The notes beneath the pieces are model-generated. The model was not told the DNA's origin and did not search any database. It saw nothing but the letters and a program-made list of their open reading frames with translations. Positions 1 through 64,000 of a stretch of 64,000 nucleotides of DNA are shown here, one piece after another. The stretch covers positions 1-64,000 of the forward strand of contig NZ_CP029480.1 in the NCBI RefSeq assembly GCF_003258705.1, in the 5' to 3' direction. This stretch comes from Arcticibacterium luteifluviistationis (GTDB taxonomy: Bacteria > Bacteroidota > Bacteroidia > Cytophagales > Spirosomataceae). Both the position numbers and the translations under genes were made by a program. Numbering within the stretch: position 1 is the first letter of the stretch; the number at the start of each line of letters is the position of its first letter.

Positions 1-19
1 ATTAAGAATCGACGCTAAA

Positions 20-1540
20 TTGACCCCAATAGAGACAGTGAATGACGCAGGAATAGTATGGGAGAATTGCCTAAAGGTAATTCGCCAACACACTTCAGAC
101 CAAAGCTTTAAAACTTGGTTTGAGCCTGTGATGCCTTATAAGCTAAATGGCAAAAAACTAATTATTCAGGTTCCTAGCCAATTCTTTTACGAGTGGCTAG
201 AAGACAATTATGTAGAGTTACTAAGAAAAGCCTTAGACTATTCTATTGGCCCTGATGGACAGTTGGAGTACTCCATTGTAGTAGACAGAGGCGATAAAGT
301 AAATAATAGACCTCCACAGTCACAATCAGTAGGAACGAACAATAACAGCAATAATAATAGCGGTAATAATAACAGCTACGGAAATAATAGTAACAACAAC
401 ACTCCAAAATATCAGCGTAACGATTATCAACGAAATAACTATAATACGCCAAATCAAGAACCTAAGCAGGTTAAAAGCCCATTTGAGCTTAGAGATTTAA
501 ACGCATTACAGTCAGACTCCTTCTTAAATAGAAGTTATTCGTTTGATAATTTCATAGAGGGCGACTGTAACAGATTAGCTCGAGCAGCAAGTTTTGCGGT
601 AGCTGAAAAGCCAAGCGTAACGTCTTTTAACCCACTCATGATTTATGGTGGCGTAGGTTTAGGAAAAACGCACTTGGTCCAGGCTATTGGAAACTTTATT
701 AAGAATAATAGCCTCAGCGAGAAGTTTGTCCTCTATGTATCTTCTGAAAAATTTACGAGTCAATTTATTAACTCGATAAAAAACAACAGCCTTCAGGACT
801 TCATGTCTTTTTATATGCAGGTGGATGTTTTAATAATAGATGATGTTCAGTTCTTATCTGGAAAAGAGAAAACACAGGAAACATTCTTCCATATTTTCAA
901 TCACCTTCACCAGTCTGGGAAGCAAATAGTAATGACTTCTGACAGGCCTCCTAGAGACTTAGAAGGAATGGAAGACAGATTGCTATCAAGATTTAAATGG
1001 GGCCTTACGGCTGATTTACAGAGCCCTGATTTAGAAACACGTATTGCTATTATTCAGAAGAAGCTTCAGCACGAAGGTGTTGAAATAGATTTCGAAGTAA
1101 TTGAATACTTAGCTCATAGCATTGACTCTAATGTAAGAGAACTCGAGGGTGTTATGATTTCTTTGATAGCTCAAGCTTCCTTGACTCAAAAAACCATTGA
1201 CCTTGAGTTAGCTAAGAGAACTCTTAATCATATTGTTACAGAATCTGAGAAAGAAGTGAACATTGACACCATAATAGGTGTGGTTACAGAACACTTTCAG
1301 GTTAGAATTGCAGATTTAAAAAGCAAGAGCAGATTAAGAAGTATTGTTATTCCACGTCAGGTAGCTATGTATTTAGCGAAGGAAATGACTAACCTCTCTT
1401 TAAAATCGATTGGTTATCACTTTGGGGGAAGAGACCATAGCACTGTAATTCATGCTATTCAAACAGTAAATGACTTGATGGACACAGATAAGGAAATGAA
1501 CAATACTGTTCACAAGCTTTCTCAAAAATTTAAGAAGTAA
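20..1540 (+). CDS. dnaA: chromosomal replication initiator protein DnaA
   Basis: DnaA is the AAA+ ATPase that binds DnaA boxes at oriC, melts the origin and loads the helicase. All four domains are visible: N-terminal helicase-interaction domain (about 10-90), an Asn-rich low-complexity linker (about 105-145), the AAA+ core with Walker A GGVGLGKT (210-217) and Walker B VLIIDD (270-275), and the C-terminal DNA-binding domain with signature GGRDHST (469-475). The start is a TTG at 20. The frame stays open upstream to the window edge, so a start outside the window is possible, but the N-terminus already fits the family. It converges with coaE and overlaps it by 11 bp. No oriC is visible downstream. 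Confidence 0.97.
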   Translation: MTPIETVNDAGIVWENCLKVIRQHTSDQSFKTWFEPVMPYKLNGKKLIIQVPSQFFYEWLEDNYVELLRKALDYSIGPDGQLEYSIVVDRGDKVNNRPPQSQSVGTNNNSNNNSGNNNSYGNNSNNNTPKYQRNDYQRNNYNTPNQEPKQVKSPFELRDLNALQSDSFLNRSYSFDNFIEGDCNRLARAASFAVAEKPSVTSFNPLMIYGGVGLGKTHLVQAIGNFIKNNSLSEKFVLYVSSEKFTSQFINSIKNNSLQDFMSFYMQVDVLIIDDVQFLSGKEKTQETFFHIFNHLHQSGKQIVMTSDRPPRDLEGMEDRLLSRFKWGLTADLQSPDLETRIAIIQKKLQHEGVEIDFEVIEYLAHSIDSNVRELEGVMISLIAQASLTQKTIDLELAKRTLNHIVTESEKEVNIDTIIGVVTEHFQVRIADLKSKSRLRSIVIPRQVAMYLAKEMTNLSLKSIGYHFGGRDHSTVIHAIQTVNDLMDTDKEMNNTVHKLSQKFKK

Positions 1541-2105
1541 TAAGTTTTTGGTGAATTGCTAATACTTGAGGTATTAATAGGTCGTTTTCGTTTTCAATTA
1601 TAAAATCTGAGATTTCTTCGAAATACGCAGGGCTAAACTGATTTTTCATAATGGCTCTAATTTCTTCTTCTGTCCGTTCAGTGTCTCTTTCTAAAATTCT
1701 AGCAAGCCTTATTTCTTCGGATGCACTTACATAGATAATCTTATCTAAATCTGTTCCTTTTTTCATGATGGCAGCCTCTTTTAAAACATAAGGCTTGTCT
1801 GCATGAGCTTCCATCCACTCCATAGCGTGTTCTTTGACCGCAGGATGCACAATCCCGTTTAATGAAGTCAATAAACTAGCATCTTGAAAAACAGCTTTTT
1901 TCACAAATGGCACATTATAATCACCATTCAGATAGGCTTCTTCTCCTAAAAGTTTAATGATTTCAGCCTTAACATTAGCATCATTAGAAATGAGCTTTTT
2001 CGCTTCCTCGTCAGCATAATAAACAGGCACACCCAAAGTTTCAAAAATTCGGCAAACCGTACTTTTTCCAGAACCAATTCCACCTGTTATTCCAACTCTA
2101 AGCAT
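1530..2105 (-). CDS. coaE: dephospho-CoA kinase
   Basis: CoaE phosphorylates the 3'-hydroxyl of dephospho-CoA with ATP, the last step of coenzyme A synthesis, in the cytosol. The protein opens with the P-loop GGIGSGKST (residues 8-16), followed by the substrate-site segment with YYADEEAKKL (29-38), and its 191 residues are within the family's usual length. It is the last gene of a minus-strand operon: the preceding glycosyltransferase gene overlaps it by 8 bp, which suggests translational coupling. Its 3' end overlaps the 3' end of dnaA by 11 bp. Confidence 0.95.
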   Translation of the reverse strand: MLRVGITGGIGSGKSTVCRIFETLGVPVYYADEEAKKLISNDANVKAEIIKLLGEEAYLNGDYNVPFVKKAVFQDASLLTSLNGIVHPAVKEHAMEWMEAHADKPYVLKEAAIMKKGTDLDKIIYVSASEEIRLARILERDTERTEEEIRAIMKNQFSPAYFEEISDFIIENENDLLIPQVLAIHQKLITS

Positions 2106-3099
2106 TTTTTAATTCAGAAAAGGTTTTAATCTTTTTGACAAAGTAGGCAAAAACGATAGAAGTAGGATAAAGACATTTCCCCGACCTTGGTCTGCCTTTT
2201 GATGTTTTAATTAAATAAGGAAGCATAGCATAAAAGCTAAAGTGTGCTCTAATAATGGCCCAAAAATCTAAAAGCTTAAATTCCAAAAGAAGCTTTACAC
2301 CAGACACGCCATCTAATATCAATCTAATAACAATCACTTGAAGGGCTCTCCAGAAGGGCAAATTCTTAGCTAGCATAGCTAAACTGTTCCTGTAATTTAG
2401 AAAGGTCTTTTGAGGACTACTCTTATTTAGCGTTCCTCCACCAAGGTGATAGACTTTTGAATTAGGTACAAAACCAATGCTATAACCAGCATTCTTTATT
2501 CGCCAGCATAAATCAATTTCTTCCATGTGTGCAAAGAACCTTTCATCAAAACCACCTAAGTCGTGAAAGACATTAGCCTCAATAACTAGGCAAGCTCCAG
2601 TAGCCCAGAAAATATCCTTCTTTTCGTTGTATTGTCCAAAATCCTTTTCACAATGGTCAAAGATTCTTCCTCTACAAAAAGGATAACCCCATTTATCAAG
2701 AAAACCGCCAGCAGCACCAGCGTATTCAAAAGTATCTTTATTACGGTATGAAAGGATTTTTGGCTGGCATGCTACCAAAGAATTTGACGTTTTTAGTTCG
2801 TCAATAAGGGGCTTCAGCCAATTTTCAGAAACCTCTACATCCGAATTTAAAAGAACATAGTAATCAGCCGTAATACCCTTTAAAGCTTTATTATATCCTC
2901 CTGCAAAGCCACTATTCACTTTTAAAGCTAGTGTTTTAATACTCGGATAGTTTTGCTCCACAAAAGAAACAGAATCATCAGAGCTGCCATTATCAGCCAG
3001 CCAGATGTCAGCATCTTTAGTGTGCTCCACAACGGACGGTAAAAAGGTTTTTAAATGCTCTTTGCCATTAAAGTTTAGTATTACTACGGCAGTATTCAA
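2098..3099 (-). CDS. glycosyltransferase family 2 protein
   Basis: A GT-A fold glycosyltransferase that probably transfers a sugar from a nucleotide-sugar to an envelope glycan; the substrate cannot be read from sequence. Visible motifs are the N-terminal VVILNFNG (5-12), DNGSSD (36-41), the DxD-type NSD in LNSDVEV (84-90) and the acceptor-side segment around residues 182-206 with MEEIDLCWR. The C-terminal third (about 250-310) is hydrophobic and may sit on the membrane. It lies 5 bp after the ybaB gene and overlaps coaE by 8 bp, so the three are one transcription unit. The family call is secure; the specificity is unknown. Confidence 0.9.
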   Translation of the reverse strand: MNTAVVILNFNGKEHLKTFLPSVVEHTKDADIWLADNGSSDDSVSFVEQNYPSIKTLALKVNSGFAGGYNKALKGITADYYVLLNSDVEVSENWLKPLIDELKTSNSLVACQPKILSYRNKDTFEYAGAAGGFLDKWGYPFCRGRIFDHCEKDFGQYNEKKDIFWATGACLVIEANVFHDLGGFDERFFAHMEEIDLCWRIKNAGYSIGFVPNSKVYHLGGGTLNKSSPQKTFLNYRNSLAMLAKNLPFWRALQVIVIRLILDGVSGVKLLLEFKLLDFWAIIRAHFSFYAMLPYLIKTSKGRPRSGKCLYPTSIVFAYFVKKIKTFSELKNA

Positions 3100-3104
3100 T
3101 CTTA

Positions 3105-3449
3105 CTATTTGTTAAACATTGAGCCTAAATCCATACCCGGTATATTTGGCATCATGCCTGAAGTAGCATTTTGAAGCTCTGCTTTAGATTTAACTTCTAC
3201 GTTTTGTAAAGCCTTATTGGCGGCTGCCACTATAAGATCTTGAAGTATCTCTATTTCGTCTTTATTTATTAATTCAGGCTCAATAACTACGCTTTGAAGT
3301 TCTTTTTTACCATTTACGGTAACTTTGACCATTCCTGCTCCCGACTCTCCTTCGGCTGTTATATCTCCTAATTTACCCTGAGCTTCCTCCATTTTAGATT
3401 GGAGTTCTTTAACCTTGCCCATCATCCCAGCCATATCAAACATTCCCAT
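3105..3449 (-). CDS. YbaB/EbfC family nucleoid-associated protein
   Basis: A small DNA-binding protein of the YbaB/EbfC family, which forms dimers that bind DNA and help organise the nucleoid. At 114 residues it has family-typical length, with an N-terminal Met- and Lys-rich helix (about 1-30), a central beta region around VKVTVNGKKELQSVVIEP and a C-terminal amphipathic helix. It leads the minus-strand operon ybaB-glycosyltransferase-coaE. In many bacteria ybaB follows dnaX; here it does not. Confidence 0.92.
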   Translation of the reverse strand: MGMFDMAGMMGKVKELQSKMEEAQGKLGDITAEGESGAGMVKVTVNGKKELQSVVIEPELINKDEIEILQDLIVAAANKALQNVEVKSKAELQNATSGMMPNIPGMDLGSMFNK

Positions 3450-3510
3450 TGTATTTACGAGTTAAATGAACTGTAAATTTAGCGATATGAAAGGGATAAA
3501 TAAAATGAAT

Positions 3511-5634
3511 TTACTTTAGCAATGTAAGTATCCCATTTCTACTAAACTCCTCCCCTGCTAAACTAACGCCACTGATTTTGTAAGTATAGTTCCCTCCTGG
3601 TACAGGCTGGTTTGACTTTGGACTAGTTCCATCCCAACCACTTCCATCTAAATCATCCTTAAAAAGAATAGAGCCCCATCTATCGTAAATAGTAATAGTA
3701 CCACTATCTACAAACTTTGACTTAATCTCATACCTTTCGTTCTCACCATCACCATTTGGGCTAAACGCCGATGGAATGAAGATGTCTGCAGGGATTGGCA
3801 TAACAACAGTATTACTGTATGAAGGAATAGAAAAATTAGTAAAGCCTGGTATATCAACATATTGTTGTGCCAATATCCTGAATTTAATAGTAGGGTTAGT
3901 AGCGTTAAGTATTAATTGGCCTACCGCTTTTGTTAAATTATTTGTTCTGAACTGAGGAAGAAATGCTCCAATATCTTCATTGTAACTTTCAACAGTGTAT
4001 TCTGCCTGTGTAGAAGTAATGATTGTATTTGGAAAAGAGAAATCTGTCCAGTTTAGCACGTTTCCTTTGTATGAAAGAAAGACTGTACAAAACTCTGGAG
4101 ATAAATCTGACTGTATTCCACAAGCATCTTCTACTCTATATTTATAACAATACTCTCCCGAATTAGCCTGAATAGCAATATCATTAAAACTGTTAGCCGT
4201 TGATTTACCTATTTCTACAAAATCAGCATCAGTAGTACTTTTATGTAAAAACTGATATTCAGTAGCATCCGAATTATCTAACAACACCAATCTAATCATG
4301 GAATCATCATTACCTGGGTAACCCGCCTGAATTAAACCGTTAGGAATTATTTTAGTTGAACCTGCCAGTGGATCTACATCTAACTTTTCAGATGCGATGG
4401 TAACAAACTCCGTATTTCCATTTACTTCAATGGCATATCTAGCGGTAACTTGATAGTTATAAACCTCACTACATTCTAAAGTAAGATCTTCAAAAGACTC
4501 ATCAAGGTTAGAGAACAACGGCAAAGAGTTTAGACAGTCGTCGCAACCCTCCACATCTTTCAATAATTCCAACTGCTGTGGTATTCCTGAAGGATTACTA
4601 GGTAAAACCCATCTTAAAGTAGCATCAGAAGAACTCGATTGTGTAGCCGAAAGTGTTAAATCACAAACCACATTAGAGTACACTTCGTTTCCGCAAGGGT
4701 CTAAAGTAACTAATCGGTAACAATATTTTGAGTCCTTATTAAGTCCAGTGACCGAATACTTGCTTGAAGTAGCAACACCGTCATCTTTCCAAGTATAGCT
4801 ATTTCCTAAATCTTCTGCCACTTGAACAGTAAAAGTACCTTCCGAGCTAAAGTTTTTGAAAGAAATATCTGCACCACCGCTTGTAGAAGTCAAGCCGTTA
4901 ATAATAGGCGTACTTATAACATTAGGGTCTTTTATTTCTGGATTAGTTGGGCAAATATCATAACCATTTCTAGTATAAAAACCGGTAACTGCAATTCTGG
5001 TCAAAACACCGCTGTAAGTATGTGTTTCTTCATAAGGAAGAGTTCCATTTACCACTGTTACAATTTCTTCCGATCCATCGCCCCACTCTATCTTATACTT
5101 ATCATGCTTGTTGGCATCGTCTTCTCCTATATTAATAGTAACCGATGTACCATCACAACTAAAGATACTAGCAACTGGCGGATCCACTCTAATAACCTCC
5201 GCAGCTTTCGAACCACAACTTAAATATTTTTGACCACCAATTTCCGCTATCTGCAAAATCCAGTGACTTCCAGGGGTAAGTACTTTAGTGGCGTTCCAGT
5301 TTCCAGTAACTCCACTAAAAGCTGCAATTTCTCCAGTAAAACCTGGAGCTGAAATGTCAATATTGTCATTATAATCATAAACGTATTGAACAGAAGATGG
5401 AATACCTTTTCCATCGTCTAGGTACCTTAAAACAAATGTCGCATTAGGATTCTCAGGAGTAGAACATCGAGGATTAACATCAAACGTACCTCCAAGTTGA
5501 AATCCAGGAGGAGCAGTGGTACAAGCCGCCGGTTTAGGCAAAGTAGTTTGAGCGTAAGTATTTTCTATGGAAACAGCACTCATCAGTGTCAAAAGACACA
5601 TAATGAAAAGATTCTTAGATTGCATTGTATTCAT
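3511..5634 (-). CDS. secreted protein with gliding motility-associated (type B T9SS) C-terminal domain
   Basis: A large secreted protein with a Sec signal peptide (about 1-29, ending TYAQ) and several Ig/fibronectin-like beta domains rich in Ser, Thr and Asp. The last ~90 residues have the gliding motility-associated C-terminal domain: FIPSAFSPNGDGENERYEI, then YDRWGSILFKD, then a final PVPGGNYTYKISG segment. This is the type B sorting domain recognised by the type IX secretion system, so the product is probably exported across the outer membrane. The function of the body is unknown; adhesin or surface scaffold are possibilities. The gene is monocistronic and no T9SS machinery genes are in this window. 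Confidence 0.88.
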   Translation of the reverse strand: MNTMQSKNLFIMCLLTLMSAVSIENTYAQTTLPKPAACTTAPPGFQLGGTFDVNPRCSTPENPNATFVLRYLDDGKGIPSSVQYVYDYNDNIDISAPGFTGEIAAFSGVTGNWNATKVLTPGSHWILQIAEIGGQKYLSCGSKAAEVIRVDPPVASIFSCDGTSVTINIGEDDANKHDKYKIEWGDGSEEIVTVVNGTLPYEETHTYSGVLTRIAVTGFYTRNGYDICPTNPEIKDPNVISTPIINGLTSTSGGADISFKNFSSEGTFTVQVAEDLGNSYTWKDDGVATSSKYSVTGLNKDSKYCYRLVTLDPCGNEVYSNVVCDLTLSATQSSSSDATLRWVLPSNPSGIPQQLELLKDVEGCDDCLNSLPLFSNLDESFEDLTLECSEVYNYQVTARYAIEVNGNTEFVTIASEKLDVDPLAGSTKIIPNGLIQAGYPGNDDSMIRLVLLDNSDATEYQFLHKSTTDADFVEIGKSTANSFNDIAIQANSGEYCYKYRVEDACGIQSDLSPEFCTVFLSYKGNVLNWTDFSFPNTIITSTQAEYTVESYNEDIGAFLPQFRTNNLTKAVGQLILNATNPTIKFRILAQQYVDIPGFTNFSIPSYSNTVVMPIPADIFIPSAFSPNGDGENERYEIKSKFVDSGTITIYDRWGSILFKDDLDGSGWDGTSPKSNQPVPGGNYTYKISGVSLAGEEFSRNGILTLLK

Positions 5635-5886
5635 TTCTCGTTAATTGCATAAGCTAATCAGTGAACAACAAAAAACAATAATCATGCCCAAACTCTGTTA
5701 CACCTTTGACGCATAAATTAGCACTTGGTTAAAATATATTATTAAGATACAGTTTTTTCAAGAATACTTAAACATTTATCTTTAAAAACATTTAACTATC
5801 AATGAATTACATCTTCATAACCAGCCTATATTTTATTTATTTTGTTTCTTCTTTCTTGAGACGAAAGCCCCTTTCAAAAAGTAACA

Positions 5887-5894
5887 TATCTTTG
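5887..5894 (+). promoter_or_regulatory. candidate -7 element of the ribBA promoter
   Basis: TATCTTTG matches the Bacteroidota primary sigma -7 consensus TAnnTTTG and lies 28 bp before the ribBA start. No good TTTG -33 element is seen at the usual spacing, so the promoter call rests on the -7 element and position. Confidence 0.5.
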
Positions 5895-5922
5895 CATCTA
5901 TTATTTACAAGTAATCAGCTTC

Positions 5923-7137
5923 ATGACAGATATAAAATTAGATAGTGTAGAAGAGGCCATTAACGATATCGCATTAGGTAAAGTGGTGGTGGTAGTAGAC
6001 GACGAGGACAGAGAAAACGAAGGTGACTTTATCTGTGCTGCAGAGAAAATCACTCCCGAATTAGTAAACTTCATGGTTAAAGAAGGTAGAGGGCTTATGT
6101 GTGCTCCCCTTACCAAAGAAAGGTGTGAAGAACTAGGTTTAGAAATGATGGTGGGTAAAAACACCGCTTCACATGAAACTCCATTTACCGTTTCTGTTGA
6201 CTTATTAGGTTACGGATGTACCACAGGTATTTCAGCATCAGATAGGTCAAAAACCATTTTTGCTCTAGCAGATGAAAACACAAAACCTTCTGAACTTGGA
6301 AGACCAGGTCATATCTTTCCATTAAGAGCTGCTGAAGGCGGTGTATTAAGAAGAGCAGGTCATACAGAGGCAGCTATAGATTTAGCTCAAATGGCTGGAT
6401 TAAAACCTGCAGGCGTTTTGATAGAAATCCTTAATGAAGACGGAACCATGTCAAGGCTTCCAGATTTAAGAAAATTAGCAGATAAGTTTAACCTTAAATT
6501 GATTTCAATTAAGGACCTAATACAATATAGATTAAACAAAGAAACGCTAATCAAAAGAGAAATAGGAGTTCAACTGCCTACGGCCTGGGGTGACTTTGAC
6601 TTATTGGCATTCCGTCAGATAGATAACAATCAACTTCATTTAGCTTTAAAAAAAGGAACTTGGGAAGAGGGAGAACCAGTCATGGTAAGAGTACACTCTT
6701 CTTGTGTAACGGGTGACATTTTTGGTTCATGCAGATGCGACTGTGGTCCTCAACTTCATGCTGCCATGGAAATGGTAGAAAAAGAAGGAAAAGGAATAGT
6801 ACTTTATATGAACCAAGAAGGTAGAGGAATTGGACTTTTAAATAAGTTGAAAGCCTACAAACTTCAGGAACAAGGCAGAGATACGGTAGAAGCCAATTTG
6901 GAACTTGGTTTTAAATCTGACCAAAGGGATTATGGCGTAGGAGCTCAAATTTTAAGAGACCTTGACATTTCAAAAATAAGATTGATATCAAATAACCCTA
7001 AAAAAAGAGCAGGACTTATGGGTTATGGTTTAGAAATAGTGGAGTCAATTCCTGTAGAAATAGCTCCTAACCCTCATAATGAAGTCTATTTGAAAACCAA
7101 AAGAGACAAAATGGGACATACCATTCTTAATAAATGA
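5923..7137 (+). CDS. ribBA: bifunctional 3,4-dihydroxy-2-butanone-4-phosphate synthase / GTP cyclohydrolase II
   Basis: RibBA supplies both precursors of riboflavin. The N-terminal half (about 1-205) makes 3,4-dihydroxy-2-butanone 4-phosphate from ribulose 5-phosphate, and the C-terminal half opens GTP. The DHBP synthase acidic loop [10 protein letters not shown] is at 26-35. The GTP cyclohydrolase II zinc ligands C261, C272 and C274 are all present in the expected 11+2 spacing, followed by NQEGRGIGL, so both halves look active. The stop codon overlaps the start of mtgA (ATGA), indicating coupling. I searched the leader for an FMN riboswitch and saw none. Confidence 0.97.
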
Positions 7138-7832
7138 AAAGACGTAGAAAGATAAAGGTTAGCCTAAAAAGGATTTTCCTAAAATCTACTATTTACTTTT
7201 TTTCTATTAGCATAGGATTGGTTCTCGTCTTTAAATTTGTTCCTGTTCCTATTACCATAACTATGCTTGGGCAATGGGTAAGAGGGGGCGAATTACATTA
7301 TAATTGGGAGCCTATTGAAAATATGTCTGCCCAAATGCCAATTGCGGTGGTAGCCGCTGAAGACCAGCTTTTTCCTCAGCACCATGGTTTTGACTTTAAG
7401 TCAATAAAAAAAGCTATTCAGGCAAATCAGAAAACTGAAAAGCTGAGAGGTGGTAGTACTATTTCGCAGCAAACTGCCAAAAACGTTTTCCTTTGGCAAG
7501 GAAGAAGTTGGATAAGAAAAGGGCTTGAAACCTATTTCACATTTCTGATTGAACTTATTTGGGGCAAAAAAAGAATACTTGAGGTTTACCTTAACGTATG
7601 TGAAATGGGACCCCAAACTTTTGGTGCGGAAGCCGCTTCACAGAGATATTTCAAAACTCCCGCAGCCAAACTGACACGTAATAAAGCTGCTAGAATTGCC
7701 GCTATACTTCCAAGTCCAAGAAAATGGAAGGTGGTAAATTCAGGAGCTTACGTAAATAAAAGAACAGCTCATATTGAAAGGCAAATTCGTCAACTTGGCG
7801 GACCTGCTTATTTAAAAGAAATAAATTTATAA
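7134..7832 (+). CDS. mtgA: monofunctional biosynthetic peptidoglycan transglycosylase
   Basis: A GT51 glycosyltransferase that polymerises lipid II into glycan strands at the inner membrane. It has a cationic N-terminus, one transmembrane helix (about 15-35), the catalytic motif AAEDQLF with E76, the [12 protein letters not shown] motif (107-117) and the second glutamate in RILEVYLN (E150). There is no transpeptidase domain, and 232 residues is the normal MtgA length. Its ATG overlaps the ribBA stop codon by 4 bp, and the dipeptidase gene follows after 1 bp, so the three genes are probably co-transcribed. Confidence 0.95.
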
Positions 7833-7833
7833 T

Positions 7834-8892
7834 ATGCTAGTATTCGACGCTCATCTTGATTTATCCATGAATGCCATGGAATGGAACAGAGACTTAAGAC
7901 TTCCCCTTGCGGAGCTTAATGCCAGAGAATACAGTATGACAGACAAACCTGACAGAGCAAAAGCCACGGTTTCTTTTCCTGAAATGCATAAGGGAAATAT
8001 AGCACTGGCTGTAGGTACACTTATAGCTAGGTATGTTAAGCCAGACTCCCAAATTCCGGGCTGGTATAGCCAAGAGCAGGCTTGGGCTCAAATTCAAGGG
8101 CAGTTAGCATGGTATAAAACGATGGAAAACACTGGGCATTTGAAGTCCATTTTGAACCAAAAAGACCTTATTGAGCATATACTTCACTGGGAAAAAGACA
8201 AATCACCTATTGGCTATGTCCTTTCTTTGGAAGGTGCTGACTCTATCATTGACATTGATCATTTAGAAAAGCTTCATTTGCAAGGTTTAAGAGCTATTGG
8301 CCTTTCCCATTATGGGCCAGGCGTTCATGCTTTCGGAACCGATTCTGAGGGAGATTTACCACAAAAAGGAAAAGACCTTTTAAAGAAGATTGAAGAATTA
8401 GGAATCATTTTAGATGTAACTCATCTTTCAGACAAATGTTTCTTTCAGGCTCTTGATATTTTTAATGGTCCGGTATGGGCAAGTCATCATTTGTGCAGAA
8501 GTTTAAGCCCACATAACCGTCAATTAAGTGACGAGATGATAAGTCTACTTTTAGAAAGAGATGCCGTCATAGGCATGGCTTTAGACGCTTGGATGGTAGT
8601 GCCAGGATGGGTTCGTGGTGAAAGCACACCGGAGAGTATGGGTGTAAACATTGACAGTGTCATTAATCATGTACAACATATAGCCGAACTAGCAGGAACT
8701 ACTAAAAATATCATGATTGGCTCAGACCTTGACGGAGCTTTTGGAACAGAACAAACACCTATAGAAATTCAGAGCATTGCCAATCTTCAAAATTTCATTC
8801 CCGCTTTAGCTAAAAGAGGTTTTACAGAAAGTGATATCGAAGGAATTATGTGGCAAAACGGCGTCAACTTTTTGAAGAAGAACTTAAAATAA
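7834..8892 (+). CDS. membrane dipeptidase (peptidase family M19)
   Basis: A zinc metallo-dipeptidase of the renal dipeptidase family, which cleaves dipeptides, including some with a D-residue. The binuclear zinc ligands are recognisable: H7 and D9 in DAHLDLS, E133 in SLEGAD, H197 in DVTHLSD and the H218-H219 pair in ASHHLCRSLSPHNRQ. The conserved Asp lies in IGSDLDG near the C-terminus. There is no signal peptide, so despite the family name it is probably cytosolic. The position directly after mtgA suggests a role in peptidoglycan peptide turnover, which is inference. Confidence 0.93.
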   Translation: MLVFDAHLDLSMNAMEWNRDLRLPLAELNAREYSMTDKPDRAKATVSFPEMHKGNIALAVGTLIARYVKPDSQIPGWYSQEQAWAQIQGQLAWYKTMENTGHLKSILNQKDLIEHILHWEKDKSPIGYVLSLEGADSIIDIDHLEKLHLQGLRAIGLSHYGPGVHAFGTDSEGDLPQKGKDLLKKIEELGIILDVTHLSDKCFFQALDIFNGPVWASHHLCRSLSPHNRQLSDEMISLLLERDAVIGMALDAWMVVPGWVRGESTPESMGVNIDSVINHVQHIAELAGTTKNIMIGSDLDGAFGTEQTPIEIQSIANLQNFIPALAKRGFTESDIEGIMWQNGVNFLKKNLK

Positions 8893-8930
8893 AAGGAGCG
8901 AAGTGTTTTAAACACCTCGCTCCTTTTAAA
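8891..8930. terminator. bidirectional intrinsic terminator between the dipeptidase gene and argG
   Basis: An 11-bp stem, AAAAGGAGCGA (8891-8901) with TCGCTCCTTTT (8917-8927), flanked by A and T runs. It sits between two convergent genes and can serve both strands. Confidence 0.85.
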
Positions 8931-8947
8931 TATCAAATAGAAAAAGA

Positions 8948-10147
8948 CTACTTCTTATTTGCCCTTTCTTTTACTGTTTCGTAAATCATTACTTGGTTAG
9001 ATGCAATCTTAGAGAAACCTCTCACATCATCTCCAGACCAAGCATTGTTCATTTCGCCGTAGCTACCGAAAACATCAGACATTAAATCGTAATCAGATTT
9101 AATTCCTAACAATTCAAATCTATAAGGTGCTAGTTTAACACGAACATCACCAGTTACGTGTGCCTGTGTTGATTCAAAGAACGCTTCCATATCTCTCATG
9201 ACAGGGTCATTAAACTGACCTTCGTGCAACTGAATACCGTACCATTCTGCCTGGTTTTGCTTCCAATATTGTTGCCATTTAGTCAAAACGTGCTTCTCTA
9301 AAAGATGGTGAGCTTTTATTGTTATTAATGGAGCTGCGGCTTCAAAACCAACTCTACCTTTAATTCCGATAATGGTATCGCCCACATGCATATCTCTCCC
9401 AATTCCGTAAGGTGTTGCCAAAAGATGTAATTTTCTAATAGCGTCTACCGGATTCTCAAAAGTCTCTCCGTCAACACCTTTCAATTCTCCTTTGACAAAA
9501 CTCAGCTTAATTTCCTTCTCACCAGACTCCGTTCTTGGATTTGGGAAGGCACTTTCTGGTAAATTATCATAAGAATTTAAGGTTTCTTTCCCTCCTACAG
9601 AGGTACCCCAAAGGCCTTGATTTATAGAGTAAGTAGATTTATGCCACTCCCTCACTACGCCTTTAGACTTTAAGAAATCTATTTCCGCTTCACGCGAAAG
9701 TTTCATATCTCTTATTGGTGTGATAATTTCTGCATTTGGAACGATAGTTCTAAATGCCATATCAAACCTTACTTGGTCATTTCCCGCTCCTGTACTCCCG
9801 TGAGCTATAGCTGTGGCGTCAATACTTTTAGCATATTCTGCTACCGCTACCGCTTGAAAAATACGCTCCGCACTTACAGAAAGTGGATACGTATTGTTTT
9901 TAAGTACATTTCCAAAAACCAAATACTTAATACAGTCTTGGTAATACTTATCAGCTACTCGAGAAGTATGATGGCTTTTAACACCTAATTCGTAGGCTTT
10001 CTTTTCAATATCCGCAATCTCCTCATCTGAAAACCCTCCAGTGTCCACCAGTACAGAGTGAACCTCCATACCTTTTTCTTCTCCTAAGTATTTTACACAA
10101 AACGAGGTGTCTAAACCTCCGCTATAAGCCAGTACTACTTTCTTCAT
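8948..10147 (-). CDS. argG: argininosuccinate synthase
   Basis: ArgG condenses citrulline and aspartate with ATP to argininosuccinate, the penultimate step of arginine synthesis. The N-terminal ATP-binding loop AYSGGLDTS (7-15) and the nucleotide/citrulline segment HGSTGAGNDQVRFD (about 116-129) are intact, and 399 residues is the expected size. No other arginine genes are next to it. A candidate promoter -7 element on the minus strand lies about 30 bp upstream (10177-10184). Confidence 0.97.
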   Translation of the reverse strand: MKKVVLAYSGGLDTSFCVKYLGEEKGMEVHSVLVDTGGFSDEEIADIEKKAYELGVKSHHTSRVADKYYQDCIKYLVFGNVLKNNTYPLSVSAERIFQAVAVAEYAKSIDATAIAHGSTGAGNDQVRFDMAFRTIVPNAEIITPIRDMKLSREAEIDFLKSKGVVREWHKSTYSINQGLWGTSVGGKETLNSYDNLPESAFPNPRTESGEKEIKLSFVKGELKGVDGETFENPVDAIRKLHLLATPYGIGRDMHVGDTIIGIKGRVGFEAAAPLITIKAHHLLEKHVLTKWQQYWKQNQAEWYGIQLHEGQFNDPVMRDMEAFFESTQAHVTGDVRVKLAPYRFELLGIKSDYDLMSDVFGSYGEMNNAWSGDDVRGFSKIASNQVMIYETVKERANKK

Positions 10148-10176
10148 AGATTTTTATTTTCCTTAAACGTGCCGCA

Positions 10177-10184
10177 AAAATAGG
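10177..10184 (-). promoter_or_regulatory. candidate -7 element for argG
   Basis: On the minus strand this reads TATTTTTG, a match to TAnnTTTG, 29 bp before the argG start. No -33 element at proper spacing was found. Confidence 0.4.
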
Positions 10185-10236
10185 GATAAATCCTTATTTA
10201 AGCTTGGAAACCGGCTGTCAAAACTTTGACAAGAAT

Positions 10237-11316
10237 TTACCTTGGCACCGTGAAATACATGACAAAAGCTATCACGCTAAACACAATATTGGGCAACCAT
10301 ACCGCAAAAAGTGGTTCCATATTACCTGATTCGGCTATCCCCTTTGACATAATGTAAAACAGGATGTAAACAAAGGCGAGGACAAAGCCAATGGCAATTT
10401 GTAAACCTACACCTCCACGCCGTTTTCTAGCCGAGACTATTAAACCCATCAATGATAGTATAACAGCAGCAAAAGGGGTAGCAAATCTTTGATATAGCTC
10501 AATTTTAAAGGGTTCTATACCTTCCGATCCTCTACTTTCAAGAAGTTTTATTTGCTCTTGTAGGTCGTTAATAGTAAACGTCTCTTGAATACTTTGATTA
10601 CTCTCAAAATCCTTTGGGAACATACTAATGGTAGAGTCTGTATGACTCCGATTCACTATGATGTTATCTCTCATAATGCCCAATTCCCTGATTTTGTAAT
10701 CGTAAATTCGCCACTGCTCTAGAGTATCTACCCACATGGCTCTACGTGCAGAAAGTTTTTCGACAAGCTCATTTCCTTCAAACTTTTCAATAGTGAAATC
10801 AAAAGCCGTTTTAGACTGATTATTATAACTAGAAAAATAAACGTAGGTATCTGGAGCTACGGTAAGATGAAAGTCTCTATCAGAAAAGAAAAAGCGTTCA
10901 TGAAGGTATTCGTTTTCAAAAGCAATTCTGTTGGCATTGGCCTTCGGCAAAATCCAACCCATCATAAAAAAAGAAAATATACCAACAATTAATGCCCCAA
11001 TAGTATATGGAATCATTAACCTCCTAAAACTAATTCCTGCCGTAAGCATGGCCACAATCTCCGTATGGGCAGCCATTTTTGCAGTAAAAAAAACGGTAGA
11101 GATAAATATCATTAAAGGGCTAATATAGTTTGCCCAATAAGGTGCTAGGTTCAAATAATAATCAAAAAAGACTTTTCCTCCAGGAGCTTCGCTCCTTACA
11201 AAGTCATCATTATGGTCACCATAGTCAATTACAAGAACAATTAGCACAATGATCAAAACCGAAAACACATAAGTGCTTAAGAACTTTTTGATCAAATATT
11301 TATCTAAAATTTTCAA
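10237..11316 (-). CDS. LptF/LptG family permease (YjgP/YjgQ)
   Basis: An inner-membrane subunit of the LptB2FG transporter, which extracts lipopolysaccharide from the inner membrane and delivers it to the periplasmic Lpt bridge. The protein starts with KILDKYLIKKFLSTYVFS, typical of the family, has three N-terminal transmembrane helices (about 13-35, 55-75, 95-120), a periplasmic beta-jellyroll (about 130-265) and three C-terminal helices. It follows the DtxR-type regulator by 3 bp, so both are probably one operon. Only one of the two permease paralogs is in this window, and I cannot say whether it is LptF or LptG. Confidence 0.92.
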   Translation of the reverse strand: MKILDKYLIKKFLSTYVFSVLIIVLIVLVIDYGDHNDDFVRSEAPGGKVFFDYYLNLAPYWANYISPLMIFISTVFFTAKMAAHTEIVAMLTAGISFRRLMIPYTIGALIVGIFSFFMMGWILPKANANRIAFENEYLHERFFFSDRDFHLTVAPDTYVYFSSYNNQSKTAFDFTIEKFEGNELVEKLSARRAMWVDTLEQWRIYDYKIRELGIMRDNIIVNRSHTDSTISMFPKDFESNQSIQETFTINDLQEQIKLLESRGSEGIEPFKIELYQRFATPFAAVILSLMGLIVSARKRRGGVGLQIAIGFVLAFVYILFYIMSKGIAESGNMEPLFAVWLPNIVFSVIAFVMYFTVPR

Positions 11317-11319
11317 ATG

Positions 11320-11994
11320 CTACTTTATTATAACTTGTATATTTTTTGAAACTTCTGCACTTATTCTTAAAGCCTGACCACTCTCAATTTCGATCTCCAG
11401 AGATTTATCAAAATCACTAACTTCAATAACCTGAATTTTCAAACCTAATTTTAATCCCAACTTATCAAGATGCTGTAAAAAAGGTGCTGAATCTTCTGAT
11501 ACCCCCATAATTATCAGCTGCTTCCCTTTTTCCACCTCTGACAGCTTATGTGTTTGAGAAATAGGTAAATTACCTTCCTCATCAGGAATCGGGTCGCCAT
11601 GAGGATCAAACTTAGGAAAACCTAAAAAGTTATCTAATCTGTCTGTTAATTCGGTCGATTTGATATGCTCCAATTGCTCTGCAAGGTCATGAATTTCATC
11701 CCATTTGAAGCCAAGCTTTTCAACTAAAAAAACTTCCCAAAGCCTATGTTTCCTAATAACTCTAAGTGCTATTTGCTTACCATTATCAGTAAGGTTAACG
11801 CCTTGATACTTTTTATAATTTATAAAGCCCTTTTCAGCCAGCTTTTTAACCATATCAGTAACAGATGCGGCACGAGTTTGTGTCACTTCTGCTAACTCAT
11901 TAGTACTAACCGATTCTCCATTTTTCTGCTCAGATAAATGGTAAATAGATTTAAGATAATTCTCTTCGGTAAACGAAGTCATAGGATTCTTCAT
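11320..11994 (-). CDS. DtxR/MntR family metal-dependent transcriptional regulator
   Basis: A metal-sensing repressor of the DtxR family that regulates iron or manganese uptake. An N-terminal winged helix-turn-helix (about 8-65, with TRAASVTDMVKKLAEKGFI) is followed by the metal-binding and dimerisation domain with HRLWEVFL, EIHDLAEQLEHI and the FDPHGDPIP segment. The C-terminal ~70 residues form the FeoA/SH3-like domain, so it is the long, three-domain form (224 residues). It heads an operon with the Lpt permease 3 bp downstream. No feoB or metal transporter is adjacent, so the target metal is not deducible. Confidence 0.92.
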   Translation of the reverse strand: MKNPMTSFTEENYLKSIYHLSEQKNGESVSTNELAEVTQTRAASVTDMVKKLAEKGFINYKKYQGVNLTDNGKQIALRVIRKHRLWEVFLVEKLGFKWDEIHDLAEQLEHIKSTELTDRLDNFLGFPKFDPHGDPIPDEEGNLPISQTHKLSEVEKGKQLIIMGVSEDSAPFLQHLDKLGLKLGLKIQVIEVSDFDKSLEIEIESGQALRISAEVSKNIQVIIK

Positions 11995-12103
11995 AATGCG
12001 AAAAGCAAAACTAATCCAAATAGCACGGAATGAAAATTGATTAGCCTTTATTCATATAATTACTGTGCTGAAAAACGTTTTCCTTACATAAACTTATAAA
12101 TCA

Positions 12104-12499
12104 ATGAAAAAGTATTTCGGTCTATTCTTACTTATTGCTGCCTGTACCACTAGCAAGAATATAGAACCAAATCAGGAAATTGAAATTGCAGAAAAAGCCA
12201 CTTATGAGTTAACTATTGATTCAAAAGACATTTCTATAAAAGTCTCAAAAATTGAAGATAGCAGATGCCCAGAAAACGTGGTTTGTGTATGGGCAGGAGA
12301 AGCCACGGTTACATTTGACCTAATTGTAAATGAAAAGTTATTTAGCAATAAGCAATTGTGTTTACAGTGTGACACAGAATCTGGCACACCACAAGAGATT
12401 ATAATTGAAAATAATACCATAAAACTTATAGCTGTAAGCCCTTTTCCTAATCTGGAGAATTCACCGGTAAATAAAACCGCGGTATTTAAAGTGAATTAA
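12104..12499 (+). CDS. hypothetical lipoprotein
   Basis: A 131-residue lipoprotein of unknown function. The signal peptide ends in a lipobox (LIAAC, Cys14), so the mature protein is membrane anchored. The mature part has a beta-rich look, with two Cys near DSRCPENVVCVWAGEA and two more at LCLQC that could form disulfides in the periplasm. The phrase around CVWAG recurs in small Bacteroidota lipoproteins of unknown role, from memory rather than a search. It is divergent from the DtxR-type regulator, with 109 bp between. Confidence 0.75.
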   Translation: MKKYFGLFLLIAACTTSKNIEPNQEIEIAEKATYELTIDSKDISIKVSKIEDSRCPENVVCVWAGEATVTFDLIVNEKLFSNKQLCLQCDTESGTPQEIIIENNTIKLIAVSPFPNLENSPVNKTAVFKVN

Positions 12500-12564
12500 T
12501 AATCAAAAAAAGTAGTTATACTTCTCCAAATTCATACGTATTGCGTTTGCACAAAACCACTAGA

Positions 12565-13272
12565 ATGAAAAAATCAGAAATCAAGTTTTTAGAAGGCCCA
12601 AAATCAAGATGGGCCGAATTCAAAATGGCCTTTGAGGTCTTTGCAGAGTTTATCAAAGGTTTTAGAAACCTTCACTTTATAGGGCCCGCGGTTACCGTTT
12701 TTGGCTCAGCCAGATTTAAAGAAGACAACGAGCACTACATAAAAGCTAGAGAACTCTCTGGCGAAATAGCTAAAACAGGCTTTACTATTTTGACCGGAGG
12801 TGGCCCAGGTATTATGGAAGCGGCCAACAGAGGAGCAAAAGATGTGGGTGGAAAGTCAGTCGGAATTAATATCATTCTTCCTCATGAGCAATACCCAAAT
12901 CCTTACTTAGATAAGTGGGTAGATTTAAAGTACTTTTTTGTCAGAAAAACACTGCTTATCAAATACTCTTATGCCTTCGTTATTTGCCCAGGTGGCTTTG
13001 GTACATTAGACGAATTTTTTGAAGCCATGACCTTAATTCAAACAGGGAAAATCAAAGAGTTTCCGATAGTGGTTTTTGGAAAAGAGTTTCACGAACACAT
13101 AGAAAAACATGTTCAAAAGATGATTGAAGAAAAAACCATTTCGCCAAAAGACAAAGACATGTTTTTAGTTACAGACGACATTGGAGAAGCAGTAGAACAT
13201 ATTAAAAAGCACACCATTGTACCTTTTAAATTAAAATACTCTCCTAGTCCTATTTTTGGAGAACATTCTTAA
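12565..13272 (+). CDS. LOG family protein (TIGR00730-type, putative cytokinin riboside 5'-monophosphate phosphoribohydrolase)
   Basis: A Rossmann-fold nucleotide-binding protein of the LOG family; characterised members hydrolyse nucleoside monophosphates at the N-glycosidic bond. The two hallmark motifs are present: GGGPGIMEA (78-86) and PGGFGTLDE (142-150). I chose the ATG at 12565 rather than the upstream TTG at 12541, because the extra eight residues have no family counterpart. Length is 235 residues, at the longer end of the family. The gene is followed by a strong terminator. The physiological substrate in this bacterium is unknown. Confidence 0.9.
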   Translation: MKKSEIKFLEGPKSRWAEFKMAFEVFAEFIKGFRNLHFIGPAVTVFGSARFKEDNEHYIKARELSGEIAKTGFTILTGGGPGIMEAANRGAKDVGGKSVGINIILPHEQYPNPYLDKWVDLKYFFVRKTLLIKYSYAFVICPGGFGTLDEFFEAMTLIQTGKIKEFPIVVFGKEFHEHIEKHVQKMIEEKTISPKDKDMFLVTDDIGEAVEHIKKHTIVPFKLKYSPSPIFGEHS

Positions 13273-13288
13273 TCATATTTTGTCTACA

Positions 13289-13318
13289 AAAAAAGGATGC
13301 TCTAGAGCATCCTTTTTT
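13289..13318. terminator. bidirectional terminator after the LOG gene
   Basis: A near-perfect palindrome: an A run, GGATGCTC, then GAGCATCC and a T run, centred on TCTAGA. It lies between convergent genes and can work on both strands. Confidence 0.9.
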
Positions 13319-13341
13319 AATGTTATCTGTGCTAAATCAAC

Positions 13342-14658
13342 TTATTTCATAGAAGCCTTTAAGGCATCTACTTCTTCTTTTAATTGAAGGATGTACAATG
13401 ATTGCTCTTCTATTTTCTCTAATAGCTTAGAAGTTATCTCATAAATTCCAACACCTTTATTTACCACCTCTTCAGCAGAAGGTACATTAGGCAAGTGATT
13501 ATTCTCTTCAATAAAAACTTTCAAATCAGATAACGGCATTAAATTATAGGTCTTATCAAAAACCTTATCTGACCACTCGTTTTTATCTGAATATTTTATT
13601 TTAAAATCGGACATCAAAAACTTGCCATCCTCATCTATACCAACAAACTGAGCATCATTGATTTTCATAGCTGGGGAGTTAAAACCTACAGTCATATTGA
13701 CCACCCCTTTTACATCTAACTTGTGCTTTGGAGAGGCCGTTCCTATACCTACTTTAAGATTTAAATTAGTAGTGTCTCCTAAAATAATTGCATCGTTAAT
13801 AGCCACCTTTGCTTCATTACCTATGGCTACAGAATTAGAGATTGTGGCGGCATCTGACCCAACAGCACCAGACCTAGCACCAACAAATACATTCTCAGCT
13901 CCGTCTACTGTAGTGGCACCAGAAACCGTTCCAATAAAAACATTTCCATCTGCCATATTCACAGCTCCTGCACTATCTCCGATAGCTACATTATAACTAG
14001 CGGAGCCCTCTCCACCCAAACCAGCCCGATAGCCTAAGAAAGTATTTCGTTCCCCATCAGTATTCAATTCTCCAGAAGATTTCCCTACAAAAACATTACT
14101 TTCTCCATTCACATTTTCTTTACCCGACTCTCTACCGATAAAAATATTATTACTTGCGTCGGTATTTTTCCCTGCCTCTGAACCAATTATAACGTTATCT
14201 TCACCATCATCCATATCTTGGCCACTTTCGCTCCCTATCACTACATTCCTTTTAGCTTTATCACTAGATAAGCCTGCTTCAAAACCTATAAAAACATTGT
14301 CATTATCTTCTAGTTTCTCACTTGCAGCCGATGTTCCTATAATAACATTTCGTTTCCCTTCATTATTCTCTCCTGCATTATTACCAATGAATATGTTAAA
14401 ATCTTCAGAGTTGTTAAGCCCAGCACTCTCTCCTATGGCAACATTACCATTTACCTCTTTCCCCAAAAAACCAGCATGGTTTCCTAAATATGAGTTCCCA
14501 GAGCCTGTTGTAAGCGAATCACCTGCGTTGGATCCTATCAAAGTATTATTAATTCCTGATGTAATTTTACTTGTATTAGTAGTTGGGTTTGCAATATTTT
14601 GGGCGACTAAAGGCAGTAATGCCATTGACAAAATAGAGGTTAGTAGAGTTTTCTTCAT
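13342..14658 (-). CDS. secreted beta-roll repeat protein with C-terminal coiled-coil fiber tail
   Basis: A secreted repeat protein. After a signal peptide (about 1-20) come roughly fifteen tandem repeats of 15-18 residues with the pattern N-V/I-F/A/V-I-G-x-x-A/S-G (for example NVFIGFEAG, NVIIGSEAG), like trimeric-autotransporter head repeats. Next is a VGIGTASPKHKLDVKG segment typical of tail-fiber-like proteins. The C-terminus has WSDKVFDK, then NHLPNVPSAEEV, and ends in a coiled coil (last ~35 residues) as seen in many Bacteroidota fiber proteins. I chose the ATG at 14658; a TTG/ATG start 17 codons upstream would destroy the signal peptide. Likely a trimeric surface or secreted fiber; the ligand is unknown. 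Confidence 0.82.
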   Translation of the reverse strand: MKKTLLTSILSMALLPLVAQNIANPTTNTSKITSGINNTLIGSNAGDSLTTGSGNSYLGNHAGFLGKEVNGNVAIGESAGLNNSEDFNIFIGNNAGENNEGKRNVIIGTSAASEKLEDNDNVFIGFEAGLSSDKAKRNVVIGSESGQDMDDGEDNVIIGSEAGKNTDASNNIFIGRESGKENVNGESNVFVGKSSGELNTDGERNTFLGYRAGLGGEGSASYNVAIGDSAGAVNMADGNVFIGTVSGATTVDGAENVFVGARSGAVGSDAATISNSVAIGNEAKVAINDAIILGDTTNLNLKVGIGTASPKHKLDVKGVVNMTVGFNSPAMKINDAQFVGIDEDGKFLMSDFKIKYSDKNEWSDKVFDKTYNLMPLSDLKVFIEENNHLPNVPSAEEVVNKGVGIYEITSKLLEKIEEQSLYILQLKEEVDALKASMK

Positions 14659-14765
14659 TTTTAAGTTTTTTTTTGCGAAATTTCTGTAGTTAGAATTGTT
14701 ATTATTCATAGATAAAAGTCTGGTAAAAATATCAAATTATAGTTCTTTGGCGATTACTAAAAAAT

Positions 14766-14773
14766 TAAATTTG
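14766..14773 (+). promoter_or_regulatory. promoter of the CotH-type gene
   Basis: TAAATTTG fits TAnnTTTG, with TTTG at 14746-14749 giving a 16-bp spacer. It lies 42 bp before the start codon. Confidence 0.5.
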
Positions 14774-14814
14774 TAATAAATTCGATAGCCAAAGACTCCT
14801 TATAATCCAGACAA

Positions 14815-17800
14815 ATGCCACAAAGTTTTAAGATTAATTTCATTCTATTTCTCCTTACAAGTATACCCTTCACATCTCAAGCTCAAGTAAATATTATAGA
14901 TGAAGGAAGTATCTGGTCATACTATGACCAAGGCAATGTAGGGACTACCAACTGGAACCAGGCTAACTTTAATTCAGATACATGGAGCACAGGAAATGCA
15001 GAATTAGGTTATGGAGATGGTGACGAAAATACGTTAGTAGGCTTTGGCCCTAATGCTTCCGATAAATACATTACCACTTATTTCAGAAAGGAAGTAACAC
15101 TACCTTATCTAGCCAACTTGAACTGTAAAATAAAAATTGATGATGGTGCTGTGGTTTACCTTAATGGTACCGAAGTATTTAGAAATAATATGCCTGTGGG
15201 AAACCCCAGTTTTAATACACTTGCGTCAACTTCCGCTAATGAGAATATATGGCATTCTTTTACTATTCCTGTTTCGTCAATAAGCGATTCAACAATTGTA
15301 TTTGCTATTGAAATTCACCAATCTGGGATTAGTAGCTCAGACATGAGCTTTGATTTTGAGACAATATTGGAGTCTCAACCACCTCCTGCAAACCTCTATA
15401 TAAATGAAGTTATGGCCTCAAACGATGCTTCGGTTTTAGATAATGTAGGAGAAGCATCTGACTGGATAGAAATCTATAGTTCTATGCCAAACACTACTAA
15501 TCTCAAAGGCTATTTCTTCACAGATGACAAAGATGACTTAACCCAGTTTGAAATAGAAAACGACATCCTAATTAACCCTTCAGAATATAAAATTTTCTGG
15601 GCAAGCGATGAAACAGGAAATGGGGATTATCATTTGAACTTCAAGCTTTCCTCTTCTGGTGAATGGGTGGCTTTAGTAGCTCCTGATGGTCAAACCATTA
15701 TCGATTCTATGAGTTTTGGCCAGCAAAGAACAGATATTTCTTATGGTAAAATAAGTTACAACCCTGTAGAGACCCGTTACTTCACACCATCCACACCCTA
15801 TGCAAATAATAGTAGTTCGAATTCATATCTAGGTTTTTTAGAGCCTCCTAGTTTTTCTAACGAAGCAGGTTTTTTTGACAATGATTTTGATTTAACTCTT
15901 AGCTCTTCAGAAGCTAATGTTAATATAATTTATTCCTTAGATGGCTCCGAACCAAATTCTAATAATTTAACGCCTGTAAATTACTATTACAAAAATACCT
16001 ACCCACAATACCCTGGAGATCCTGTTGGTCCCACAATTCAAGGCTCTTATCAATCTTACATGTATTCTGGAGCTTTCACCATTTATGATAGAACTTCTGA
16101 ACCAAATGACATAAGTAACATTTCAACTACCCTCACGAATCATCACCCAACCTATTTACCTAACTATCAAAACAACAAAGGAATGGTGGTCAGAGCTATT
16201 TCTCAAAAAGCTGGTTATCTCTCAAGTCCTATTGTAACCAAAAGTTTTTTCAAAAAAACAAACGGAGAAAAGAAGTATGATTTACCCTATGTTTCCTTAA
16301 GCTTTACAGAAAAGGAAATGTTTGAATATCAAAATGGCATTGCTGTAGGTGGTGCAGATTTTGATTCATTTAGGTCTTACGATCAAACAACTGTTGACTT
16401 ACTTCCTCTTTACGTCGGTAATTATTACAGAACTGGAAGAGAAAACGAAATTACAGGTAGTTTCGAATACTTTGAAGATCAAACACCAAGTGTCTCTCAA
16501 GATATTGGAATTAGAGTTCATGGAAACCGCTCAAGACATTGGGCTCAAAAAAGCCTCCGATTATATGCAAGGTCTGAATATGGAAAAAGTAATATTGAGT
16601 ACCCTATTTTTAAAAATGTAGATTATGATATTTTCAAAAGAATTATAGTTAGAAACGGAGGCAATGATTTCCATTTCACCCATTTCCGAGATGCAGTCTT
16701 ACAAAAAGCTGTAAGTCATTTAAAATTTGACACGCAATCTTTCCAAACAGCTGTATTATATTTAAATGGAGAATACTGGGGTTTGGTAAACTTGAGAGAA
16801 AGATTAGATGATGATTATTTTGAAATAAAATATGGTATTGACAAAGATTCTATTGATGTTTTAGAGAACGACCATCTAGCTAATTATGGTAGTGAAGACA
16901 ACTATTTAGACTTACTAAATTTCATCAGAAGTAGCGACCTCGCTTCTCCCAATAACTACAATCAAATGCTTGCGAAAATTGATGTAGAAAATTACATAGA
17001 TTATCAATCTTCTGAGATTTTTTATGGCAACCAAGATTGGCCTTTCAATAATATACTTTTTTGGAGAAAGAAGGTTCCTTTCATCAATGCAGATATGGGC
17101 GTTCATGATGGAAGGTGGCGTTGGTCTATGTATGATATTGACAACTCTGCTGGTTCCGTTTGGAACAGTAATACAAGGTCCGACTTTGACGCACTTAGAG
17201 AGGCCAGTTATGGAGACCAATGGTATTCAGAACTATTTTACAAACTACTAAGAAGCAGCTCATTTAAAAATGACTTCATAGTTAGAAATGCGGATTTATT
17301 GAATTCTACTTTTAAGCCTTCCTACATAAATGGCTTAATTGATGAGCAAAGAGCACTTATAGAACCTGCCATGACCGACCATATCAACAGATGGAAAGAG
17401 CCCCTTGAAGCATATAACTCTCCAATCAACACAACCTATTGGTTAATTCATGTGAATAAAATGAAAGATTGGCTCGACGAAAGAGGATACTATCACAAAC
17501 TTCATATCAAACAGAAATTTGGAATTACCGGAGAAACAGATTTAATTTTAGATGTATCTAACACCGCACACGGCCATATAAAAATAAATACCATTGAGAT
17601 AAAAGGGAGCACTCCTGGTGTAGATGAAAACCCATACCCTTGGACAGGGCTTTACTTTAAAAACATTGAAAATAAGCTAATCGGAATACCTAAATTAGGT
17701 TATAAATTTTCTCATTGGGTGGTCGATGGTCAGCAGGTTCTTGATGATACTTTATCAATAAACACCACTGCCTCCTCAGTAAATATTCAATGCGTTTTTG

Positions 17801-18612
17801 AAGAAAACTTTTATTCGGAAAACCTTTCGCCTATTGCCTATCAGCTTTCTGATTGCCATTACGAATTCCTTCATTGGGATGAAGAAAGTCCAGCTGGAAC
17901 TTATCCTTCTGCCATGAAATTTGTTTATATGGATGAGGTAGAACCTAGCCTAACAGCGGCTATTTCAGATAGTACTTTTGGTGATTACGACGAATCTAAA
18001 AGGACCAGAATTAACGGACTCGATGAAGATGGCGTTTCATTTATCAACACTGGTAAAAGTAACCCAGGCTATCCTGAAGGTAAATTAGGTGGTTTAATCC
18101 TCGCCTTAAATACAGAAAACATTGAAACTGTAAATCTATCTTGGACAGGGCGAACAATTGAACCTAACGAAAGAGAATACGCTATTAGATTACAATATCG
18201 AGTTGGCGACATTTTAGACTTTCAAGATTTCTCGGTAAACGGTTCACCTTTAGAGTACGCAAGACAAAATAACGCAGGAGATAGCACTGTTTTTGAAAAC
18301 ATAGAATTGCCCACAGAACTAATGGGCAAATCATACGTCCAACTACTTTGGAGGTACTATAGTTTAAACCCTAATGACAGTGGGTCAAGACCCCAATTGG
18401 CTGTGGATGACATCAAAATTGAAACGACTAAAGACATTTCAGGTTCAAGTCTGACTCCTATTAACACTACGTATGCCAAAATAAGCTCATCAGTAAACAT
18501 TCCTGAACAAGTGAACCAGACTTACAATGCCACCAAGTCAATATCGCTTATTCCTGGTTTTAATACTACAGGTACTTTCTCTGCTGAAATTAAAGGTTGC
18601 CCTCAAGATTAA
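14815..18612 (+). CDS. large secreted CotH kinase family protein with lamin-tail and coat-hanger-stack domains
   Basis: A 1265-residue exported multidomain protein. In order: signal peptide (1-23, ending SQAQ); a galactose-binding-like beta domain (about 30-185); a lamin tail domain (about 193-330, starting LYINEVMASND); a chitobiase/FN3-like segment with IIYSLDGSEPNS (about 370-470); a CotH kinase-like domain (about 560-880, with GIRVHGNRSRHWAQKSLRL and a later MYDIDNSAG); then a C-terminal beta region. The last ~45 residues (ATKSISLIPGF and a final GC) match the 3-coathanger stack domain seen at the ends of Bacteroidota secreted proteins. CotH proteins of Bacillus and Mucorales include protein kinases and spore-coat proteins; no substrate can be deduced here. 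Confidence 0.85.
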   Translation: MPQSFKINFILFLLTSIPFTSQAQVNIIDEGSIWSYYDQGNVGTTNWNQANFNSDTWSTGNAELGYGDGDENTLVGFGPNASDKYITTYFRKEVTLPYLANLNCKIKIDDGAVVYLNGTEVFRNNMPVGNPSFNTLASTSANENIWHSFTIPVSSISDSTIVFAIEIHQSGISSSDMSFDFETILESQPPPANLYINEVMASNDASVLDNVGEASDWIEIYSSMPNTTNLKGYFFTDDKDDLTQFEIENDILINPSEYKIFWASDETGNGDYHLNFKLSSSGEWVALVAPDGQTIIDSMSFGQQRTDISYGKISYNPVETRYFTPSTPYANNSSSNSYLGFLEPPSFSNEAGFFDNDFDLTLSSSEANVNIIYSLDGSEPNSNNLTPVNYYYKNTYPQYPGDPVGPTIQGSYQSYMYSGAFTIYDRTSEPNDISNISTTLTNHHPTYLPNYQNNKGMVVRAISQKAGYLSSPIVTKSFFKKTNGEKKYDLPYVSLSFTEKEMFEYQNGIAVGGADFDSFRSYDQTTVDLLPLYVGNYYRTGRENEITGSFEYFEDQTPSVSQDIGIRVHGNRSRHWAQKSLRLYARSEYGKSNIEYPIFKNVDYDIFKRIIVRNGGNDFHFTHFRDAVLQKAVSHLKFDTQSFQTAVLYLNGEYWGLVNLRERLDDDYFEIKYGIDKDSIDVLENDHLANYGSEDNYLDLLNFIRSSDLASPNNYNQMLAKIDVENYIDYQSSEIFYGNQDWPFNNILFWRKKVPFINADMGVHDGRWRWSMYDIDNSAGSVWNSNTRSDFDALREASYGDQWYSELFYKLLRSSSFKNDFIVRNADLLNSTFKPSYINGLIDEQRALIEPAMTDHINRWKEPLEAYNSPINTTYWLIHVNKMKDWLDERGYYHKLHIKQKFGITGETDLILDVSNTAHGHIKINTIEIKGSTPGVDENPYPWTGLYFKNIENKLIGIPKLGYKFSHWVVDGQQVLDDTLSINTTASSVNIQCVFEENFYSENLSPIAYQLSDCHYEFLHWDEESPAGTYPSAMKFVYMDEVEPSLTAAISDSTFGDYDESKRTRINGLDEDGVSFINTGKSNPGYPEGKLGGLILALNTENIETVNLSWTGRTIEPNEREYAIRLQYRVGDILDFQDFSVNGSPLEYARQNNAGDSTVFENIELPTELMGKSYVQLLWRYYSLNPNDSGSRPQLAVDDIKIETTKDISGSSLTPINTTYAKISSSVNIPEQVNQTYNATKSISLIPGFNTTGTFSAEIKGCPQD

Positions 18613-18623
18613 ATTCAAATAAT

Positions 18624-19487
18624 TTAATCAATATACCTCTTAGTGATAGGCTTATAGCTATCTATGCGTCTATCTCTAAGGTATGGCCAGGTGGTGCGGT
18701 AATACTCGGTAACTTCAGAGTCTATTTCCTGTACATGTACTTCCTCTTTATCATGCGAAGCTAAATAAAGCAATCTTCCGTGTGGGTTAGCTACAAAAGA
18801 ACCTCCCCAAAATTGCTGCTCGGCCTCTTGCCCTACTCTGTTGACAGAAACTACGTGCACACCGTTTGCTATCGCATGGCTTCTTTGTATAGTTTGCCAC
18901 GCTTCATATTGTTCTTTATTAATGACTTCGCTTTTCTCTGTAGTATCCCAGCCTATTGCCGTAGGATAAAACAAAATCTCAGCACCCATTAAAGAGGTAA
19001 TTCTGGCAGCTTCTGGGTACCATTGGTCCCAGCAAATTAATACGCCAATTCTACCAAATTTGGTATCCCAAACTTTATAACCTAAATCGCCTGGAGTGAA
19101 ATAATACTTCTCATAATATCCTGGGTCATCTGGAATGTGCATTTTACGGTATTTACCCAAATATTCACCATCTGCATCAATAACGGCGGTGGTATTATGA
19201 TAAAGCCCTTTGGCTCTTTTCTCAAAAAGCGAAGCTATGATCACGATATTCAGTTCTTTGGCTACCGCCTGAAAACGTTCTGTGGTAGGGCCTGGGATGG
19301 CTTCCGCCAAATTGAAATTTTCAGGTGTCTCTACATCACAAAAATATAGCGAAGTAAAAAGCTCTTGAAGACAAACAATATTGGCACCCTTTGCGGCCGC
19401 TTCTCTAGTTTTCTCTATTGCTTTTTGAATATTGGTTTCCACATCAGAAACACAACTCATCTGCACCAAACCTACGTTTACTTTCAT
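18624..19487 (-). CDS. aguB: N-carbamoylputrescine amidase (carbon-nitrogen hydrolase)
   Basis: A nitrilase-superfamily amidase that most likely converts N-carbamoylputrescine to putrescine, CO2 and ammonia in the agmatine route to polyamines. The catalytic triad is present: E42 in CLQELF, K115 in YRKMHIPDD and C152 in LICWDQWYPEA. The IPDDPGYYEKYYF segment and 287-residue length fit this subfamily better than ureidopropionases. The usual partner, agmatine deiminase, is not in the window. It converges on the CotH gene with only 11 bp between and no terminator. Confidence 0.92.
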   Translation of the reverse strand: MKVNVGLVQMSCVSDVETNIQKAIEKTREAAAKGANIVCLQELFTSLYFCDVETPENFNLAEAIPGPTTERFQAVAKELNIVIIASLFEKRAKGLYHNTTAVIDADGEYLGKYRKMHIPDDPGYYEKYYFTPGDLGYKVWDTKFGRIGVLICWDQWYPEAARITSLMGAEILFYPTAIGWDTTEKSEVINKEQYEAWQTIQRSHAIANGVHVVSVNRVGQEAEQQFWGGSFVANPHGRLLYLASHDKEEVHVQEIDSEVTEYYRTTWPYLRDRRIDSYKPITKRYID

Positions 19488-19585
19488 TTTTGCTTATTGA
19501 TAAAAGATTTACGACAAAAGACGTAAGACTTCTTTGAAAATTGAAATCATAAAGGAACTTTTGTTTTCTAGAAAATAATATTCAA

Positions 19586-20023
19586 ATGGAAAGCGTAACA
19601 ATACAAATCATCAATTCTGACAGTCCACTCTATAAAGATGAACTAAAACTAAGAGACGAAATTTTAAGGAAACCCATTAATCTTAAGATAGAAAATGATG
19701 ATTTGAGTGATGAAGTTAATCAAATTCATTTTGTAGCTCTTTTAGATACTGCCGTAGTGGGTGTAGTGGTTTTGAAAATAGAAGGTCAGGTTGGCAAACT
19801 CCGACAAATGGCGGTCAATCCAGAAATTCAAGGAAAACAGATTGGCAGAAAACTAGTAAATGCTTTAGAGGCTTACGCCAAAGAGAATGGTATAAAAGAA
19901 ATAAAACTACATGCTCGCCATTATGCTTCTGTTTTTTATGAAAAGTTGGGCTATGCCAATACATCCAAACCCGCTTTTGAAGAAGTAGGCATGAAACATT
20001 TTGAGATGGCAAAGGTTCTTTAA
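19586..20023 (+). CDS. GNAT family N-acetyltransferase
   Basis: A small acetyl-CoA-dependent acetyltransferase. The acetyl-CoA-binding segment is visible at about 73-95 (LRQMAVNPEIQGKQIGRKLV), followed by HARHYASVFYEKLGY near the C-terminus, which is typical of the ElaA/YjcF-like branch. The acceptor is unknown. The carbohydrate-binding lipoprotein gene starts 63 bp downstream on the same strand. Confidence 0.88.
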   Translation: MESVTIQIINSDSPLYKDELKLRDEILRKPINLKIENDDLSDEVNQIHFVALLDTAVVGVVVLKIEGQVGKLRQMAVNPEIQGKQIGRKLVNALEAYAKENGIKEIKLHARHYASVFYEKLGYANTSKPAFEEVGMKHFEMAKVL

Positions 20024-20086
20024 TTGAAAACCTCGTTTCCGTCATTTCGGTTTCACTACTTTTACATCCGTACTTTTAATGAATCT

Positions 20087-20761
20087 ATGAAAACGTTCTC
20101 CCTAAGTATTCTTTGTCTTTGCTTATTTACTGGCTGCTCTAAAAAGTATTTGCGAAGCTATCAAGGCACACCTTACTCCGATTCTCAATATTTGACTGGC
20201 ATTCAAAGTATCCCAGGGAAGGTTCAATGCGAGTATTATGATAATGGCGGAGCCAACGTAGCCTATTATGACACCGACGACTCTAACTCAGGTAGCGGCG
20301 GACTCAATCCAAAAGATGGCACCTACCTCAATGAATTTAGAATAGACGATGCCGTGGACATTTCATACACCAAAGCCGGCGGAATAGACGACAACCCGCA
20401 CAATTTGGTAAAACCAGAAATGAAACAACTTTATGTAGGTTGGACAGAAGCGGGAGAATGGACAAATTACACCATAGATGTTGAAAAAAAGGGGCTTTAT
20501 CAAATAGGAGTCATGTACACCGCTAATCAAAATGCAGAGATTTCTTTAGCGATAAATGGTATTAAAAAATCTGGTATTATCAATGTTCCTAGCACATATG
20601 CTCAAGCTGATTCCATAGAATGGCGACAGTGGCATCACTGGAATTACATTAAGAGTATTTCTCTAATGGAGCTTAAAAAGGGAACACAAATTCTAACGCT
20701 TAGAACGGTCTCCACGGGTCAAATGAATTTTGATTATTTGAATTTTGTGAGGCTCGATTAA
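20087..20761 (+). CDS. lipoprotein with CBM6-like carbohydrate-binding domain
   Basis: A 224-residue lipoprotein with signal peptide and lipobox (LFTGC, Cys17). The mature part (about 40-222) looks like a family 6 carbohydrate-binding module: KVQCEYYDNGG at the start, YLNEFRIDDAVDI, GWTEAGEWTNYTIDV and the closing FDYLNFVRL. It has no attached catalytic domain, which is unusual for a CBM6 but known among Bacteroidota lipoproteins. I took the ATG at 20087, since the frame upstream would bury the signal peptide. It probably binds a glycan at the cell surface; the ligand is unknown. Convergent with the next gene, 2 bp apart. Confidence 0.78.
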   Translation: MKTFSLSILCLCLFTGCSKKYLRSYQGTPYSDSQYLTGIQSIPGKVQCEYYDNGGANVAYYDTDDSNSGSGGLNPKDGTYLNEFRIDDAVDISYTKAGGIDDNPHNLVKPEMKQLYVGWTEAGEWTNYTIDVEKKGLYQIGVMYTANQNAEISLAINGIKKSGIINVPSTYAQADSIEWRQWHHWNYIKSISLMELKKGTQILTLRTVSTGQMNFDYLNFVRLD

Positions 20762-20763
20762 AA

Positions 20764-21549
20764 TTAATTGCAACCCTCTAAAGTATACTTGGTACTGTTT
20801 GTAAAACTAGAACCACCCGTTACTGTGGCCAAATAGCTTTCTAAATAATTACTGGAACTCACATTCGATTCTGAAACAACTCCGGTAGTAAACAACTCCA
20901 AATCCCCGTCACTATTAGGGTAATAGGTTTCTATAATGGTGCCATCGCCACCCAAAACACTCTTAAATGGAAGACCGTAAAATAGGTCATAAGGCATGCC
21001 AGCAGAAATAATAAGACTTTCAGGAGACTTTACAAGATTCATTGGTTTCACAATTTTCCTTAAAACCAAGTCTCCATCCAAACCGAAGTGTTCTGTTTTT
21101 ATCAAAGAACCATTTGAATCGTAATCAAAAGTGTAATACGGTACTCTGGTCGCTCCTTCATTATCATAAGTAAACTTTGTTATTTGACCTGCGGCATTGT
21201 ATTCTAGCTCATTAAAGCCGTCATAGCCATCTGTATATAAATAGTCCACCCTCGATATTTTATCACCAGAGTAGGTGAAGCTTTCATTGTTTATAACTAC
21301 ACCATCACGAAACCATTCTGTGGCTGAAAGTCTGCCCGAATTGTCATAGACTAGATTTATGTCATAAACATAACCAGAGATAAAATAGGTGACCTTTTTT
21401 ATTCGCTCTCCATCATACTCAAAGCGAAGCTTTTTAGTAGTGGAGAATGTGGCTTCTGTAATTTTACAATTAGCCTTCTCAGCTTCTACCTGTGTTTTAC
21501 TACAAGCAATGGAAAGAAAGAACAAGGATAAAAGGAAGATATTTTTCAT
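20764..21549 (-). CDS. hypothetical lipoprotein with YD-like repeats
   Basis: A 261-residue lipoprotein (lipobox LSIAC, Cys16) of unknown function. The mature part has several copies of a short beta-hairpin motif such as LRFEYDGERIKKVTYF, LVYDNSGRLSATEWF, FTYSGDKISRVDYL and LEYNAAGQITKFTY, spaced about 20 residues apart, resembling degenerate RHS/YD repeats found in many Bacteroidota lipoproteins. It has no polymorphic-toxin C-terminus. The mRNA leader can form a hairpin directly at the start codon (21549-21569). Confidence 0.75.
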   Translation of the reverse strand: MKNIFLLSLFFLSIACSKTQVEAEKANCKITEATFSTTKKLRFEYDGERIKKVTYFISGYVYDINLVYDNSGRLSATEWFRDGVVINNESFTYSGDKISRVDYLYTDGYDGFNELEYNAAGQITKFTYDNEGATRVPYYTFDYDSNGSLIKTEHFGLDGDLVLRKIVKPMNLVKSPESLIISAGMPYDLFYGLPFKSVLGGDGTIIETYYPNSDGDLELFTTGVVSESNVSSSNYLESYLATVTGGSSFTNSTKYTLEGCN

Positions 21550-21570
21550 GACTGTTATTTTTTTCAGTCA
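21549..21570 (-). promoter_or_regulatory. hairpin abutting the start codon of the YD-like lipoprotein gene
   Basis: On the minus strand TGACTG and CAGTCA flank a 10-nt A-rich loop, and the last A of the stem is the A of the ATG. It may mask initiation; function is untested. Confidence 0.35.
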
Positions 21571-21813
21571 ATTTATAACCCAAAACATCGCAATAAAGGC
21601 CTGAAATAGACAAACCGTCACTTTAGACAGATAATTGGTACTGGTTTCTATTTTGCGGCATCATTTAAACCTATATCAAAAAAAAATATTAGTCACCTCT
21701 GACAACAAGTCTAATAAACCATTCTCATTTATCAGTATTTGACAAAATCTATGGTAGATGTAAGAAAGTATATCTGCATTTTTGATATGCAGACGGAATT
21801 ATAAAATTCTAAC
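21571..21813. other. intergenic region without a recognised gene
   Basis: Between the YD-like lipoprotein gene and the GlsB-like gene I see no ORF of coding character and no RNA gene. It holds a 7-bp inverted repeat, TCTGCAT (21773-21779) with ATGCAGA (21787-21793), of unknown role. Confidence 0.5.
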
Positions 21814-21846
21814 AAAAATGAGAGGAGAAAACCTCCCATTTTTATA
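21814..21846 (-). terminator. terminator of the GlsB-like gene
   Basis: A stem of AAAAATG-GAGG against CCTC-CATTTTT, with one bulged base on each side, just after the minus-strand gene. Confidence 0.65.
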
Positions 21847-21848
21847 TA

Positions 21849-22091
21849 TCAGGCTTTTTTGACAAGGCTGATAATAAAGAGCAAAAGCCAAGCCCCTCCA
21901 GCCGAAATTAGAATCCGACCTAAAAGACCTTCTCCTCCAATTCCTAAATTACCAGCTAGCCAACCTCCTACAATGCTGCCAAGAATACCTACGACGATAT
22001 TTCCGATAAGTCCAAATCCAGCTCCTTTCCAAACCTGACCAGCGAGCCAGCCCGAAACAGCTCCAATTAATAAAAACCAGATGAATTCCAT
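21849..22091 (-). CDS. GlsB/YeaQ/YmgE family stress-response membrane protein
   Basis: An 80-residue, very hydrophobic inner-membrane protein with three transmembrane segments and the Gly-rich pattern of the transglycosylase-associated (YeaQ/GlsB) family: GAVSGWLAGQVWKGAGFG, then GNIVVGILGSIVGGWLAG. Members are stress induced; their molecular function is not settled and the old transglycosylase-associated name does not imply enzyme activity. Its own terminator follows. Confidence 0.9.
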   Translation of the reverse strand: MEFIWFLLIGAVSGWLAGQVWKGAGFGLIGNIVVGILGSIVGGWLAGNLGIGGEGLLGRILISAGGAWLLLFIISLVKKA

Positions 22092-22161
22092 ATTCTAAAT
22101 AGATTTAAAGGTTTAAATCACAATTTAATGAAAATTTTGATTTATTATTTTCTAATTCAAA

Positions 22162-23232
22162 TCAAAACTTAATTCCAAACCTCTTCCCTAATTCCTCTAA
22201 GCTCTCCACCACTTTATCATTCAGTGGTAAGCCTGTTTGAAGTCGTTCTGCTCTAAAGTTACGCTCTTGGTCGCCTGGGATTTGAACTTTTTCTCCGTCT
22301 ATAGCAGGTGCCGAGCGGAATCTGTTTATCCAAATATCCATATGCTCTTTAAAGTCTGAGGCCGGTCTGAAACCATCTATTCGCATGGCTCCTAAAAAGT
22401 GCCCTGTTCCTTTTCCTACTTGTTCGGCAGCTACTCCGTGAAAACCTGCGGTAGCAAATGGCGGTACCCAAGGCCCAAAATTTGCCCCTGAAAGGACACC
22501 GGAAAATATATCAACTATAGACCCTAAACCGTATCCTTTATGACTTCCATGCTCTCTATCGCCACCTAAAGGCAACAAACCTCCACCCTCTTTCACTGCA
22601 TTATTATTATCTGTCAGTTTTCCGTCAGCATCTTGCACCCAACCCATAGGAGCAGGTTTACCTTGCCTTTGAAGGATTTCCATTTTACCGTATGCTACTG
22701 CCGTTGATGCAAAATCAGCTAAAAAAGCTGGCTGCTCATTGGCTGGTATGGCTACCGAAATAGGGTTTGTACCTAAAAGCTTTTCCTTTGAGAAAGTAGG
22801 AACTACCAGCGGAGCGGCATTAGTCATGGCCCAGCCTATCATGTCTTTTTCTAAAGCCAAAGATGAGTGATAACCTGCTATCCCAAAATGATTTGAATTT
22901 TGAACCGAAACCCAGCCACTTCCCACTTTTTCCGCTTTTTCTTTGGCCACATTCATGGCAAATGGTGCTACCACCAAACCAAGACCTTTATCGCCATCCA
23001 CTGTAGCAGTAGAAGGTGTCTCATGAATTATCTTGATATTTGGTTTAGTGTTTAACCTACCATGGTCAAACAACCTTACATAACCCGCTAAACGAGCCAC
23101 ACCGTGAGAATCTACACCATTTAGGTCAGCAGAAATCAAGACGTCAGCAGAAAGCTTCGCATCTTTTTCTGAACAGCCAATGGCCATGAAAACATTTTCA
23201 GTGAATTTTCTAATTTCTTTATGGTCAAACAT
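22162..23232 (-). CDS. Ldh family NAD(P)-dependent oxidoreductase
   Basis: A dehydrogenase of the malate/L-lactate dehydrogenase (LdhA2, type 2) family, which reduces 2-oxo acids with NAD(P)H. Signature stretches are SADLNGVDSHGVARLAGY with the catalytic-region His, SVQNSNHFGIAGYHS, GTNPISVAIPA and the DREHGSHKGYGLG segment. Substrates in this family include malate, ureidoglycolate, sulfolactate and diketogulonate, and sequence alone does not decide between them. I chose the ATG at 23232 because upstream residues look non-homologous; an in-frame ATG at 23268 also exists. Confidence 0.9.
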   Translation of the reverse strand: MFDHKEIRKFTENVFMAIGCSEKDAKLSADVLISADLNGVDSHGVARLAGYVRLFDHGRLNTKPNIKIIHETPSTATVDGDKGLGLVVAPFAMNVAKEKAEKVGSGWVSVQNSNHFGIAGYHSSLALEKDMIGWAMTNAAPLVVPTFSKEKLLGTNPISVAIPANEQPAFLADFASTAVAYGKMEILQRQGKPAPMGWVQDADGKLTDNNNAVKEGGGLLPLGGDREHGSHKGYGLGSIVDIFSGVLSGANFGPWVPPFATAGFHGVAAEQVGKGTGHFLGAMRIDGFRPASDFKEHMDIWINRFRSAPAIDGEKVQIPGDQERNFRAERLQTGLPLNDKVVESLEELGKRFGIKF

Positions 23233-23382
23233 GCTAATATTGGGGTTATGGAGCTGCGAATTTATCAATTATCAGTTTTAGGTGATGCTAAAATTGAAAA
23301 AAAAGCGTTTTTAGAACCAAATCCCTATTTATTCTATTCTAAGAATAAGATAGCTTTCATACAAAAAAACTAAAACAACATA

Positions 23383-24945
23383 ATGAAGTCCTTAAGCACA
23401 GTTTTAATACTTTTCATATCGCTAGTTTCCTTTGCACAAAATGTGGAAACCAATGCCGACATTCAAAATATTACCGTTTTTACAAATAGAGCTCAAATTA
23501 GCTCTAAAGTTACCGCCAATCTAAAAAGCGGGCTTTCAAAAATCATCATTTCTGATTTAGCTTCTACTATTGACGCTAACAGTATTCAGGTGGGTGGACG
23601 AGGCGATTTTATTCTACTATCTGTAAACTTTGAAAAAGACTTTATCTCTAAAAAGATTCAAAACCTTGAAGACTCCTTAGAGTATCTTCAAACTGAAATT
23701 GACAATACGGAGATGCTACTAGCCGTCAATAAAAATGAGGAAACAATGGTCATGGATAACACCAAAATCAAAAGTGACACAGATGATTTGTTTGCCGACG
23801 ACTTAGAAACAATGAGCAAATATTTCAAAAAGAAATTGACTGACTTAGGAACTCAAAAATTGACTCTTAACGCGAAAAAGAAAGCATTAGAAGCCAAAAA
23901 AGCAGCTATCCAAAATCAAATAAAAACGGACCCTTCTAGAAATTTACCATTGGGTAAAATAATACTTACGGTAAAAGCCAACAAAGCCACCGTAGCAAAT
24001 CTTGACCTAAAATACTTAGTTTATGGTACAGGTTGGAAACCAAATTATGATATAAGAGTGGCTAATACCGAAAGCCCTGTCAACATTAAATACAAAGCCG
24101 AGGTTTTTCAAAATACGGGTGTAAACTGGGACAAAGTTACCCTTAGACTTTCTACGGCTCAGGTTAATAGCAGAACTGTAAAACCAGAGCTTTATCCGCA
24201 ATACCTTAATTTTTACGAGAACAGACCTCCCGCTCCCGCAGCCATGCGTAAAAGTTCTATAAATGATGGAGCTTTAATGATGGCAGAAGAATCTGCAGAT
24301 ATGGTGTCGGTGGGTAACTATGTAGCCGTATCTGAAAACATGCTAAACACCCAGTTTGACATCAGCATACCTTACACTATTAATTCAGGAAGTACCGAAA
24401 CTGTGGAAATACAAGATTTAAACTTAAATGCTAAATACACTACTTACGTGGTGCCTAAGTTTGACACCAATGGCTTTCTGGTAGCAGAAGTTTCGGACTG
24501 GGAAAAATATAATTTAATGTCGGCTCCTGCCAAAATATATTTAGAAGGGACTTTTGTAGGCGATTCGTATTTACGCACTGCAGGTGTAGAAGATAAATTA
24601 AAAATAAGCTTAGGTAGAGACGAACGCGTAGAAGTTAAAAGAGAGGCTATTAAAAACTATAAGTCGAGAAAAACCTTTGGCTCTAATGTGAGAGAAAGCT
24701 TTGGTTATGAAATCACGCTGAGGAATTTAAAAAACAAGGCAATAAACGTTTCTGTGGAAGACCAATTACCTGTTTCACAAAATTCCGATATTGAGGTAGA
24801 AATTGAAGAGCTAAACGGTGGTATATTAGACCCTGAAAAAGGAAAGATTACGTGGGAGCTTAACATTGCACCTACTCAAAGCCGTAAACTTGACCTTAAA
24901 TACACCGTGAAATATCCTAAAGATAAACAGGTGCTTAACCTTTAA
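23383..24945 (+). CDS. DUF4139 (mucoidy inhibitor MuiA-like) family protein
   Basis: An exported 520-residue protein with a signal peptide (1-18, ending SFAQ). The N-terminal DUF4140 domain (about 25-120, ITVFTNRAQISSK) is followed by a coiled coil (about 85-190) and the C-terminal DUF4139 beta domain (about 195-520, LKYLVYGTGWKPNYDIRV and ending in LKYTVKYPKDK). Related proteins are called mucoidy inhibitor A after one phenotype; biochemical activity is unknown. It starts a three-gene run with the DUF502 membrane protein (3 bp later) and an unknown exported protein. Confidence 0.88.
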   Translation: MKSLSTVLILFISLVSFAQNVETNADIQNITVFTNRAQISSKVTANLKSGLSKIIISDLASTIDANSIQVGGRGDFILLSVNFEKDFISKKIQNLEDSLEYLQTEIDNTEMLLAVNKNEETMVMDNTKIKSDTDDLFADDLETMSKYFKKKLTDLGTQKLTLNAKKKALEAKKAAIQNQIKTDPSRNLPLGKIILTVKANKATVANLDLKYLVYGTGWKPNYDIRVANTESPVNIKYKAEVFQNTGVNWDKVTLRLSTAQVNSRTVKPELYPQYLNFYENRPPAPAAMRKSSINDGALMMAEESADMVSVGNYVAVSENMLNTQFDISIPYTINSGSTETVEIQDLNLNAKYTTYVVPKFDTNGFLVAEVSDWEKYNLMSAPAKIYLEGTFVGDSYLRTAGVEDKLKISLGRDERVEVKREAIKNYKSRKTFGSNVRESFGYEITLRNLKNKAINVSVEDQLPVSQNSDIEVEIEELNGGILDPEKGKITWELNIAPTQSRKLDLKYTVKYPKDKQVLNL

Positions 24946-24948
24946 GCT

Positions 24949-25548
24949 ATGCAGAAAATTTTAAAATCCTTACTAAACTACTTCATGAGAGGGCTGCTTT
25001 TTGTAGCTCCTGTAGGCTTTACACTTCTTTTACTCTATAGTGCTTTTGATTTTGTTGATAGTTTAGGCAGAATACGTTTTGCGGCAGATAGTCAAAGCCA
25101 AGAATATGTTATTCCAGGTTTAGGATTTTTGATAGTGGTGGGTGGTACAGCCTTCATCGGATTTGTTTTTACACGTTTACTGCCAAGCACTATTCAAAAC
25201 TGGATAGAAAACGCTATTAAAAATCTACCCATTATTAAAATTTTCTATTCTGCTTTTAAGGATCTGATATCTGCTTTTGTAGGCGACAAAAAGAAATTCA
25301 AACATCCAGTTTTGGTAACATTGAATAAAGAAAACAGTGTTAACAAACTCGGTTTTCTGACGCAAGAAAGCTTAGAGCAAATAGGCGAAGCAGACATGGT
25401 TTCGGTGTACTGTCCGCACAGTTACGCCATCTCTGGCGATATGTTTATAGTACCTAAAACAAGTATAAAAATGGTGAATTTATCTAGTGCTGAGGCCATG
25501 AAAGTAATAGTATCTGGTGGTGTTTCATTCTCTGAAAAAGCTTCATAA
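24949..25548 (+). CDS. DUF502 family membrane protein
   Basis: A 199-residue inner-membrane protein with two transmembrane helices (about 13-33 and 53-75), followed by the conserved DUF502 stretch NLPIIKIFYSAFKDLISAFV and a soluble C-terminal domain including CPHSYAISGDMFIVP. Function is unknown in bacteria; plant relatives (LCV/COV family) affect membrane trafficking. It starts 3 bp after the DUF4139 gene. Confidence 0.88.
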   Translation: MQKILKSLLNYFMRGLLFVAPVGFTLLLLYSAFDFVDSLGRIRFAADSQSQEYVIPGLGFLIVVGGTAFIGFVFTRLLPSTIQNWIENAIKNLPIIKIFYSAFKDLISAFVGDKKKFKHPVLVTLNKENSVNKLGFLTQESLEQIGEADMVSVYCPHSYAISGDMFIVPKTSIKMVNLSSAEAMKVIVSGGVSFSEKAS

Positions 25549-25552
25549 TTTT

Positions 25553-26134
25553 ATGTTTAAATATCTATTTGCCGTTTGTTTCTTTCTCTTTGTAGCTAAA
25601 AGCTATGCTCAAGACCCACATATGCGTGAAGCCGAAAGTGTGGAAGAAATTTTGAAGAAAAACAATCCTGAGGAATTTGAGGCTTTGCAAAATCATGAGA
25701 AGTACCTTGTGATTGAAAAAATAGGCTCTACTAAAAGAAAGAAAATCTTCATTGACCAAGAAATGGCTTTTCTCACTATGGATGACATACCATTCAAAGG
25801 GAATTTAACACGATTAACAGACAGCACTCTTTCGCTAACGTATTTTGATAATACCATGCAACGGTATGAACTCCGAATGTTTTACCTGAAAGACATTCAG
25901 CTTTTGTATAAGCGTTCGGTTCAGAAAGGTTTGAATTATAAGCTATCTCCTGTAACCCTGCTGCCCTTGGCTTTAGACTGGATTTACTTCAAAAGAAAAC
26001 CTTGGGAAAACATCAATACCCTTTATTACATAGCGGGTATTGAAGCTGCTAGAATCCTAATTGCTAACAGGAAAAAGTTTTTCAATAAGTATAAGTTCAA
26101 TGAGAAAAGGAGGCTTCGAGTTTTCCAGTATTGA
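25553..26134 (+). CDS. hypothetical exported protein
   Basis: A 193-residue protein with a signal peptide (1-19, ending SYAQ) and no recognised domain. The mature part is charged, with a predicted beta region around RLTDSTLSLTYFDN (about 80-95) and a short hydrophobic stretch near 130-145. I chose the ATG at 25553, which lies 4 bp after the DUF502 stop; a GTG/ATG further upstream in the same frame overlaps that gene and lacks a signal peptide. It probably belongs to the DUF4139-DUF502 transcription unit. Confidence 0.72.
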   Translation: MFKYLFAVCFFLFVAKSYAQDPHMREAESVEEILKKNNPEEFEALQNHEKYLVIEKIGSTKRKKIFIDQEMAFLTMDDIPFKGNLTRLTDSTLSLTYFDNTMQRYELRMFYLKDIQLLYKRSVQKGLNYKLSPVTLLPLALDWIYFKRKPWENINTLYYIAGIEAARILIANRKKFFNKYKFNEKRRLRVFQY

Positions 26135-26188
26135 CAAATAAAACGGTCACAAAAGCCATTTTTTAACCTAATTTTAAGTCATAGCTTT

Positions 26189-26196
26189 TATCTTTG
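26189..26196 (+). promoter_or_regulatory. candidate -7 element for aroA
   Basis: TATCTTTG, matching TAnnTTTG, 26 bp before the aroA start. A TTTT run ends 24 bp upstream, so the -33 side is weak. Confidence 0.45.
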
Positions 26197-26221
26197 CCAT
26201 TCAAATTTCAAAAGGCAGTTA

Positions 26222-27460
26222 ATGGAAAGCATTCTTCTCAAGAAAAATACGCATAGTTACCAAGGGAAAATACCTTTGGCTTCTTCAAAATCTGAAAGCA
26301 ATAGAGCATTAATTATCAATGCACTCTGTGACTTTAAAGGAGACTTAGCGAACCTTGCTTCGGCTAGAGATACGCAAACAATGATTCGTCTTCTGAAAGA
26401 AGATTCTGAAACTGCCGATGTTTTAGATGCAGGAACTACCATGCGTTTTTTGACAGCTTATTTCTCTTCAAAAGGAGTTAAAAAGCTAATGACAGGTACG
26501 CCAAGAATGCAAGAACGACCAATAGGCATTTTAGTGGACGCTCTTAGAACCATTGGTGTAGAGATAGATTATTTAAAAAATGACGGCTATCCGCCGCATC
26601 AAATAAAAGGTTTTAAAAATCAAACGAGTGATACCGTAACTATTAGAGGTGACGTAAGTAGCCAGTACATCTCAGCTCTTTTGATGATTGCTCCTACTTT
26701 ACCAAAAGGTTTAAACATCAACCTTACTGGTGAAATTGGTTCTATTCCATACATCACCATGACCATTCAATTAATGGCGTCATTTGGTGTAACAGTAAAA
26801 GCAGATTGGGATGCAAAAACACTTTCTGTAGCCCCTCAGAATTACACGCCAATTAGCTATAAAATAGAATCTGACTGGTCTGGTGCTAGTTACTGGTACA
26901 GTGTAGTGGCATTATCTCGTCATACAGATACCAAAATTGAGCTTTTAGGATTGAAAGAAAACTCACTTCAGGGAGATAGTGCTATTGTAGACATTATGAA
27001 GTTTTTAGGCGTGGAAAGTACGTTTACAGAGAATGGCGTTCTTTTGACTAAAATCCCTAATGCGGAGAGTTTAACATGGGATTTTGCAAATTGCCCTGAC
27101 TTAACACAAACTGTAGCCGTAATCTGTGCTGCAAAAAACATCCCAGCTAAATATACGGGTATCGAAAGCTTAAAAATCAAAGAAACGGACCGCGTTTTAG
27201 CTCTTCAAAACGAACTGAAGAAAATAGGCGGCGACTTGGTAGAAATTGAAACTAATCATCTTTACGAGGTCAAAGGAAATCCTGATATCACTAACATAAC
27301 AGAAACTCCGGTTTTTGAAACATATGAAGACCACAGAATGGCGATGGCCTTTGCTCCATTGGCCATGTTAATTGACGTAGTTATTGAAGAACCTGATGTA
27401 GTAGTTAAGTCTTACCCAGAATATTGGGAGCATTTAAGCGAAGTAATTGAACAACAATAG
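26222..27460 (+). CDS. aroA: 3-phosphoshikimate 1-carboxyvinyltransferase (EPSP synthase)
   Basis: AroA transfers the enolpyruvyl group of PEP to shikimate 3-phosphate in the shikimate pathway. The SKSESNRAL motif with the active-site Lys (K23) is at 22-30, DAGTTMRFLTAYF and ERPIGILVDAL follow, and KIKETDRVLALQNEL plus YEDHRMAMAFAPLA mark the second lobe. At 412 residues it is slightly shorter than the Escherichia coli enzyme (427), as is common in Bacteroidota. It is monocistronic with its own promoter and terminator. Confidence 0.96.
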   Translation: MESILLKKNTHSYQGKIPLASSKSESNRALIINALCDFKGDLANLASARDTQTMIRLLKEDSETADVLDAGTTMRFLTAYFSSKGVKKLMTGTPRMQERPIGILVDALRTIGVEIDYLKNDGYPPHQIKGFKNQTSDTVTIRGDVSSQYISALLMIAPTLPKGLNINLTGEIGSIPYITMTIQLMASFGVTVKADWDAKTLSVAPQNYTPISYKIESDWSGASYWYSVVALSRHTDTKIELLGLKENSLQGDSAIVDIMKFLGVESTFTENGVLLTKIPNAESLTWDFANCPDLTQTVAVICAAKNIPAKYTGIESLKIKETDRVLALQNELKKIGGDLVEIETNHLYEVKGNPDITNITETPVFETYEDHRMAMAFAPLAMLIDVVIEEPDVVVKSYPEYWEHLSEVIEQQ

Positions 27461-27483
27461 TATTACACTTCAAAAAATAAAGG

Positions 27484-27518
27484 AAAAGGCTCGTTTCTGT
27501 AAAGAGACGAGCCTTTTT
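27484..27518 (+). terminator. terminator of aroA
   Basis: Stem AAAAGGCTCGT with ACGAGCCTTTT, extended by TCT/AGA around the loop, then six Ts. 24 bp after the aroA stop codon. Confidence 0.88.
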
Positions 27519-27551
27519 TAATAGCTTTGTGATACTAAACTTCTAATCTCA

Positions 27552-29039
27552 ATGAACTTCATCACATCATTACCTTGGTGGGTATATTTAGTCCTTATTA
27601 TTGTCACTATCATTCTTAGAGACATACTTCAAAAAAGACATACCATTGTCCATAATTTCCCTTTAATAGGTCATATCAGATACCTTTTAGAAAGTATTGG
27701 ACCAGAACTTAGACAATACATTGTAGCTAATAATAGAGAAGAACTCCCATTTAATAGAAGGCAAAGGTCTTGGGTATATGCATCTTCAAAAAAAGAAAAT
27801 CATTATCAGGGTTTTGGAACCGACCAAGACATCCATGAAGCTGGCTATATTTTCATAAAGCCGGCTTTGATGCCCCTAAAAACAGACCCAAACGAATCTT
27901 TTGACAAGCCCTGCCCGTCGGCCAAAATAATGGGTGCTCACAGAGAAAAACCATATAGACCGAAATCTATCATTAATATCTCGGCAATGAGTTATGGTTC
28001 TCTTTCTGCCGCAGCCGTTTCTGCCCTTAACCAAGGAGCAAATCAATTTGGCTGCTACCATAACACAGGTGAAGGTGGACTTTCACCTTATCATAAATTT
28101 GGCTCGGATGTTTGCTTTCATTTTGGTACAGGTTACTTTGGCGTAAGAGACCATGACGGAAACTTTGATTTAGATAAAATGGTAGCCTTAGTTAAGGCGA
28201 ATCCTAATATCAAGATGATTGAAGTGAAGCTTTCTCAAGGAGCAAAACCTGGCAAAGGTGGCGTACTTCCTGGTTCAAAAATCACAAAGGAATTAGCGGA
28301 AATAAGACATGTAAAAGTAGGTGAAGCCGTGCTTTCTCCTGCTTCTCATTCTGCTTTTAGCAACATTCCCGAATTAGTAGATTTTGTAGAAACCATAGCT
28401 AAACACACAGGCTTGCCCGTGGGAATCAAAGCTGCGGTAGGTAAACTAGAAATGTGGGAAGAGCTAGCCATTATGATGAAAGACACAGGTTTTGGCCCAG
28501 ACTTTATTACCATAGATGGCGGTGAAGGGGGAACAGGAGCTGCTCCGCCGTCTTTTGCCGACCATGTATCATTACCATGGGTTTATGCTTTTTCTTCTGT
28601 CTACAAAGTCTTTCAGCGTTACGGACTTACACAAAGAATCACTTTCATAGGTTCTGGAAAACTAGGCATGCCTGAAAGTGCCATCATGGCTCTGTCTATG
28701 GGTGTTGATATTATTAATGTAGCTCGTGAGGCATTAATGTCTATTGGCTGTATTCAGGCTCAAGTCTGCCATACCAACAGATGCCCTACGGGAATTGCAA
28801 CCAATAATAAATGGTTAGAAGCTGGTCTAGACCCAGCTTTAAAAAGTGTACGATTTGCCAACTACATGAAGAATTTGACAAAAGAAATCATGGAAATAAC
28901 TCATGCCTGTGGTTACGAACACCCAAGTCAGTTTAACATGGACGATATTGATGTTTCTATGGGAGATAATGCTCACACGGCTCCGCTTAGATTGGCTTAT
29001 GGCTACCAGAAAGACGAGGTGGTGATGGCTAAGGATTAA
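27552..29039 (+). CDS. FMN-binding glutamate synthase family protein
   Basis: A single-domain protein equal to the central FMN/glutamate-synthase domain of GltB, without the amidotransferase or GXGXG domains. It has an N-terminal membrane helix (about 8-25), GEGGLSPYHKFG, the FMN-site GGEGGTGAAPPSFADH, and a C-x5-C-x4-C cluster around residues 400-412 (CIQAQVCHTNRC) that matches the 3Fe-4S ligands of GltB. This stand-alone family is widespread; its electron donor and substrate are not established, so it should not be called glutamate synthase outright. Its 3' end overlaps the convergent PIN gene by 11 bp. Confidence 0.9.
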   Translation: MNFITSLPWWVYLVLIIVTIILRDILQKRHTIVHNFPLIGHIRYLLESIGPELRQYIVANNREELPFNRRQRSWVYASSKKENHYQGFGTDQDIHEAGYIFIKPALMPLKTDPNESFDKPCPSAKIMGAHREKPYRPKSIINISAMSYGSLSAAAVSALNQGANQFGCYHNTGEGGLSPYHKFGSDVCFHFGTGYFGVRDHDGNFDLDKMVALVKANPNIKMIEVKLSQGAKPGKGGVLPGSKITKELAEIRHVKVGEAVLSPASHSAFSNIPELVDFVETIAKHTGLPVGIKAAVGKLEMWEELAIMMKDTGFGPDFITIDGGEGGTGAAPPSFADHVSLPWVYAFSSVYKVFQRYGLTQRITFIGSGKLGMPESAIMALSMGVDIINVAREALMSIGCIQAQVCHTNRCPTGIATNNKWLEAGLDPALKSVRFANYMKNLTKEIMEITHACGYEHPSQFNMDDIDVSMGDNAHTAPLRLAYGYQKDEVVMAKD

Positions 29040-29442
29040 GTTTTAGGAATTCGGAGGGACTATAAACAGGTATATCACTAGCTTTAAAATCGTTTAAATC
29101 TCTAGTGATAATAGCTCCTATGTTGTCGATAGTTGCTGCGGAAAAATGCTGTAATGCATCTTCCAAGTCATTGAAGTCGGAATACAATGCTTTTTTTGCC
29201 AAATCAGAATTAGACGAGGTTATTTTTATAAAGCCGAGCAAGACCTTAAGATTGGAAATGGACTGTTGCTTTCCCACAATCTTAGAACTGATATAATGAA
29301 TATTAGCAAGGGAAATCAAATTCATAAATCCTGCATATTCTCCTTCTTCACATTTCGCTAACAAATCAGATGAAGCAGAATAAAAAGGATGCCTCAAATG
29401 AAAAACATCTAGAATTACATTTGTGTCTATAAAAATATTCAT
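29029..29442 (-). CDS. PIN domain toxin of a type II toxin-antitoxin pair
   Basis: A 137-residue PIN-domain ribonuclease, VapC-like. The first acidic residue is in MNIFIDTNVILDVF (D6), with the polar segment around DFNDLEDALQHFSA and the C-terminal IITRDLNDFK supplying further acidic residues. Such toxins cleave RNA and are held inactive by the cognate antitoxin. The ATG at 29442 overlaps the TGA of the antitoxin gene (TGATG), so translation is likely coupled; a TTG one codon earlier is also open. Its target RNA is unknown. Confidence 0.85.
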   Translation of the reverse strand: MNIFIDTNVILDVFHLRHPFYSASSDLLAKCEEGEYAGFMNLISLANIHYISSKIVGKQQSISNLKVLLGFIKITSSNSDLAKKALYSDFNDLEDALQHFSAATIDNIGAIITRDLNDFKASDIPVYSPSEFLKLNP

Positions 29443-29699
29443 CAAAGAAACTTTTCTTGAAGTGCCTCCCAGAGTATATCATCATCACTTTTCCCTTCAG
29501 GCAGAGGTACGCATCCGCTCAATGATTTTACCAAGGGAGGCAACTCTTTCACTCCCTCCTCTCCTTTCTCCCTCAAAACAGTTTTCAAATAATTTTCAAA
29601 CATGTTAGACAAACTTCTACCAGTTTCCTTAGAATAAGCTTTCGCCTCTTCTATAATACTAGCATCTTTTATTGTCAATGTAAGTTTAGTACTGCTCAT
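29442..29699 (-). CDS. DUF6364-type antitoxin
   Basis: An 85-residue partner of the PIN toxin. The N-terminus SSTKLTLTIKDASIIEEAKAYSKETG is a ribbon-helix-helix-like DNA-binding segment as in the DUF6364 family, followed by a Pro- and acid-rich tail (KSDDDILWEAL) that probably wraps the toxin. I chose the ATG at 29699; an upstream in-frame start would add a hydrophobic stretch unlike the family. As in other pairs, the antitoxin probably represses its own promoter with the toxin as co-repressor. Confidence 0.8.
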   Translation of the reverse strand: MSSTKLTLTIKDASIIEEAKAYSKETGRSLSNMFENYLKTVLREKGEEGVKELPPLVKSLSGCVPLPEGKSDDDILWEALQEKFL

Positions 29700-29735
29700 T
29701 TTGAGAATGATTTTATATCTAAAGCTATAACAAAA

Positions 29736-29777
29736 AAAGAACACGTGCAAGTTCCTTAGAATTCACACGTGTTCTTT
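29736..29777 (-). terminator. terminator of folD
   Basis: A 12-bp perfect stem, AAAGAACACGTG (29736-29747) with CACGTGTTCTTT (29766-29777), loop 18 nt. On the minus strand it is followed by a T run. It separates folD from the toxin-antitoxin operon. Confidence 0.85.
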
Positions 29778-29805
29778 ATTATTAACAAAGTAAGAAGAAT
29801 ATTAC

Positions 29806-30687
29806 CTAGCCATAAATCTCCCCCTTAGAAGCCAAAAGCGTATTGTACATCAATGAAGCTACGGTCATAAGTCCTACGCCACCTGGTACCGGTGTAATGA
29901 AACTTGCTTTTTCAGATACTTCGTCAAACTTCACATCGCCTTTTAGTGCAAAACCACGCTTTTTAGAGGCGTCTTCTACACGTGTAAGTCCTACATCTAT
30001 TACTACTGCTCCTGGCTTTACCATATCTGCAGTGATGAATTCTGGGCGACCAAGAGCCACTACCAAAATATCGGCTTGAAGTGTAATTTCTTTAAGATTC
30101 TGAGTTCTACTATGCGTTAATGTAACCGTACAGTTTCCTGGATAAGCATTTCTTTGCATTAAAATACTCATCGGTAATCCTACTATTTGACTTCTTCCTA
30201 CCACCACACAGTGCTTTCCAGAAGTTTCTATATCATAACGCTTCATAAGCTCCAAAACACCATAAGGCGTAGCAGAAACATAAGCAGGAAGCCCTTTAGC
30301 CATACGGCCAATATTTATCGGGTGAAAACCATCAACATCCTTTTTAGGGTCAATAGCCTCAATAATTTTATCAACATTGATATGTACAGGTAAAGGCAGC
30401 TGCACTATAAAACCATTAATATCTTCGTCTTTATTTAACTCGTCAATAATCTCTAAAACCTCCGCCTCGGTAGCACTTGCATCTCTTCTTACCAAAGTAG
30501 ACTTAAAACCAATTTGCTCACAAGATTTGATTTTACTAGCCACATAAGATTCGCTAGCTCCATTGTCTCCAATCAGAACTGCTGCCAAATGGGGTACACT
30601 TCCTCCAACTGCTATAATTTTATCTACCTCAATTTTAAGCTCCGCTTTAACTTGAGCCGAAATTACTTTACCGTCTATTATGGTCAT
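29806..30687 (-). CDS. folD: bifunctional methylenetetrahydrofolate dehydrogenase / methenyltetrahydrofolate cyclohydrolase
   Basis: FolD interconverts 5,10-methylene- and 10-formyl-tetrahydrofolate using NADP, feeding purine and formyl-methionine synthesis. The catalytic Y48 and K52 lie in [14 protein letters not shown], followed by the folate loop [22 protein letters not shown], the NADP loop [14 protein letters not shown] and the closing [14 protein letters not shown]. Length is 293 residues, normal. It has its own promoter (30704-30731) and terminator, so it need not be co-transcribed with the kinase gene upstream. Confidence 0.96.
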
Positions 30688-30703
30688 TTTATCTATTTTG
30701 ATT

Positions 30704-30731
30704 CAAAGATACCGCTCCTATTCTTAAGCAA
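30704..30731 (-). promoter_or_regulatory. promoter of folD
   Basis: On the minus strand TTG (29-31 of the block, 30729-30731), a 17-bp spacer and TATCTTTG (30704-30711), 16 bp before the folD start codon. A good match to the TTTG/TAnnTTTG promoter type. Confidence 0.6.
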
Positions 30732-30777
30732 GAAACCAGCTTTTATAAAATTCTAAATTAGCTTTTCAATATTCTAT

Positions 30778-31281
30778 CTAGTCCACATACTTTCTCACTT
30801 TTTCCATGTCAAACTCATCTTCGCCCGACACCGTGATATAGTCGCCTTTAATGTTTTTATCGTTTCCGTATTTTAAGAAAGACTTCCAGATATGGTCCAC
30901 AAACCAAGTAGGAATGTACCCCCACCTATTATCAGCCACTTTTCTTATAAAAAAACTACGTTTTGAAATCTTGACAAACAGCCTTTTATCATAAAGGTCA
31001 TTCAGGTTCTCATCATAAAAAGCGAAAAGACCGTCCACTATCACCACCTCAAACCGAGTATTAAACTCTTCTACTAACTCAAAAAGCAAATCATGATCGA
31101 TAGAACTAGGTGACTCCCAATCCGTTTTATCTCTTACTTTCGGGATTTCAGTTTCCGGAAAAACAAAGTCATCTTGATGAAAAATGATGGCTTTCTTACC
31201 ATTTTTTCTAAAGTAAGTCACCAACAAATTCGCCAAGGTACTTTTCCCCGAACGGCTTACGCCACCTATTCCTATAAGCAT
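30778..31281 (-). CDS. P-loop kinase of the uridine/nicotinamide riboside kinase type
   Basis: A 167-residue P-loop phosphotransferase. The N-terminus has a Walker A motif GGVSRSGKST (6-15), then IIFHQDDFVFP with an acidic residue typical of nucleoside kinases, IVDGLFAFYDE as Walker B, and a lid region rich in Arg and Lys (about 125-135). Uridine kinase, pantothenate kinase and nicotinamide riboside kinase share this plan; the length and DDFVFP segment suggest the nicotinamide-riboside or uridine kinase group. The HerA-like gene ends 15 bp upstream on the same strand, suggesting co-transcription. Confidence 0.78.
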   Translation of the reverse strand: MLIGIGGVSRSGKSTLANLLVTYFRKNGKKAIIFHQDDFVFPETEIPKVRDKTDWESPSSIDHDLLFELVEEFNTRFEVVIVDGLFAFYDENLNDLYDKRLFVKISKRSFFIRKVADNRWGYIPTWFVDHIWKSFLKYGNDKNIKGDYITVSGEDEFDMEKVRKYVD

Positions 31282-31296
31282 ACTTTCAAATTAATT

Positions 31297-32835
31297 TTAG
31301 AACCAATTTTTCTTTCTTGTACTTACCCCTAGTGCCCCTAAGAGTGTCCTGGTTAAAAGGTTAGCAGCAGTTCTTCCCATTTGCCTAGCCGCAGAACTTC
31401 CTAAGATAGTTTCCATGGTAGACTTTTCTTTTGCCGGCCTTCCTCTCTTAGGCTTTGGAGCACTCTCTGTCTCCTCTGCTGCTTTTTCCATTTTGACACT
31501 CAAAATTTCGTAAGCACTTTCTCTATCAATATCCTTATTGTATTTCTTTGCTAACTTAGAATTATCAACAATATCGTCAATCTCATCTTCTGTCAAAACA
31601 TCCATACGACTTCTTGGCGGACACATATATGTAACAGCCAGTGGAGTGGGTCGTCCCTTTTCATCCAAAGCAGTTACTAGAGCCTCCCCTATCCCCATCG
31701 AGGTTAGCAATTCCTCAGTATCAAAAAAGTCAGTTAGTGGATAATTATCAGCAGCCTCTTTTATTTTTCTTCTATCACTTGCCGTAAATGCTCTAAGTGC
31801 ATGTTGAATTTTTAAGCCTAATTGGCTTAACACTGGAGCTGGAATATCCTGAGGGTTTTGCGTACAGAAATATATACCCACCCCTTTTGAACGTATCAAT
31901 TTGATAACCGTTTCTATCTGTTGTAATAATGCTTTAGAAGCCTCTTGGAAAACCAAATGAGCTTCGTCAATGAAAATTATCAATTTAGGTCTGTCTTCAT
32001 CCCCAGCTTCTGGCAATCCCGCATAAAGCTCGGCCAAAAGACTCAACATAAACGTAGAAAACAGCTTAGGTCTGTCTAATAAGTCGGTGACTTTAAGTAC
32101 CGAAATCACACCTCTGCCCTTATCGTCAATCTTCATTAAGTCATCCACATCAAAGCTCGTTTCACCAAAAAACTGGTCCGCACCTTGTTGCTGTAACTCT
32201 ATCACTTTACGCATGATAGTTCCTAAAGATGTAGTTGAAATTCTGCCATAATCTTGCTCAAACTCCTTTTTCCCTTCATCAGTAAGGTATTGAAGCACTT
32301 TAATAAAGTCCTTCAAGTCTAAAAGAGCTAAACCCTCATCATCGCAATATTTAAATATGGCAGATACAATTCCCTCTTGCGTATCATTAAGCCCTAAAAC
32401 CTTCCCTAATAAAATAGGCCCAAACTCAGAGACTGTAGCTCTTAGTTTAACACCTTTCTCATCACTTAAACTTAATAATTCTACAGGAAAAGCAGATGGT
32501 TCATATTTAATTCCTGCCGCATCGGTTCTTGCCAGAATAAAATCTTCAGTTACCCCTTTAGCCGCAAGACCACTTAAGTCTCCTTTAATATCCATCAACA
32601 AAACAGGAATAGAGTTTTCACTCAGCCCTTCGGTCAAAACTTGTAAACTTTTCGTTTTGCCTGTTCCCGTAGCCCCTGCAATTAAACCATGGCGATTAAG
32701 TGTTTTCAAAGGAATTTTTATACCTGTGTTTGGCACTACCTTGTCGTCTAACTTTGCGGCACCTAACAAAATACTATCTCCTTTGAATGTATATCCTTTG
32801 TTTATGGATTCTCTAAATTCGTCAATCTTGCTCAT
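31297..32835 (-). CDS. HerA-like/DUF853 P-loop ATPase
   Basis: A 512-residue ATPase of the HerA/FtsK superfamily with a DUF853-type layout. Walker A GATGTGKT is at 54-61, Walker B FIDEAHLVF near 289-297, and a Lys/Pro-rich linker (about 455-470, KPKRGRPAKEKS) precedes a basic C-terminus. HerA motors translocate DNA with NurA nucleases in archaea, but bacterial DUF853 proteins have unclear roles and no nuclease is adjacent here. It precedes a small kinase gene. A minus-strand -7 element TAAATTTG lies at 32867-32874. Confidence 0.85.
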   Translation of the reverse strand: MSKIDEFRESINKGYTFKGDSILLGAAKLDDKVVPNTGIKIPLKTLNRHGLIAGATGTGKTKSLQVLTEGLSENSIPVLLMDIKGDLSGLAAKGVTEDFILARTDAAGIKYEPSAFPVELLSLSDEKGVKLRATVSEFGPILLGKVLGLNDTQEGIVSAIFKYCDDEGLALLDLKDFIKVLQYLTDEGKKEFEQDYGRISTTSLGTIMRKVIELQQQGADQFFGETSFDVDDLMKIDDKGRGVISVLKVTDLLDRPKLFSTFMLSLLAELYAGLPEAGDEDRPKLIIFIDEAHLVFQEASKALLQQIETVIKLIRSKGVGIYFCTQNPQDIPAPVLSQLGLKIQHALRAFTASDRRKIKEAADNYPLTDFFDTEELLTSMGIGEALVTALDEKGRPTPLAVTYMCPPRSRMDVLTEDEIDDIVDNSKLAKKYNKDIDRESAYEILSVKMEKAAEETESAPKPKRGRPAKEKSTMETILGSSAARQMGRTAANLLTRTLLGALGVSTRKKNWF

Positions 32836-32886
32836 CTAAATGTAGGGGTTTCTGTTTTTTGGAAAGCAAATTTAATTAAAACCACG

Positions 32887-32894
32887 TAGTTTTG
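32887..32894 (+). promoter_or_regulatory. candidate -7 element for the small membrane protein gene
   Basis: TAGTTTTG, a TAnnTTTG match, 26 bp before the ATG at 32921. It overlaps the region upstream of the divergent HerA-like gene, so the two promoters face each other. Confidence 0.45.
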
Positions 32895-32920
32895 GGGGCA
32901 TCAATAAATTTAATGCCATC

Positions 32921-33118
32921 ATGGAAGACATAATAAAAAAGCTTTCACTTGCTACCATCATTTTCTCTTGCATTCTAATTCTCATTTTTTTGGTGGTAGA
33001 TCTAGGTATTTTTGGTGATGAGGTCAGAATCACAGGATTATATTACGTATTTATGGCTGTTTTTCTTGGCTGTGCCACTTGGATTTATCGAAATAGACAA
33101 CGATTCAATGATTTTTAG
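32921..33118 (+). CDS. small hypothetical membrane protein
   Basis: A 65-residue protein with two predicted transmembrane helices (about 8-27 and 39-57), a short loop of mixed charge between them and a basic C-terminus (YRNRQRFNDF). No family is recognised. It is divergent from the HerA-like gene and lies 83 bp before rpsU, with its own -7 element, so expression looks independent. Confidence 0.65.
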   Translation: MEDIIKKLSLATIIFSCILILIFLVVDLGIFGDEVRITGLYYVFMAVFLGCATWIYRNRQRFNDF

Positions 33119-33159
33119 AATATTTACTCCTCATTCTGAGGTGCTTATTTAAATAATCC

Positions 33160-33167
33160 TACCTTTG
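33160..33167 (+). promoter_or_regulatory. candidate -7 element of the rpsU promoter
   Basis: TACCTTTG, a TAnnTTTG match, 34 bp before the rpsU start codon, placing the probable transcript start just upstream of the Shine-Dalgarno site. Confidence 0.5.
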
Positions 33168-33187
33168 CAACCCGAAAGGAGAAAAAA

Positions 33188-33195
33188 AGGAGGTG
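33188..33195 (+). promoter_or_regulatory. strong Shine-Dalgarno sequence of rpsU
   Basis: AGGAGGTG is a near-perfect anti-Shine-Dalgarno complement, 6 nt before the ATG. Other genes in this window have A-rich leaders instead. In Bacteroidota, bS21 helps sequester the 16S rRNA tail, and a strong site in rpsU itself has been linked to autoregulation. Confidence 0.8.
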
Positions 33196-33201
33196 TAAAG
33201 T

Positions 33202-33396
33202 ATGCTACAAATAAAAGTTAAAGAAAACGAATCAGTAGAGAAAGCTCTGAAACGCTTCAAGAAGAAGTTTGAGCGTACGCGTGTTTTGCGTCAATTACGT
33301 AGTCGTAAGCAGTTCACGAAGAAATCTGTTGATAGAAGATTTGAAGTATTGAAAGCTCAGTACATTCAGAAGAAGTATGGCGGGCAGGATGATTAA
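33202..33396 (+). CDS. rpsU: 30S ribosomal protein S21
   Basis: bS21, a small basic subunit protein near the 16S rRNA 3' end. The 64-residue sequence begins MLQIKVKENESVEKALKRFK and has the basic RSRKQFTKKSVDRRF centre, as expected. It is preceded by the only clear Shine-Dalgarno sequence seen in the window (33188-33195). In Flavobacterium, loss of bS21 frees the anti-Shine-Dalgarno and raises translation of rpsU; the same logic may apply here. The recombinase gene follows closely. Confidence 0.97.
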   Translation: MLQIKVKENESVEKALKRFKKKFERTRVLRQLRSRKQFTKKSVDRRFEVLKAQYIQKKYGGQDD

Positions 33397-33428
33397 TCCT
33401 CTAGTCTACTGAATATTTTTCGACCATT

Positions 33429-33462
33429 TTTGAGTAAATGAGTTCTGCTAAAAGTACATTTG
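33429..33462 (+). promoter_or_regulatory. promoter for the recombinase gene
   Basis: TTTG at 33429-33432, a 22-bp spacer and TACATTTG at 33455-33462. It lies inside the long form of the recombinase ORF and favours the downstream start at 33486. Confidence 0.5.
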
Positions 33463-33485
33463 TACTAATCAGTGCTTTCTCAGAA

Positions 33486-34367
33486 ATGGTCGATTCTTTT
33501 TTATCTTATCTCAAAAACGAAAAAAGGTTAAGTCCAAACACTATTTTGGCTTATCAGAAAGACCTTGACCAGTTTTGCCAATTCATTCTCAAAGATTTTG
33601 AAACCGACAAGCCTTCTGAAGCCACATTCAGAGAAATAAGAGCTTGGATAGTATCTCTGTCAAATCAAAAATTAGCTAACACCAGCATTAATAGGAAAAT
33701 TGCGACGCTTAAATCCTTCTTTTCCTACCTCCTCCGAAAAAAGAAAATAACAAAGAACCCTACTTTAAAAATTCAAGCTTTAAAAACACCTTCTAAGCCA
33801 CCCGTCTTTGTTACCGAGACTGGCATGAATGAATTATTAGAAGAAATAACTTTCAAAGATGACTTTGCTGGCAGCAGAGACCAAATGATTATTGAGCTGC
33901 TTTATGGCACCGGCCTTAGATTAACAGAGCTTATCAATATCAAAATAACCGACTTAGACCTTTTTGATGCTAAGCTTTCTGTTCTTGGAAAAAGAAACAA
34001 ATACCGTATTATTCCTATTTCAGGTAAACTGAGACTTAAAATAACTTCCTATCTCAGCAAAAGAGCCGTTGAGTTTGAGCAAAGCTCTGAATTCCTATTC
34101 TTGACCAATAAAGGTCAAAAGCTTTATCCTGTTTTTGTACAGCGTTTAGTAAAAAAGTACCTCACATTGGTGTCGACCCAAACCAAGAGAAGTCCGCATG
34201 TTTTAAGGCATACTTTTGCTACGCATCTTCTTAACCAAGGTGCTGACCTCAATGCTATAAAGGAGCTTTTAGGGCATTCAAGTCTCTCTGCAACACAGAT
34301 ATATACGCATAACTCTATTGAGAAATTAAAGGACATCCATAAACTGGCACACCCAAAAGCCGGATAA
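33486..34367 (+). CDS. tyrosine recombinase of the XerC/XerD family
   Basis: A site-specific recombinase of the type that resolves chromosome dimers at dif. It has the SAM-like N-terminal core-binding domain (about 1-90) and the catalytic domain with R145 (GTGLRLTEL), H238 and R241 (SPHVLRHTFATHLL), H264 (LLGHSS) and the nucleophile Y273. All catalytic residues are present. I prefer the ATG at 33486, because the sequence from there (VDSFLSYLKNEKRLSP) is the family N-terminus and a promoter-like -7 element lies just upstream; an in-frame ATG at 33438 adds 16 residues. The rpsU-recombinase order is common in Bacteroidota. Confidence 0.92.
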   Translation: MVDSFLSYLKNEKRLSPNTILAYQKDLDQFCQFILKDFETDKPSEATFREIRAWIVSLSNQKLANTSINRKIATLKSFFSYLLRKKKITKNPTLKIQALKTPSKPPVFVTETGMNELLEEITFKDDFAGSRDQMIIELLYGTGLRLTELINIKITDLDLFDAKLSVLGKRNKYRIIPISGKLRLKITSYLSKRAVEFEQSSEFLFLTNKGQKLYPVFVQRLVKKYLTLVSTQTKRSPHVLRHTFATHLLNQGADLNAIKELLGHSSLSATQIYTHNSIEKLKDIHKLAHPKAG

Positions 34368-34445
34368 TTCTATTTAATTTGCAGCTATTTCAAACTGGCT
34401 TTGTCATTTGCATAACATCAGAAACTAAAAACAATAATAATCTTA

Positions 34446-36437
34446 ATGAAGAAGACTTTAATAGTTGCACTACTTTGCTGCTTTGGATTTGCTTCAAGTT
34501 CAACAGCACAAGAAAAATCAAACTACGACCATAAAGAGGCTTTTGACCCTTTATTTGCTTACAGACAAGGTACCGTTTACAGAAGTGCCACGGGTGCACC
34601 TGGCCCACAATACTGGCAAAACTCTGCCGATTATGTTATCAATGTAGAGCTAAAACCTGAAGAAAATAAGATAGCGGGAAATGTTAGTATTACTTATACT
34701 AACAATAGCCCAGACCTTCTTCCATTCGTTTGGCTTCAGCTAGAGCAAAACCTTTTTAATGATGAATCAAAAGGTGGTAAAACCACTGCATTAGAAGGTG
34801 GAAGACATGGTAATATGGGTTTTGAAGGAGGTTATAACATCTCCAATGTAAAAGCGGTAAAAGATGTTCCAGTAAGTAAAAGACGCTCCATTAGCTCTAG
34901 CACTTATGCTTCGCACATTATTTCTGATACCAGAATGCAAATCAGATTAAGTGAGCCATTAAGAACAGGTGAAAAAGTAACTATCTCTATGGATTACGAT
35001 TTCGCGATTCCTCGTTACGGCTCTGACAGGCTAGGTAAATATGAGGCTGCGGACGGTGTTATTTATGAGTTAGCTCAGTGGTACCCAAAAATGTCTGTTT
35101 ATGATGACGTAGAAGGCTGGAACGTATTACCTTATATTGGTGGTGGTGAGTTTTACTTAGAATACGGTGACTTCCAATATAACATCACTGTTCCTTCAGA
35201 CCATATTGTAGTTGGTTCTGGTGAGCTAATGAATCCATCTGAAGTATTAACTAGTACCCAGATTAGCCGTTTAAAAGAAGCTGCAAACTCTGACGAAACT
35301 GTTATGATTAGAACAGCAGCAGAAGTAAATGAGGCTTCAAGTAGGCCAAAAAATGAAGGCACACTGACTTGGAAGTTTAAATGTATTCAAACAAGAGATG
35401 TAGCTTGGGCTAGTTCAAAAAGCTTTGTTTGGGATGCTGCTAAAATGAATTTACCGAGTGGTAAAACGGCTTTGGCTCAATCTGTTTATCCTGCTGAGGT
35501 AGGCAGTGACGCTAAATGGGGACGCTCTACAGAATATGTAAAGGCCAGTGTTGAGTTTTACTCAGATTATATCTTTGAATACTCTTACCCAGTAGCTACT
35601 AACGTGGCTGGTGTGGTTTCAGGAATGGAATATCCAGGAATAGTTTTCTGTGGAGTAGATGATGGTGGAGCATCACTTTGGGGTGTTACAGACCATGAGT
35701 TTGGCCACAACTGGTTCCCAATGATTGTGGGTTCTAACGAAAGAAAATATGCATGGATGGATGAAGGATTTAACACCTTCATTAATGGTTTATCAAGCAA
35801 AGCATTCAACGATGGCGAGTTTTATTCTCCATTAAATAGAAGGCAATATGCTCCGTACATGTTTGGCAGAGATGCTATTTTAAACATTCCTGAAGTAATT
35901 CAGTCAAACAACTTTGGTTTAGCTGCATACTTTAAACCAGGTTTAGGGCTGGATCTGTTAAGAGAATTAGTTTTAGGTGAAGATAGATTTGACTACGCCT
36001 TTAAAGAATACGTAAACAGATGGGCCTTTAAACACCCTACGCCATTTGACTTCTATGAAACTATGGAAGACGCTGCGGGTGAAGATTTAGGCTGGTTCTG
36101 GAAAGGATGGATAGTAAACGACTGGAAGATTGACCTTGCGGTGGACGATGTCATGTACATTGACCAATTACCAGCAAATGGTAGTATCATTACTATATCC
36201 ACCAAAGAGCAATTGCCTATGCCTGCCATAATTGAAGTGGTAGAATCAAACGGAAATACAAACAGAGTAGAACTTCCTGTAGAAATTTGGCAGAGAGGTT
36301 CTGAATGGAAATTCAGGTATGAATCAACTTCTCCAATTATATCTGTAACTATTGACCCTGACAACAGACTTCCAGATGTAAACGGAAAGAATAACATTTG
36401 GCAACCAAAGAGTTATAAAATGCCTGATGCCAATTAA
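34446..36437 (+). CDS. M1 family zinc metallopeptidase
   Basis: An exported gluzincin aminopeptidase of family M1. It has a signal peptide (1-20, ending STAQ), a beta-rich N-terminal domain (about 30-290) and the catalytic domain with H417-E418-x-x-H421 (HEFGHNW) and the third zinc ligand E440 (WMDEGFNTF), 18 residues downstream as expected. The C-terminal region is helical. At 663 residues it lacks the long C-terminal ARM-type domain of PepN. It is monocistronic with a strong terminator after it. Confidence 0.92.
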
Positions 36438-36456
36438 TCACAGGCTTCGCTAAACG

Positions 36457-36494
36457 AAAAAAAGCTCGATGAAATGATTCATCGAGCTTTTTTT
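36457..36494. terminator. bidirectional terminator between the M1 peptidase gene and the TPM operon
   Basis: A perfect 17-bp stem including AAAGCTCGATGAA and TTCATCGAGCTTT, with a 4-nt ATGA loop, flanked by A and T runs. It can end transcription from both convergent units. Confidence 0.92.
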
Positions 36495-36512
36495 ATATCT
36501 AAGTCTTAAGGT

Positions 36513-37322
36513 TTAATAGCTTCCGCCAGCTCCTCCGCCGCCAAAACTACCACCGCCAAAACCACCGAAGCCGCCACCTCCGCTTCCGCCTCCAAAGCCT
36601 CCGCCGAAACCGCCACCAGACCAATTGCCCGATTGACGTCCCCAACCAGTGTACGTAGTATAATGCCCTGCCGAACCATCTCTCATCATTCCTCCACCGC
36701 CTTTACCACCTTTTGAGATAGCAGAAACCACTATAAAAATGATTATCACCATCAGAAAGAAAGCCCAAACTGGAAACTCACCCGCTGCATCTGCCTCTGC
36801 ATCATACTCACCAGAAGTGTACTTTATAATAGCATCGGTTCCTTTATCTAAACCTTCATAAAATCTTGACTCTTTGAAATAAGGTATAATGACTCTATCA
36901 ACCGTCCTTTTGGCATAAGCATCTGGCAATGCTCCTTCTAAGCCATAACCAGAAGCTATATATACTTTTCTATCTTCTGTAGCCCAAAGTACTACTATAC
37001 CATTGTTTTTACCATCATGCCCTACACCCCACTCTCTTCCGAGTTTGACAGCATAAGTATTCATGTCATAAGGCTCTACGGTTTTCACTACCACCACCGC
37101 TATTTGGTTAGATGTAGTATCATCAAAGTTCACCAGCTTTTGTTCTAAACTCTGGATTTCTGAACTTGACAAAACACCTACAAAGTCATTGACCAAACGA
37201 GCGGGCTTAGGAGCCGCAGGTATATCCTGTGCCTTTAGATTAAAACCTAAGGCAACAGTTATTAAGAGCAATATTGCTCTTACGTACATAAAACTCTTAA
37301 TTTTTTTCAGTGAATTAATCAT
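36513..37322 (-). CDS. TPM domain protein with Gly-rich tail
   Basis: A 269-residue envelope protein with a signal peptide or anchor (about 10-31), the TPM domain (about 38-165, LVNDFVGVLSSSEIQSLEQKL and WATEDRKVYIASGYGLEGALPD), a transmembrane helix (about 184-203) and a Gly-rich repetitive tail (about 208-269). The TPM family includes thylakoid and membrane proteins with acid phosphatase activity reported for plant TLP18.3; the bacterial role is unclear. It overlaps the upstream TPM gene by 4 bp (ATGA) and is the last gene of the LemA-TPM-TPM operon. Confidence 0.88.
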   Translation of the reverse strand: MINSLKKIKSFMYVRAILLLITVALGFNLKAQDIPAAPKPARLVNDFVGVLSSSEIQSLEQKLVNFDDTTSNQIAVVVVKTVEPYDMNTYAVKLGREWGVGHDGKNNGIVVLWATEDRKVYIASGYGLEGALPDAYAKRTVDRVIIPYFKESRFYEGLDKGTDAIIKYTSGEYDAEADAAGEFPVWAFFLMVIIIFIVVSAISKGGKGGGGMMRDGSAGHYTTYTGWGRQSGNWSGGGFGGGFGGGSGGGGFGGFGGGSFGGGGAGGSY

Positions 37323-37756
37323 TTAATATTGCCAAAAGAGATGTCGTTCGATATTTCATTGACATCATCTGATTGATATGGAAAGTATTTCTGGAGAGCT
37401 TCGCCAGCCATCTCAATGGCCAAACTCAACCCCTCTACAGTATTTCCTGATTGAAAGTATTCCAGCATTAGCTTCTTCTCTTCTTCCCAGAAACCAGAAC
37501 CTACTTTTTCATGGATACCTTGGTCTCCAAGAATAGCAAATTGTCTATCTGAGATAGAAAGATAAAAAAGGACACCATTTCTTAACGCCGTATGGTCTAA
37601 GGATAGTAAACAGAAAACCTCCTTGGCTCTTTCTACGGGAGAGTCTAAGGAGCAGTTATTTTCTACATGCACCTTAATCTCTCCAGAGGTTTTCAATTCA
37701 GCGTTATGAATGGCCGTGGTAATACGCTCTTTCTCCGCTTCTGAAAAAACTTTCAT
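37319..37756 (-). CDS. TPM domain protein
   Basis: A 145-residue cytosolic-looking TPM domain protein without signal peptide or membrane helix: it starts VFSEAEKERITTAIHNAELKTS and contains VLFYLSISDRQFAILGDQGIHEKV. It lies between LemA (5 bp upstream) and the larger TPM protein (4-bp overlap downstream), so the three are translated as a set. Such short TPM proteins accompany LemA in many Bacteroidota; the biochemical role is unknown. Confidence 0.87.
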   Translation of the reverse strand: MKVFSEAEKERITTAIHNAELKTSGEIKVHVENNCSLDSPVERAKEVFCLLSLDHTALRNGVLFYLSISDRQFAILGDQGIHEKVGSGFWEEEKKLMLEYFQSGNTVEGLSLAIEMAGEALQKYFPYQSDDVNEISNDISFGNIK

Positions 37757-37761
37757 ATTTT

Positions 37762-38355
37762 TTATTTGAAATCAAAATCTACGTCTGGTGCATCTTGAGC
37801 TCCTTCAGATGCTTCAAAGAAGGCTTTCTTAGCGAAACCAAACATACCAGCCATCAAACTATTAGGAAAAGTTCTAACAGATAGGTTATAGTCTCCTACA
37901 CCTGCGTTAAAATCATTTCTGGCTACAGATATTCTATTTTCTGTTCCTTCTATTTGAGCTTGAAGCTCTAAGAAGTTTTGGTTTGCTTTCAAGTCAGGAT
38001 AACGCTCTACCGAAACTAATAACCTACTCAAAGAACCACTTAATTGGTCTTGTGCCGCTTGGAATTTGGCCATATTTTCAGGAGTAAGCTCATCTGCAGA
38101 AAGCTGCACTGCTGTAGCTTTAGATCTTGCCTCTATTACGTCTGTCAACGTTCCTTTTTCAAAATCAGCCGCACCTTGTACTGTTTTTACTAAGTTGCCA
38201 ATTAAATCAGCTCTTCTTTGGTACTGCGTTTGAACCTTCGCCCAAAGTGTCTCTACATTATTATCTTTCTCTACTAATCCATTATAAGAATTACAGCCAT
38301 ACATTCCGAATAGCAGCAAAAAGCCTACAATACCTAAGGTTCCTAATTTTTTCAT
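37762..38355 (-). CDS. LemA family protein
   Basis: A 197-residue envelope protein of the LemA family. The N-terminus has a hydrophobic segment with a lipobox-like FGMYGC (about 5-21), so it may be a lipoprotein or carry a single membrane helix. The coiled four-helix body contains YNGLVEKDNNVETLWAKV and QYQRRADLIGNLV, both family hallmarks. It is the first gene of an operon with two TPM proteins. The biochemical function of LemA is not settled. Confidence 0.92.
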   Translation of the reverse strand: MKKLGTLGIVGFLLLFGMYGCNSYNGLVEKDNNVETLWAKVQTQYQRRADLIGNLVKTVQGAADFEKGTLTDVIEARSKATAVQLSADELTPENMAKFQAAQDQLSGSLSRLLVSVERYPDLKANQNFLELQAQIEGTENRISVARNDFNAGVGDYNLSVRTFPNSLMAGMFGFAKKAFFEASEGAQDAPDVDFDFK

Positions 38356-38472
38356 TTTTGAAGAAGGGGTTAATTGGTTTAAAAATTATGTAATCAAATG
38401 TATCAATTCTCTAACAGTTCTCAAACCGATTAATGAAAACCGGTCTAAAACCATTTTAAGAGGTGATTTTAA

Positions 38473-39849
38473 CTATGGAAGTTTAATAATTGGCTTTGGA
38501 TAAGCCTCAAAGCCCTCTCCGTTATAGAGGTTTTGAATTTCTTCTGCTGACAAATCTTTGAGTTCCGGTATCCAAGCTTTCACATACTCCGCTTCTGGGT
38601 CGTACTTTTCTGCTTGTTTCTGAATATGGAAGTATCGGTTTGGACGCGGGTCGTTTCCTATACCTGCTATGTAGTTCCAGTTTCCCCAGTTGCTACATAC
38701 ATCATAGTCAATCAGCATGCTTTCAAAATACCGTGCTCCCCACCACCATTCTAATTTCAAATCTTTGGTAAAGAAGCTTGCCACTATCTGTCTCCCTCTG
38801 TTTGACATATAACCTGTTTGTTTCAGCTCTCTCATATTAGCATCTACAAAAGGAATTCCAGTTTCGCCATCCACCCATTTTTGAAACTCGCCTTTATCTT
38901 GACGCCAAGTTTTATTCATGTCATGCTTAATACCGCAGATTTTAAAAACCCTAATACCGTATTTCAAAGCCACTAAATGAAAATAATCTCGCCAAATAAG
39001 CTCGAAAATCACCCAATAAGTAGATTCGTTTTTTATTATTTTTTCTTCAAAAAGACGAACCTCGTGGTAAATTTTACGTGGAGATACACAGCCCAAACTT
39101 ATCCAAGCCGACAATTTTGACGAAAAGTCATTTCCTAAAAGTCCATTTCTGGTGTCTTTATAGGTTTTGACATTTTCTGTTTTCCAGATAAAATTATCTA
39201 ATTGAGCTAAGCCAGCTGTTTCACCACCTTCATAGAAGCTTGGAATATCCTTAATTTCTTCCTCTTCAAAACCTAGCTCACTCAAGGTAGGAATTCCTGC
39301 ACACTTGATGTCATTGACACTTTCTAATTTCCCAGGAGTTTCAAATAAAGGTCTCACTTTGGCATGAGCATCCATTTTCTTTCTAAAATCAGTGAATACA
39401 TCTGGAAGAAACTTAATTTGAAAAGGAAGGTCTCTTACATGGTATAAAGTAGCACCCCAAATTAGCTCAATATCAATATTAAGCCTCTTCAGGTTTTGCG
39501 AAAGCTCAAACTCTTGAGAAGTTTCCTCTTGAGTTACTTCTTTAGAGGCCAGTACATAGAGTACATTTTTCTTTTCGGCTATCTTAGCAAGTTCTTCTTC
39601 TGGATTTCCTATTTTAATAATCAAATCAGAACCCCTATCCTGCAGACTCTTTTTTAAATCTGCCAAACACTCTAAAAGAAATTTAACTCTAAAACGTCCA
39701 GTTTTTCTATAACCAAACTTCGATTTCTCGAATTGCCTTGGGTCTATGACATAAACAGGTATCACCCTGCCTAAATCACAGGCTTTCAAAAAAGCCTCAT
39801 TATCATGTAATCTTAAATCATTCCTGAACCAGAAAAGTATATTTTGCAT
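38473..39849 (-). CDS. cryptochrome DASH (photolyase/cryptochrome family)
   Basis: A flavoprotein of the photolyase-cryptochrome family, DASH branch, which repairs pyrimidine dimers mainly in single-stranded DNA using blue light. The N-terminal antenna Rossmann domain (1-130, ILFWFRNDLRLHDN) includes the DASH-type segment TLYHVRDLPF (about 151-160); the C-terminal FAD domain has GYMSNRGRQIVASFFTKDLKLEWW (split here by a few residues) and NWGNWNYIAGIGNDPR. The Trp relay and FAD-binding asparagine region look intact. It is monocistronic. Confidence 0.9.
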   Translation of the reverse strand: MQNILFWFRNDLRLHDNEAFLKACDLGRVIPVYVIDPRQFEKSKFGYRKTGRFRVKFLLECLADLKKSLQDRGSDLIIKIGNPEEELAKIAEKKNVLYVLASKEVTQEETSQEFELSQNLKRLNIDIELIWGATLYHVRDLPFQIKFLPDVFTDFRKKMDAHAKVRPLFETPGKLESVNDIKCAGIPTLSELGFEEEEIKDIPSFYEGGETAGLAQLDNFIWKTENVKTYKDTRNGLLGNDFSSKLSAWISLGCVSPRKIYHEVRLFEEKIIKNESTYWVIFELIWRDYFHLVALKYGIRVFKICGIKHDMNKTWRQDKGEFQKWVDGETGIPFVDANMRELKQTGYMSNRGRQIVASFFTKDLKLEWWWGARYFESMLIDYDVCSNWGNWNYIAGIGNDPRPNRYFHIQKQAEKYDPEAEYVKAWIPELKDLSAEEIQNLYNGEGFEAYPKPIIKLP

Positions 39850-39909
39850 ATTTGAGCGAAGATTTAATGCAAAACTAACAAGTATTTAGCTTAAGCCCTG
39901 AAAGCTCTT

Positions 39910-40683
39910 TTAAAGTTTTCCGTTTAATCCCCAGTAATATTCTTTATAAGTAACCTCTGTTCCCTTTTTGGCTTTAGTTTTAGCATACTTATTAATCCAG
40001 TTTTCTATATCGTCTGTTTTCTTAAAATCGCCTCCGTACCAGTCAAAAAGCTTTGAAACATTCATTTTAGAAGCTGAAACCTCATTTTTAAAGGAATCGT
40101 TGATAAACCGGACACCTTGGTCATCTAACTGAGCACTTAATTTAGAAGCTACAAAAGCCTCATTTCTTAATGGTGGGCAAGATTTTGCGGCACATACTAA
40201 TGCAAAGTGAATACGCGGCTCCTTAAACTGTTTTCTGACAATACCATGTTCAATATTATTCAAGTCCATCTCTTTACCCCCAATCTTAATAAACTTGACA
40301 TCCCATGGAGTATTGACAAATGGTATTTTTATTTTACTTCCAATATCTTTTATGCTGCTTATATTTTGGTCTGCATTATCTAAAATCAATTTTACTGTAA
40401 AAGCATTGTAAGCATTTATCCAATAGGCCAGTTTCTCGTTAGTAGACCAGCTACTTGCAGGAGCACTTTTAGAAACTAAAGCCAAATACTTATCTAGCTG
40501 TGCTTCATCTTTGGCAAAACCTCCGTAATCAACAAAACCTTTAGCATCTACATGTTTTTTCAAAAGCCCATCCCATATAGAATGACTAATAGGAGCTGCT
40601 GTAGACTCTGGCGAATCAATGGCAAAACAACTACTTAAAGTAAAAAGTAAAGCTGCAAACACTGTGTAATATATATTTTTCAT
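39910..40683 (-). CDS. DUF547 lipoprotein
   Basis: A 257-residue lipoprotein with signal peptide and lipobox (TLSSC, Cys19) and a DUF547 domain (about 40-240). Visible conserved segments are NEKLAYWINAYNAFTVKLIL, EHGIVRKQFKEPRIHFALVC and AAKSCPPLRNEAF, the last with the conserved Cys. DUF547 is distantly related to papain-like folds, but an enzyme activity has not been shown. I chose the ATG at 40683; the upstream ATG would place 16 charged residues before the signal peptide. A 380-bp gap with no gene precedes it. Confidence 0.82.
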   Translation of the reverse strand: MKNIYYTVFAALLFTLSSCFAIDSPESTAAPISHSIWDGLLKKHVDAKGFVDYGGFAKDEAQLDKYLALVSKSAPASSWSTNEKLAYWINAYNAFTVKLILDNADQNISSIKDIGSKIKIPFVNTPWDVKFIKIGGKEMDLNNIEHGIVRKQFKEPRIHFALVCAAKSCPPLRNEAFVASKLSAQLDDQGVRFINDSFKNEVSASKMNVSKLFDWYGGDFKKTDDIENWINKYAKTKAKKGTEVTYKEYYWGLNGKL

Positions 40684-41063
40684 GCGTGTCTTATTTTTTT
40701 TTATATCGTTTGGTTTAGTTACGAGTTTCAAGTTTAAAAGGTTTGTAACATTCTGTTAATAGAACTCCTCCTCAGAATTACAATTCAGGCTTAAAAGCCT
40801 ATTGGATTAATTCAAAAGCGTTTTAATAAATTGTACTAAACACATATACCTGAGTTTTGATGCCTCTAAAAAAAAGCCTATACGTGAAAATAACCCATTC
40901 ACTTAACAATTTAATAATGTTTCTCTTATAACAATTTATGGTATTTTTTCTATATTTATAGAGAGTCTTAGTAAATGGGATTTTAATCGGAAACAAAAAA
41001 AAGTATTTTTGCGGCTGATTCGAATCTTTAAACCTTTTTAAAAGACTCTTATTAACAATACTA
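40684..41063. other. divergent intergenic region between the DUF547 and TonB receptor genes
   Basis: No gene or RNA was recognised here. It holds a perfect 14-bp palindrome AGGCTTAAAAGCCT at 40787-40800, which could be an operator, several A/T tracts, and the -7 element of the TonB receptor promoter near its right end. Confidence 0.5.
41004..41011 (+). promoter_or_regulatory. candidate -7 element for the TonB receptor gene
   Basis: TATTTTTG, matching TAnnTTTG, with a TTTT run ending 19 bp upstream. The 5' leader would be about 50 nt. Confidence 0.5.
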
Positions 41064-43763
41064 ATGTCAAATTCTTCAAAACAAATTAACCCCAGTGTTA
41101 TGGTGAGAAATTTTACTTTTTTACGAGCTAGTATGCTTGTATTGGTAGTTATGTTTATGGCTACTTCTGTTTTTGCTCAGAGCGTTGTTTCTGGTACTAT
41201 CACAGATGGTAGCAACAACGAACCTCTAATAGGTGCTTCTGTATCTGTGAAAGGTACAGCTATCGGAACTACTTCTGATATCGATGGAAAATACTCTTTA
41301 AATGGTATCCCTTCAGGTAATCAAACTTTAGTTATTTCTTTTATCGGTTTTGACCGTCAGGAAATTTCTTATGATGGTTCTGCTAGTGTAATCAACGTCA
41401 CTTTAGTTGAAAACTTAAACGCTTTAGAGGAAATCGTTATTACAGGTGTAATGGATATCGCTAAAGATAGACAAACTCCTATCGCAGTTTCAACTATTAC
41501 GCGTTCTGAAATTGCTCTTAAAGCAGGTAACCAAGAGTTTCCTGAAATTTTAAAAGCTACTCCTTCTGTTTATACTACCAAAGGTGGTGGTGGATATGGT
41601 GACTCTAGAATTAGTGTGAGAGGTTTTGATCAATCAAACACTGCATTCTTATTAAACGGTCAGCCTATCAACGGTATGGAAGATGGTAAAATGTACTGGT
41701 CTAACTGGCAAGGTGTAATGGACGTAGCTGATGCGGTTCAAATCCAAAGAGGTTTGGGTTCTTCTAAATTAGCTATTTCTTCTGTTGGTGGTACAGTGAA
41801 CATTGTAACTAAAACTGTAGATGCTAAAAAAGGTGGTTTTGCTCAAGCGATGGTTGGTAACGATGGTTACCTTAAGACTACGGCATATGCTTCTACTGGT
41901 TTAATGGATAATGGTTTTGCTTTTGCGGCCCTTTTAGGTCACTGGCAAGGTGATGGTTATATTAACAACACAGAAGGAAGCGGTCAAACGTATTTTATCT
42001 CTGCTGGTTATATGCCAAACAAGCATCACAAATTAAATTTCATATTTACTGGTGCACCTCAAGAGCACTACCAAAGAAACTCTTATACGCTTGCTACTTT
42101 AATTGAAAAAGGAGCCAAGTATAACGGTAACTCTGTTAAGGACGATATCGTACCTTCTATAGGTGGTAACTACTACCACAAACCAATAGCTAACCTTAGC
42201 TGGGACTTCACAATAGATTCTAAAACTTCATTGGCAACTGTACTTTACGGTTCTTGGGGTAGAGGTGGTTCTATTGGTCTTAGAAACTATGCTGGTCAAG
42301 ATGGTGACTTTTATAACTTAAACACTATCAGAACTGCTAACGGTTCTAAAGCTCCTAACGCAGCTGGTGATATAGTAGGTGATAGATCAAGAGTAGATGG
42401 TTCTAGAGTTTATGACGTATTACGTTCATCTGCAAATGAGCATCAGTGGTACGGTATGATTACTAACTTCAGCAAAAAATTATCTGAGTCTTTATCATTC
42501 AGTGTTGGATTTGATGCTCGTGCATACCACGGTGAGCACTTTAGAAGAGTTGTAGATTTCTTAGGAGCTGACGGTTGGGCTGATGGAGCTACTCCAGCAA
42601 GCTTCCAAGGCGACCAATATTATGTAACTGAAGCTTATAGCTCTGGTCCTTGGGCTGCGTCATTCCATGACACTCCAAGAAACCAAAGATTTGGATATGA
42701 CAATCCTGAAGACATCAAATACATTGGTGGTTTTGGTCAATTAGAATATATTCAAGGCCCTCTTTCTGCTTTTGCTCAAGGTGCAGTTTCTTCTCAGTCT
42801 CACGTTCGTTATGACTACTTCAACTACCCAGCTGGGCAAGAGGAGTCTGAAAAAGTGGTTAACCCTGGATACAATGTAAAAGGTGGTTTGAACTATAACT
42901 TAGACAGCCATAACAATGTTTTTGCTAACGCCGGTTACTACTCACGTCAGCCGTTCCAGGACAACATGTTCTTGAACTTCAGAAATGATGTAAACCCACT
43001 TCTTACTAACGAAGGAATTACTGGTTTAGAATTAGGTTACGGTTACAGATCTTCTCAATTCAATGCTAACGTTAACCTTTATCACACGAAATGGGCTGAC
43101 AGAGTATTGTCTGGTGGATATCAGCTTCCTGACAACGTAGAAGGTTTTTACTCTTACCAAGGTGTGACTCAAATTCACTCAGGTTTAGAGCTAGACTTTA
43201 GATACAACCCATCTAAAATGTTAACCTTTAAAGGTGCTGCATCTTTCGGTAACTGGAAATATGATGGTAACGCCGTAGCTACAATTTATGACGATAGTCA
43301 AAACATAGTTTCTGAAGGTGAAACTTTATACCTAGACGGTGTAAAAGTTGGTGATGCTGCTCAAACAACGTTCAACTTAGGTGCAATTGCAAGATTAGGT
43401 AAAGGCTTCAGAATAGATGCAGATTATTTCTACTATGCTAATCTTCATGCTAGCATTAACCCTACAGATAGTGAGTTTAGCACTCCTAACAATAGAGGTT
43501 CTGTTCAGCTTCCTAACTATGGCTTGGTAGACTTAGGTGTATCTTACACGCTAAGCCTTCCTAAAGACAAATCTTTAGTATTCAGATTAAACTCTAATAA
43601 CTTGTTTGATACTGAGTACATAGCTGAGTCTTATACTAACATCCACGCTGAAAGCGGTGATGCTATTTATGATACTAAGCAAGACATCCAATTTAGCACT
43701 GCTAATACTGCATTCTTCGGATACGGTAGAACTTGGAACTTCAGCGTTAGATATAAATTCTAA
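41064..43763 (+). CDS. TonB-dependent outer membrane receptor
   Basis: An 899-residue outer-membrane receptor. After an uncleaved-looking N-terminal extension and signal peptide (about 20-38, ending VFAQ) there is a carboxypeptidase-regulatory-like beta domain (about 40-120, GTITDGSNNEPLIGASVSVKG), a plug domain (about 125-260, with VSTITRSEI and GGTVNIVT) and a beta-barrel ending in a C-terminal aromatic residue (VRYKF). It should import a TonB-energised substrate. No SusD-like gene follows, so it is not a classic SusCD pair; siderophore, cobalamin or peptide uptake are open. The leading ATG at 41064 is followed by an alternative at 41100. Confidence 0.92.
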   Translation: MSNSSKQINPSVMVRNFTFLRASMLVLVVMFMATSVFAQSVVSGTITDGSNNEPLIGASVSVKGTAIGTTSDIDGKYSLNGIPSGNQTLVISFIGFDRQEISYDGSASVINVTLVENLNALEEIVITGVMDIAKDRQTPIAVSTITRSEIALKAGNQEFPEILKATPSVYTTKGGGGYGDSRISVRGFDQSNTAFLLNGQPINGMEDGKMYWSNWQGVMDVADAVQIQRGLGSSKLAISSVGGTVNIVTKTVDAKKGGFAQAMVGNDGYLKTTAYASTGLMDNGFAFAALLGHWQGDGYINNTEGSGQTYFISAGYMPNKHHKLNFIFTGAPQEHYQRNSYTLATLIEKGAKYNGNSVKDDIVPSIGGNYYHKPIANLSWDFTIDSKTSLATVLYGSWGRGGSIGLRNYAGQDGDFYNLNTIRTANGSKAPNAAGDIVGDRSRVDGSRVYDVLRSSANEHQWYGMITNFSKKLSESLSFSVGFDARAYHGEHFRRVVDFLGADGWADGATPASFQGDQYYVTEAYSSGPWAASFHDTPRNQRFGYDNPEDIKYIGGFGQLEYIQGPLSAFAQGAVSSQSHVRYDYFNYPAGQEESEKVVNPGYNVKGGLNYNLDSHNNVFANAGYYSRQPFQDNMFLNFRNDVNPLLTNEGITGLELGYGYRSSQFNANVNLYHTKWADRVLSGGYQLPDNVEGFYSYQGVTQIHSGLELDFRYNPSKMLTFKGAASFGNWKYDGNAVATIYDDSQNIVSEGETLYLDGVKVGDAAQTTFNLGAIARLGKGFRIDADYFYYANLHASINPTDSEFSTPNNRGSVQLPNYGLVDLGVSYTLSLPKDKSLVFRLNSNNLFDTEYIAESYTNIHAESGDAIYDTKQDIQFSTANTAFFGYGRTWNFSVRYKF

Positions 43764-43783
43764 TTCTTAAGACATACTCTTAG

Positions 43784-43816
43784 AAATCCCGCTTCATACG
43801 AAGTGGGATTTTTTTA
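43784..43816. terminator. terminator after the TonB receptor gene
   Basis: Stem AAATCCCGCTTC with GAAGTGGGATTT, including one G-T pair and a 4-nt loop, then Ts. Confidence 0.85.
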
Positions 43817-43873
43817 TGCCCTTTACTGAATCAAATTACTATTTGTATCTTCCAAGAAAATTGGAAAATACCC

Positions 43874-44761
43874 ATGGAAATTATTAAAACACCAAAATCG
43901 GCTTTCGAGCAAATAACGGATTACCCTTTCAAAGAAAACTATGTAGATTTTGACGGCATCAAAATGCATTACATAGACGAAGGCAAAGGCGAAACCATTT
44001 TGGCTCTTCACGGGCAGCCGACATGGTCTTACTTATATCGGAAATTTATTCCCCACCTAAAAGACCACAGGTTCATTGCTCCGGACTTGATTGGCTTCGG
44101 GAAGTCTGATAAAATTGTAGGTAGTGAGAACTATAGTTATGACCTACATTTTAAATCTCTCAAGAACTTTATTGATAAGCTAGACCTAAATGACATCACC
44201 CTTATAGTACAAGACTGGGGCGGTTTGTTAGGACTAGGTCTTTTGGGACAATTCCCCGAAAGGTTTAAAAGGGTTGTGATTCTAAACACTTTTTTACCCA
44301 TTGGTAAACCTGCAAATTTTGGTTTTAAGCTTTGGCAATGGTTTGCGAAATATCACCCTTCTATTCCAACTGGTGGCGTAGTACAGTTTGCATCTGCATC
44401 AAAACTATCTAAAGAAGTGGTGGCGGCTTATGACGCACCGTTCCCTTCTAAAAAATACAAAGGTGGAGCAAAGTCTTTCCCTGCATTGGTACCTACTCAC
44501 CCAAGTCATGATGGCGTAAAAGAAATGAAGGCAGCACGCGAAGTACTCTCTAAATGGAATAAACCAGCCTTGGTGCTCTTCTCTGACAAAGACAAAGTAT
44601 TTAGTGGAGCAGAGAAATTCTTTTATCAGCTCATTCCTACCGTTAAAGACGACGAAAAAATTATCATTAAAAACGCAGGCCACTTTCTTCAAGAAGAGAA
44701 AGGAAAAGAAATAGCTCAATACATTGATAAGTTTATGAAAGGGAAGAAACTTATAGATTAA
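43874..44761 (+). CDS. haloalkane dehalogenase-like alpha/beta hydrolase
   Basis: A 295-residue alpha/beta hydrolase resembling subfamily I haloalkane dehalogenases, which replace a carbon-bound halide with hydroxyl. The oxyanion/halide segment HGQPTWSYLYRKF is at 46-58, the nucleophile elbow VQDWGG has D114 followed by the halide-binding W115, D240 in SDKDKVF is the likely acid and H270 in NAGHFLQ is the catalytic base. Characterised DhlA has Glu where Gln48 stands; here that residue differs. Substrate cannot be deduced; a general esterase role is possible. It lies ~95 bp before the sulfatase gene, same strand. Confidence 0.88.
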   Translation: MEIIKTPKSAFEQITDYPFKENYVDFDGIKMHYIDEGKGETILALHGQPTWSYLYRKFIPHLKDHRFIAPDLIGFGKSDKIVGSENYSYDLHFKSLKNFIDKLDLNDITLIVQDWGGLLGLGLLGQFPERFKRVVILNTFLPIGKPANFGFKLWQWFAKYHPSIPTGGVVQFASASKLSKEVVAAYDAPFPSKKYKGGAKSFPALVPTHPSHDGVKEMKAAREVLSKWNKPALVLFSDKDKVFSGAEKFFYQLIPTVKDDEKIIIKNAGHFLQEEKGKEIAQYIDKFMKGKKLID

Positions 44762-44855
44762 AAGAACTCCAAAGAGTATTTTGTTCTAGTAGAACCTTAT
44801 TAATTATTGCTATTCCTTTCTTAAATTGGCAGCCCAAAACCTTATTCAACCCAAA

Positions 44856-46235
44856 ATGAAACTTACATCTTTAGTATTAGCTCTTAGCTTATTTGCCATT
44901 TCATGTTCAAATGAGAAAACAGAAAGACCACCAAATATCATTCACATCTTTGCAGATGATTTAGGCTATGGTGATATCAGCTCTTTTGGAGCTACAGATA
45001 TTGCTACGCCCAATATTGATAGGTTAGCCAATGAAGGAATCAAATTTACTGACTTCTATTCTGCAGCACATGTTTGCAGCCCTTCTAGAGCCGCACTAAT
45101 GACAGGTCGCCTACCTCAAAGAATGGGGATTCACGGGGTGTTTTTTCCTGAGAGCTATACTGGAATGCCAGAAGATGAAGAAACTATTGCCGAAAAACTT
45201 AAAGAGAAAAATTATGCTACTGGCATAGTGGGTAAATGGCATTTAGGTCACATGCGAAAATTTCTTCCTTTACAACAGGGCTTCGACAGCTATTTCGGTA
45301 TTCCGTATAGTAATGACATGGAAAGCGTAGTTTACCTAGATGGCAATGATGTAGTAAACTTTGACGTAGACCAGCACTATACCACAAAAACGTACACCGA
45401 AAAGGCTATTGACTTTATAGAAACCCACAAGGCTGAACCGTTCTTTTTATATCTACCTCATAATATGCCGCATGTACCTTTATACGTTTCAGAAGACTTT
45501 GAAGGCACTTCTAATAGAGGACTATATGGTGATGTCATTCAGGAGATAGACTGGAGCGTAGGAGAAATATTGAACAAACTAGAGCAAGATGGGCTACTAG
45601 AAAACACTTTAGTCATTTTCTCTAGTGATAATGGCCCATGGCTTGTCATGGAAGATCATGGTGGATCCGCTGGGCATTTAAGAGAAGGGAAACAATTCAC
45701 GTTTGACGGCGGTATGCGAGTGCCTACTTTGGCCATGTGGAAAGGTAAAATAGAAGCTGGTCAAGTTTATGAAGGTCTAGCTAGCCAAATGGACTGGTTT
45801 CCTACTATTATGAATCTTGTAGGCATAACATTAGACCCAGAGCGAGCTATTGATGGAGAAGACCTCACAGACGTACTTCTAAATAAGGGTCAAAGAGCGA
45901 GTGACGAATATCTATTCTTTGACGGTGCACAAGCACAAGCTTTTAGAAAAGGAGACTGGAAAATAAAACTTCCTTATGAAGGCTTTAAAGGAGCTGGATA
46001 TAAATCTGCCGTGGCTCCACATGATACACTACTAGTTAATATCAAAAACAACCCCGAAGAAGACGTCAACTTATTTAGGAGTAATCGTGAAAAAGGATTA
46101 GAACTCATTGCCCAAATGAAAAAAGCACATGACGCCTTAGGAGAGCTGCCTGCGGCTCAAGTTTTAAGAACCTCTGCAGATAATAGCCACTATGCTCACG
46201 TACAAGAACTGCTTAAAAACAGGATTAAGAATTAA
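44856..46235 (+). CDS. sulfatase family lipoprotein
   Basis: A 459-residue type I sulfatase. It has a signal peptide and lipobox (FAISC, Cys17), so it is envelope-anchored. The metal site D34-D35 is in FADDLGYGD, and the formylglycine signature C74-x-P-S-R78 is in CSPSRAALMTGR, followed by GIVGKWHLG and the C-terminal SSDNGPW. It needs a formylglycine-generating or anaerobic sulfatase maturase, not seen here. I took the ATG at 44856; an upstream TTG at 44826 lacks a signal peptide. The likely substrate is a sulfated polysaccharide or ester, by analogy with other Bacteroidota. Confidence 0.9.
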   Translation: MKLTSLVLALSLFAISCSNEKTERPPNIIHIFADDLGYGDISSFGATDIATPNIDRLANEGIKFTDFYSAAHVCSPSRAALMTGRLPQRMGIHGVFFPESYTGMPEDEETIAEKLKEKNYATGIVGKWHLGHMRKFLPLQQGFDSYFGIPYSNDMESVVYLDGNDVVNFDVDQHYTTKTYTEKAIDFIETHKAEPFFLYLPHNMPHVPLYVSEDFEGTSNRGLYGDVIQEIDWSVGEILNKLEQDGLLENTLVIFSSDNGPWLVMEDHGGSAGHLREGKQFTFDGGMRVPTLAMWKGKIEAGQVYEGLASQMDWFPTIMNLVGITLDPERAIDGEDLTDVLLNKGQRASDEYLFFDGAQAQAFRKGDWKIKLPYEGFKGAGYKSAVAPHDTLLVNIKNNPEEDVNLFRSNREKGLELIAQMKKAHDALGELPAAQVLRTSADNSHYAHVQELLKNRIKN

Positions 46236-46343
46236 AGACTTTTCTTAGTAAATGTGTTATTTCGGAGTCAAACCAGTTCTCTTACTCAAATAATTAGCAA
46301 GATTGCCAAAGCTAAACAACTCTATACTAGTCAGTTATGATAC

Positions 46344-46414
46344 TTGCTAACGTTTTTAGCAACAATGTGCTAATATTTATTGCATCTTTGAAGTGTCAAA
46401 CACAAAGCGTTTGA
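46344..46414. repeat. two inverted repeats upstream of the 53-codon ORF
   Basis: TTGCTAA (46344-46350) with TTAGCAA (46356-46362), 5-nt spacer, then TCAAAC (46396-46401) with GTTTGA (46409-46414), 7-nt spacer. No T run follows either, so they look like operators or leader structure rather than terminators. Between them CATCTTTG (46383-46390) is a near -7 element. Confidence 0.45.
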
Positions 46415-46449
46415 TTTCAGGTTCTTAGTAACAAATTAAAAATACGATT

Positions 46450-46611
46450 ATGTTAGCACTTAAAAATACATCTTCACAAAGAGTTTTTGTTCCTATTATC
46501 CCTTTAAGAAGAGAGCAGGATAATCCTTTTGAAAAGGCTGCCACCATCACAAAGATGACTTCTAAGAATGAGAGCCTTTTGAGGCTCATGGCAGCTTTTG
46601 AATTAAAGTAA
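46450..46611 (+). CDS. possible small ORF of 53 codons, unknown
   Basis: A short open frame with ATG and TAA coding a 53-residue, basic peptide (starts MLALKNTSSQRVF, ends LLRLMAAFELK) with no recognised family, signal peptide or membrane helix. The context favours it: it lies in a 579-bp gap between the sulfatase and TonB receptor genes, with an A-rich leader of the local kind and inverted repeats upstream, and has only a terminator shared with the receptor downstream. It may be a regulator, a leader or not translated. Confidence 0.4.
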   Translation: MLALKNTSSQRVFVPIIPLRREQDNPFEKAATITKMTSKNESLLRLMAAFELK

Positions 46612-46763
46612 ATATAGATTACTAGTCAAAAGACTTGATGAATTAGATTTTAACCTGTGTGCAAACGTGGTTGAAAGAGATATTCATCCTGAATAAATTA
46701 AAAATCAGAATAGACAAGTCCCACTCTATTGGGCAAAAATATTATTAGGAAAGCATGTAAATC
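46612..46763. other. remainder of the intergenic region before the receptor
   Basis: No further ORF or RNA recognised between the 53-codon ORF and the terminator. Confidence 0.4.
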
Positions 46764-46796
46764 AAAAAGAGACCGCCACTGGCAGTCTCTTTTTTC
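46764..46796. terminator. terminator of the second TonB receptor gene
   Basis: Stem AAAAAGAGAC (46764-46773) with GTCTCTTTTT (46785-46794) and an inner GCC/GGC pairing. It is symmetric enough to serve both strands. Confidence 0.85.
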
Positions 46797-46814
46797 TTGT
46801 CATCAGCAGCACAA

Positions 46815-49271
46815 TTATCTAAAATCGCCTTCCCCGGCATCACCGCCATCTACAGCGTCATTTCCACGGTTAGAGCTTTTTCTTCTAAATAAGCCTTTTC
46901 CGTCACTTTCCATTTTACCGAAACGGTATTGGAAATCAATTCGAATACTTCTTCTATAAATGCTTCTATTGTTACTCGTAATAAAGTAATTAAGAGCATC
47001 GGTTCTGTTTTCCAGAGCAGATTTGAAGTCGATAGTCTTAGCAAATGGATTTTCTAACCCTAAGCCTATGCTTCCTCTTTTCTTATTAATGTTTTTCTTA
47101 ACAGTAATTCCGTGAAAATAGAAGCCATTCCTTGTGCCTTGAAGCTGCACTCTAGGAGACCTATAGAAAGCAAAGAAAGAAGCCGCCCAGTCTTTAGGGA
47201 AAGAATATGAAGTATTTAAGTTAACACCTCCACTCCAGCCTTCGTTTGATATAGTTCGGTTATCCATGTAAGTATAATCTACATTTACACCACCGCCCAA
47301 ACGCCATTTATTCGTTGGATTCAAGTTCATAGAGATATTAGAACCGTAACGCTTATTTACACCAATATTTCCATAGGTAGTTTCTGTTACATCTAATCCA
47401 TCTTGACGAGTAACATTACTTATGGATGTAATACTGTTATCTTCAATTCTTGAGAACACCGAGAAATTGATTGAATTGCTGCCGAAATAGGTACTCATAG
47501 CCACTTCAAGCATATCAACTAACTCTGGAGATAATGTTGGACTTCCGAAGGATATGCTGTTTGCATTAGAATAATCCACAAAAGGATTTAAATACCTAAT
47601 TGATGGTCGCTGAATTCGCTGCGTGTAACTCGTTCTAATAGACCCAGCCTTTTTAAAACGTTTTGAAAGCGTAATACTCGGCAAGAAATTATCATAGTCT
47701 GGAATATCAACATTAGACAATTCTTTGAACTCTGCATCAATAGTGGTTTTCTCATAACGCACACCCGCTTGAACTCCCCACTTATTTGGCAACTCGAACG
47801 TAAACGAAGAATAGCCCGCTAATACATTTTGGTCATAGTCTAAGAAATTAGATCTACTATCATTTAAAGCAAAACTACCTGTACCATCATTATAGCTATA
47901 GAATTGTCCATCAGAAAGGGCTGAACGTAAAACTCCTTTTCCTCCCACTTCCCATTTCACTTTCTCACCCAAAGGTTGAACATAATCCAACTGGAAACTT
48001 AATTCCCTATCCTTCCCTTGATTTTCGCTGCTATCTGCTGATATTCCGTTTTGAAGAGCGGTATAGTAATTATCCGTATTATTTTGAGAAACTTGGGCCA
48101 AAATAGTAAGTTCCTGTATTGGATTTGCATATCTCTTAGTAAACGTAAAATCTAAGTCACTAGAGTTACTCTTATCAGTTTGATCAATATCTCTAAGGTT
48201 CTCATAAATCAAATCCCTATTATTATCCAATAAGGTTGATAACTGATCGCCATCGCTACCACTCACTCTGTTTCTCAAAGAATAGGTAACTGAGAAGTTT
48301 GTTTTCTTATCAAAATCATAATCAAAAGTACCACTATAACGCCCGCCTGCTCTAACAGAACGGCTATCATCAAGTTGAGTCAAGTACGTAGCCGCACCAT
48401 CTATAACACTCTCTCTCGTATTCTCGCCTATTGTTTTATAATTGTAAGAAGCTCTCCCACTACCACTTAGAGAAATTCCCCATTTACCGTCACGAAGGTT
48501 CACACTACCGTTAGCCGATGAACCAACTACACCTACACCAAGATTTAAAGAACCAGTTACACCTGCAAGTGTATTCTTTTTCAAAATGATATTAACTATA
48601 CCTGCTGTACCTTCTCCATCATACTTAGCACTTGGCGAGGTAATAACTTCTACAGATTTAATTTGGTCTGAAGGAATCTGTCTTAAGGCCTCTCCTACGC
48701 TACTTGCAAAAATTGCCGAAGGCTTATTATTAATAAGTATCCTCACATTCGAACTACCTCTTAATTCTACTTCTCCATCCAAATCCACACTAAGCATCGG
48801 AACCTTTCTTAGCACTTCTTCTGCTGTTCCACCGGTATTTGAGATATCCTTTTCCGCATTGTAAACCAATCTGTCTATTTTATCTTCTATCAAAGACGAC
48901 TGCCCAACAACGGTTACAGCATCTAATTGGATATTATCACCAACCAATTTAATATTCCCCAAGTTTAAACTTGCGTTATTTTTGACTGCTATATTTTCTA
49001 AGGAAAGAGGCTGATAACCTACGAAAGAAACCAAAATTTTATAAGTACCACCCTTTACCCCTTCAAACTTAAACTTACCATTATCGGTAGTTAATGTTCC
49101 GTCAATTGCTTTACCAGCACTCCATAAAGCCACCGCAGCAAATTCGACTTGACCATTTGTAACAGAATCTACAATAACACCCGAAATTGTAGCATTGCCC
49201 GCCTGCCCTTTAACTTGAGTGACAGAAAAGCAGGTAAAAAGGAGCAAGAAGCCCAGTAGTAGTTTTTTCAT
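46815..49271 (-). CDS. TonB-dependent receptor family protein with OMP_b-brl_3-type barrel
   Basis: An 818-residue outer-membrane protein with signal peptide (1-22, ending VKGQ), a carboxypeptidase-regulatory-like domain (about 27-110, SGVIVDSVTNGQVEFAAVAL), a plug with DKIDRLVYNAEKDISNTGGT and VRILINNKPSAIFA, and a barrel of the PF14905 type. It ends with an acidic Asn/Gly-rich tail rather than the usual aromatic residue, which is a family variant. These receptors import unknown substrates; no SusD gene is adjacent. Confidence 0.9.
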   Translation of the reverse strand: MKKLLLGFLLLFTCFSVTQVKGQAGNATISGVIVDSVTNGQVEFAAVALWSAGKAIDGTLTTDNGKFKFEGVKGGTYKILVSFVGYQPLSLENIAVKNNASLNLGNIKLVGDNIQLDAVTVVGQSSLIEDKIDRLVYNAEKDISNTGGTAEEVLRKVPMLSVDLDGEVELRGSSNVRILINNKPSAIFASSVGEALRQIPSDQIKSVEVITSPSAKYDGEGTAGIVNIILKKNTLAGVTGSLNLGVGVVGSSANGSVNLRDGKWGISLSGSGRASYNYKTIGENTRESVIDGAATYLTQLDDSRSVRAGGRYSGTFDYDFDKKTNFSVTYSLRNRVSGSDGDQLSTLLDNNRDLIYENLRDIDQTDKSNSSDLDFTFTKRYANPIQELTILAQVSQNNTDNYYTALQNGISADSSENQGKDRELSFQLDYVQPLGEKVKWEVGGKGVLRSALSDGQFYSYNDGTGSFALNDSRSNFLDYDQNVLAGYSSFTFELPNKWGVQAGVRYEKTTIDAEFKELSNVDIPDYDNFLPSITLSKRFKKAGSIRTSYTQRIQRPSIRYLNPFVDYSNANSISFGSPTLSPELVDMLEVAMSTYFGSNSINFSVFSRIEDNSITSISNVTRQDGLDVTETTYGNIGVNKRYGSNISMNLNPTNKWRLGGGVNVDYTYMDNRTISNEGWSGGVNLNTSYSFPKDWAASFFAFYRSPRVQLQGTRNGFYFHGITVKKNINKKRGSIGLGLENPFAKTIDFKSALENRTDALNYFITSNNRSIYRRSIRIDFQYRFGKMESDGKGLFRRKSSNRGNDAVDGGDAGEGDFR

Positions 49272-49435
49272 TATTCTTGATTTTTAAAATTTTAACAGGT
49301 CTAGGAAAACTTAAATGATTTACAAAGAAAGACATCATTGCACTTAAGAATATTGCATAGATGTAATGACAACAGCAGTCAAGTAGATATAAATCAATGA
49401 TTTGTCGATATTAACTAATTAACGTCGACCAAAAG

Positions 49436-49466
49436 ACAATCTTCGAAAAATACAATCTTTGAAAAA
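49436..49466. repeat. tandem 15-bp near-repeat
   Basis: ACAATCTTCGAAAAA and ACAATCTTTGAAAAA, 16 bp apart start to start, one mismatch. It may be a pair of regulator sites for the divergent genes on either side. Confidence 0.5.
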
Positions 49467-49577
49467 CAATAAAAATACTAAGTCAAGTGCTGTTCCTCCT
49501 ACACAATAGTATATAGCTAAAGAAAAGCTTTGCTCCCAATTAGCTAATAAGCTCTTTCATCCATCAGTTAAATAAGC

Positions 49578-49585
49578 TAATTTTG
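49578..49585 (+). promoter_or_regulatory. candidate -7 element for prfC
   Basis: TAATTTTG, matching TAnnTTTG, 29 bp before the start codon. No clear -33 element. Confidence 0.45.
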
Positions 49586-49614
49586 CAGATTATTTCTGCA
49601 GGATAAATTTTCAT

Positions 49615-51204
49615 ATGAGTTTCGACAAAGAGTATAAAAGGAGAAGAACGTTCGCCATCATTGCCCACCCCGATGCTGGTAAAACTACACTAACTGAGAA
49701 GCTTCTCTTGTTTGGAGGAGCCATCCAAACCGCTGGAGCAGTAAAATCCAATAAAATTAAGAAGTCGACAACTTCCGATTTTATGGAAATTGAAAAGCAA
49801 CGTGGTATTTCTGTGGCTACATCGGTAATGACTTTTGAGTATAAAGACCTCAAAATAAACATTCTTGACACTCCTGGTCACAAAGACTTTGCAGAAGACA
49901 CCTACAGAACACTTACTGCGGTAGATAGTGTCATACTAGTGATTGACTGTGTTAAAGGCGTAGAAGAGCAAACCGAAAAACTCATGGAGGTTTGCCGAAT
50001 GAGAGATACTCCTGTAATAATTTTTGTCAATAAAATGGACCGTGACGGTCAAGATCCATTTGACATCCTTGATGAATTAGAGCAAAAGCTAGGAATAGGT
50101 GTAAGACCAATAACTTGGCCTGTAAATGGTGGTAGAGATTTCAAAGGCGTATATCATTTGTTAGAACACAAAATGAATTTCTTTGCAGTCAACAAAACCA
50201 AACTAGAAGAAGATATTTTCGAGTACGACCTTGACTCAGACGTTTTGAGAAGTAAAATTGGCGACAAAGATGCTGACCAACTTCAAGAAGACGTAGAGAT
50301 GATTGAAGGAATTTATGATGAATTTGACCGCGAAAAATACCTTTCAGGTAATTTAGCTCCCGTATTTTTCGGAAGTGCCGTAAGTAACTTTGGAGTTATG
50401 GAGCTTCTAAACACTTTTTGTAACGTCAGTCCTCTTCCAATATCTAGAGAAACGGACATAAGAGTGGTAGAACCTACCGAAAACAAGTTTACAGGTTTCG
50501 TTTTTAAAATCCACGCCAACATTGACCCAAGACATAGAGACAGAATAGCTTTCTTAAGAGTGTGCAGTGGCACCTTTGAAAGGAGCAAATTCTACGAACA
50601 TGTTCGCTTAGATAAAAAACTGCGATTCTCAAACCCCTACATGTTTATGGCTGACACCAAAAACGTAGTAGACGAGGCATACCCTGGAGACGTAGTAGGT
50701 CTCTATGACACAGGTAACTTTAAGATTGGCGATACGCTAACAGAGGGTGAAGAACTCCAATTTACAGGAATACCTAGTTTCTCTCCAGAACTATTTAGGG
50801 AGGTAGTAAATGCCGACCCAATGAAGGCGAAACAATTAGAAAAAGGTGTTCAGCAGCTTTCGGAAGAGGGCGTGGCTCAGTTGTTTATAATGCAGCCTGG
50901 TAATAGAAAAATTATTGGAACTGTAGGTGAATTACAGTTTGAGGTAATTGAACACAGATTACTTCATGAGTATGGAGCCAAATGCCGATTTGAAGCAAAA
51001 CCGTATTCAAAAGCATGTTGGATAACAGCTAAAGACGCAGACAAACTAGCTGAGTTTATTAGGCTAAAGAATAATTTCATAGCCTATGATAAAGACAAGA
51101 ACCCTGTTTTCTTAGCAGAAACAGATTGGATTCTAAGAATGAACATGGAAAACAATCCTGACATAGTTTTTCACACTACGTCAGAATTTAAAGTCAAAGC
51201 CTAA
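49615..51204 (+). CDS. prfC: peptide chain release factor 3
   Basis: RF3 is a GTPase that releases RF1/RF2 from the ribosome after termination. G1 is AHPDAGKTT (17-25), G3 LDTPGHKDF, and G4 NKMD; the C-terminal domains II/III follow as in EF-G-like factors. It lacks EF-G domain IV, and the 529-residue size and RF3-type insert [12 protein letters not shown] support RF3 over LepA or TypA. It converges with the unknown gene at 51208, 3 bp between. Confidence 0.95.
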
Positions 51205-51207
51205 GAA

Positions 51208-51612
51208 TTAATCTTCAGGAAAAGGAATATATACAAATCCAGCAAACTTGCCGTCCATTACGAACAGGCAGCAATACTCCTCTGGGTTTTTATAGTGTTC
51301 TTTAAATAGGCCTTCGGATTCGGGCCCAACTATGCCTCGCTCTATAAACTCCTCTAAAAAGGTAGCTTTATATTCATAGCGTGTTCCTAAGTCATCTTTG
51401 AAGAATAAAGTATTTCCTACAGGCACATCAGCAATGGTTGCCACAAAAACTGGGTATTCACTAAATTTCCTACTTCTAATTTGATATGAACCCTCTTTTA
51501 AGTGGTCACATACTTTTAAGAAATCTTCCGTTACTAAACCCATTTGTTTCTTATCTAACTCTGGCGAGTTAGCGTCGTCCATAATTGTGTTTTCGTTCGA
51601 ATGATTTATCAT
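51208..51612 (-). CDS. hypothetical protein
   Basis: A 134-residue acidic protein with no recognised family. The N-terminal ~25 residues are polar and Asn/Asp-rich and may be dispensable (a second ATG at 51582 exists); the body has a beta-alpha look with EYPVFVATIADVPVG and ends FVMDGKFAGFVYIPFPED. It is the last gene of the operon tsaE-ald-unknown, 12 bp after the ald stop codon. I cannot infer a function. Confidence 0.65.
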   Translation of the reverse strand: MINHSNENTIMDDANSPELDKKQMGLVTEDFLKVCDHLKEGSYQIRSRKFSEYPVFVATIADVPVGNTLFFKDDLGTRYEYKATFLEEFIERGIVGPESEGLFKEHYKNPEEYCCLFVMDGKFAGFVYIPFPED

Positions 51613-51624
51613 TTTCCTCTCTAT

Positions 51625-52824
51625 TTAAATTCTGGCCGCTAATAGAAGCCTTAAATCCCTATGTCTTAAACTAAATTTCTTGGCAATATTCTGATGGGTA
51701 ATATTTCCTTTGAAGGCATAAACACCTTTAAGAAACCATTGGTTCGTGAGAATCATCTCATCCATACCACCCAAATTTATTATTTTAAGTAAAAGCGGTG
51801 TAAAAATATTACTCAAACTATGACTAGCTGTATTACTAACACGTGAAGCAATATTTGGCACAGCATAATGAATTACACCATGTTTCTTAAAAATGGGCTT
51901 TTCATGAGAAGTTGGAATAGATGTTTCAATACAACCTCCTTGGTCTATGGCCACATCTACTATTACAGCATTATTCTTCATACTTTTCACCATATCTTCC
52001 GTCACCACTAAAGGAGACAAGCCTTTCTCTGAACGCATAGCCGCCACCACCACATCTGCTTCGGCTAAAGCCTTACAAAGGTTTTGAGAATCAAGAATAG
52101 ACGTATAAATATGCTGTCCTAACGAATACCTTAATCGCTGTAACCTATATAAGTAAGAATCAAAAATCTTTATATCTGCTCCTAAACCCAAAGCCGCTCT
52201 GGCTGCAAACTCAGCCACAGTACCTGCTCCTAAAATCACTACTGAAGTAGGTGGAACGCCAGCAATACCTCCTAATAGTATTCCTCTTCCTTTAGCCAAA
52301 TACTCGGAAGCCAACAAAATGGCGGAACTACCAGCTATTTCACTCATGGCTCTTATTACAGAAAGGTTACCAGCGGTATCCTCCATGTATTCAAAACCAA
52401 TGGCTGTAATTCTTTTTTGAATCAAAGCCTCAAAATACGCTTTGGATTGATTTCGAAATTGCAATGCAGAAAGAAGGGCACTTTCTGGCTGCATCAAAGC
52501 TATTTCTTCTAATGTAGGTGGGTCTACTTTAATAACAATTCTAGAAGAAAACACCCTATCTCTGGAAACACATATCTCAGCACCTGCTTCACTGTAAGCT
52601 TCATCCGTAAAATCGGCAGCTTCACCTGCACCTTTCTCTACTTTTACGCTCATTCCATTTCTAACCAAAACGGAAACAGAATCTGGACTTAAGGCTATTC
52701 GTTTTTCTAAAATGGAGTTTTCCTTCGGAAGACCAATTGAGAATTCACTCTTCCGCTCTTTAACAGCTAAAGGAGACTCTTGGGTCTCTAAACTACTTCC
52801 ACGTTTTTCTGATGACTCAGTCAT
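51625..52824 (-). CDS. ald: alanine dehydrogenase
   Basis: An NAD-dependent dehydrogenase interconverting L-alanine and pyruvate plus ammonia. The N-terminal catalytic domain has KENSILEKRIALSPDSV and the substrate region ALLSALQFRNQ, and the Rossmann loop VVILGAGTVAEFAARAALGLGA is in the centre. The C-terminal HYAVPNIASRVSNTASHSLSN is diagnostic of alanine dehydrogenase over transhydrogenase PntA. The first ~25 residues are a non-conserved polar extension. It overlaps tsaE by 4 bp (ATGA). Confidence 0.92.
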   Translation of the reverse strand: MTESSEKRGSSLETQESPLAVKERKSEFSIGLPKENSILEKRIALSPDSVSVLVRNGMSVKVEKGAGEAADFTDEAYSEAGAEICVSRDRVFSSRIVIKVDPPTLEEIALMQPESALLSALQFRNQSKAYFEALIQKRITAIGFEYMEDTAGNLSVIRAMSEIAGSSAILLASEYLAKGRGILLGGIAGVPPTSVVILGAGTVAEFAARAALGLGADIKIFDSYLYRLQRLRYSLGQHIYTSILDSQNLCKALAEADVVVAAMRSEKGLSPLVVTEDMVKSMKNNAVIVDVAIDQGGCIETSIPTSHEKPIFKKHGVIHYAVPNIASRVSNTASHSLSNIFTPLLLKIINLGGMDEMILTNQWFLKGVYAFKGNITHQNIAKKFSLRHRDLRLLLAARI

Positions 52825-53261
52825 TCTTTAATTATTTCAAGTCCAATAGTTCTTGATTGATCTTCCTGAATTTCTAATGAAATAAGAAGATGTGGCACTG
52901 GTAACAAATCGGCTATAATCTCAGGCCATTCTATCAAGCACTTGTTTCCACTATACAAATACTCTTCAATCCCAAAATCAAAAGCTTCTTCCTGATTATT
53001 CAATCTGTAACAATCGAAGTGATAAAGGTCGGAACCATTATCTAGTGGATAGGCATTAACGATAGAAAAGGTTGGGCTTTGGACAGCTTCTTTAAAACCT
53101 AATTGACTACACAGTTCCTTTATCAAAGTAGTTTTACCAGCCCCTAAATTCCCTTCAAATAACCAAACATTTACCTCGTCAGCAAATTCTATAATTTGCT
53201 GAGCCACATTTGGCAAGTCATCCAACCTTATTTGTTCTAAAAACTTATTCACTGTAAGCAC
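52821..53261 (-). CDS. tsaE: tRNA threonylcarbamoyladenosine biosynthesis ATPase TsaE
   Basis: TsaE is the ATPase that works with TsaB-TsaD to make the t6A37 modification of ANN-decoding tRNAs. It has the P-loop GNLGAGKTT (37-45), then SPTFSIVNAYP and YHFDCYRL, and CLIEWPEI near the end, all as expected for the 146-residue family. It starts the operon with ald. The other t6A genes are not adjacent. Confidence 0.95.
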   Translation of the reverse strand: MLTVNKFLEQIRLDDLPNVAQQIIEFADEVNVWLFEGNLGAGKTTLIKELCSQLGFKEAVQSPTFSIVNAYPLDNGSDLYHFDCYRLNNQEEAFDFGIEEYLYSGNKCLIEWPEIIADLLPVPHLLISLEIQEDQSRTIGLEIIKE

Positions 53262-53417
53262 AAAAGTACTATTATTTTTAAAAAATCACTCTGTAAAGAT
53301 ATTTCAAGAAGCTTTTAAGAAAAGCTAGAATATTTGCAGAATAAATAAGCTCCATTTTGGTTTTAACGTCCAAATTTTAAGACCTTTGCCTTCTAATTCC
53401 TAAAGACTTTCCGGCTT

Positions 53418-55253
53418 ATGTATGATGGCAGAAAAAATGTAATTCTTTTCTTCTTTTTTAGCATTGGTGCCATTTTCCTTATTAGACTATTTTATCTTCA
53501 AGTAATTGATCCTAAATACCGTTCTATTGAGGCCACCAATGCTATCAAAAGACACGTTGAAGTTCCTCTAAGAGGACAAATTTATGACCGCAACCATAAG
53601 TTGTTGGTCAAAAATGAGGAAGTGTACAATATGTACGTTACCCCAAGAAAGGTCAAAAACTTAGATACTTTAAAATTTTGCAAGGTTTTAAATATTGACA
53701 GGAACTACTTTGATAGTACCATGGCTTTGGCTACTGCCTACTCCAAAAATAGAGCCTCACTTTTCAAAAAACAATTAAGCAAAACTGAATTTGCCCAGGT
53801 AGCTGATGCCATGGTTAATTTTAAAGGCTTCCATTTTGAGCAATCTTTCTTTAGGACCTATCCTGGACATACGCTTGCCAATGCCTTAGGTTATATTGGA
53901 GAAGTTCCACGGAAGTTTTACGAAGAACAAGAAACTAGATACTACAGAAAAGGGGATTATATAGGACTTTCTGGAATTGAAAAAGAATACGAAGAAGAAC
54001 TTCGTGGCGAACGTGGCGTTGCTTTTACCTTGATGAATGTAAAAGGGGAAGACAAAGGCCGCTATGAGGGAGGTGCATATGATACCACTGCAGTGGTAGG
54101 AAGAGACCTTTACTCTTCCATTGACATGGAACTGCAGCAACTAGCCGATAGCCTTTTCCAAAACAAAGTAGGTTCTATAGTGGCTATTGAACCTAGCACT
54201 GGGGAAATTTTAGTCATGGGTTCTTACCCCACTTATGACCCAAACTTACTTTCTGGAAAAGCCTTCTCTGATAACTACATGAACCTTATCAGAGACCCAG
54301 ATAAGCCAACTTTCAACAGAGCTATTTCTTCATTTTATAGACCTGGCTCTACTTTTAAACTTGTTCAAGCTGTGGTTGGCTTGCAACAAGGGGTAATTAC
54401 TACGCAAACCTCATTTATTGGAGCATATTCACCAATGGGCTGTCATGGTCATGGATTGCACCATATGGCTAACCTTAACAATGCTGTTCAATTTTCATGT
54501 AATCCATATTTTTACAATGTATTCAAAAGGTTAATTGAAAATACTAATGAAAAAAGCCCGTACATAGGAGCTAGGGAAGGCTTGACCAACTGGAGAAATA
54601 TGGTTGGAAAATTTGGTTTTGGAACCCATTTAGGTATTGACATCCCTGGAGAAAGAAGTCAACTTCTGCCTGGATTACCTTTATATGACAAATATTACGG
54701 CGAAAACAGATGGAAGTTTTCCAACATTTACTCATTGGCAATTGGAGAAGGAGAGATTGGTCTTGATGTTTTAAAACTGGCAAACATGACAGCCGTATTT
54801 GCCAATAAGGGCTACTGGATCACACCTCACCTTATTAGAGGAGTGGGAGCTGATAAAAAAGGCATGAGGCCGGAGCGTTTGGAAGTACACCAAACAGGTA
54901 TTGCCCCAGAACATTTCGCATCTATCTATAACGGTATGGAAGAAGTTGTAAGAGCTGGTACTGCTCGTCAAGCTTATATGAAAGAAATTCCTATTTTAGG
55001 AAAAACAGGAACCTCACAAAATAAAAAAGGAAGAGACCACGCTATTTTCATTGCTTTTGCTCCAAGAGATAACCCTCAAATAGCAATAGCCGCAGTAGTA
55101 GAAAATGCAGGGTATGGAGGTTCATCTGCCGGTCCTATATCTTCTCTTATTATTGAAAAGTACTTGACAGGAAAAATAGAAAGAAGAGCCCTAGCAGAAA
55201 GAATGAAAAATACAAGTTACACCACCGTGGCAGCCTCTGCCGTAGCAAAATAG
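53418..55253 (+). CDS. mrdA: penicillin-binding protein 2
   Basis: PBP2 is the elongasome transpeptidase that cross-links peptidoglycan with RodA. It has a short cytoplasmic tail, one transmembrane helix (about 8-26), the pedestal/dimerisation domain and the transpeptidase domain with STFK (311-314), the SxN motif SCN (about 357-359) and KTGT (529-532). All active-site motifs are intact. rodA starts 3 bp after the stop; mreBCD, often upstream in other Bacteroidota, are not in this window. Confidence 0.96.
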   Translation: MYDGRKNVILFFFFSIGAIFLIRLFYLQVIDPKYRSIEATNAIKRHVEVPLRGQIYDRNHKLLVKNEEVYNMYVTPRKVKNLDTLKFCKVLNIDRNYFDSTMALATAYSKNRASLFKKQLSKTEFAQVADAMVNFKGFHFEQSFFRTYPGHTLANALGYIGEVPRKFYEEQETRYYRKGDYIGLSGIEKEYEEELRGERGVAFTLMNVKGEDKGRYEGGAYDTTAVVGRDLYSSIDMELQQLADSLFQNKVGSIVAIEPSTGEILVMGSYPTYDPNLLSGKAFSDNYMNLIRDPDKPTFNRAISSFYRPGSTFKLVQAVVGLQQGVITTQTSFIGAYSPMGCHGHGLHHMANLNNAVQFSCNPYFYNVFKRLIENTNEKSPYIGAREGLTNWRNMVGKFGFGTHLGIDIPGERSQLLPGLPLYDKYYGENRWKFSNIYSLAIGEGEIGLDVLKLANMTAVFANKGYWITPHLIRGVGADKKGMRPERLEVHQTGIAPEHFASIYNGMEEVVRAGTARQAYMKEIPILGKTGTSQNKKGRDHAIFIAFAPRDNPQIAIAAVVENAGYGGSSAGPISSLIIEKYLTGKIERRALAERMKNTSYTTVAASAVAK

Positions 55254-55256
55254 TTA

Positions 55257-56531
55257 ATGGCAGGAGAAATCAATATTAAAAATGGGGTTGATTGGATTAC
55301 GGTAATACTTTACTTGTCCCTAGTAGTGGTAGGTTATTTAAACATTTACGCAGCCGTATTCAATCCAGAAGACCCAATCGCTTTCTTTTCACTACAGCAC
55401 AATGCAGGTAGACAGCTTCTTTTCTTATGTCTATCTAGCATCATTGTGGTGCTTATACTTTTTGTAGACTATAAGGTTTACGACTCTTTTGCCTATATTT
55501 TTTATGGGTTTATGATACTGGTACTTCTAGCTACCATATTTTTAGGTAGTGACATTAAAGGTTCTAGGTCCTGGATAAAATTAGGTGCTTTTTCTCTTCA
55601 ACCTGCTGAGTTTTCTAAAACAGTTACTGCATTGGCTTTAGCAAAGTTTTTAAGCTCGCAAACGGTCAACTTGAAGAAATTTAAGGATTTATGGAAAGCA
55701 GCCGCCATCATATTAGTGCCACCTATCATTATTATACTACAAAAGGAAACAGGCTCAGCTTTAACATTTGCCATATTTATGGTAGTGCTTTATAGAGAAG
55801 GTTTGCCTTCTATTTTCCCTGCCCTTTTTTTAGGTTTTGTAACTATACTGGTGCTTTCACTATTTTATTCCAAATGGTACATAATGGGGGGACTAATTCT
55901 GCTCGGGGTACTCTTTTGGTTTCTAGTATTTTCAAAAAGAGACCGCTCCAGGCAAAACCTCTATAACCTCTTGGGGCTTTATCTCTTATTTTCCACCTTC
56001 ACTTTAGGACTAGATTTTTTCTTAACTAAAGTACTTCAACCCCATCAGCAAAGAAGAATTGAAGCTTTGGTAAACCCAGATGCCGATCCTTTAGGAGCTG
56101 GCTGGAATGTAAACCAGTCAAAACTAGCGATTGGCTCAGGTGGATTTATAGGAAAAGGATATTTGCAGGGCACTCAAACCAAGTTTGACTTTGTTCCAGA
56201 ACAATCCACTGACTTTATATTCTGTACGGTGGGTGAAGAATGGGGCTTTATTGGAGCTTTCGTTCTAATAGCACTATATCTGGGCCTTTTCGCCAGAATT
56301 ATTCACTTAGCAGAACAGCAGCGGGATAAGTTCGCCCGGATTTATGGCTACTGCGTGGCTTCTATTATGTTTTTTCACCTTCTGGTGAATATAGGAATGA
56401 CCATTGGTCTTATGCCCGTAATTGGTATACCACTCCCTTTTGTTAGCTATGGAGGTTCGTCTTTATGGTCGTTTACCATTCTCCTATTTATATTCCTAAA
56501 GCTAGACGCTCACAGAAGTTTCAAAGTTTAA
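55257..56531 (+). CDS. rodA: rod shape-determining protein RodA
   Basis: RodA is the SEDS-family glycan polymerase of the elongasome and works with PBP2. It is a 424-residue polytopic membrane protein with about ten helices and the SEDS segments SWIKLGAFSLQPAEFSK (about 102-118), TQTKFDFVPEQSTDFIF (about 302-318) and a closing PVIGIPLPFVSYGGSSL. It is co-transcribed with mrdA, and the next gene lies 30 bp downstream. Confidence 0.96.
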   Translation: MAGEINIKNGVDWITVILYLSLVVVGYLNIYAAVFNPEDPIAFFSLQHNAGRQLLFLCLSSIIVVLILFVDYKVYDSFAYIFYGFMILVLLATIFLGSDIKGSRSWIKLGAFSLQPAEFSKTVTALALAKFLSSQTVNLKKFKDLWKAAAIILVPPIIIILQKETGSALTFAIFMVVLYREGLPSIFPALFLGFVTILVLSLFYSKWYIMGGLILLGVLFWFLVFSKRDRSRQNLYNLLGLYLLFSTFTLGLDFFLTKVLQPHQQRRIEALVNPDADPLGAGWNVNQSKLAIGSGGFIGKGYLQGTQTKFDFVPEQSTDFIFCTVGEEWGFIGAFVLIALYLGLFARIIHLAEQQRDKFARIYGYCVASIMFFHLLVNIGMTIGLMPVIGIPLPFVSYGGSSLWSFTILLFIFLKLDAHRSFKV

Positions 56532-56561
56532 ATATCTATTTTTCAGAAATATTTGAAAATA

Positions 56562-57260
56562 ATGAATTCAGTATACCTTATTCCTACCTTACTTTCGCCA
56601 GACAGCAAAGACGCCGTTTTACCACCTGAGCTTATTGAACGCGTTAAGGTTTTAAATGTCTTCTTTGTAGAAAACATTAAAACAGCAAGGAGGTTTATTT
56701 CTGCCCTCAAAATAGACAAGATTATTGATGATATTACTTTTCATATTTTGACAAAGGATTCTGAATTTGAAGAAACTTTTAACCTCATGGCTACCCTAAC
56801 AGAGGATGTAGGAATATTGTCAGAGGCTGGTTGCCCCGGAATAGCAGACCCAGGAGCATTGGCAGTAGAAATAGCTCATCAGTTAGATTATAATGTAGTG
56901 CCGTTAGTTGGCCCCTCCTCTATCTTACTTGCTTTGATGGCCTCTGGTTTTAATGGTCAAAGTTTCGCTTTTAATGGCTACCTACCTATTGACAGCAAAG
57001 AAAGGGCTAAAAGAATAAAAGAACTGGAAAGGTTAAGTCATGTTTCGGGTCAAACACAGCTCTTCATGGAAACTCCTTACCGGAACCGTCAACTGTTCCA
57101 AGCGATATTGGCAACCTGTAATCCGAATACCAAATTAACCATTTCTGCAAATTTGACAGCATCAGATGCTTTCTCAAAAACCAAAAGTGTAGGAAAATGG
57201 AAGGAATTCAAAGATCTTGATATCCATAAGAAACCCGCCATTTTTGGGTTTGGCTCCTAA
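56562..57260 (+). CDS. SAM-dependent methyltransferase of the RsmI/tetrapyrrole-methylase fold
   Basis: A 232-residue protein of the tetrapyrrole-methylase-like family that includes RsmI, which 2'-O-methylates C1402 of 16S rRNA. The SAM-site stretch SEAGCPGIADPGALAV (about 90-105) and VGPSSILLALMASGF (about 124-138) are present. The N-terminus (VYLIPTLLSPD...) and VFFVENIKTARRF differ from standard RsmI, and it is shorter than RsmI (about 280), so it is best left as a paralog of unknown target. I took the ATG at 56562 over a TTG at 56553. It converges with aat and overlaps it by 4 bp. Confidence 0.85.
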   Translation: MNSVYLIPTLLSPDSKDAVLPPELIERVKVLNVFFVENIKTARRFISALKIDKIIDDITFHILTKDSEFEETFNLMATLTEDVGILSEAGCPGIADPGALAVEIAHQLDYNVVPLVGPSSILLALMASGFNGQSFAFNGYLPIDSKERAKRIKELERLSHVSGQTQLFMETPYRNRQLFQAILATCNPNTKLTISANLTASDAFSKTKSVGKWKEFKDLDIHKKPAIFGFGS

Positions 57261-57880
57261 GCCATTACCTCCGCAAGTTTTAAGGCTCCTAATGAGGGCA
57301 CAAAAGTCAGCTTCATGGCAATAGCTTCTTTAAGTGAAGCTTCGTATGCCACCTTAGGTATTTCAATGGCACCATACCGCAGTACGTTATCATTGATAAA
57401 CTGTGTATCTAAAAGAATAAAGCCTCTATGCCTTAGAATTTCAATGAGATAATGAAAGGCCACTTTGGAAGCATTGGAAACCAAATGAAACATGGATTCT
57501 CCAAAAAACACGCCTCCTATAGAAACACCATACAAACCGCCTACTAATTTATCACCTTCATAAGCTTCTACCGAGTGTGCAAAGCCATTTGAATGTAATT
57601 GACAATAAACGTCAATAATTTCATTTGAAATCCATGTTTCATCTTCAGGAAACCTTGGCTTGGCACAATACTCCATTACACCTCTAAAGTCCTTATTGAT
57701 TCGGATATCAAACAGCTTCTTATTTAATACAGGTCTTAAGGATTTAGATGGCTTATAGTTTTCTAGCGGAATAATAGCTCTTGGGTCTGGAGCATACCAA
57801 GAGATCTCTCCTGTGGCATCTGCCATTGGAAAAAAACCATTTAAATATGCATAAATTAATTCCTCTACCTGTAGGGGCAT
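57257..57880 (-). CDS. aat: leucyl/phenylalanyl-tRNA-protein transferase
   Basis: Aat adds Leu or Phe from tRNA to N-terminal Arg/Lys of proteins, marking them for ClpAP via the N-end rule. The sequence has ISWYAPDPRAIIPLENY (about 25-41), GGLYGVSIGGVFFGESMFH (about 115-133) and LDTQFINDNVLRYGA, all hallmarks. At 207 residues it is of normal length. It is translated 3 bp after pyrR, probably in one operon. Confidence 0.94.
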   Translation of the reverse strand: MPLQVEELIYAYLNGFFPMADATGEISWYAPDPRAIIPLENYKPSKSLRPVLNKKLFDIRINKDFRGVMEYCAKPRFPEDETWISNEIIDVYCQLHSNGFAHSVEAYEGDKLVGGLYGVSIGGVFFGESMFHLVSNASKVAFHYLIEILRHRGFILLDTQFINDNVLRYGAIEIPKVAYEASLKEAIAMKLTFVPSLGALKLAEVMA

Positions 57881-57883
57881 ATA

Positions 57884-58426
57884 TCAAGAGTCCATCAACC
57901 AGATTTTATCTTCTTTAAAGCTCTGCTCTGTCCATTCCACCAATACTCTTTGCGTATCTTGTGTATTAACTTTCTTACCAGTGTAATCAGGCTGAATAGG
58001 CAAATCCCTATTATAACTTCTATCTATTAAACAAAGAAGCTCAATTTTGGCTGGGCGGCCAAAAGCCTGTAAAGCATCAATAGCCGCTCTTACCATTCTG
58101 CCTGTAGCCAAAACATCATCTATTAAAATGACATTCTTTTTTTCCACCACAAAGTTGATATTGGTAGCGTTCGGCTTTAAAATAGAATCTCTTCTTCGGA
58201 AATCATCTCGATAAAAGGTAGCATCAATAGAGCCACTAAGCACCTTAGTACCTAGTTCTTCTTCCAAAATACCCACTATTCTGTCCGCTAAATAAACTCC
58301 TCTAGGCTGTAGACCTATTATAACTGCATCCCCTAAGTCTCCATGATTCTCAATAATTTCTTGAGAGAGCCTTTTAAGGATTACATTCAGTAAGGGTTGA
58401 TTTAAGATTAATCTCTTTTTACTCAT
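57884..58426 (-). CDS. pyrR: PyrR-type phosphoribosyltransferase
   Basis: A type I phosphoribosyltransferase of the PyrR kind, which in Gram-positive bacteria binds pyr mRNA and has uracil phosphoribosyltransferase activity. The PRPP loop VILIDDVLATGR is at about 99-110, and IIGLQPRGVYLADRIV at about 36-51. The 180-residue length fits PyrR. No pyr genes are next to it, so regulatory and salvage roles are both possible. It precedes aat by 3 bp. Confidence 0.88.
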   Translation of the reverse strand: MSKKRLILNQPLLNVILKRLSQEIIENHGDLGDAVIIGLQPRGVYLADRIVGILEEELGTKVLSGSIDATFYRDDFRRRDSILKPNATNINFVVEKKNVILIDDVLATGRMVRAAIDALQAFGRPAKIELLCLIDRSYNRDLPIQPDYTGKKVNTQDTQRVLVEWTEQSFKEDKIWLMDS

Positions 58427-58566
58427 TCTAATAAAGCATTAAAAACAAAAATATTGACTTAAAACCAAAATGACTAACTCATAGAGAGTTTCGTTTTTCA
58501 AAAGATTGACACTTCACTTTAATATAATGAAGCACAGTCCGGCATGAACCTTTAAGAATACCCTTT

Positions 58567-58574
58567 TATCTTTG
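58567..58574 (+). promoter_or_regulatory. candidate -7 element for pth
   Basis: TATCTTTG, matching TAnnTTTG, 40 bp before the ATG at 58615, which supports the longer start. Confidence 0.45.
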
Positions 58575-58614
58575 CCTTAGTGTTAGTTTCAAATAAAAAA
58601 TTAGATACTTATTT

Positions 58615-59250
58615 ATGAGTAACTTTTTCAGCAGCCTTCTTCAAAAATTTAAGAAAGAAGAAAACAATACCCCAGAAGAATCAAACGAAATGAAATACCT
58701 TATAGTAGGACTTGGTAACATTGGACCTAAATATGCCTTCACTAGACATAATGTTGGCTTTATGGCTTTAGATAGATTAGCAGCAGAAGAAGGTCTAAAC
58801 TTCAGTATGGAAAAACTAGCTTATCATACCGAATGGAAATTTAAAGGCCGAAAAGTCCACCTTATCAAACCTACAACTTTCATGAACCTATCCGGCAAGG
58901 CCTTACAATACTGGATGAACACACAGAAAATCCCAAAAGAGAATGTACTTGTACTAGTAGACGATTTAGCCCTACCTATTGGCAAACTACGCCTAAAACC
59001 TAAAGGCTCTTCTGCAGGTCATAACGGACTGAAGGATATTGAAAGGGTGCTACAAGATTCGGAATATGCTAGATTAAAAATCGGAATAGGAAACAATTAC
59101 CCTAAAGGTAGACAGGTGGACTATGTCTTAGGAGAGTTCCCTGAGGATGATATGATACTTATGATGAATAAATTTGACAAAGTCAAAGAAATGATTTCAA
59201 GCTTTTGTTTCGTAGGTGTAAACAAAACTATGAACTCGTTCAATGAATAA
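58615..59250 (+). CDS. pth: peptidyl-tRNA hydrolase
   Basis: Pth hydrolyses peptidyl-tRNA released from stalled ribosomes. The core starts LIVGLGNIGPKYAFTRHNVGF with the substrate Asn35 and catalytic H45 (E. coli N10 and H20), then KPTTFMNLSG, VLVDDLALPIG and GSSAGHNGLKDI, all intact. The first 25 residues are a polar, Lys/Glu-rich extension; an internal ATG at 58690 would give the minimal enzyme. A -7 element at 58567 supports transcription that includes the longer start, so I kept it. The extension is not part of the conserved core and is of unknown role. Confidence 0.95.
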   Translation: MSNFFSSLLQKFKKEENNTPEESNEMKYLIVGLGNIGPKYAFTRHNVGFMALDRLAAEEGLNFSMEKLAYHTEWKFKGRKVHLIKPTTFMNLSGKALQYWMNTQKIPKENVLVLVDDLALPIGKLRLKPKGSSAGHNGLKDIERVLQDSEYARLKIGIGNNYPKGRQVDYVLGEFPEDDMILMMNKFDKVKEMISSFCFVGVNKTMNSFNE

Positions 59251-59410
59251 TTGTACTTTAAGAAGAACTTTCGCTTCTACTAGAAATACATATATTATAT
59301 AGTTAATTATTTTAATAATAGAATATAATTCGCCTCAAGGCTCTCATAAAATCAATAGAAGGTTATACCATTCTGAAAACTAACAAAATAACACTATATT
59401 ATACTGCAGA

Positions 59411-59459
59411 GCATCTTGCGAGAAACTTGCAAGATGCCCACAAATACCTCACATTTGTG
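59411..59459. repeat. two consecutive inverted repeats upstream of the 59499 gene
   Basis: GCATCTTGC (59411-59419) with GCAAGATGC (59429-59437), perfect 9 bp with a 9-nt loop; then CACAAAT (59439-59445) with ATTTGTG (59453-59459), 7-nt loop. They sit 40-88 bp before the start codon; either operators or leader hairpins. Confidence 0.55.
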
Positions 59460-59498
59460 TCATAATAAAAACAAGGAAACATAAATATTCCACGAATT

Positions 59499-59963
59499 AT
59501 GACACATAGAATAGTAACTTTAGTATTAATAATCGCAGCAGCTATCTCGGGAGTGAGTTCAGCTAAAGCAAATGACTCTGTAAACGTAAAATCTAATATA
59601 TACTTATCATCAGGCTCTGAATTCAACTTCAAAGTTTTCATGAATAAGAACGCAAAGAGATTCGTAAAAAAGAACAATGACGAGTGGGCGACTTTTAACA
59701 ATGTTGTTCGTCTTTATAACAATCAAACTGGAAGCTTCTTAAAACTTTCAGAAGAAGAAAAAGCAGAATTCTCAAACGCTGTAGCAAGCATCAACACGAA
59801 ACTTGCTAACATGAAAGGCAGAGAATCTCAAATTTGGCTTACAAAAGTAGACGTAACAGAGAAGGTATTTAACTTCCTTTGGAGCAACAAAGTAGAAGAG
59901 AAGCCATTAGAAAACATTTACGAAATACCTACAATTAGCGTAGAAGCAACGGTAGGTAGATAA
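59499..59963 (+). CDS. hypothetical secreted protein
   Basis: A 154-residue exported protein with a signal peptide (about 1-25, ending SSAKAN). The mature part has no recognised domain; it is mixed charged with a helical segment (about 80-105, KLSEEEKAEFSNAVASINTKL) and ends with a polar tail. Its leader has two strong inverted repeats (59411-59459), and it is isolated, with a terminator 90 bp after it. I cannot infer a function. Confidence 0.68.
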   Translation: MTHRIVTLVLIIAAAISGVSSAKANDSVNVKSNIYLSSGSEFNFKVFMNKNAKRFVKKNNDEWATFNNVVRLYNNQTGSFLKLSEEEKAEFSNAVASINTKLANMKGRESQIWLTKVDVTEKVFNFLWSNKVEEKPLENIYEIPTISVEATVGR

Positions 59964-60050
59964 AACATAAACTTCTTATAAAGTGATGTTTTATACACTC
60001 ACAAAATAAAGAAGCTTAATAATTTAATAGGTTAGGGTTGAATAGACAAA

Positions 60051-60082
60051 TGCCGCTCCTCATGGGGGCGGCTATTTTTTTT
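60051..60082 (+). terminator. terminator after the secreted protein gene
   Basis: GCCGCTCC against GGGGGCGGC with one G-T pair and a CAT loop, then eight Ts. Confidence 0.88.
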
Positions 60083-60202
60083 GTACACGTCTAACTTTTC
60101 AGAATACTCATGAAATAATTTATAACAAATAAAAACCAAAAGCCCTTCTAATTGCCTATCTCTAGTTTTAGCTTTATTTTTAAAGAAAAACTATCCCTAT
60201 TT

Positions 60203-61390
60203 ATGCAAAAATTAGCCATCCTAGGCTCAGGTTTCATTTCAGAATTTTATGCCTCCTCTATTCTAGGACAAAGAAGTAAAGATGAAATAATAATTGCCGC
60301 TTCTAGAAGTGAAGAAAGCACTAAGAAGTTTGCCGAAAAATTTAATATCCCAGAATATAGCACCGACCTCAACAAGGCCATAAACCACCCAGATGTAAGC
60401 ATTGTGGTAATAGGCTTACCAAACTATCTCCACCTAGAAACCGTTTTAGCCTGTGCCAAGGCCGGCAAGGGAGTAATTTGCACTAAACCTCTTGGACGAA
60501 ACGCAGCAGAGGCCTTACAGATGCTAAGAGCCGTAGAGAAGGCAGGAATCTTCCATGGCTACATGGAAGACCTCGTTTATACCCCTAAAACACTTAAGGC
60601 TATTGAAAACGTGAAACAGGGCTCTTTAGGCAGAATACTTTGGGCCAAATCTAGAGAAACACACCCTGGCCCACATAGCGACTGGTTTTGGGACAAAGAA
60701 AAAGCTGGTGGAGGGGCCATTCTTGACCTCGCCTGTCACTGCATTGAAATAGGAAGGAGCTTTATTGGCAAAGAACAAAAGCCCATAGAGGTTATGTGCT
60801 GGGCTGCCACACAGGTCAAACCAATAGATGCAGAAGACCACGCCATAGGCCTTGTGAAGTATGCTAATGGAGCCATTGGGCAGTTTGAAGTAAGTTGGAC
60901 TTTTCGTGGCGGACTTGACATTAGAGACGAAGTAATGGGAACAGAAGGTACTATCTGGCTAAACCATTTCCTTAGAACGGGTTTTGATATGTTCACAGCT
61001 CCTGGGCAAAGTGGCTATGTAGCCGAAAAAGCAGAATCTGATTCAGGTTGGATTTTTCCTGTGGCAGACGAGAATCAGGACCTTGGATATAACCACATGT
61101 TTAACGACATGTTCACCGCCTATGAAAACAAAACTAGCCCCACAGAGACTTTTTACGACGGCTACGTGGTCAATGCCATCATGGACGCCGCCTACCTATC
61201 TGTTAAATCTAAAAAATGGGAAGCTATAGAAATTGAAGATTGGCGAGGAGAAGAACCCGACTCAGCCGCAAGTCATAGCCTTGCATCTTACAATGACCAA
61301 TATTACTTACTCAAAGAAGAGGTCATGCCAAATGGAGGTAAAACACTATTGCTCAAAGACAAAAAGACAGGAGAAATTATTAGAAAGTAG
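60203..61390 (+). CDS. Gfo/Idh/MocA family oxidoreductase
   Basis: A 395-residue NAD(P)-dependent oxidoreductase, mostly acting on sugars or sugar acids. The Rossmann motif is ILGSGFISEFYASSILG at the N-terminus, with the family lysine in CTKPLGRNAAEA (about 95-106). A HPGPHSDWFWDKEKAGGGAILDLACHCIE segment follows. I chose the ATG at 60203, since the upstream in-frame residues are not homologous. It lies 35 bp before the MFS permease and is probably co-expressed, suggesting uptake and oxidation of a sugar or nucleoside, which is inference. Confidence 0.92.
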   Translation: MQKLAILGSGFISEFYASSILGQRSKDEIIIAASRSEESTKKFAEKFNIPEYSTDLNKAINHPDVSIVVIGLPNYLHLETVLACAKAGKGVICTKPLGRNAAEALQMLRAVEKAGIFHGYMEDLVYTPKTLKAIENVKQGSLGRILWAKSRETHPGPHSDWFWDKEKAGGGAILDLACHCIEIGRSFIGKEQKPIEVMCWAATQVKPIDAEDHAIGLVKYANGAIGQFEVSWTFRGGLDIRDEVMGTEGTIWLNHFLRTGFDMFTAPGQSGYVAEKAESDSGWIFPVADENQDLGYNHMFNDMFTAYENKTSPTETFYDGYVVNAIMDAAYLSVKSKKWEAIEIEDWRGEEPDSAASHSLASYNDQYYLLKEEVMPNGGKTLLLKDKKTGEIIRK

Positions 61391-61425
61391 ACTCCCCTAT
61401 TTTCAAATTAAAACAACAAAGCCAA

Positions 61426-62625
61426 ATGAAACTTAAAATCAAGTTGCAACTGTCTAGTATGATGTTCCTCCAGTTTTTCATCTGGGGTGTTTGGTACGTT
61501 ACCATGGGTACTTACCTAATAAAAATTGGCTTTGACGGCTTAAATATAGGTGCTGCTTATAGTACTATTAATTGGGGTGCTATTATTTCACCATTTGTAA
61601 TAGGCATGATAGCAGACCGTTTTTTCTCCGCCGAGCGTGTTCTAGGAATCATGCACCTTACAGGTGGCGTCATTTTATACATTTTAATTCAAATAACAGA
61701 CCCTGCTACTTTCTTCTGGACACTCTTAGTGTACGCTTTGCTTTACATGCCAACGTTGGCCTTAGTTAACACCATTTGCTTTAATCAAATGACTGATACC
61801 AAAAACGAGTTTCCTCGGATTAGAGTATTAGGCACTTTAGGATGGATAACTTCGGGACTACTCATAGGCTGGATGAAGATTGAAGACTCTAGCATGGTTT
61901 TTCAGATAGGAGCTGCCGCATCTATTTTACTTGGCATTTACAGTTTCTTCTTACCGAGCACTCCTCCTCAAAGCAAAGGCCAAAGCCCGACCATAAGAGA
62001 CATTTTAGGCTTAGATGCCTTAGCCCTTCTTAAAGACCGTAATTTTGCTGTTTTCATAGTATGTTCACTTCTTATTTCTATACCGCTAGCGTTTTACTAC
62101 AGCTTCACCAACCCTTTCTTAAACGAAGTGGGTATGGAAAACGCAGCTGGCAAAATGACCTTAGGTCAGGGCTCTGAATTTCTCTTCCTACTTTTAATGC
62201 CTTTCTTTTTTAGTAGATTAGGGGTAAAGAAGATGCTCCTCATAGCCATGCTGGCATGGATAACAAGATACCTTTTCTTTGCCTATGGCAATAATGAAGA
62301 GTTAGTACCACTGCTTTACATGGGAATAATCTTACACGGCATATGTTACGACTTCTTTTTTGTTACGGGTCAAATTTATGTAGACCAAGCAGCACCTAAA
62401 AAAATCAAGGCATCGGCTCAAGGTTTTATAACCCTTATCACCTACGGCTTAGGAATGCTAATTGGAAGTTGGGCTGCAGGATGGTTTGTAAAGCAATACA
62501 CCTTAGCAAACGGTAATCACTTATGGCAAAGCATCTGGCTAATTCCAGCAGGAATGGCATTAATAGCAACGTTATTATTCTTGACACTCTTCAGTGAAAA
62601 GAAAAAAGTCTCTGTAGAAAATTAA
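61426..62625 (+). CDS. MFS permease of the nucleoside:H+ symporter (NupG-like) type
   Basis: A 399-residue, 12-helix transporter resembling NupG/XapB nucleoside-proton symporters. The N-terminus (LQLSSMMFLQFFIWGVWYVTMGTYL) is family-typical, with FPRIRVLGTLGWITSGLLIGW (about 128-148) and VDQAAPKKIKASAQGFITLITYGLG near the end. The substrate is probably a nucleoside or similar sugar. It pairs with the preceding oxidoreductase. Confidence 0.9.
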   Translation: MKLKIKLQLSSMMFLQFFIWGVWYVTMGTYLIKIGFDGLNIGAAYSTINWGAIISPFVIGMIADRFFSAERVLGIMHLTGGVILYILIQITDPATFFWTLLVYALLYMPTLALVNTICFNQMTDTKNEFPRIRVLGTLGWITSGLLIGWMKIEDSSMVFQIGAAASILLGIYSFFLPSTPPQSKGQSPTIRDILGLDALALLKDRNFAVFIVCSLLISIPLAFYYSFTNPFLNEVGMENAAGKMTLGQGSEFLFLLLMPFFFSRLGVKKMLLIAMLAWITRYLFFAYGNNEELVPLLYMGIILHGICYDFFFVTGQIYVDQAAPKKIKASAQGFITLITYGLGMLIGSWAAGWFVKQYTLANGNHLWQSIWLIPAGMALIATLLFLTLFSEKKKVSVEN

Positions 62626-62726
62626 TTTCAAGATGGACAATCGACTTAACAAAAAGATTACCAGCGGCTTACATAAAACACCAGTAAAAACAAGAAATAA
62701 ATATCAAAAAATAGTTAGCCAAGGGC

Positions 62727-62756
62727 TTGACATAAACAAAAATTAATATACCTTTG
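62727..62756 (+). promoter_or_regulatory. promoter of tRNA-Asp
   Basis: TTG at 62727-62729 (within TTGACA), a 19-bp spacer and TACCTTTG at 62749-62756, 38 bp before the mature tRNA. The best promoter match in the window. Confidence 0.7.
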
Positions 62757-62794
62757 CACTTCCAAATCAGGAAAAACATTCCAAATTTGGTTCC

Positions 62795-62868
62795 GGTCTG
62801 GTAGTTCAGTTGGTTAGAATACCTGCCTGTCACGCAGGGGGTCGCGAGTTCGAGTCTCGTCCAGACCG
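62795..62868 (+). tRNA. tRNA-Asp (anticodon GTC)
   Basis: A complete cloverleaf: 7-bp acceptor stem GGTCTGG/CCAGACC, D-arm, anticodon stem CCTGC/GCAGG with loop CTGTCAC giving anticodon GTC, and T-arm with GTTCGAGTC. The discriminator base is G73; CCA is not encoded. It has its own promoter and a strong hairpin after it. Confidence 0.97.
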
Positions 62869-62872
62869 CTAC

Positions 62873-62916
62873 AAAGAGTCGCAAATAGCTAATTATTAGC
62901 AATTTGCGACTCTTTT
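62873..62916. terminator. terminator hairpin after tRNA-Asp
   Basis: A perfect 14-bp stem, AAAGAGTCGCAAAT (62873-62886) with ATTTGCGACTCTTT (62902-62915), and an inner GCTAAT/ATTAGC stem inside the loop, then a T run. Very stable; suited to end the tRNA transcript, and it is nearly symmetric. Confidence 0.85.
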
Positions 62917-62925
62917 ACTTTTAGG

Positions 62926-62947
62926 TTAGCCCGTATTTAGCCCATAT
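62926..62947. repeat. tandem 11-bp repeat next to tRNA-Asp
   Basis: TTAGCCCGTAT then TTAGCCCATAT, head-to-tail with one mismatch. It lies 58 bp after the tRNA 3' end. It could be a recombinase arm or attachment site of an integrated element, though no matching copy can be checked inside the window. Confidence 0.45.
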
Positions 62948-62949
62948 CT

Positions 62950-62987
62950 ACTAAAATTCAAAAAAAACAAAATACTTGAATTTTAGT
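62950..62987. repeat. 12-bp inverted repeat
   Basis: ACTAAAATTCAA (62950-62961) with TTGAATTTTAGT (62976-62987), perfect, 14-nt A-rich spacer. It could be a regulator or recombinase site, or a weak hairpin. Confidence 0.5.
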
Positions 62988-63157
62988 TCTCCAACATTAC
63001 TCATCAAAGCAAGCTTGCTATGTTTAGAAAGCCTACCTTATTTCCAGAAAATGAAATTTCAAGCCAAACTTGACAGCTCCAGCTCCTGCCAGCTACTAGC
63101 ACAAAAGATCAATCCAACTCAAAATCATTCCTACCTACACAAACTCTGTAAACACCT

Positions 63158-64000
63158 ATGTCTAATATTGATGAAGAAATAAACATTCTAAACAGTTTGG
63201 ATGACGAATTCTACCCCCGATATGAAGAGAATGACCTGATAAGTGATGATATCCTAAAAAAACTATTCAGACACTCCAAGAAACCTTTAAATTCCAATTT
63301 CTACAACGGGATCCTAAGAGATATCCACACCTACTTGGTAAATCAAGAAAATGACTTCCTAGACGAAGATGATGCGTTAGACCTCAAAATAGCTATCGCA
63401 AATTACCAGCTCCAATTGTCTCGTATAATATATAGGTTGGACTACTATGGCATAAAAGTAGGCATACAATGCTTGCGAATGCTTTCTCAGCATAGCCCCA
63501 ATGACACCCAACTAAAGAAAAGCATCCCAAATGAGCCTAGTATTGAACCTAGTTTTCAAAAAAACTGGATAGAACCGAGTATACCTGAACTTCAAAAAAA
63601 CTTTAACCACAAGGCCTTTTTGAAGACAACAAAACTCTTAAAAGAGTTACTTGAACTAAAGGAATTATTAAAATTCGATAGCAACTTTTTGTGCCTGGCA
63701 AATTGGTTTCTTGATGATTTCCTAAAGTGTCCAAATTTTCAACTTAGCCTTTCTGTACCTGACCATGAGAACCCTTATCCAGATATTTTTGAAAAAGGCT
63801 TTGGCTGGGCAGTATTTAGCAACTATGTCCAAAACCATAAATATGGGGTTTCTAATGCTGTTTTTAGCTATTTATTTAGGCAAATGCTCTCTGATGGCTA
63901 CATACGTAAAAGACTATCACATATAGATTTTGAAAATTGGATTTGGGACGTTTACAAAATTAGACTCTCAAGAATTAAGACCATGCGAGAAATAGGTTTA
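63158..64000 (+). CDS. partial hypothetical protein, open at the window end
   Basis: An open frame from the ATG at 63158 to the window end, 281 codons without a stop, so the gene continues beyond 64000. The product has no signal peptide or transmembrane segment, is rich in Asn, Ser, Lys and Asp, begins MSNIDEEINILNSLDDEFYP, and has a Leu/Lys-rich central helix (about 150-170, LKTTKLLKELLELKELL) likely to be a coiled coil. No family is recognised. It follows tRNA-Asp by about 290 bp and a cluster of repeats, so it may be the first gene of an integrated element. Confidence 0.75.
   Translation, partial: MSNIDEEINILNSLDDEFYPRYEENDLISDDILKKLFRHSKKPLNSNFYNGILRDIHTYLVNQENDFLDEDDALDLKIAIANYQLQLSRIIYRLDYYGIKVGIQCLRMLSQHSPNDTQLKKSIPNEPSIEPSFQKNWIEPSIPELQKNFNHKAFLKTTKLLKELLELKELLKFDSNFLCLANWFLDDFLKCPNFQLSLSVPDHENPYPDIFEKGFGWAVFSNYVQNHKYGVSNAVFSYLFRQMLSDGYIRKRLSHIDFENWIWDVYKIRLSRIKTMREIGL

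Follow-up and report, generated by a model that had tools for sequence, protein, structure and literature searches.

The junction behind the tRNA-Asp gene at the end of the window raises the question of whether an integrated element begins here and whether the gene that follows, which belongs to no recognised family, is cargo or part of the machinery that moves such an element. The window is the whole stretch of DNA analysed, positions 1–64,000 of a single-contig genome of 5.38 Mb (G000), so coordinates run on past 64,000. The features at its right end are:

62795–62869, plus strand: tRNA-Asp (GTC), the predicted integration target (ARAGORN; Rfam RF00005, 67.9 bits)
62854–62869, plus strand: putative attachment core on the tRNA side, GTCTCGTCCAGACCGC, 16 bp that form the 3' end of tRNA-Asp
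62873–62915, plus strand: hairpin behind tRNA-Asp, arms 62873–62893 and 62895–62915, 95% complementary
62926–62947, plus strand: tandem 11-bp repeat TTAGCCCGTAT/TTAGCCCATAT, copies 62926–62936 and 62937–62947, 10/11 identical
62950–62961 and 62976–62987, no strand: 12-bp inverted repeat, a possible operator
63158–64075 (window part 63158–64000), plus strand: ORF1, an open frame of 305 aa with its stop at 64075, beyond the window

The tRNA-Asp (GTC) is the only tRNA that ARAGORN found in the 64-kb window and the only match to Rfam; genome-wide it is the one complete tRNA-Asp match, with one further match in G000 that is a 76% partial. An earlier, sequence-only reading had described a complete tRNA-Asp followed by a stable hairpin, a tandem 11-bp repeat, and a 12-bp inverted repeat, and we recovered all four. 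The hairpin folds at −24.5 kcal/mol (z = −7.4), was equalled in stability by 0 of 200 shuffles, and was not flagged by a simple terminator scan. When two-letter repeats are left out, the 64-kb window contains just one other tandem locus of this kind. The inverted repeat is present and not special, since the window holds 16 positions with 12-mer inverted repeats.

That reading had also taken the junction for the possible edge of an integrated element, and the DNA beyond position 64,000 bears this out. An exact second copy of the 16-bp core lies at 89004–89019, whereas the chance expectation for a 16-bp direct repeat is ~3e-5 in 60 kb on both strands, even base use assumed. A twin of the 11-bp tandem lies at 88871–88892, and the pattern TTAGCCCNTNNTTAGCCC has exactly two sites in the 5.38 Mb, at 62926 and 88871, against 0 for the reversed control pattern. 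An integrase gene, which the earlier reading had advised looking for past 64,000, lies beside these second copies at 87646–88866, at the far end of the 26 kb that separate the core copies, and the genes between are not only housekeeping genes. The 26-kb stretch has a GC content of 33.5%, compared with 37.5% and 37.6% on its two sides and 37.0–37.9% across 44 overlapping, equally long windows of the flanks. For an empty-site comparison we used 30 tRNA-Asp loci, our own and 29 from relatives, with the genus represented by one genome; the immediate neighbour genes were not found beside tRNA-Asp in the 29 relatives' loci, most of them seen with ~1.5 kb of flank, and the second gene on the left side had one match among them, at 22%, in L078. 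With its borders and genes read from the sequence, the tRNA-Asp junction is almost certainly the left end of an integrated element. We consider it highly probable that this is a 26-kb mobile island with its own tyrosine integrase, a replication gene, defence genes, and ORF1 in a shared core module. Behind ORF1, its genes are:

64112–64321: HTH gene of 69 aa, excisionase-like by eye, assigned by position and eye rather than by profile
64431–66167: HUH rolling-circle-type Rep (PF23343 REP_ORF2-G2P, 5e-9)
66411–66656: ribbon-helix-helix gene, its product with a hydrophobic tail (~1e-5 for CopG and Arc-type models; Pfam below cut-off, PHROG at most near it)
67237–68085: protein without assignment
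68484–70565: HSDR_N and N6-methylase in one 693-aa protein (Pfam, PADLOC)
70694–72028: HsdS (Pfam, PADLOC)
72030–72887: protein with weak HsdS-type PADLOC matches
72928–74364: protein without assignment
74636–75499: AbiH, its start disturbed
75763–77133: McrC
77126–79453: McrB
80074–84658: three-gene STAND operon, read from 84658 down to 80074
80074–82500: nSTAND1–FtsA fusion of 808 aa within this operon (nSTAND1 PF20703 over residues 10–220, 3e-28; FtsA PF14450 and PF02491)
85919–87418: protein without assignment
87646–88866, minus strand: tyrosine integrase (PF13102 and PF00589 over cut-off; PHROG integrase, 1e-21)

Fifteen island proteins besides ORF1 were scanned with Pfam (8 matched over cut-off and 7 did not), and six were scanned against PHROGs, where the matches were of integrase, replication, and repressor types only. 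The integrase aligns with four relatives at the R, HxxR, H, and Y motifs, which we take to be the catalytic-type motifs of tyrosine integrases. ORF1, the HTH gene, Rep, and the ribbon-helix-helix gene form the core block, and cargo begins behind Rep. Besides the HSDR_N/N6-methylase protein and HsdS, we found no separate HsdR among the island proteins scanned. The AbiH-type gene (74364–75499) has its N-terminal start in another frame and looks frameshifted, possibly inactive. A stretch of ~1.26 kb (84660–85918) that separates the STAND operon from the gene after it gave no convincing ORF and no Rfam match.

ORF1 had been described as an open frame of at least 281 codons from 63158 with no recognised family, and both points held. 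Within the window the frame has 281 codons without a stop, and the complete frame encodes 305 aa. Its first 280 residues matched nothing in Pfam or NCBIfam at E ≤ 1, as was the case for Pfam with all 305, and it had no match in PADLOC or PHROGs, in plasmids, in 50,697 phage records, or in pattern-limited IMG/VR scans. An AlphaFold model of the window part of ORF1 only was uninformative (pLDDT 36.5). Three PDB-profile matches to glutathione transferase (E 0.12) were taken as chance, and this candidate was dropped.

The element could be followed through its Rep, which a two-row alignment found in 20 of 222 genomes of the same family, G000 included; a search of 375 genomes of the phylum gave two weak matches besides G000. 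We compared the surroundings of 20 Rep places together with G058. Rep scored >500 bits in seven loci besides G000, namely G058 (genus g20), G808, G060, G813, G046, and G021 (g22), and G033 (g34). Fourteen loci (L159–L172), with Rep at <310 bits and no G000-type integrase at 1e-10, are outside the family counts; in G005 and G819, Rep is weaker (<310 bits) yet matched over most of its length. An integrase of the G000 type was present in five of the seven loci (G058, 7e-94; G808, 3e-105; G060, 1e-73; G046, 4e-96; G033, 5e-93). The G021 locus has a different integrase-like gene, by eye and judged from its start. At the G813 locus, ORF1 is truncated to 145 aa, a gene resembling an insertion sequence was noted by eye, and the contig stops at the place expected for int. 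At the G058 locus the integrase is 39% and Rep 43% identical to those of G000. G000 and five of the six related loci looked at (all but G060) have a small HTH gene of a single type separating ORF1 from Rep, and G021 has another ORF at this position. Ribbon-helix-helix genes were found by phmmer in four of the seven related loci (G808, G060, G813, G033) and by eye only in G058 and G046. Judged from these gene neighbourhoods, the elements have in common a module made up of integrase, ORF1, small HTH gene, and HUH Rep.

A relative of ORF1 was first found in G058, which with G000 itself made 2 of 99 genomes of the same family. A two-row alignment searched against 390 genomes of the order returned G000 only, which says little because G058, a sure match, was apparently outside that draw. 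Against an 8-sequence database, relatives gave E-values of 5e-10 (G058), 2e-9 (G813, truncated), 2e-6 (G046), 4e-5 (G033), and 5e-5 (G808), and no recognisable ORF1 was seen in G021 or G060. The seven sister loci thus hold a weak relative at the ORF1 position in five, from three sister genera, and an unrelated gene or none in two. Conservation is concentrated in a C-terminal region of ~90 residues, and a profile of this region built from five rows (G000, G058, G808, G046, G033), run against every ORF of the loci, picked up the G813 piece, which had no part in the profile, at 5.5e-12. Compared pair by pair across five elements, the identities (minimum, median, and maximum) are 16, 19, and 32% for ORF1, 38, 40, and 55% for Int, 46, 54, and 61% for the HTH gene, and 37, 42, and 52% for Rep. 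Within a stable module it is therefore ORF1 that changes fast.

These comparisons argue against the earlier suggestion that ORF1 is the first cargo gene. Because its relatives, recognised through weak matches, sit in the integrase/HTH/Rep module of other elements, ORF1 more probably belongs to the core genes of this element family. That it is cargo, for example a defence gene, beside the attachment site by chance would fit its position as the leftmost gene of the element and the two of seven sister loci with an unrelated gene or none there. In five sister loci, from three other genera, its relatives nevertheless adjoin the HTH gene and Rep, in four of them coming directly behind int, and ORF1 has no PADLOC match, so we regard this reading as quite unlikely. 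We tentatively propose that ORF1 might be an element-specific regulator of excision and replication, because four sister loci have it placed between int and the HTH gene, it keeps its C-terminal region, and it diverges much faster than Int, HTH, and Rep. RteC of CTnDOT-type elements is thought to regulate excision. Elements with RteC (PF09357) and the G000 element are both from Bacteroidota and both have a gene proposed to regulate excision, and ORF1 has an RteC-like size, an analogous place beside mobility genes, and a by-eye likeness at the C-terminus. It is nevertheless very improbable that ORF1 belongs to the RteC family of the CTnDOT-type elements of Bacteroides, as we found no significant sequence relation: PF09357 is unmatched in the genome at E ≤ 1, a profile of 19 RteC proteins matched ORF1 at E 0.11 with a negative score (2-sequence database), hhalign gave a probability of <1% with one, two, and five sequences, and the ORF1 C-terminal profile reached a best E of 0.046, not significant, against the 19 RteC proteins. 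RteC was set aside as ORF1's family, being unsupported on sequence.

Four further elements could be delimited by direct repeats that overlap a tRNA 3' end:

G033: tRNA-Ser, 25-bp repeat, 31.1 kb
G808: tRNA-Ser, 15-bp repeat, 43.7 kb
G021: tRNA-Leu, 25-bp repeat, 48.8 kb
G046: tRNA-Arg, 15-bp repeat, 32.5 kb

In G058 and G060, tRNA-Ser-like ends lie upstream of int, by eye, with the tRNA genes outside the DNA examined. The order in G033, G808, and G046 is tRNA, core, cargo, ribbon-helix-helix gene (by eye in G046), Rep, HTH gene, ORF1, Int, core. The G000 order differs, with the ORF1–HTH–Rep block next to the tRNA and Int by itself at the opposite end, across attP from ORF1; in a circle, Int and ORF1 would therefore point away from attP in opposite directions, and a circular permutation plus an inversion would be needed to relate this order to that of the sisters. 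Behind the integrase-side tRNA-Ser-like end of G058 (L122:14620–14700) we noticed, by eye, a terminator-like hairpin and another arm repeat, which suggests that this tRNA carries two elements in tandem.

The ends of the elements share two further features. Each of the five delimited elements, G000 included, has a hairpin behind its tRNA-side core (−17.8 to −25.3 kcal/mol; the shuffle control covered the G000 hairpin only). In G000 the other core copy is followed by a different, strong hairpin with a T run at 89025–89056. In G019 and G014, where no such element was found within 1.5 kb behind the tRNA, a terminator-like hairpin by eye lies directly behind the tRNA, and the right hairpin of G000 is for this reason probably the chromosomal terminator and the left one element-borne. 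We infer that the hairpin at 62873–62915 is a terminator carried in by the element.

The second feature is the paired repeat. With up to one mismatch, TAGCCC-n5-TAGCCC occurs at exactly two sites per 60-kb stretch in G000, G033, G046, and G808, with start-to-start offsets of 59–79 bp to the tRNA-side core and 126–134 bp to the integrase-side core. In G021, whose integrase differs, both ends carry another 11-bp tandem, TGTCACAATTT. G060 has an integrase of the G000 type but no arm repeat of the TAGCCC-n5-TAGCCC kind, and G813 and G058 have one such site each, not tied to any core. Because the repeat type tracks the integrase type, we read the paired 11-bp repeats as likely arm-type binding sites of the integrase.

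In the cycle that we propose, the tyrosine integrase (87646–88866, minus strand) would recombine the 16-bp core, and the tRNA would stay whole because the core is identical to its 3' end. The 11-bp repeat pairs at both ends would bind the integrase as arm-type sites, Int and the HTH protein may excise a circle, Rep may copy the excised circle, and Int would re-insert it. The element would thus appear to work like the int–xis–rep module of actinobacterial AICEs, without recognised transfer genes. In most AICEs (e.g., pSAM2) a tyrosine integrase inserts into a tRNA 3' end, and int, xis, and a rolling-circle rep lie in one module, with tandem insertions known and a circular permutation of the usual module order reported for one AICE (parts of PMC3218068). 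The likeness is in gene make-up rather than in compared proteins, with the element's int and Rep recognised by profile and its xis-like ORF by position and eye. The differences are an extra gene, ORF1, between int and xis, a Rep of the REP_ORF2-G2P type, a Bacteroidota host, and defence genes in the cargo. The transfer gene of AICEs is of the TraB/FtsK type, and none was recognised by Pfam among the 15 island proteins and ORF1, 7 of the 15 being without a match over cut-off. Within the Bacteroidota, the 10K genomic island of Riemerella anatipestifer is likewise bounded by a direct repeat at a tRNA and was shown by experiment to be moved by its own tyrosine integrase (part of PMC6764341). That island is 10 kb long with a 53-bp repeat adjoining tRNA-Arg, and the parts of PMC6764341 on which we draw describe no ORF1–xis–Rep module.

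How the element would pass between cells could be read in other ways. Phage satellites carry int, xis-like, and rep genes and defence cargo at tRNA sites. The element, small and integrated with an integrase, a replication gene, and variable defence cargo, resembles PICI and P4-like satellites in this load, and the fast divergence of ORF1 could fit a helper-sensing regulator. We nevertheless think it unlikely that the element is a PICI-type satellite or a decayed prophage, packaged by a helper phage and not conjugated: no packaging gene was recognised, with no capsid, portal, or terminase match by Pfam in ORF1 and the 15 island proteins (7 of the 15 without a match over cut-off), and ORF1 and Rep are unmatched in the 50,697 phage records, with no relative in the pattern-limited IMG/VR scans. 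Relaxases occur among HUH enzymes, and the element may alternatively be an IME or the remnant of an ICE in which the HUH Rep serves as relaxase and the circle is moved by a conjugative element resident in the same cell. A distant Rep relative does occur on the Spirosoma taeanense plasmid pTS (L152; 31% identity over 58%), but PLSDB types this plasmid as non-mobilizable, the best family of Rep is REP_ORF2-G2P rather than a relaxase family, and the 15 island proteins scanned, only 8 of which match Pfam over cut-off, include no recognised coupling protein or mating-pair gene. We thus find an IME or ICE remnant rather unlikely. The free 28-kb plasmid pTS also carries a tyrosine recombinase gene.

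The cargo of the island includes the STAND operon (80074–84658), which encodes proteins of 164 aa and 544 aa and the 808-aa nSTAND1–FtsA fusion. TIGR01174 covers positions 3–370 of its 371 in the fusion, at 150.5 bits, below the curated cut-off of 175.85. Compared with the FtsA of the host, encoded at 4570967–4572292, the FtsA half shows 59% identity (57.6% by another alignment), lacks an 11-residue stretch near the FtsA start, and keeps the C-terminal tail. In a 30-row tree it groups with host FtsA and with G019, G044, and G058 at 100/100 with the inner order unsettled; its branch is long, and long-branch joins may be false. With the whole 808-aa protein as query, the genome-collection scan returned nothing, and among the matches listed for 150 genomes of the family there was no other protein spanning NTPase and FtsA. 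An N-terminal alignment in a pattern-limited scan of 84,980 genomes found 17 relatives of the NTPase half, none with FtsA, of which L030 and L035 run off their contigs with the C-termini outside view. One of these relatives has an LRR C-terminus by Pfam, and the variable C-termini and upstream genes of the others were seen by eye. The operon has the features by which we would characterise nSTAND1 conflict systems (PMC8195603, PMC7159879), namely an nSTAND1 NTPase, a variable C-terminal part, and an adjoining variable-effector gene.

It is possible, if on the doubtful side, that the fusion is a bacterial immune receptor with an integrated decoy. Its FtsA half would then bait phage proteins directed against cell division, much as plant NLRs contain copies of the proteins that effectors target. 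In a variant of this reading, the FtsA half of the activated receptor would itself jam division. Cell-division domains (MinD/ParA-like, FtsK, and FtsZ) are listed as effectors of vWA–MoxR conflict systems in part of PMC7159879 and therefore lend support to the rival reading that FtsA is the effector, and part of PMC12169576 proposes for bNACHT25 and DnaJ that a bacterial NLR relative guards a host process. We found no description of a STAND–FtsA fusion in open-licence PMC papers.

Defence genes were also detected in the sister elements, where 20 selected proteins, a part of the cargo, were scanned with PADLOC at 1e-8 (5 of the 20 without a match). The matches included Cas10 and Cas7 of type III-D with HsdM, HsdS, and HsdR in G033; HsdM, HsdR, and an McrB-like protein in G021, with HsdS by eye only; a type IIG enzyme and an SNF2/PLD-type helicase in G046; HsdR and HsdS in G058; and HsdM in G060 and G813. 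A kinase of G808 matched the PD-T4-6 and mad6 models, which is weak evidence of defence, as kinases may match these models in general. The type III-D CRISPR effector genes and the type I restriction system of G033 lie within its 31.1-kb element (L174:9890–18494, L158:256–7323). By eye, the 43.7-kb G808 element (L177/L178) carries a long apparent copper/heavy-metal resistance run with an efflux pump and P-type ATPases.

One junction thus leads to a defined element family of eight loci in one Bacteroidota family, all with the HUH Rep and most with the integrase, ORF1, and the small HTH gene, for which we found no description in open-licence PMC papers. Within it, ORF1 marks a new protein family, and in four loci an identical 11-bp arm code stands at either end. 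The signature of arm repeat and tRNA end offers a direct route to such islands and to new defence genes in their cargo, for which the STAND–FtsA receptor is one lead.
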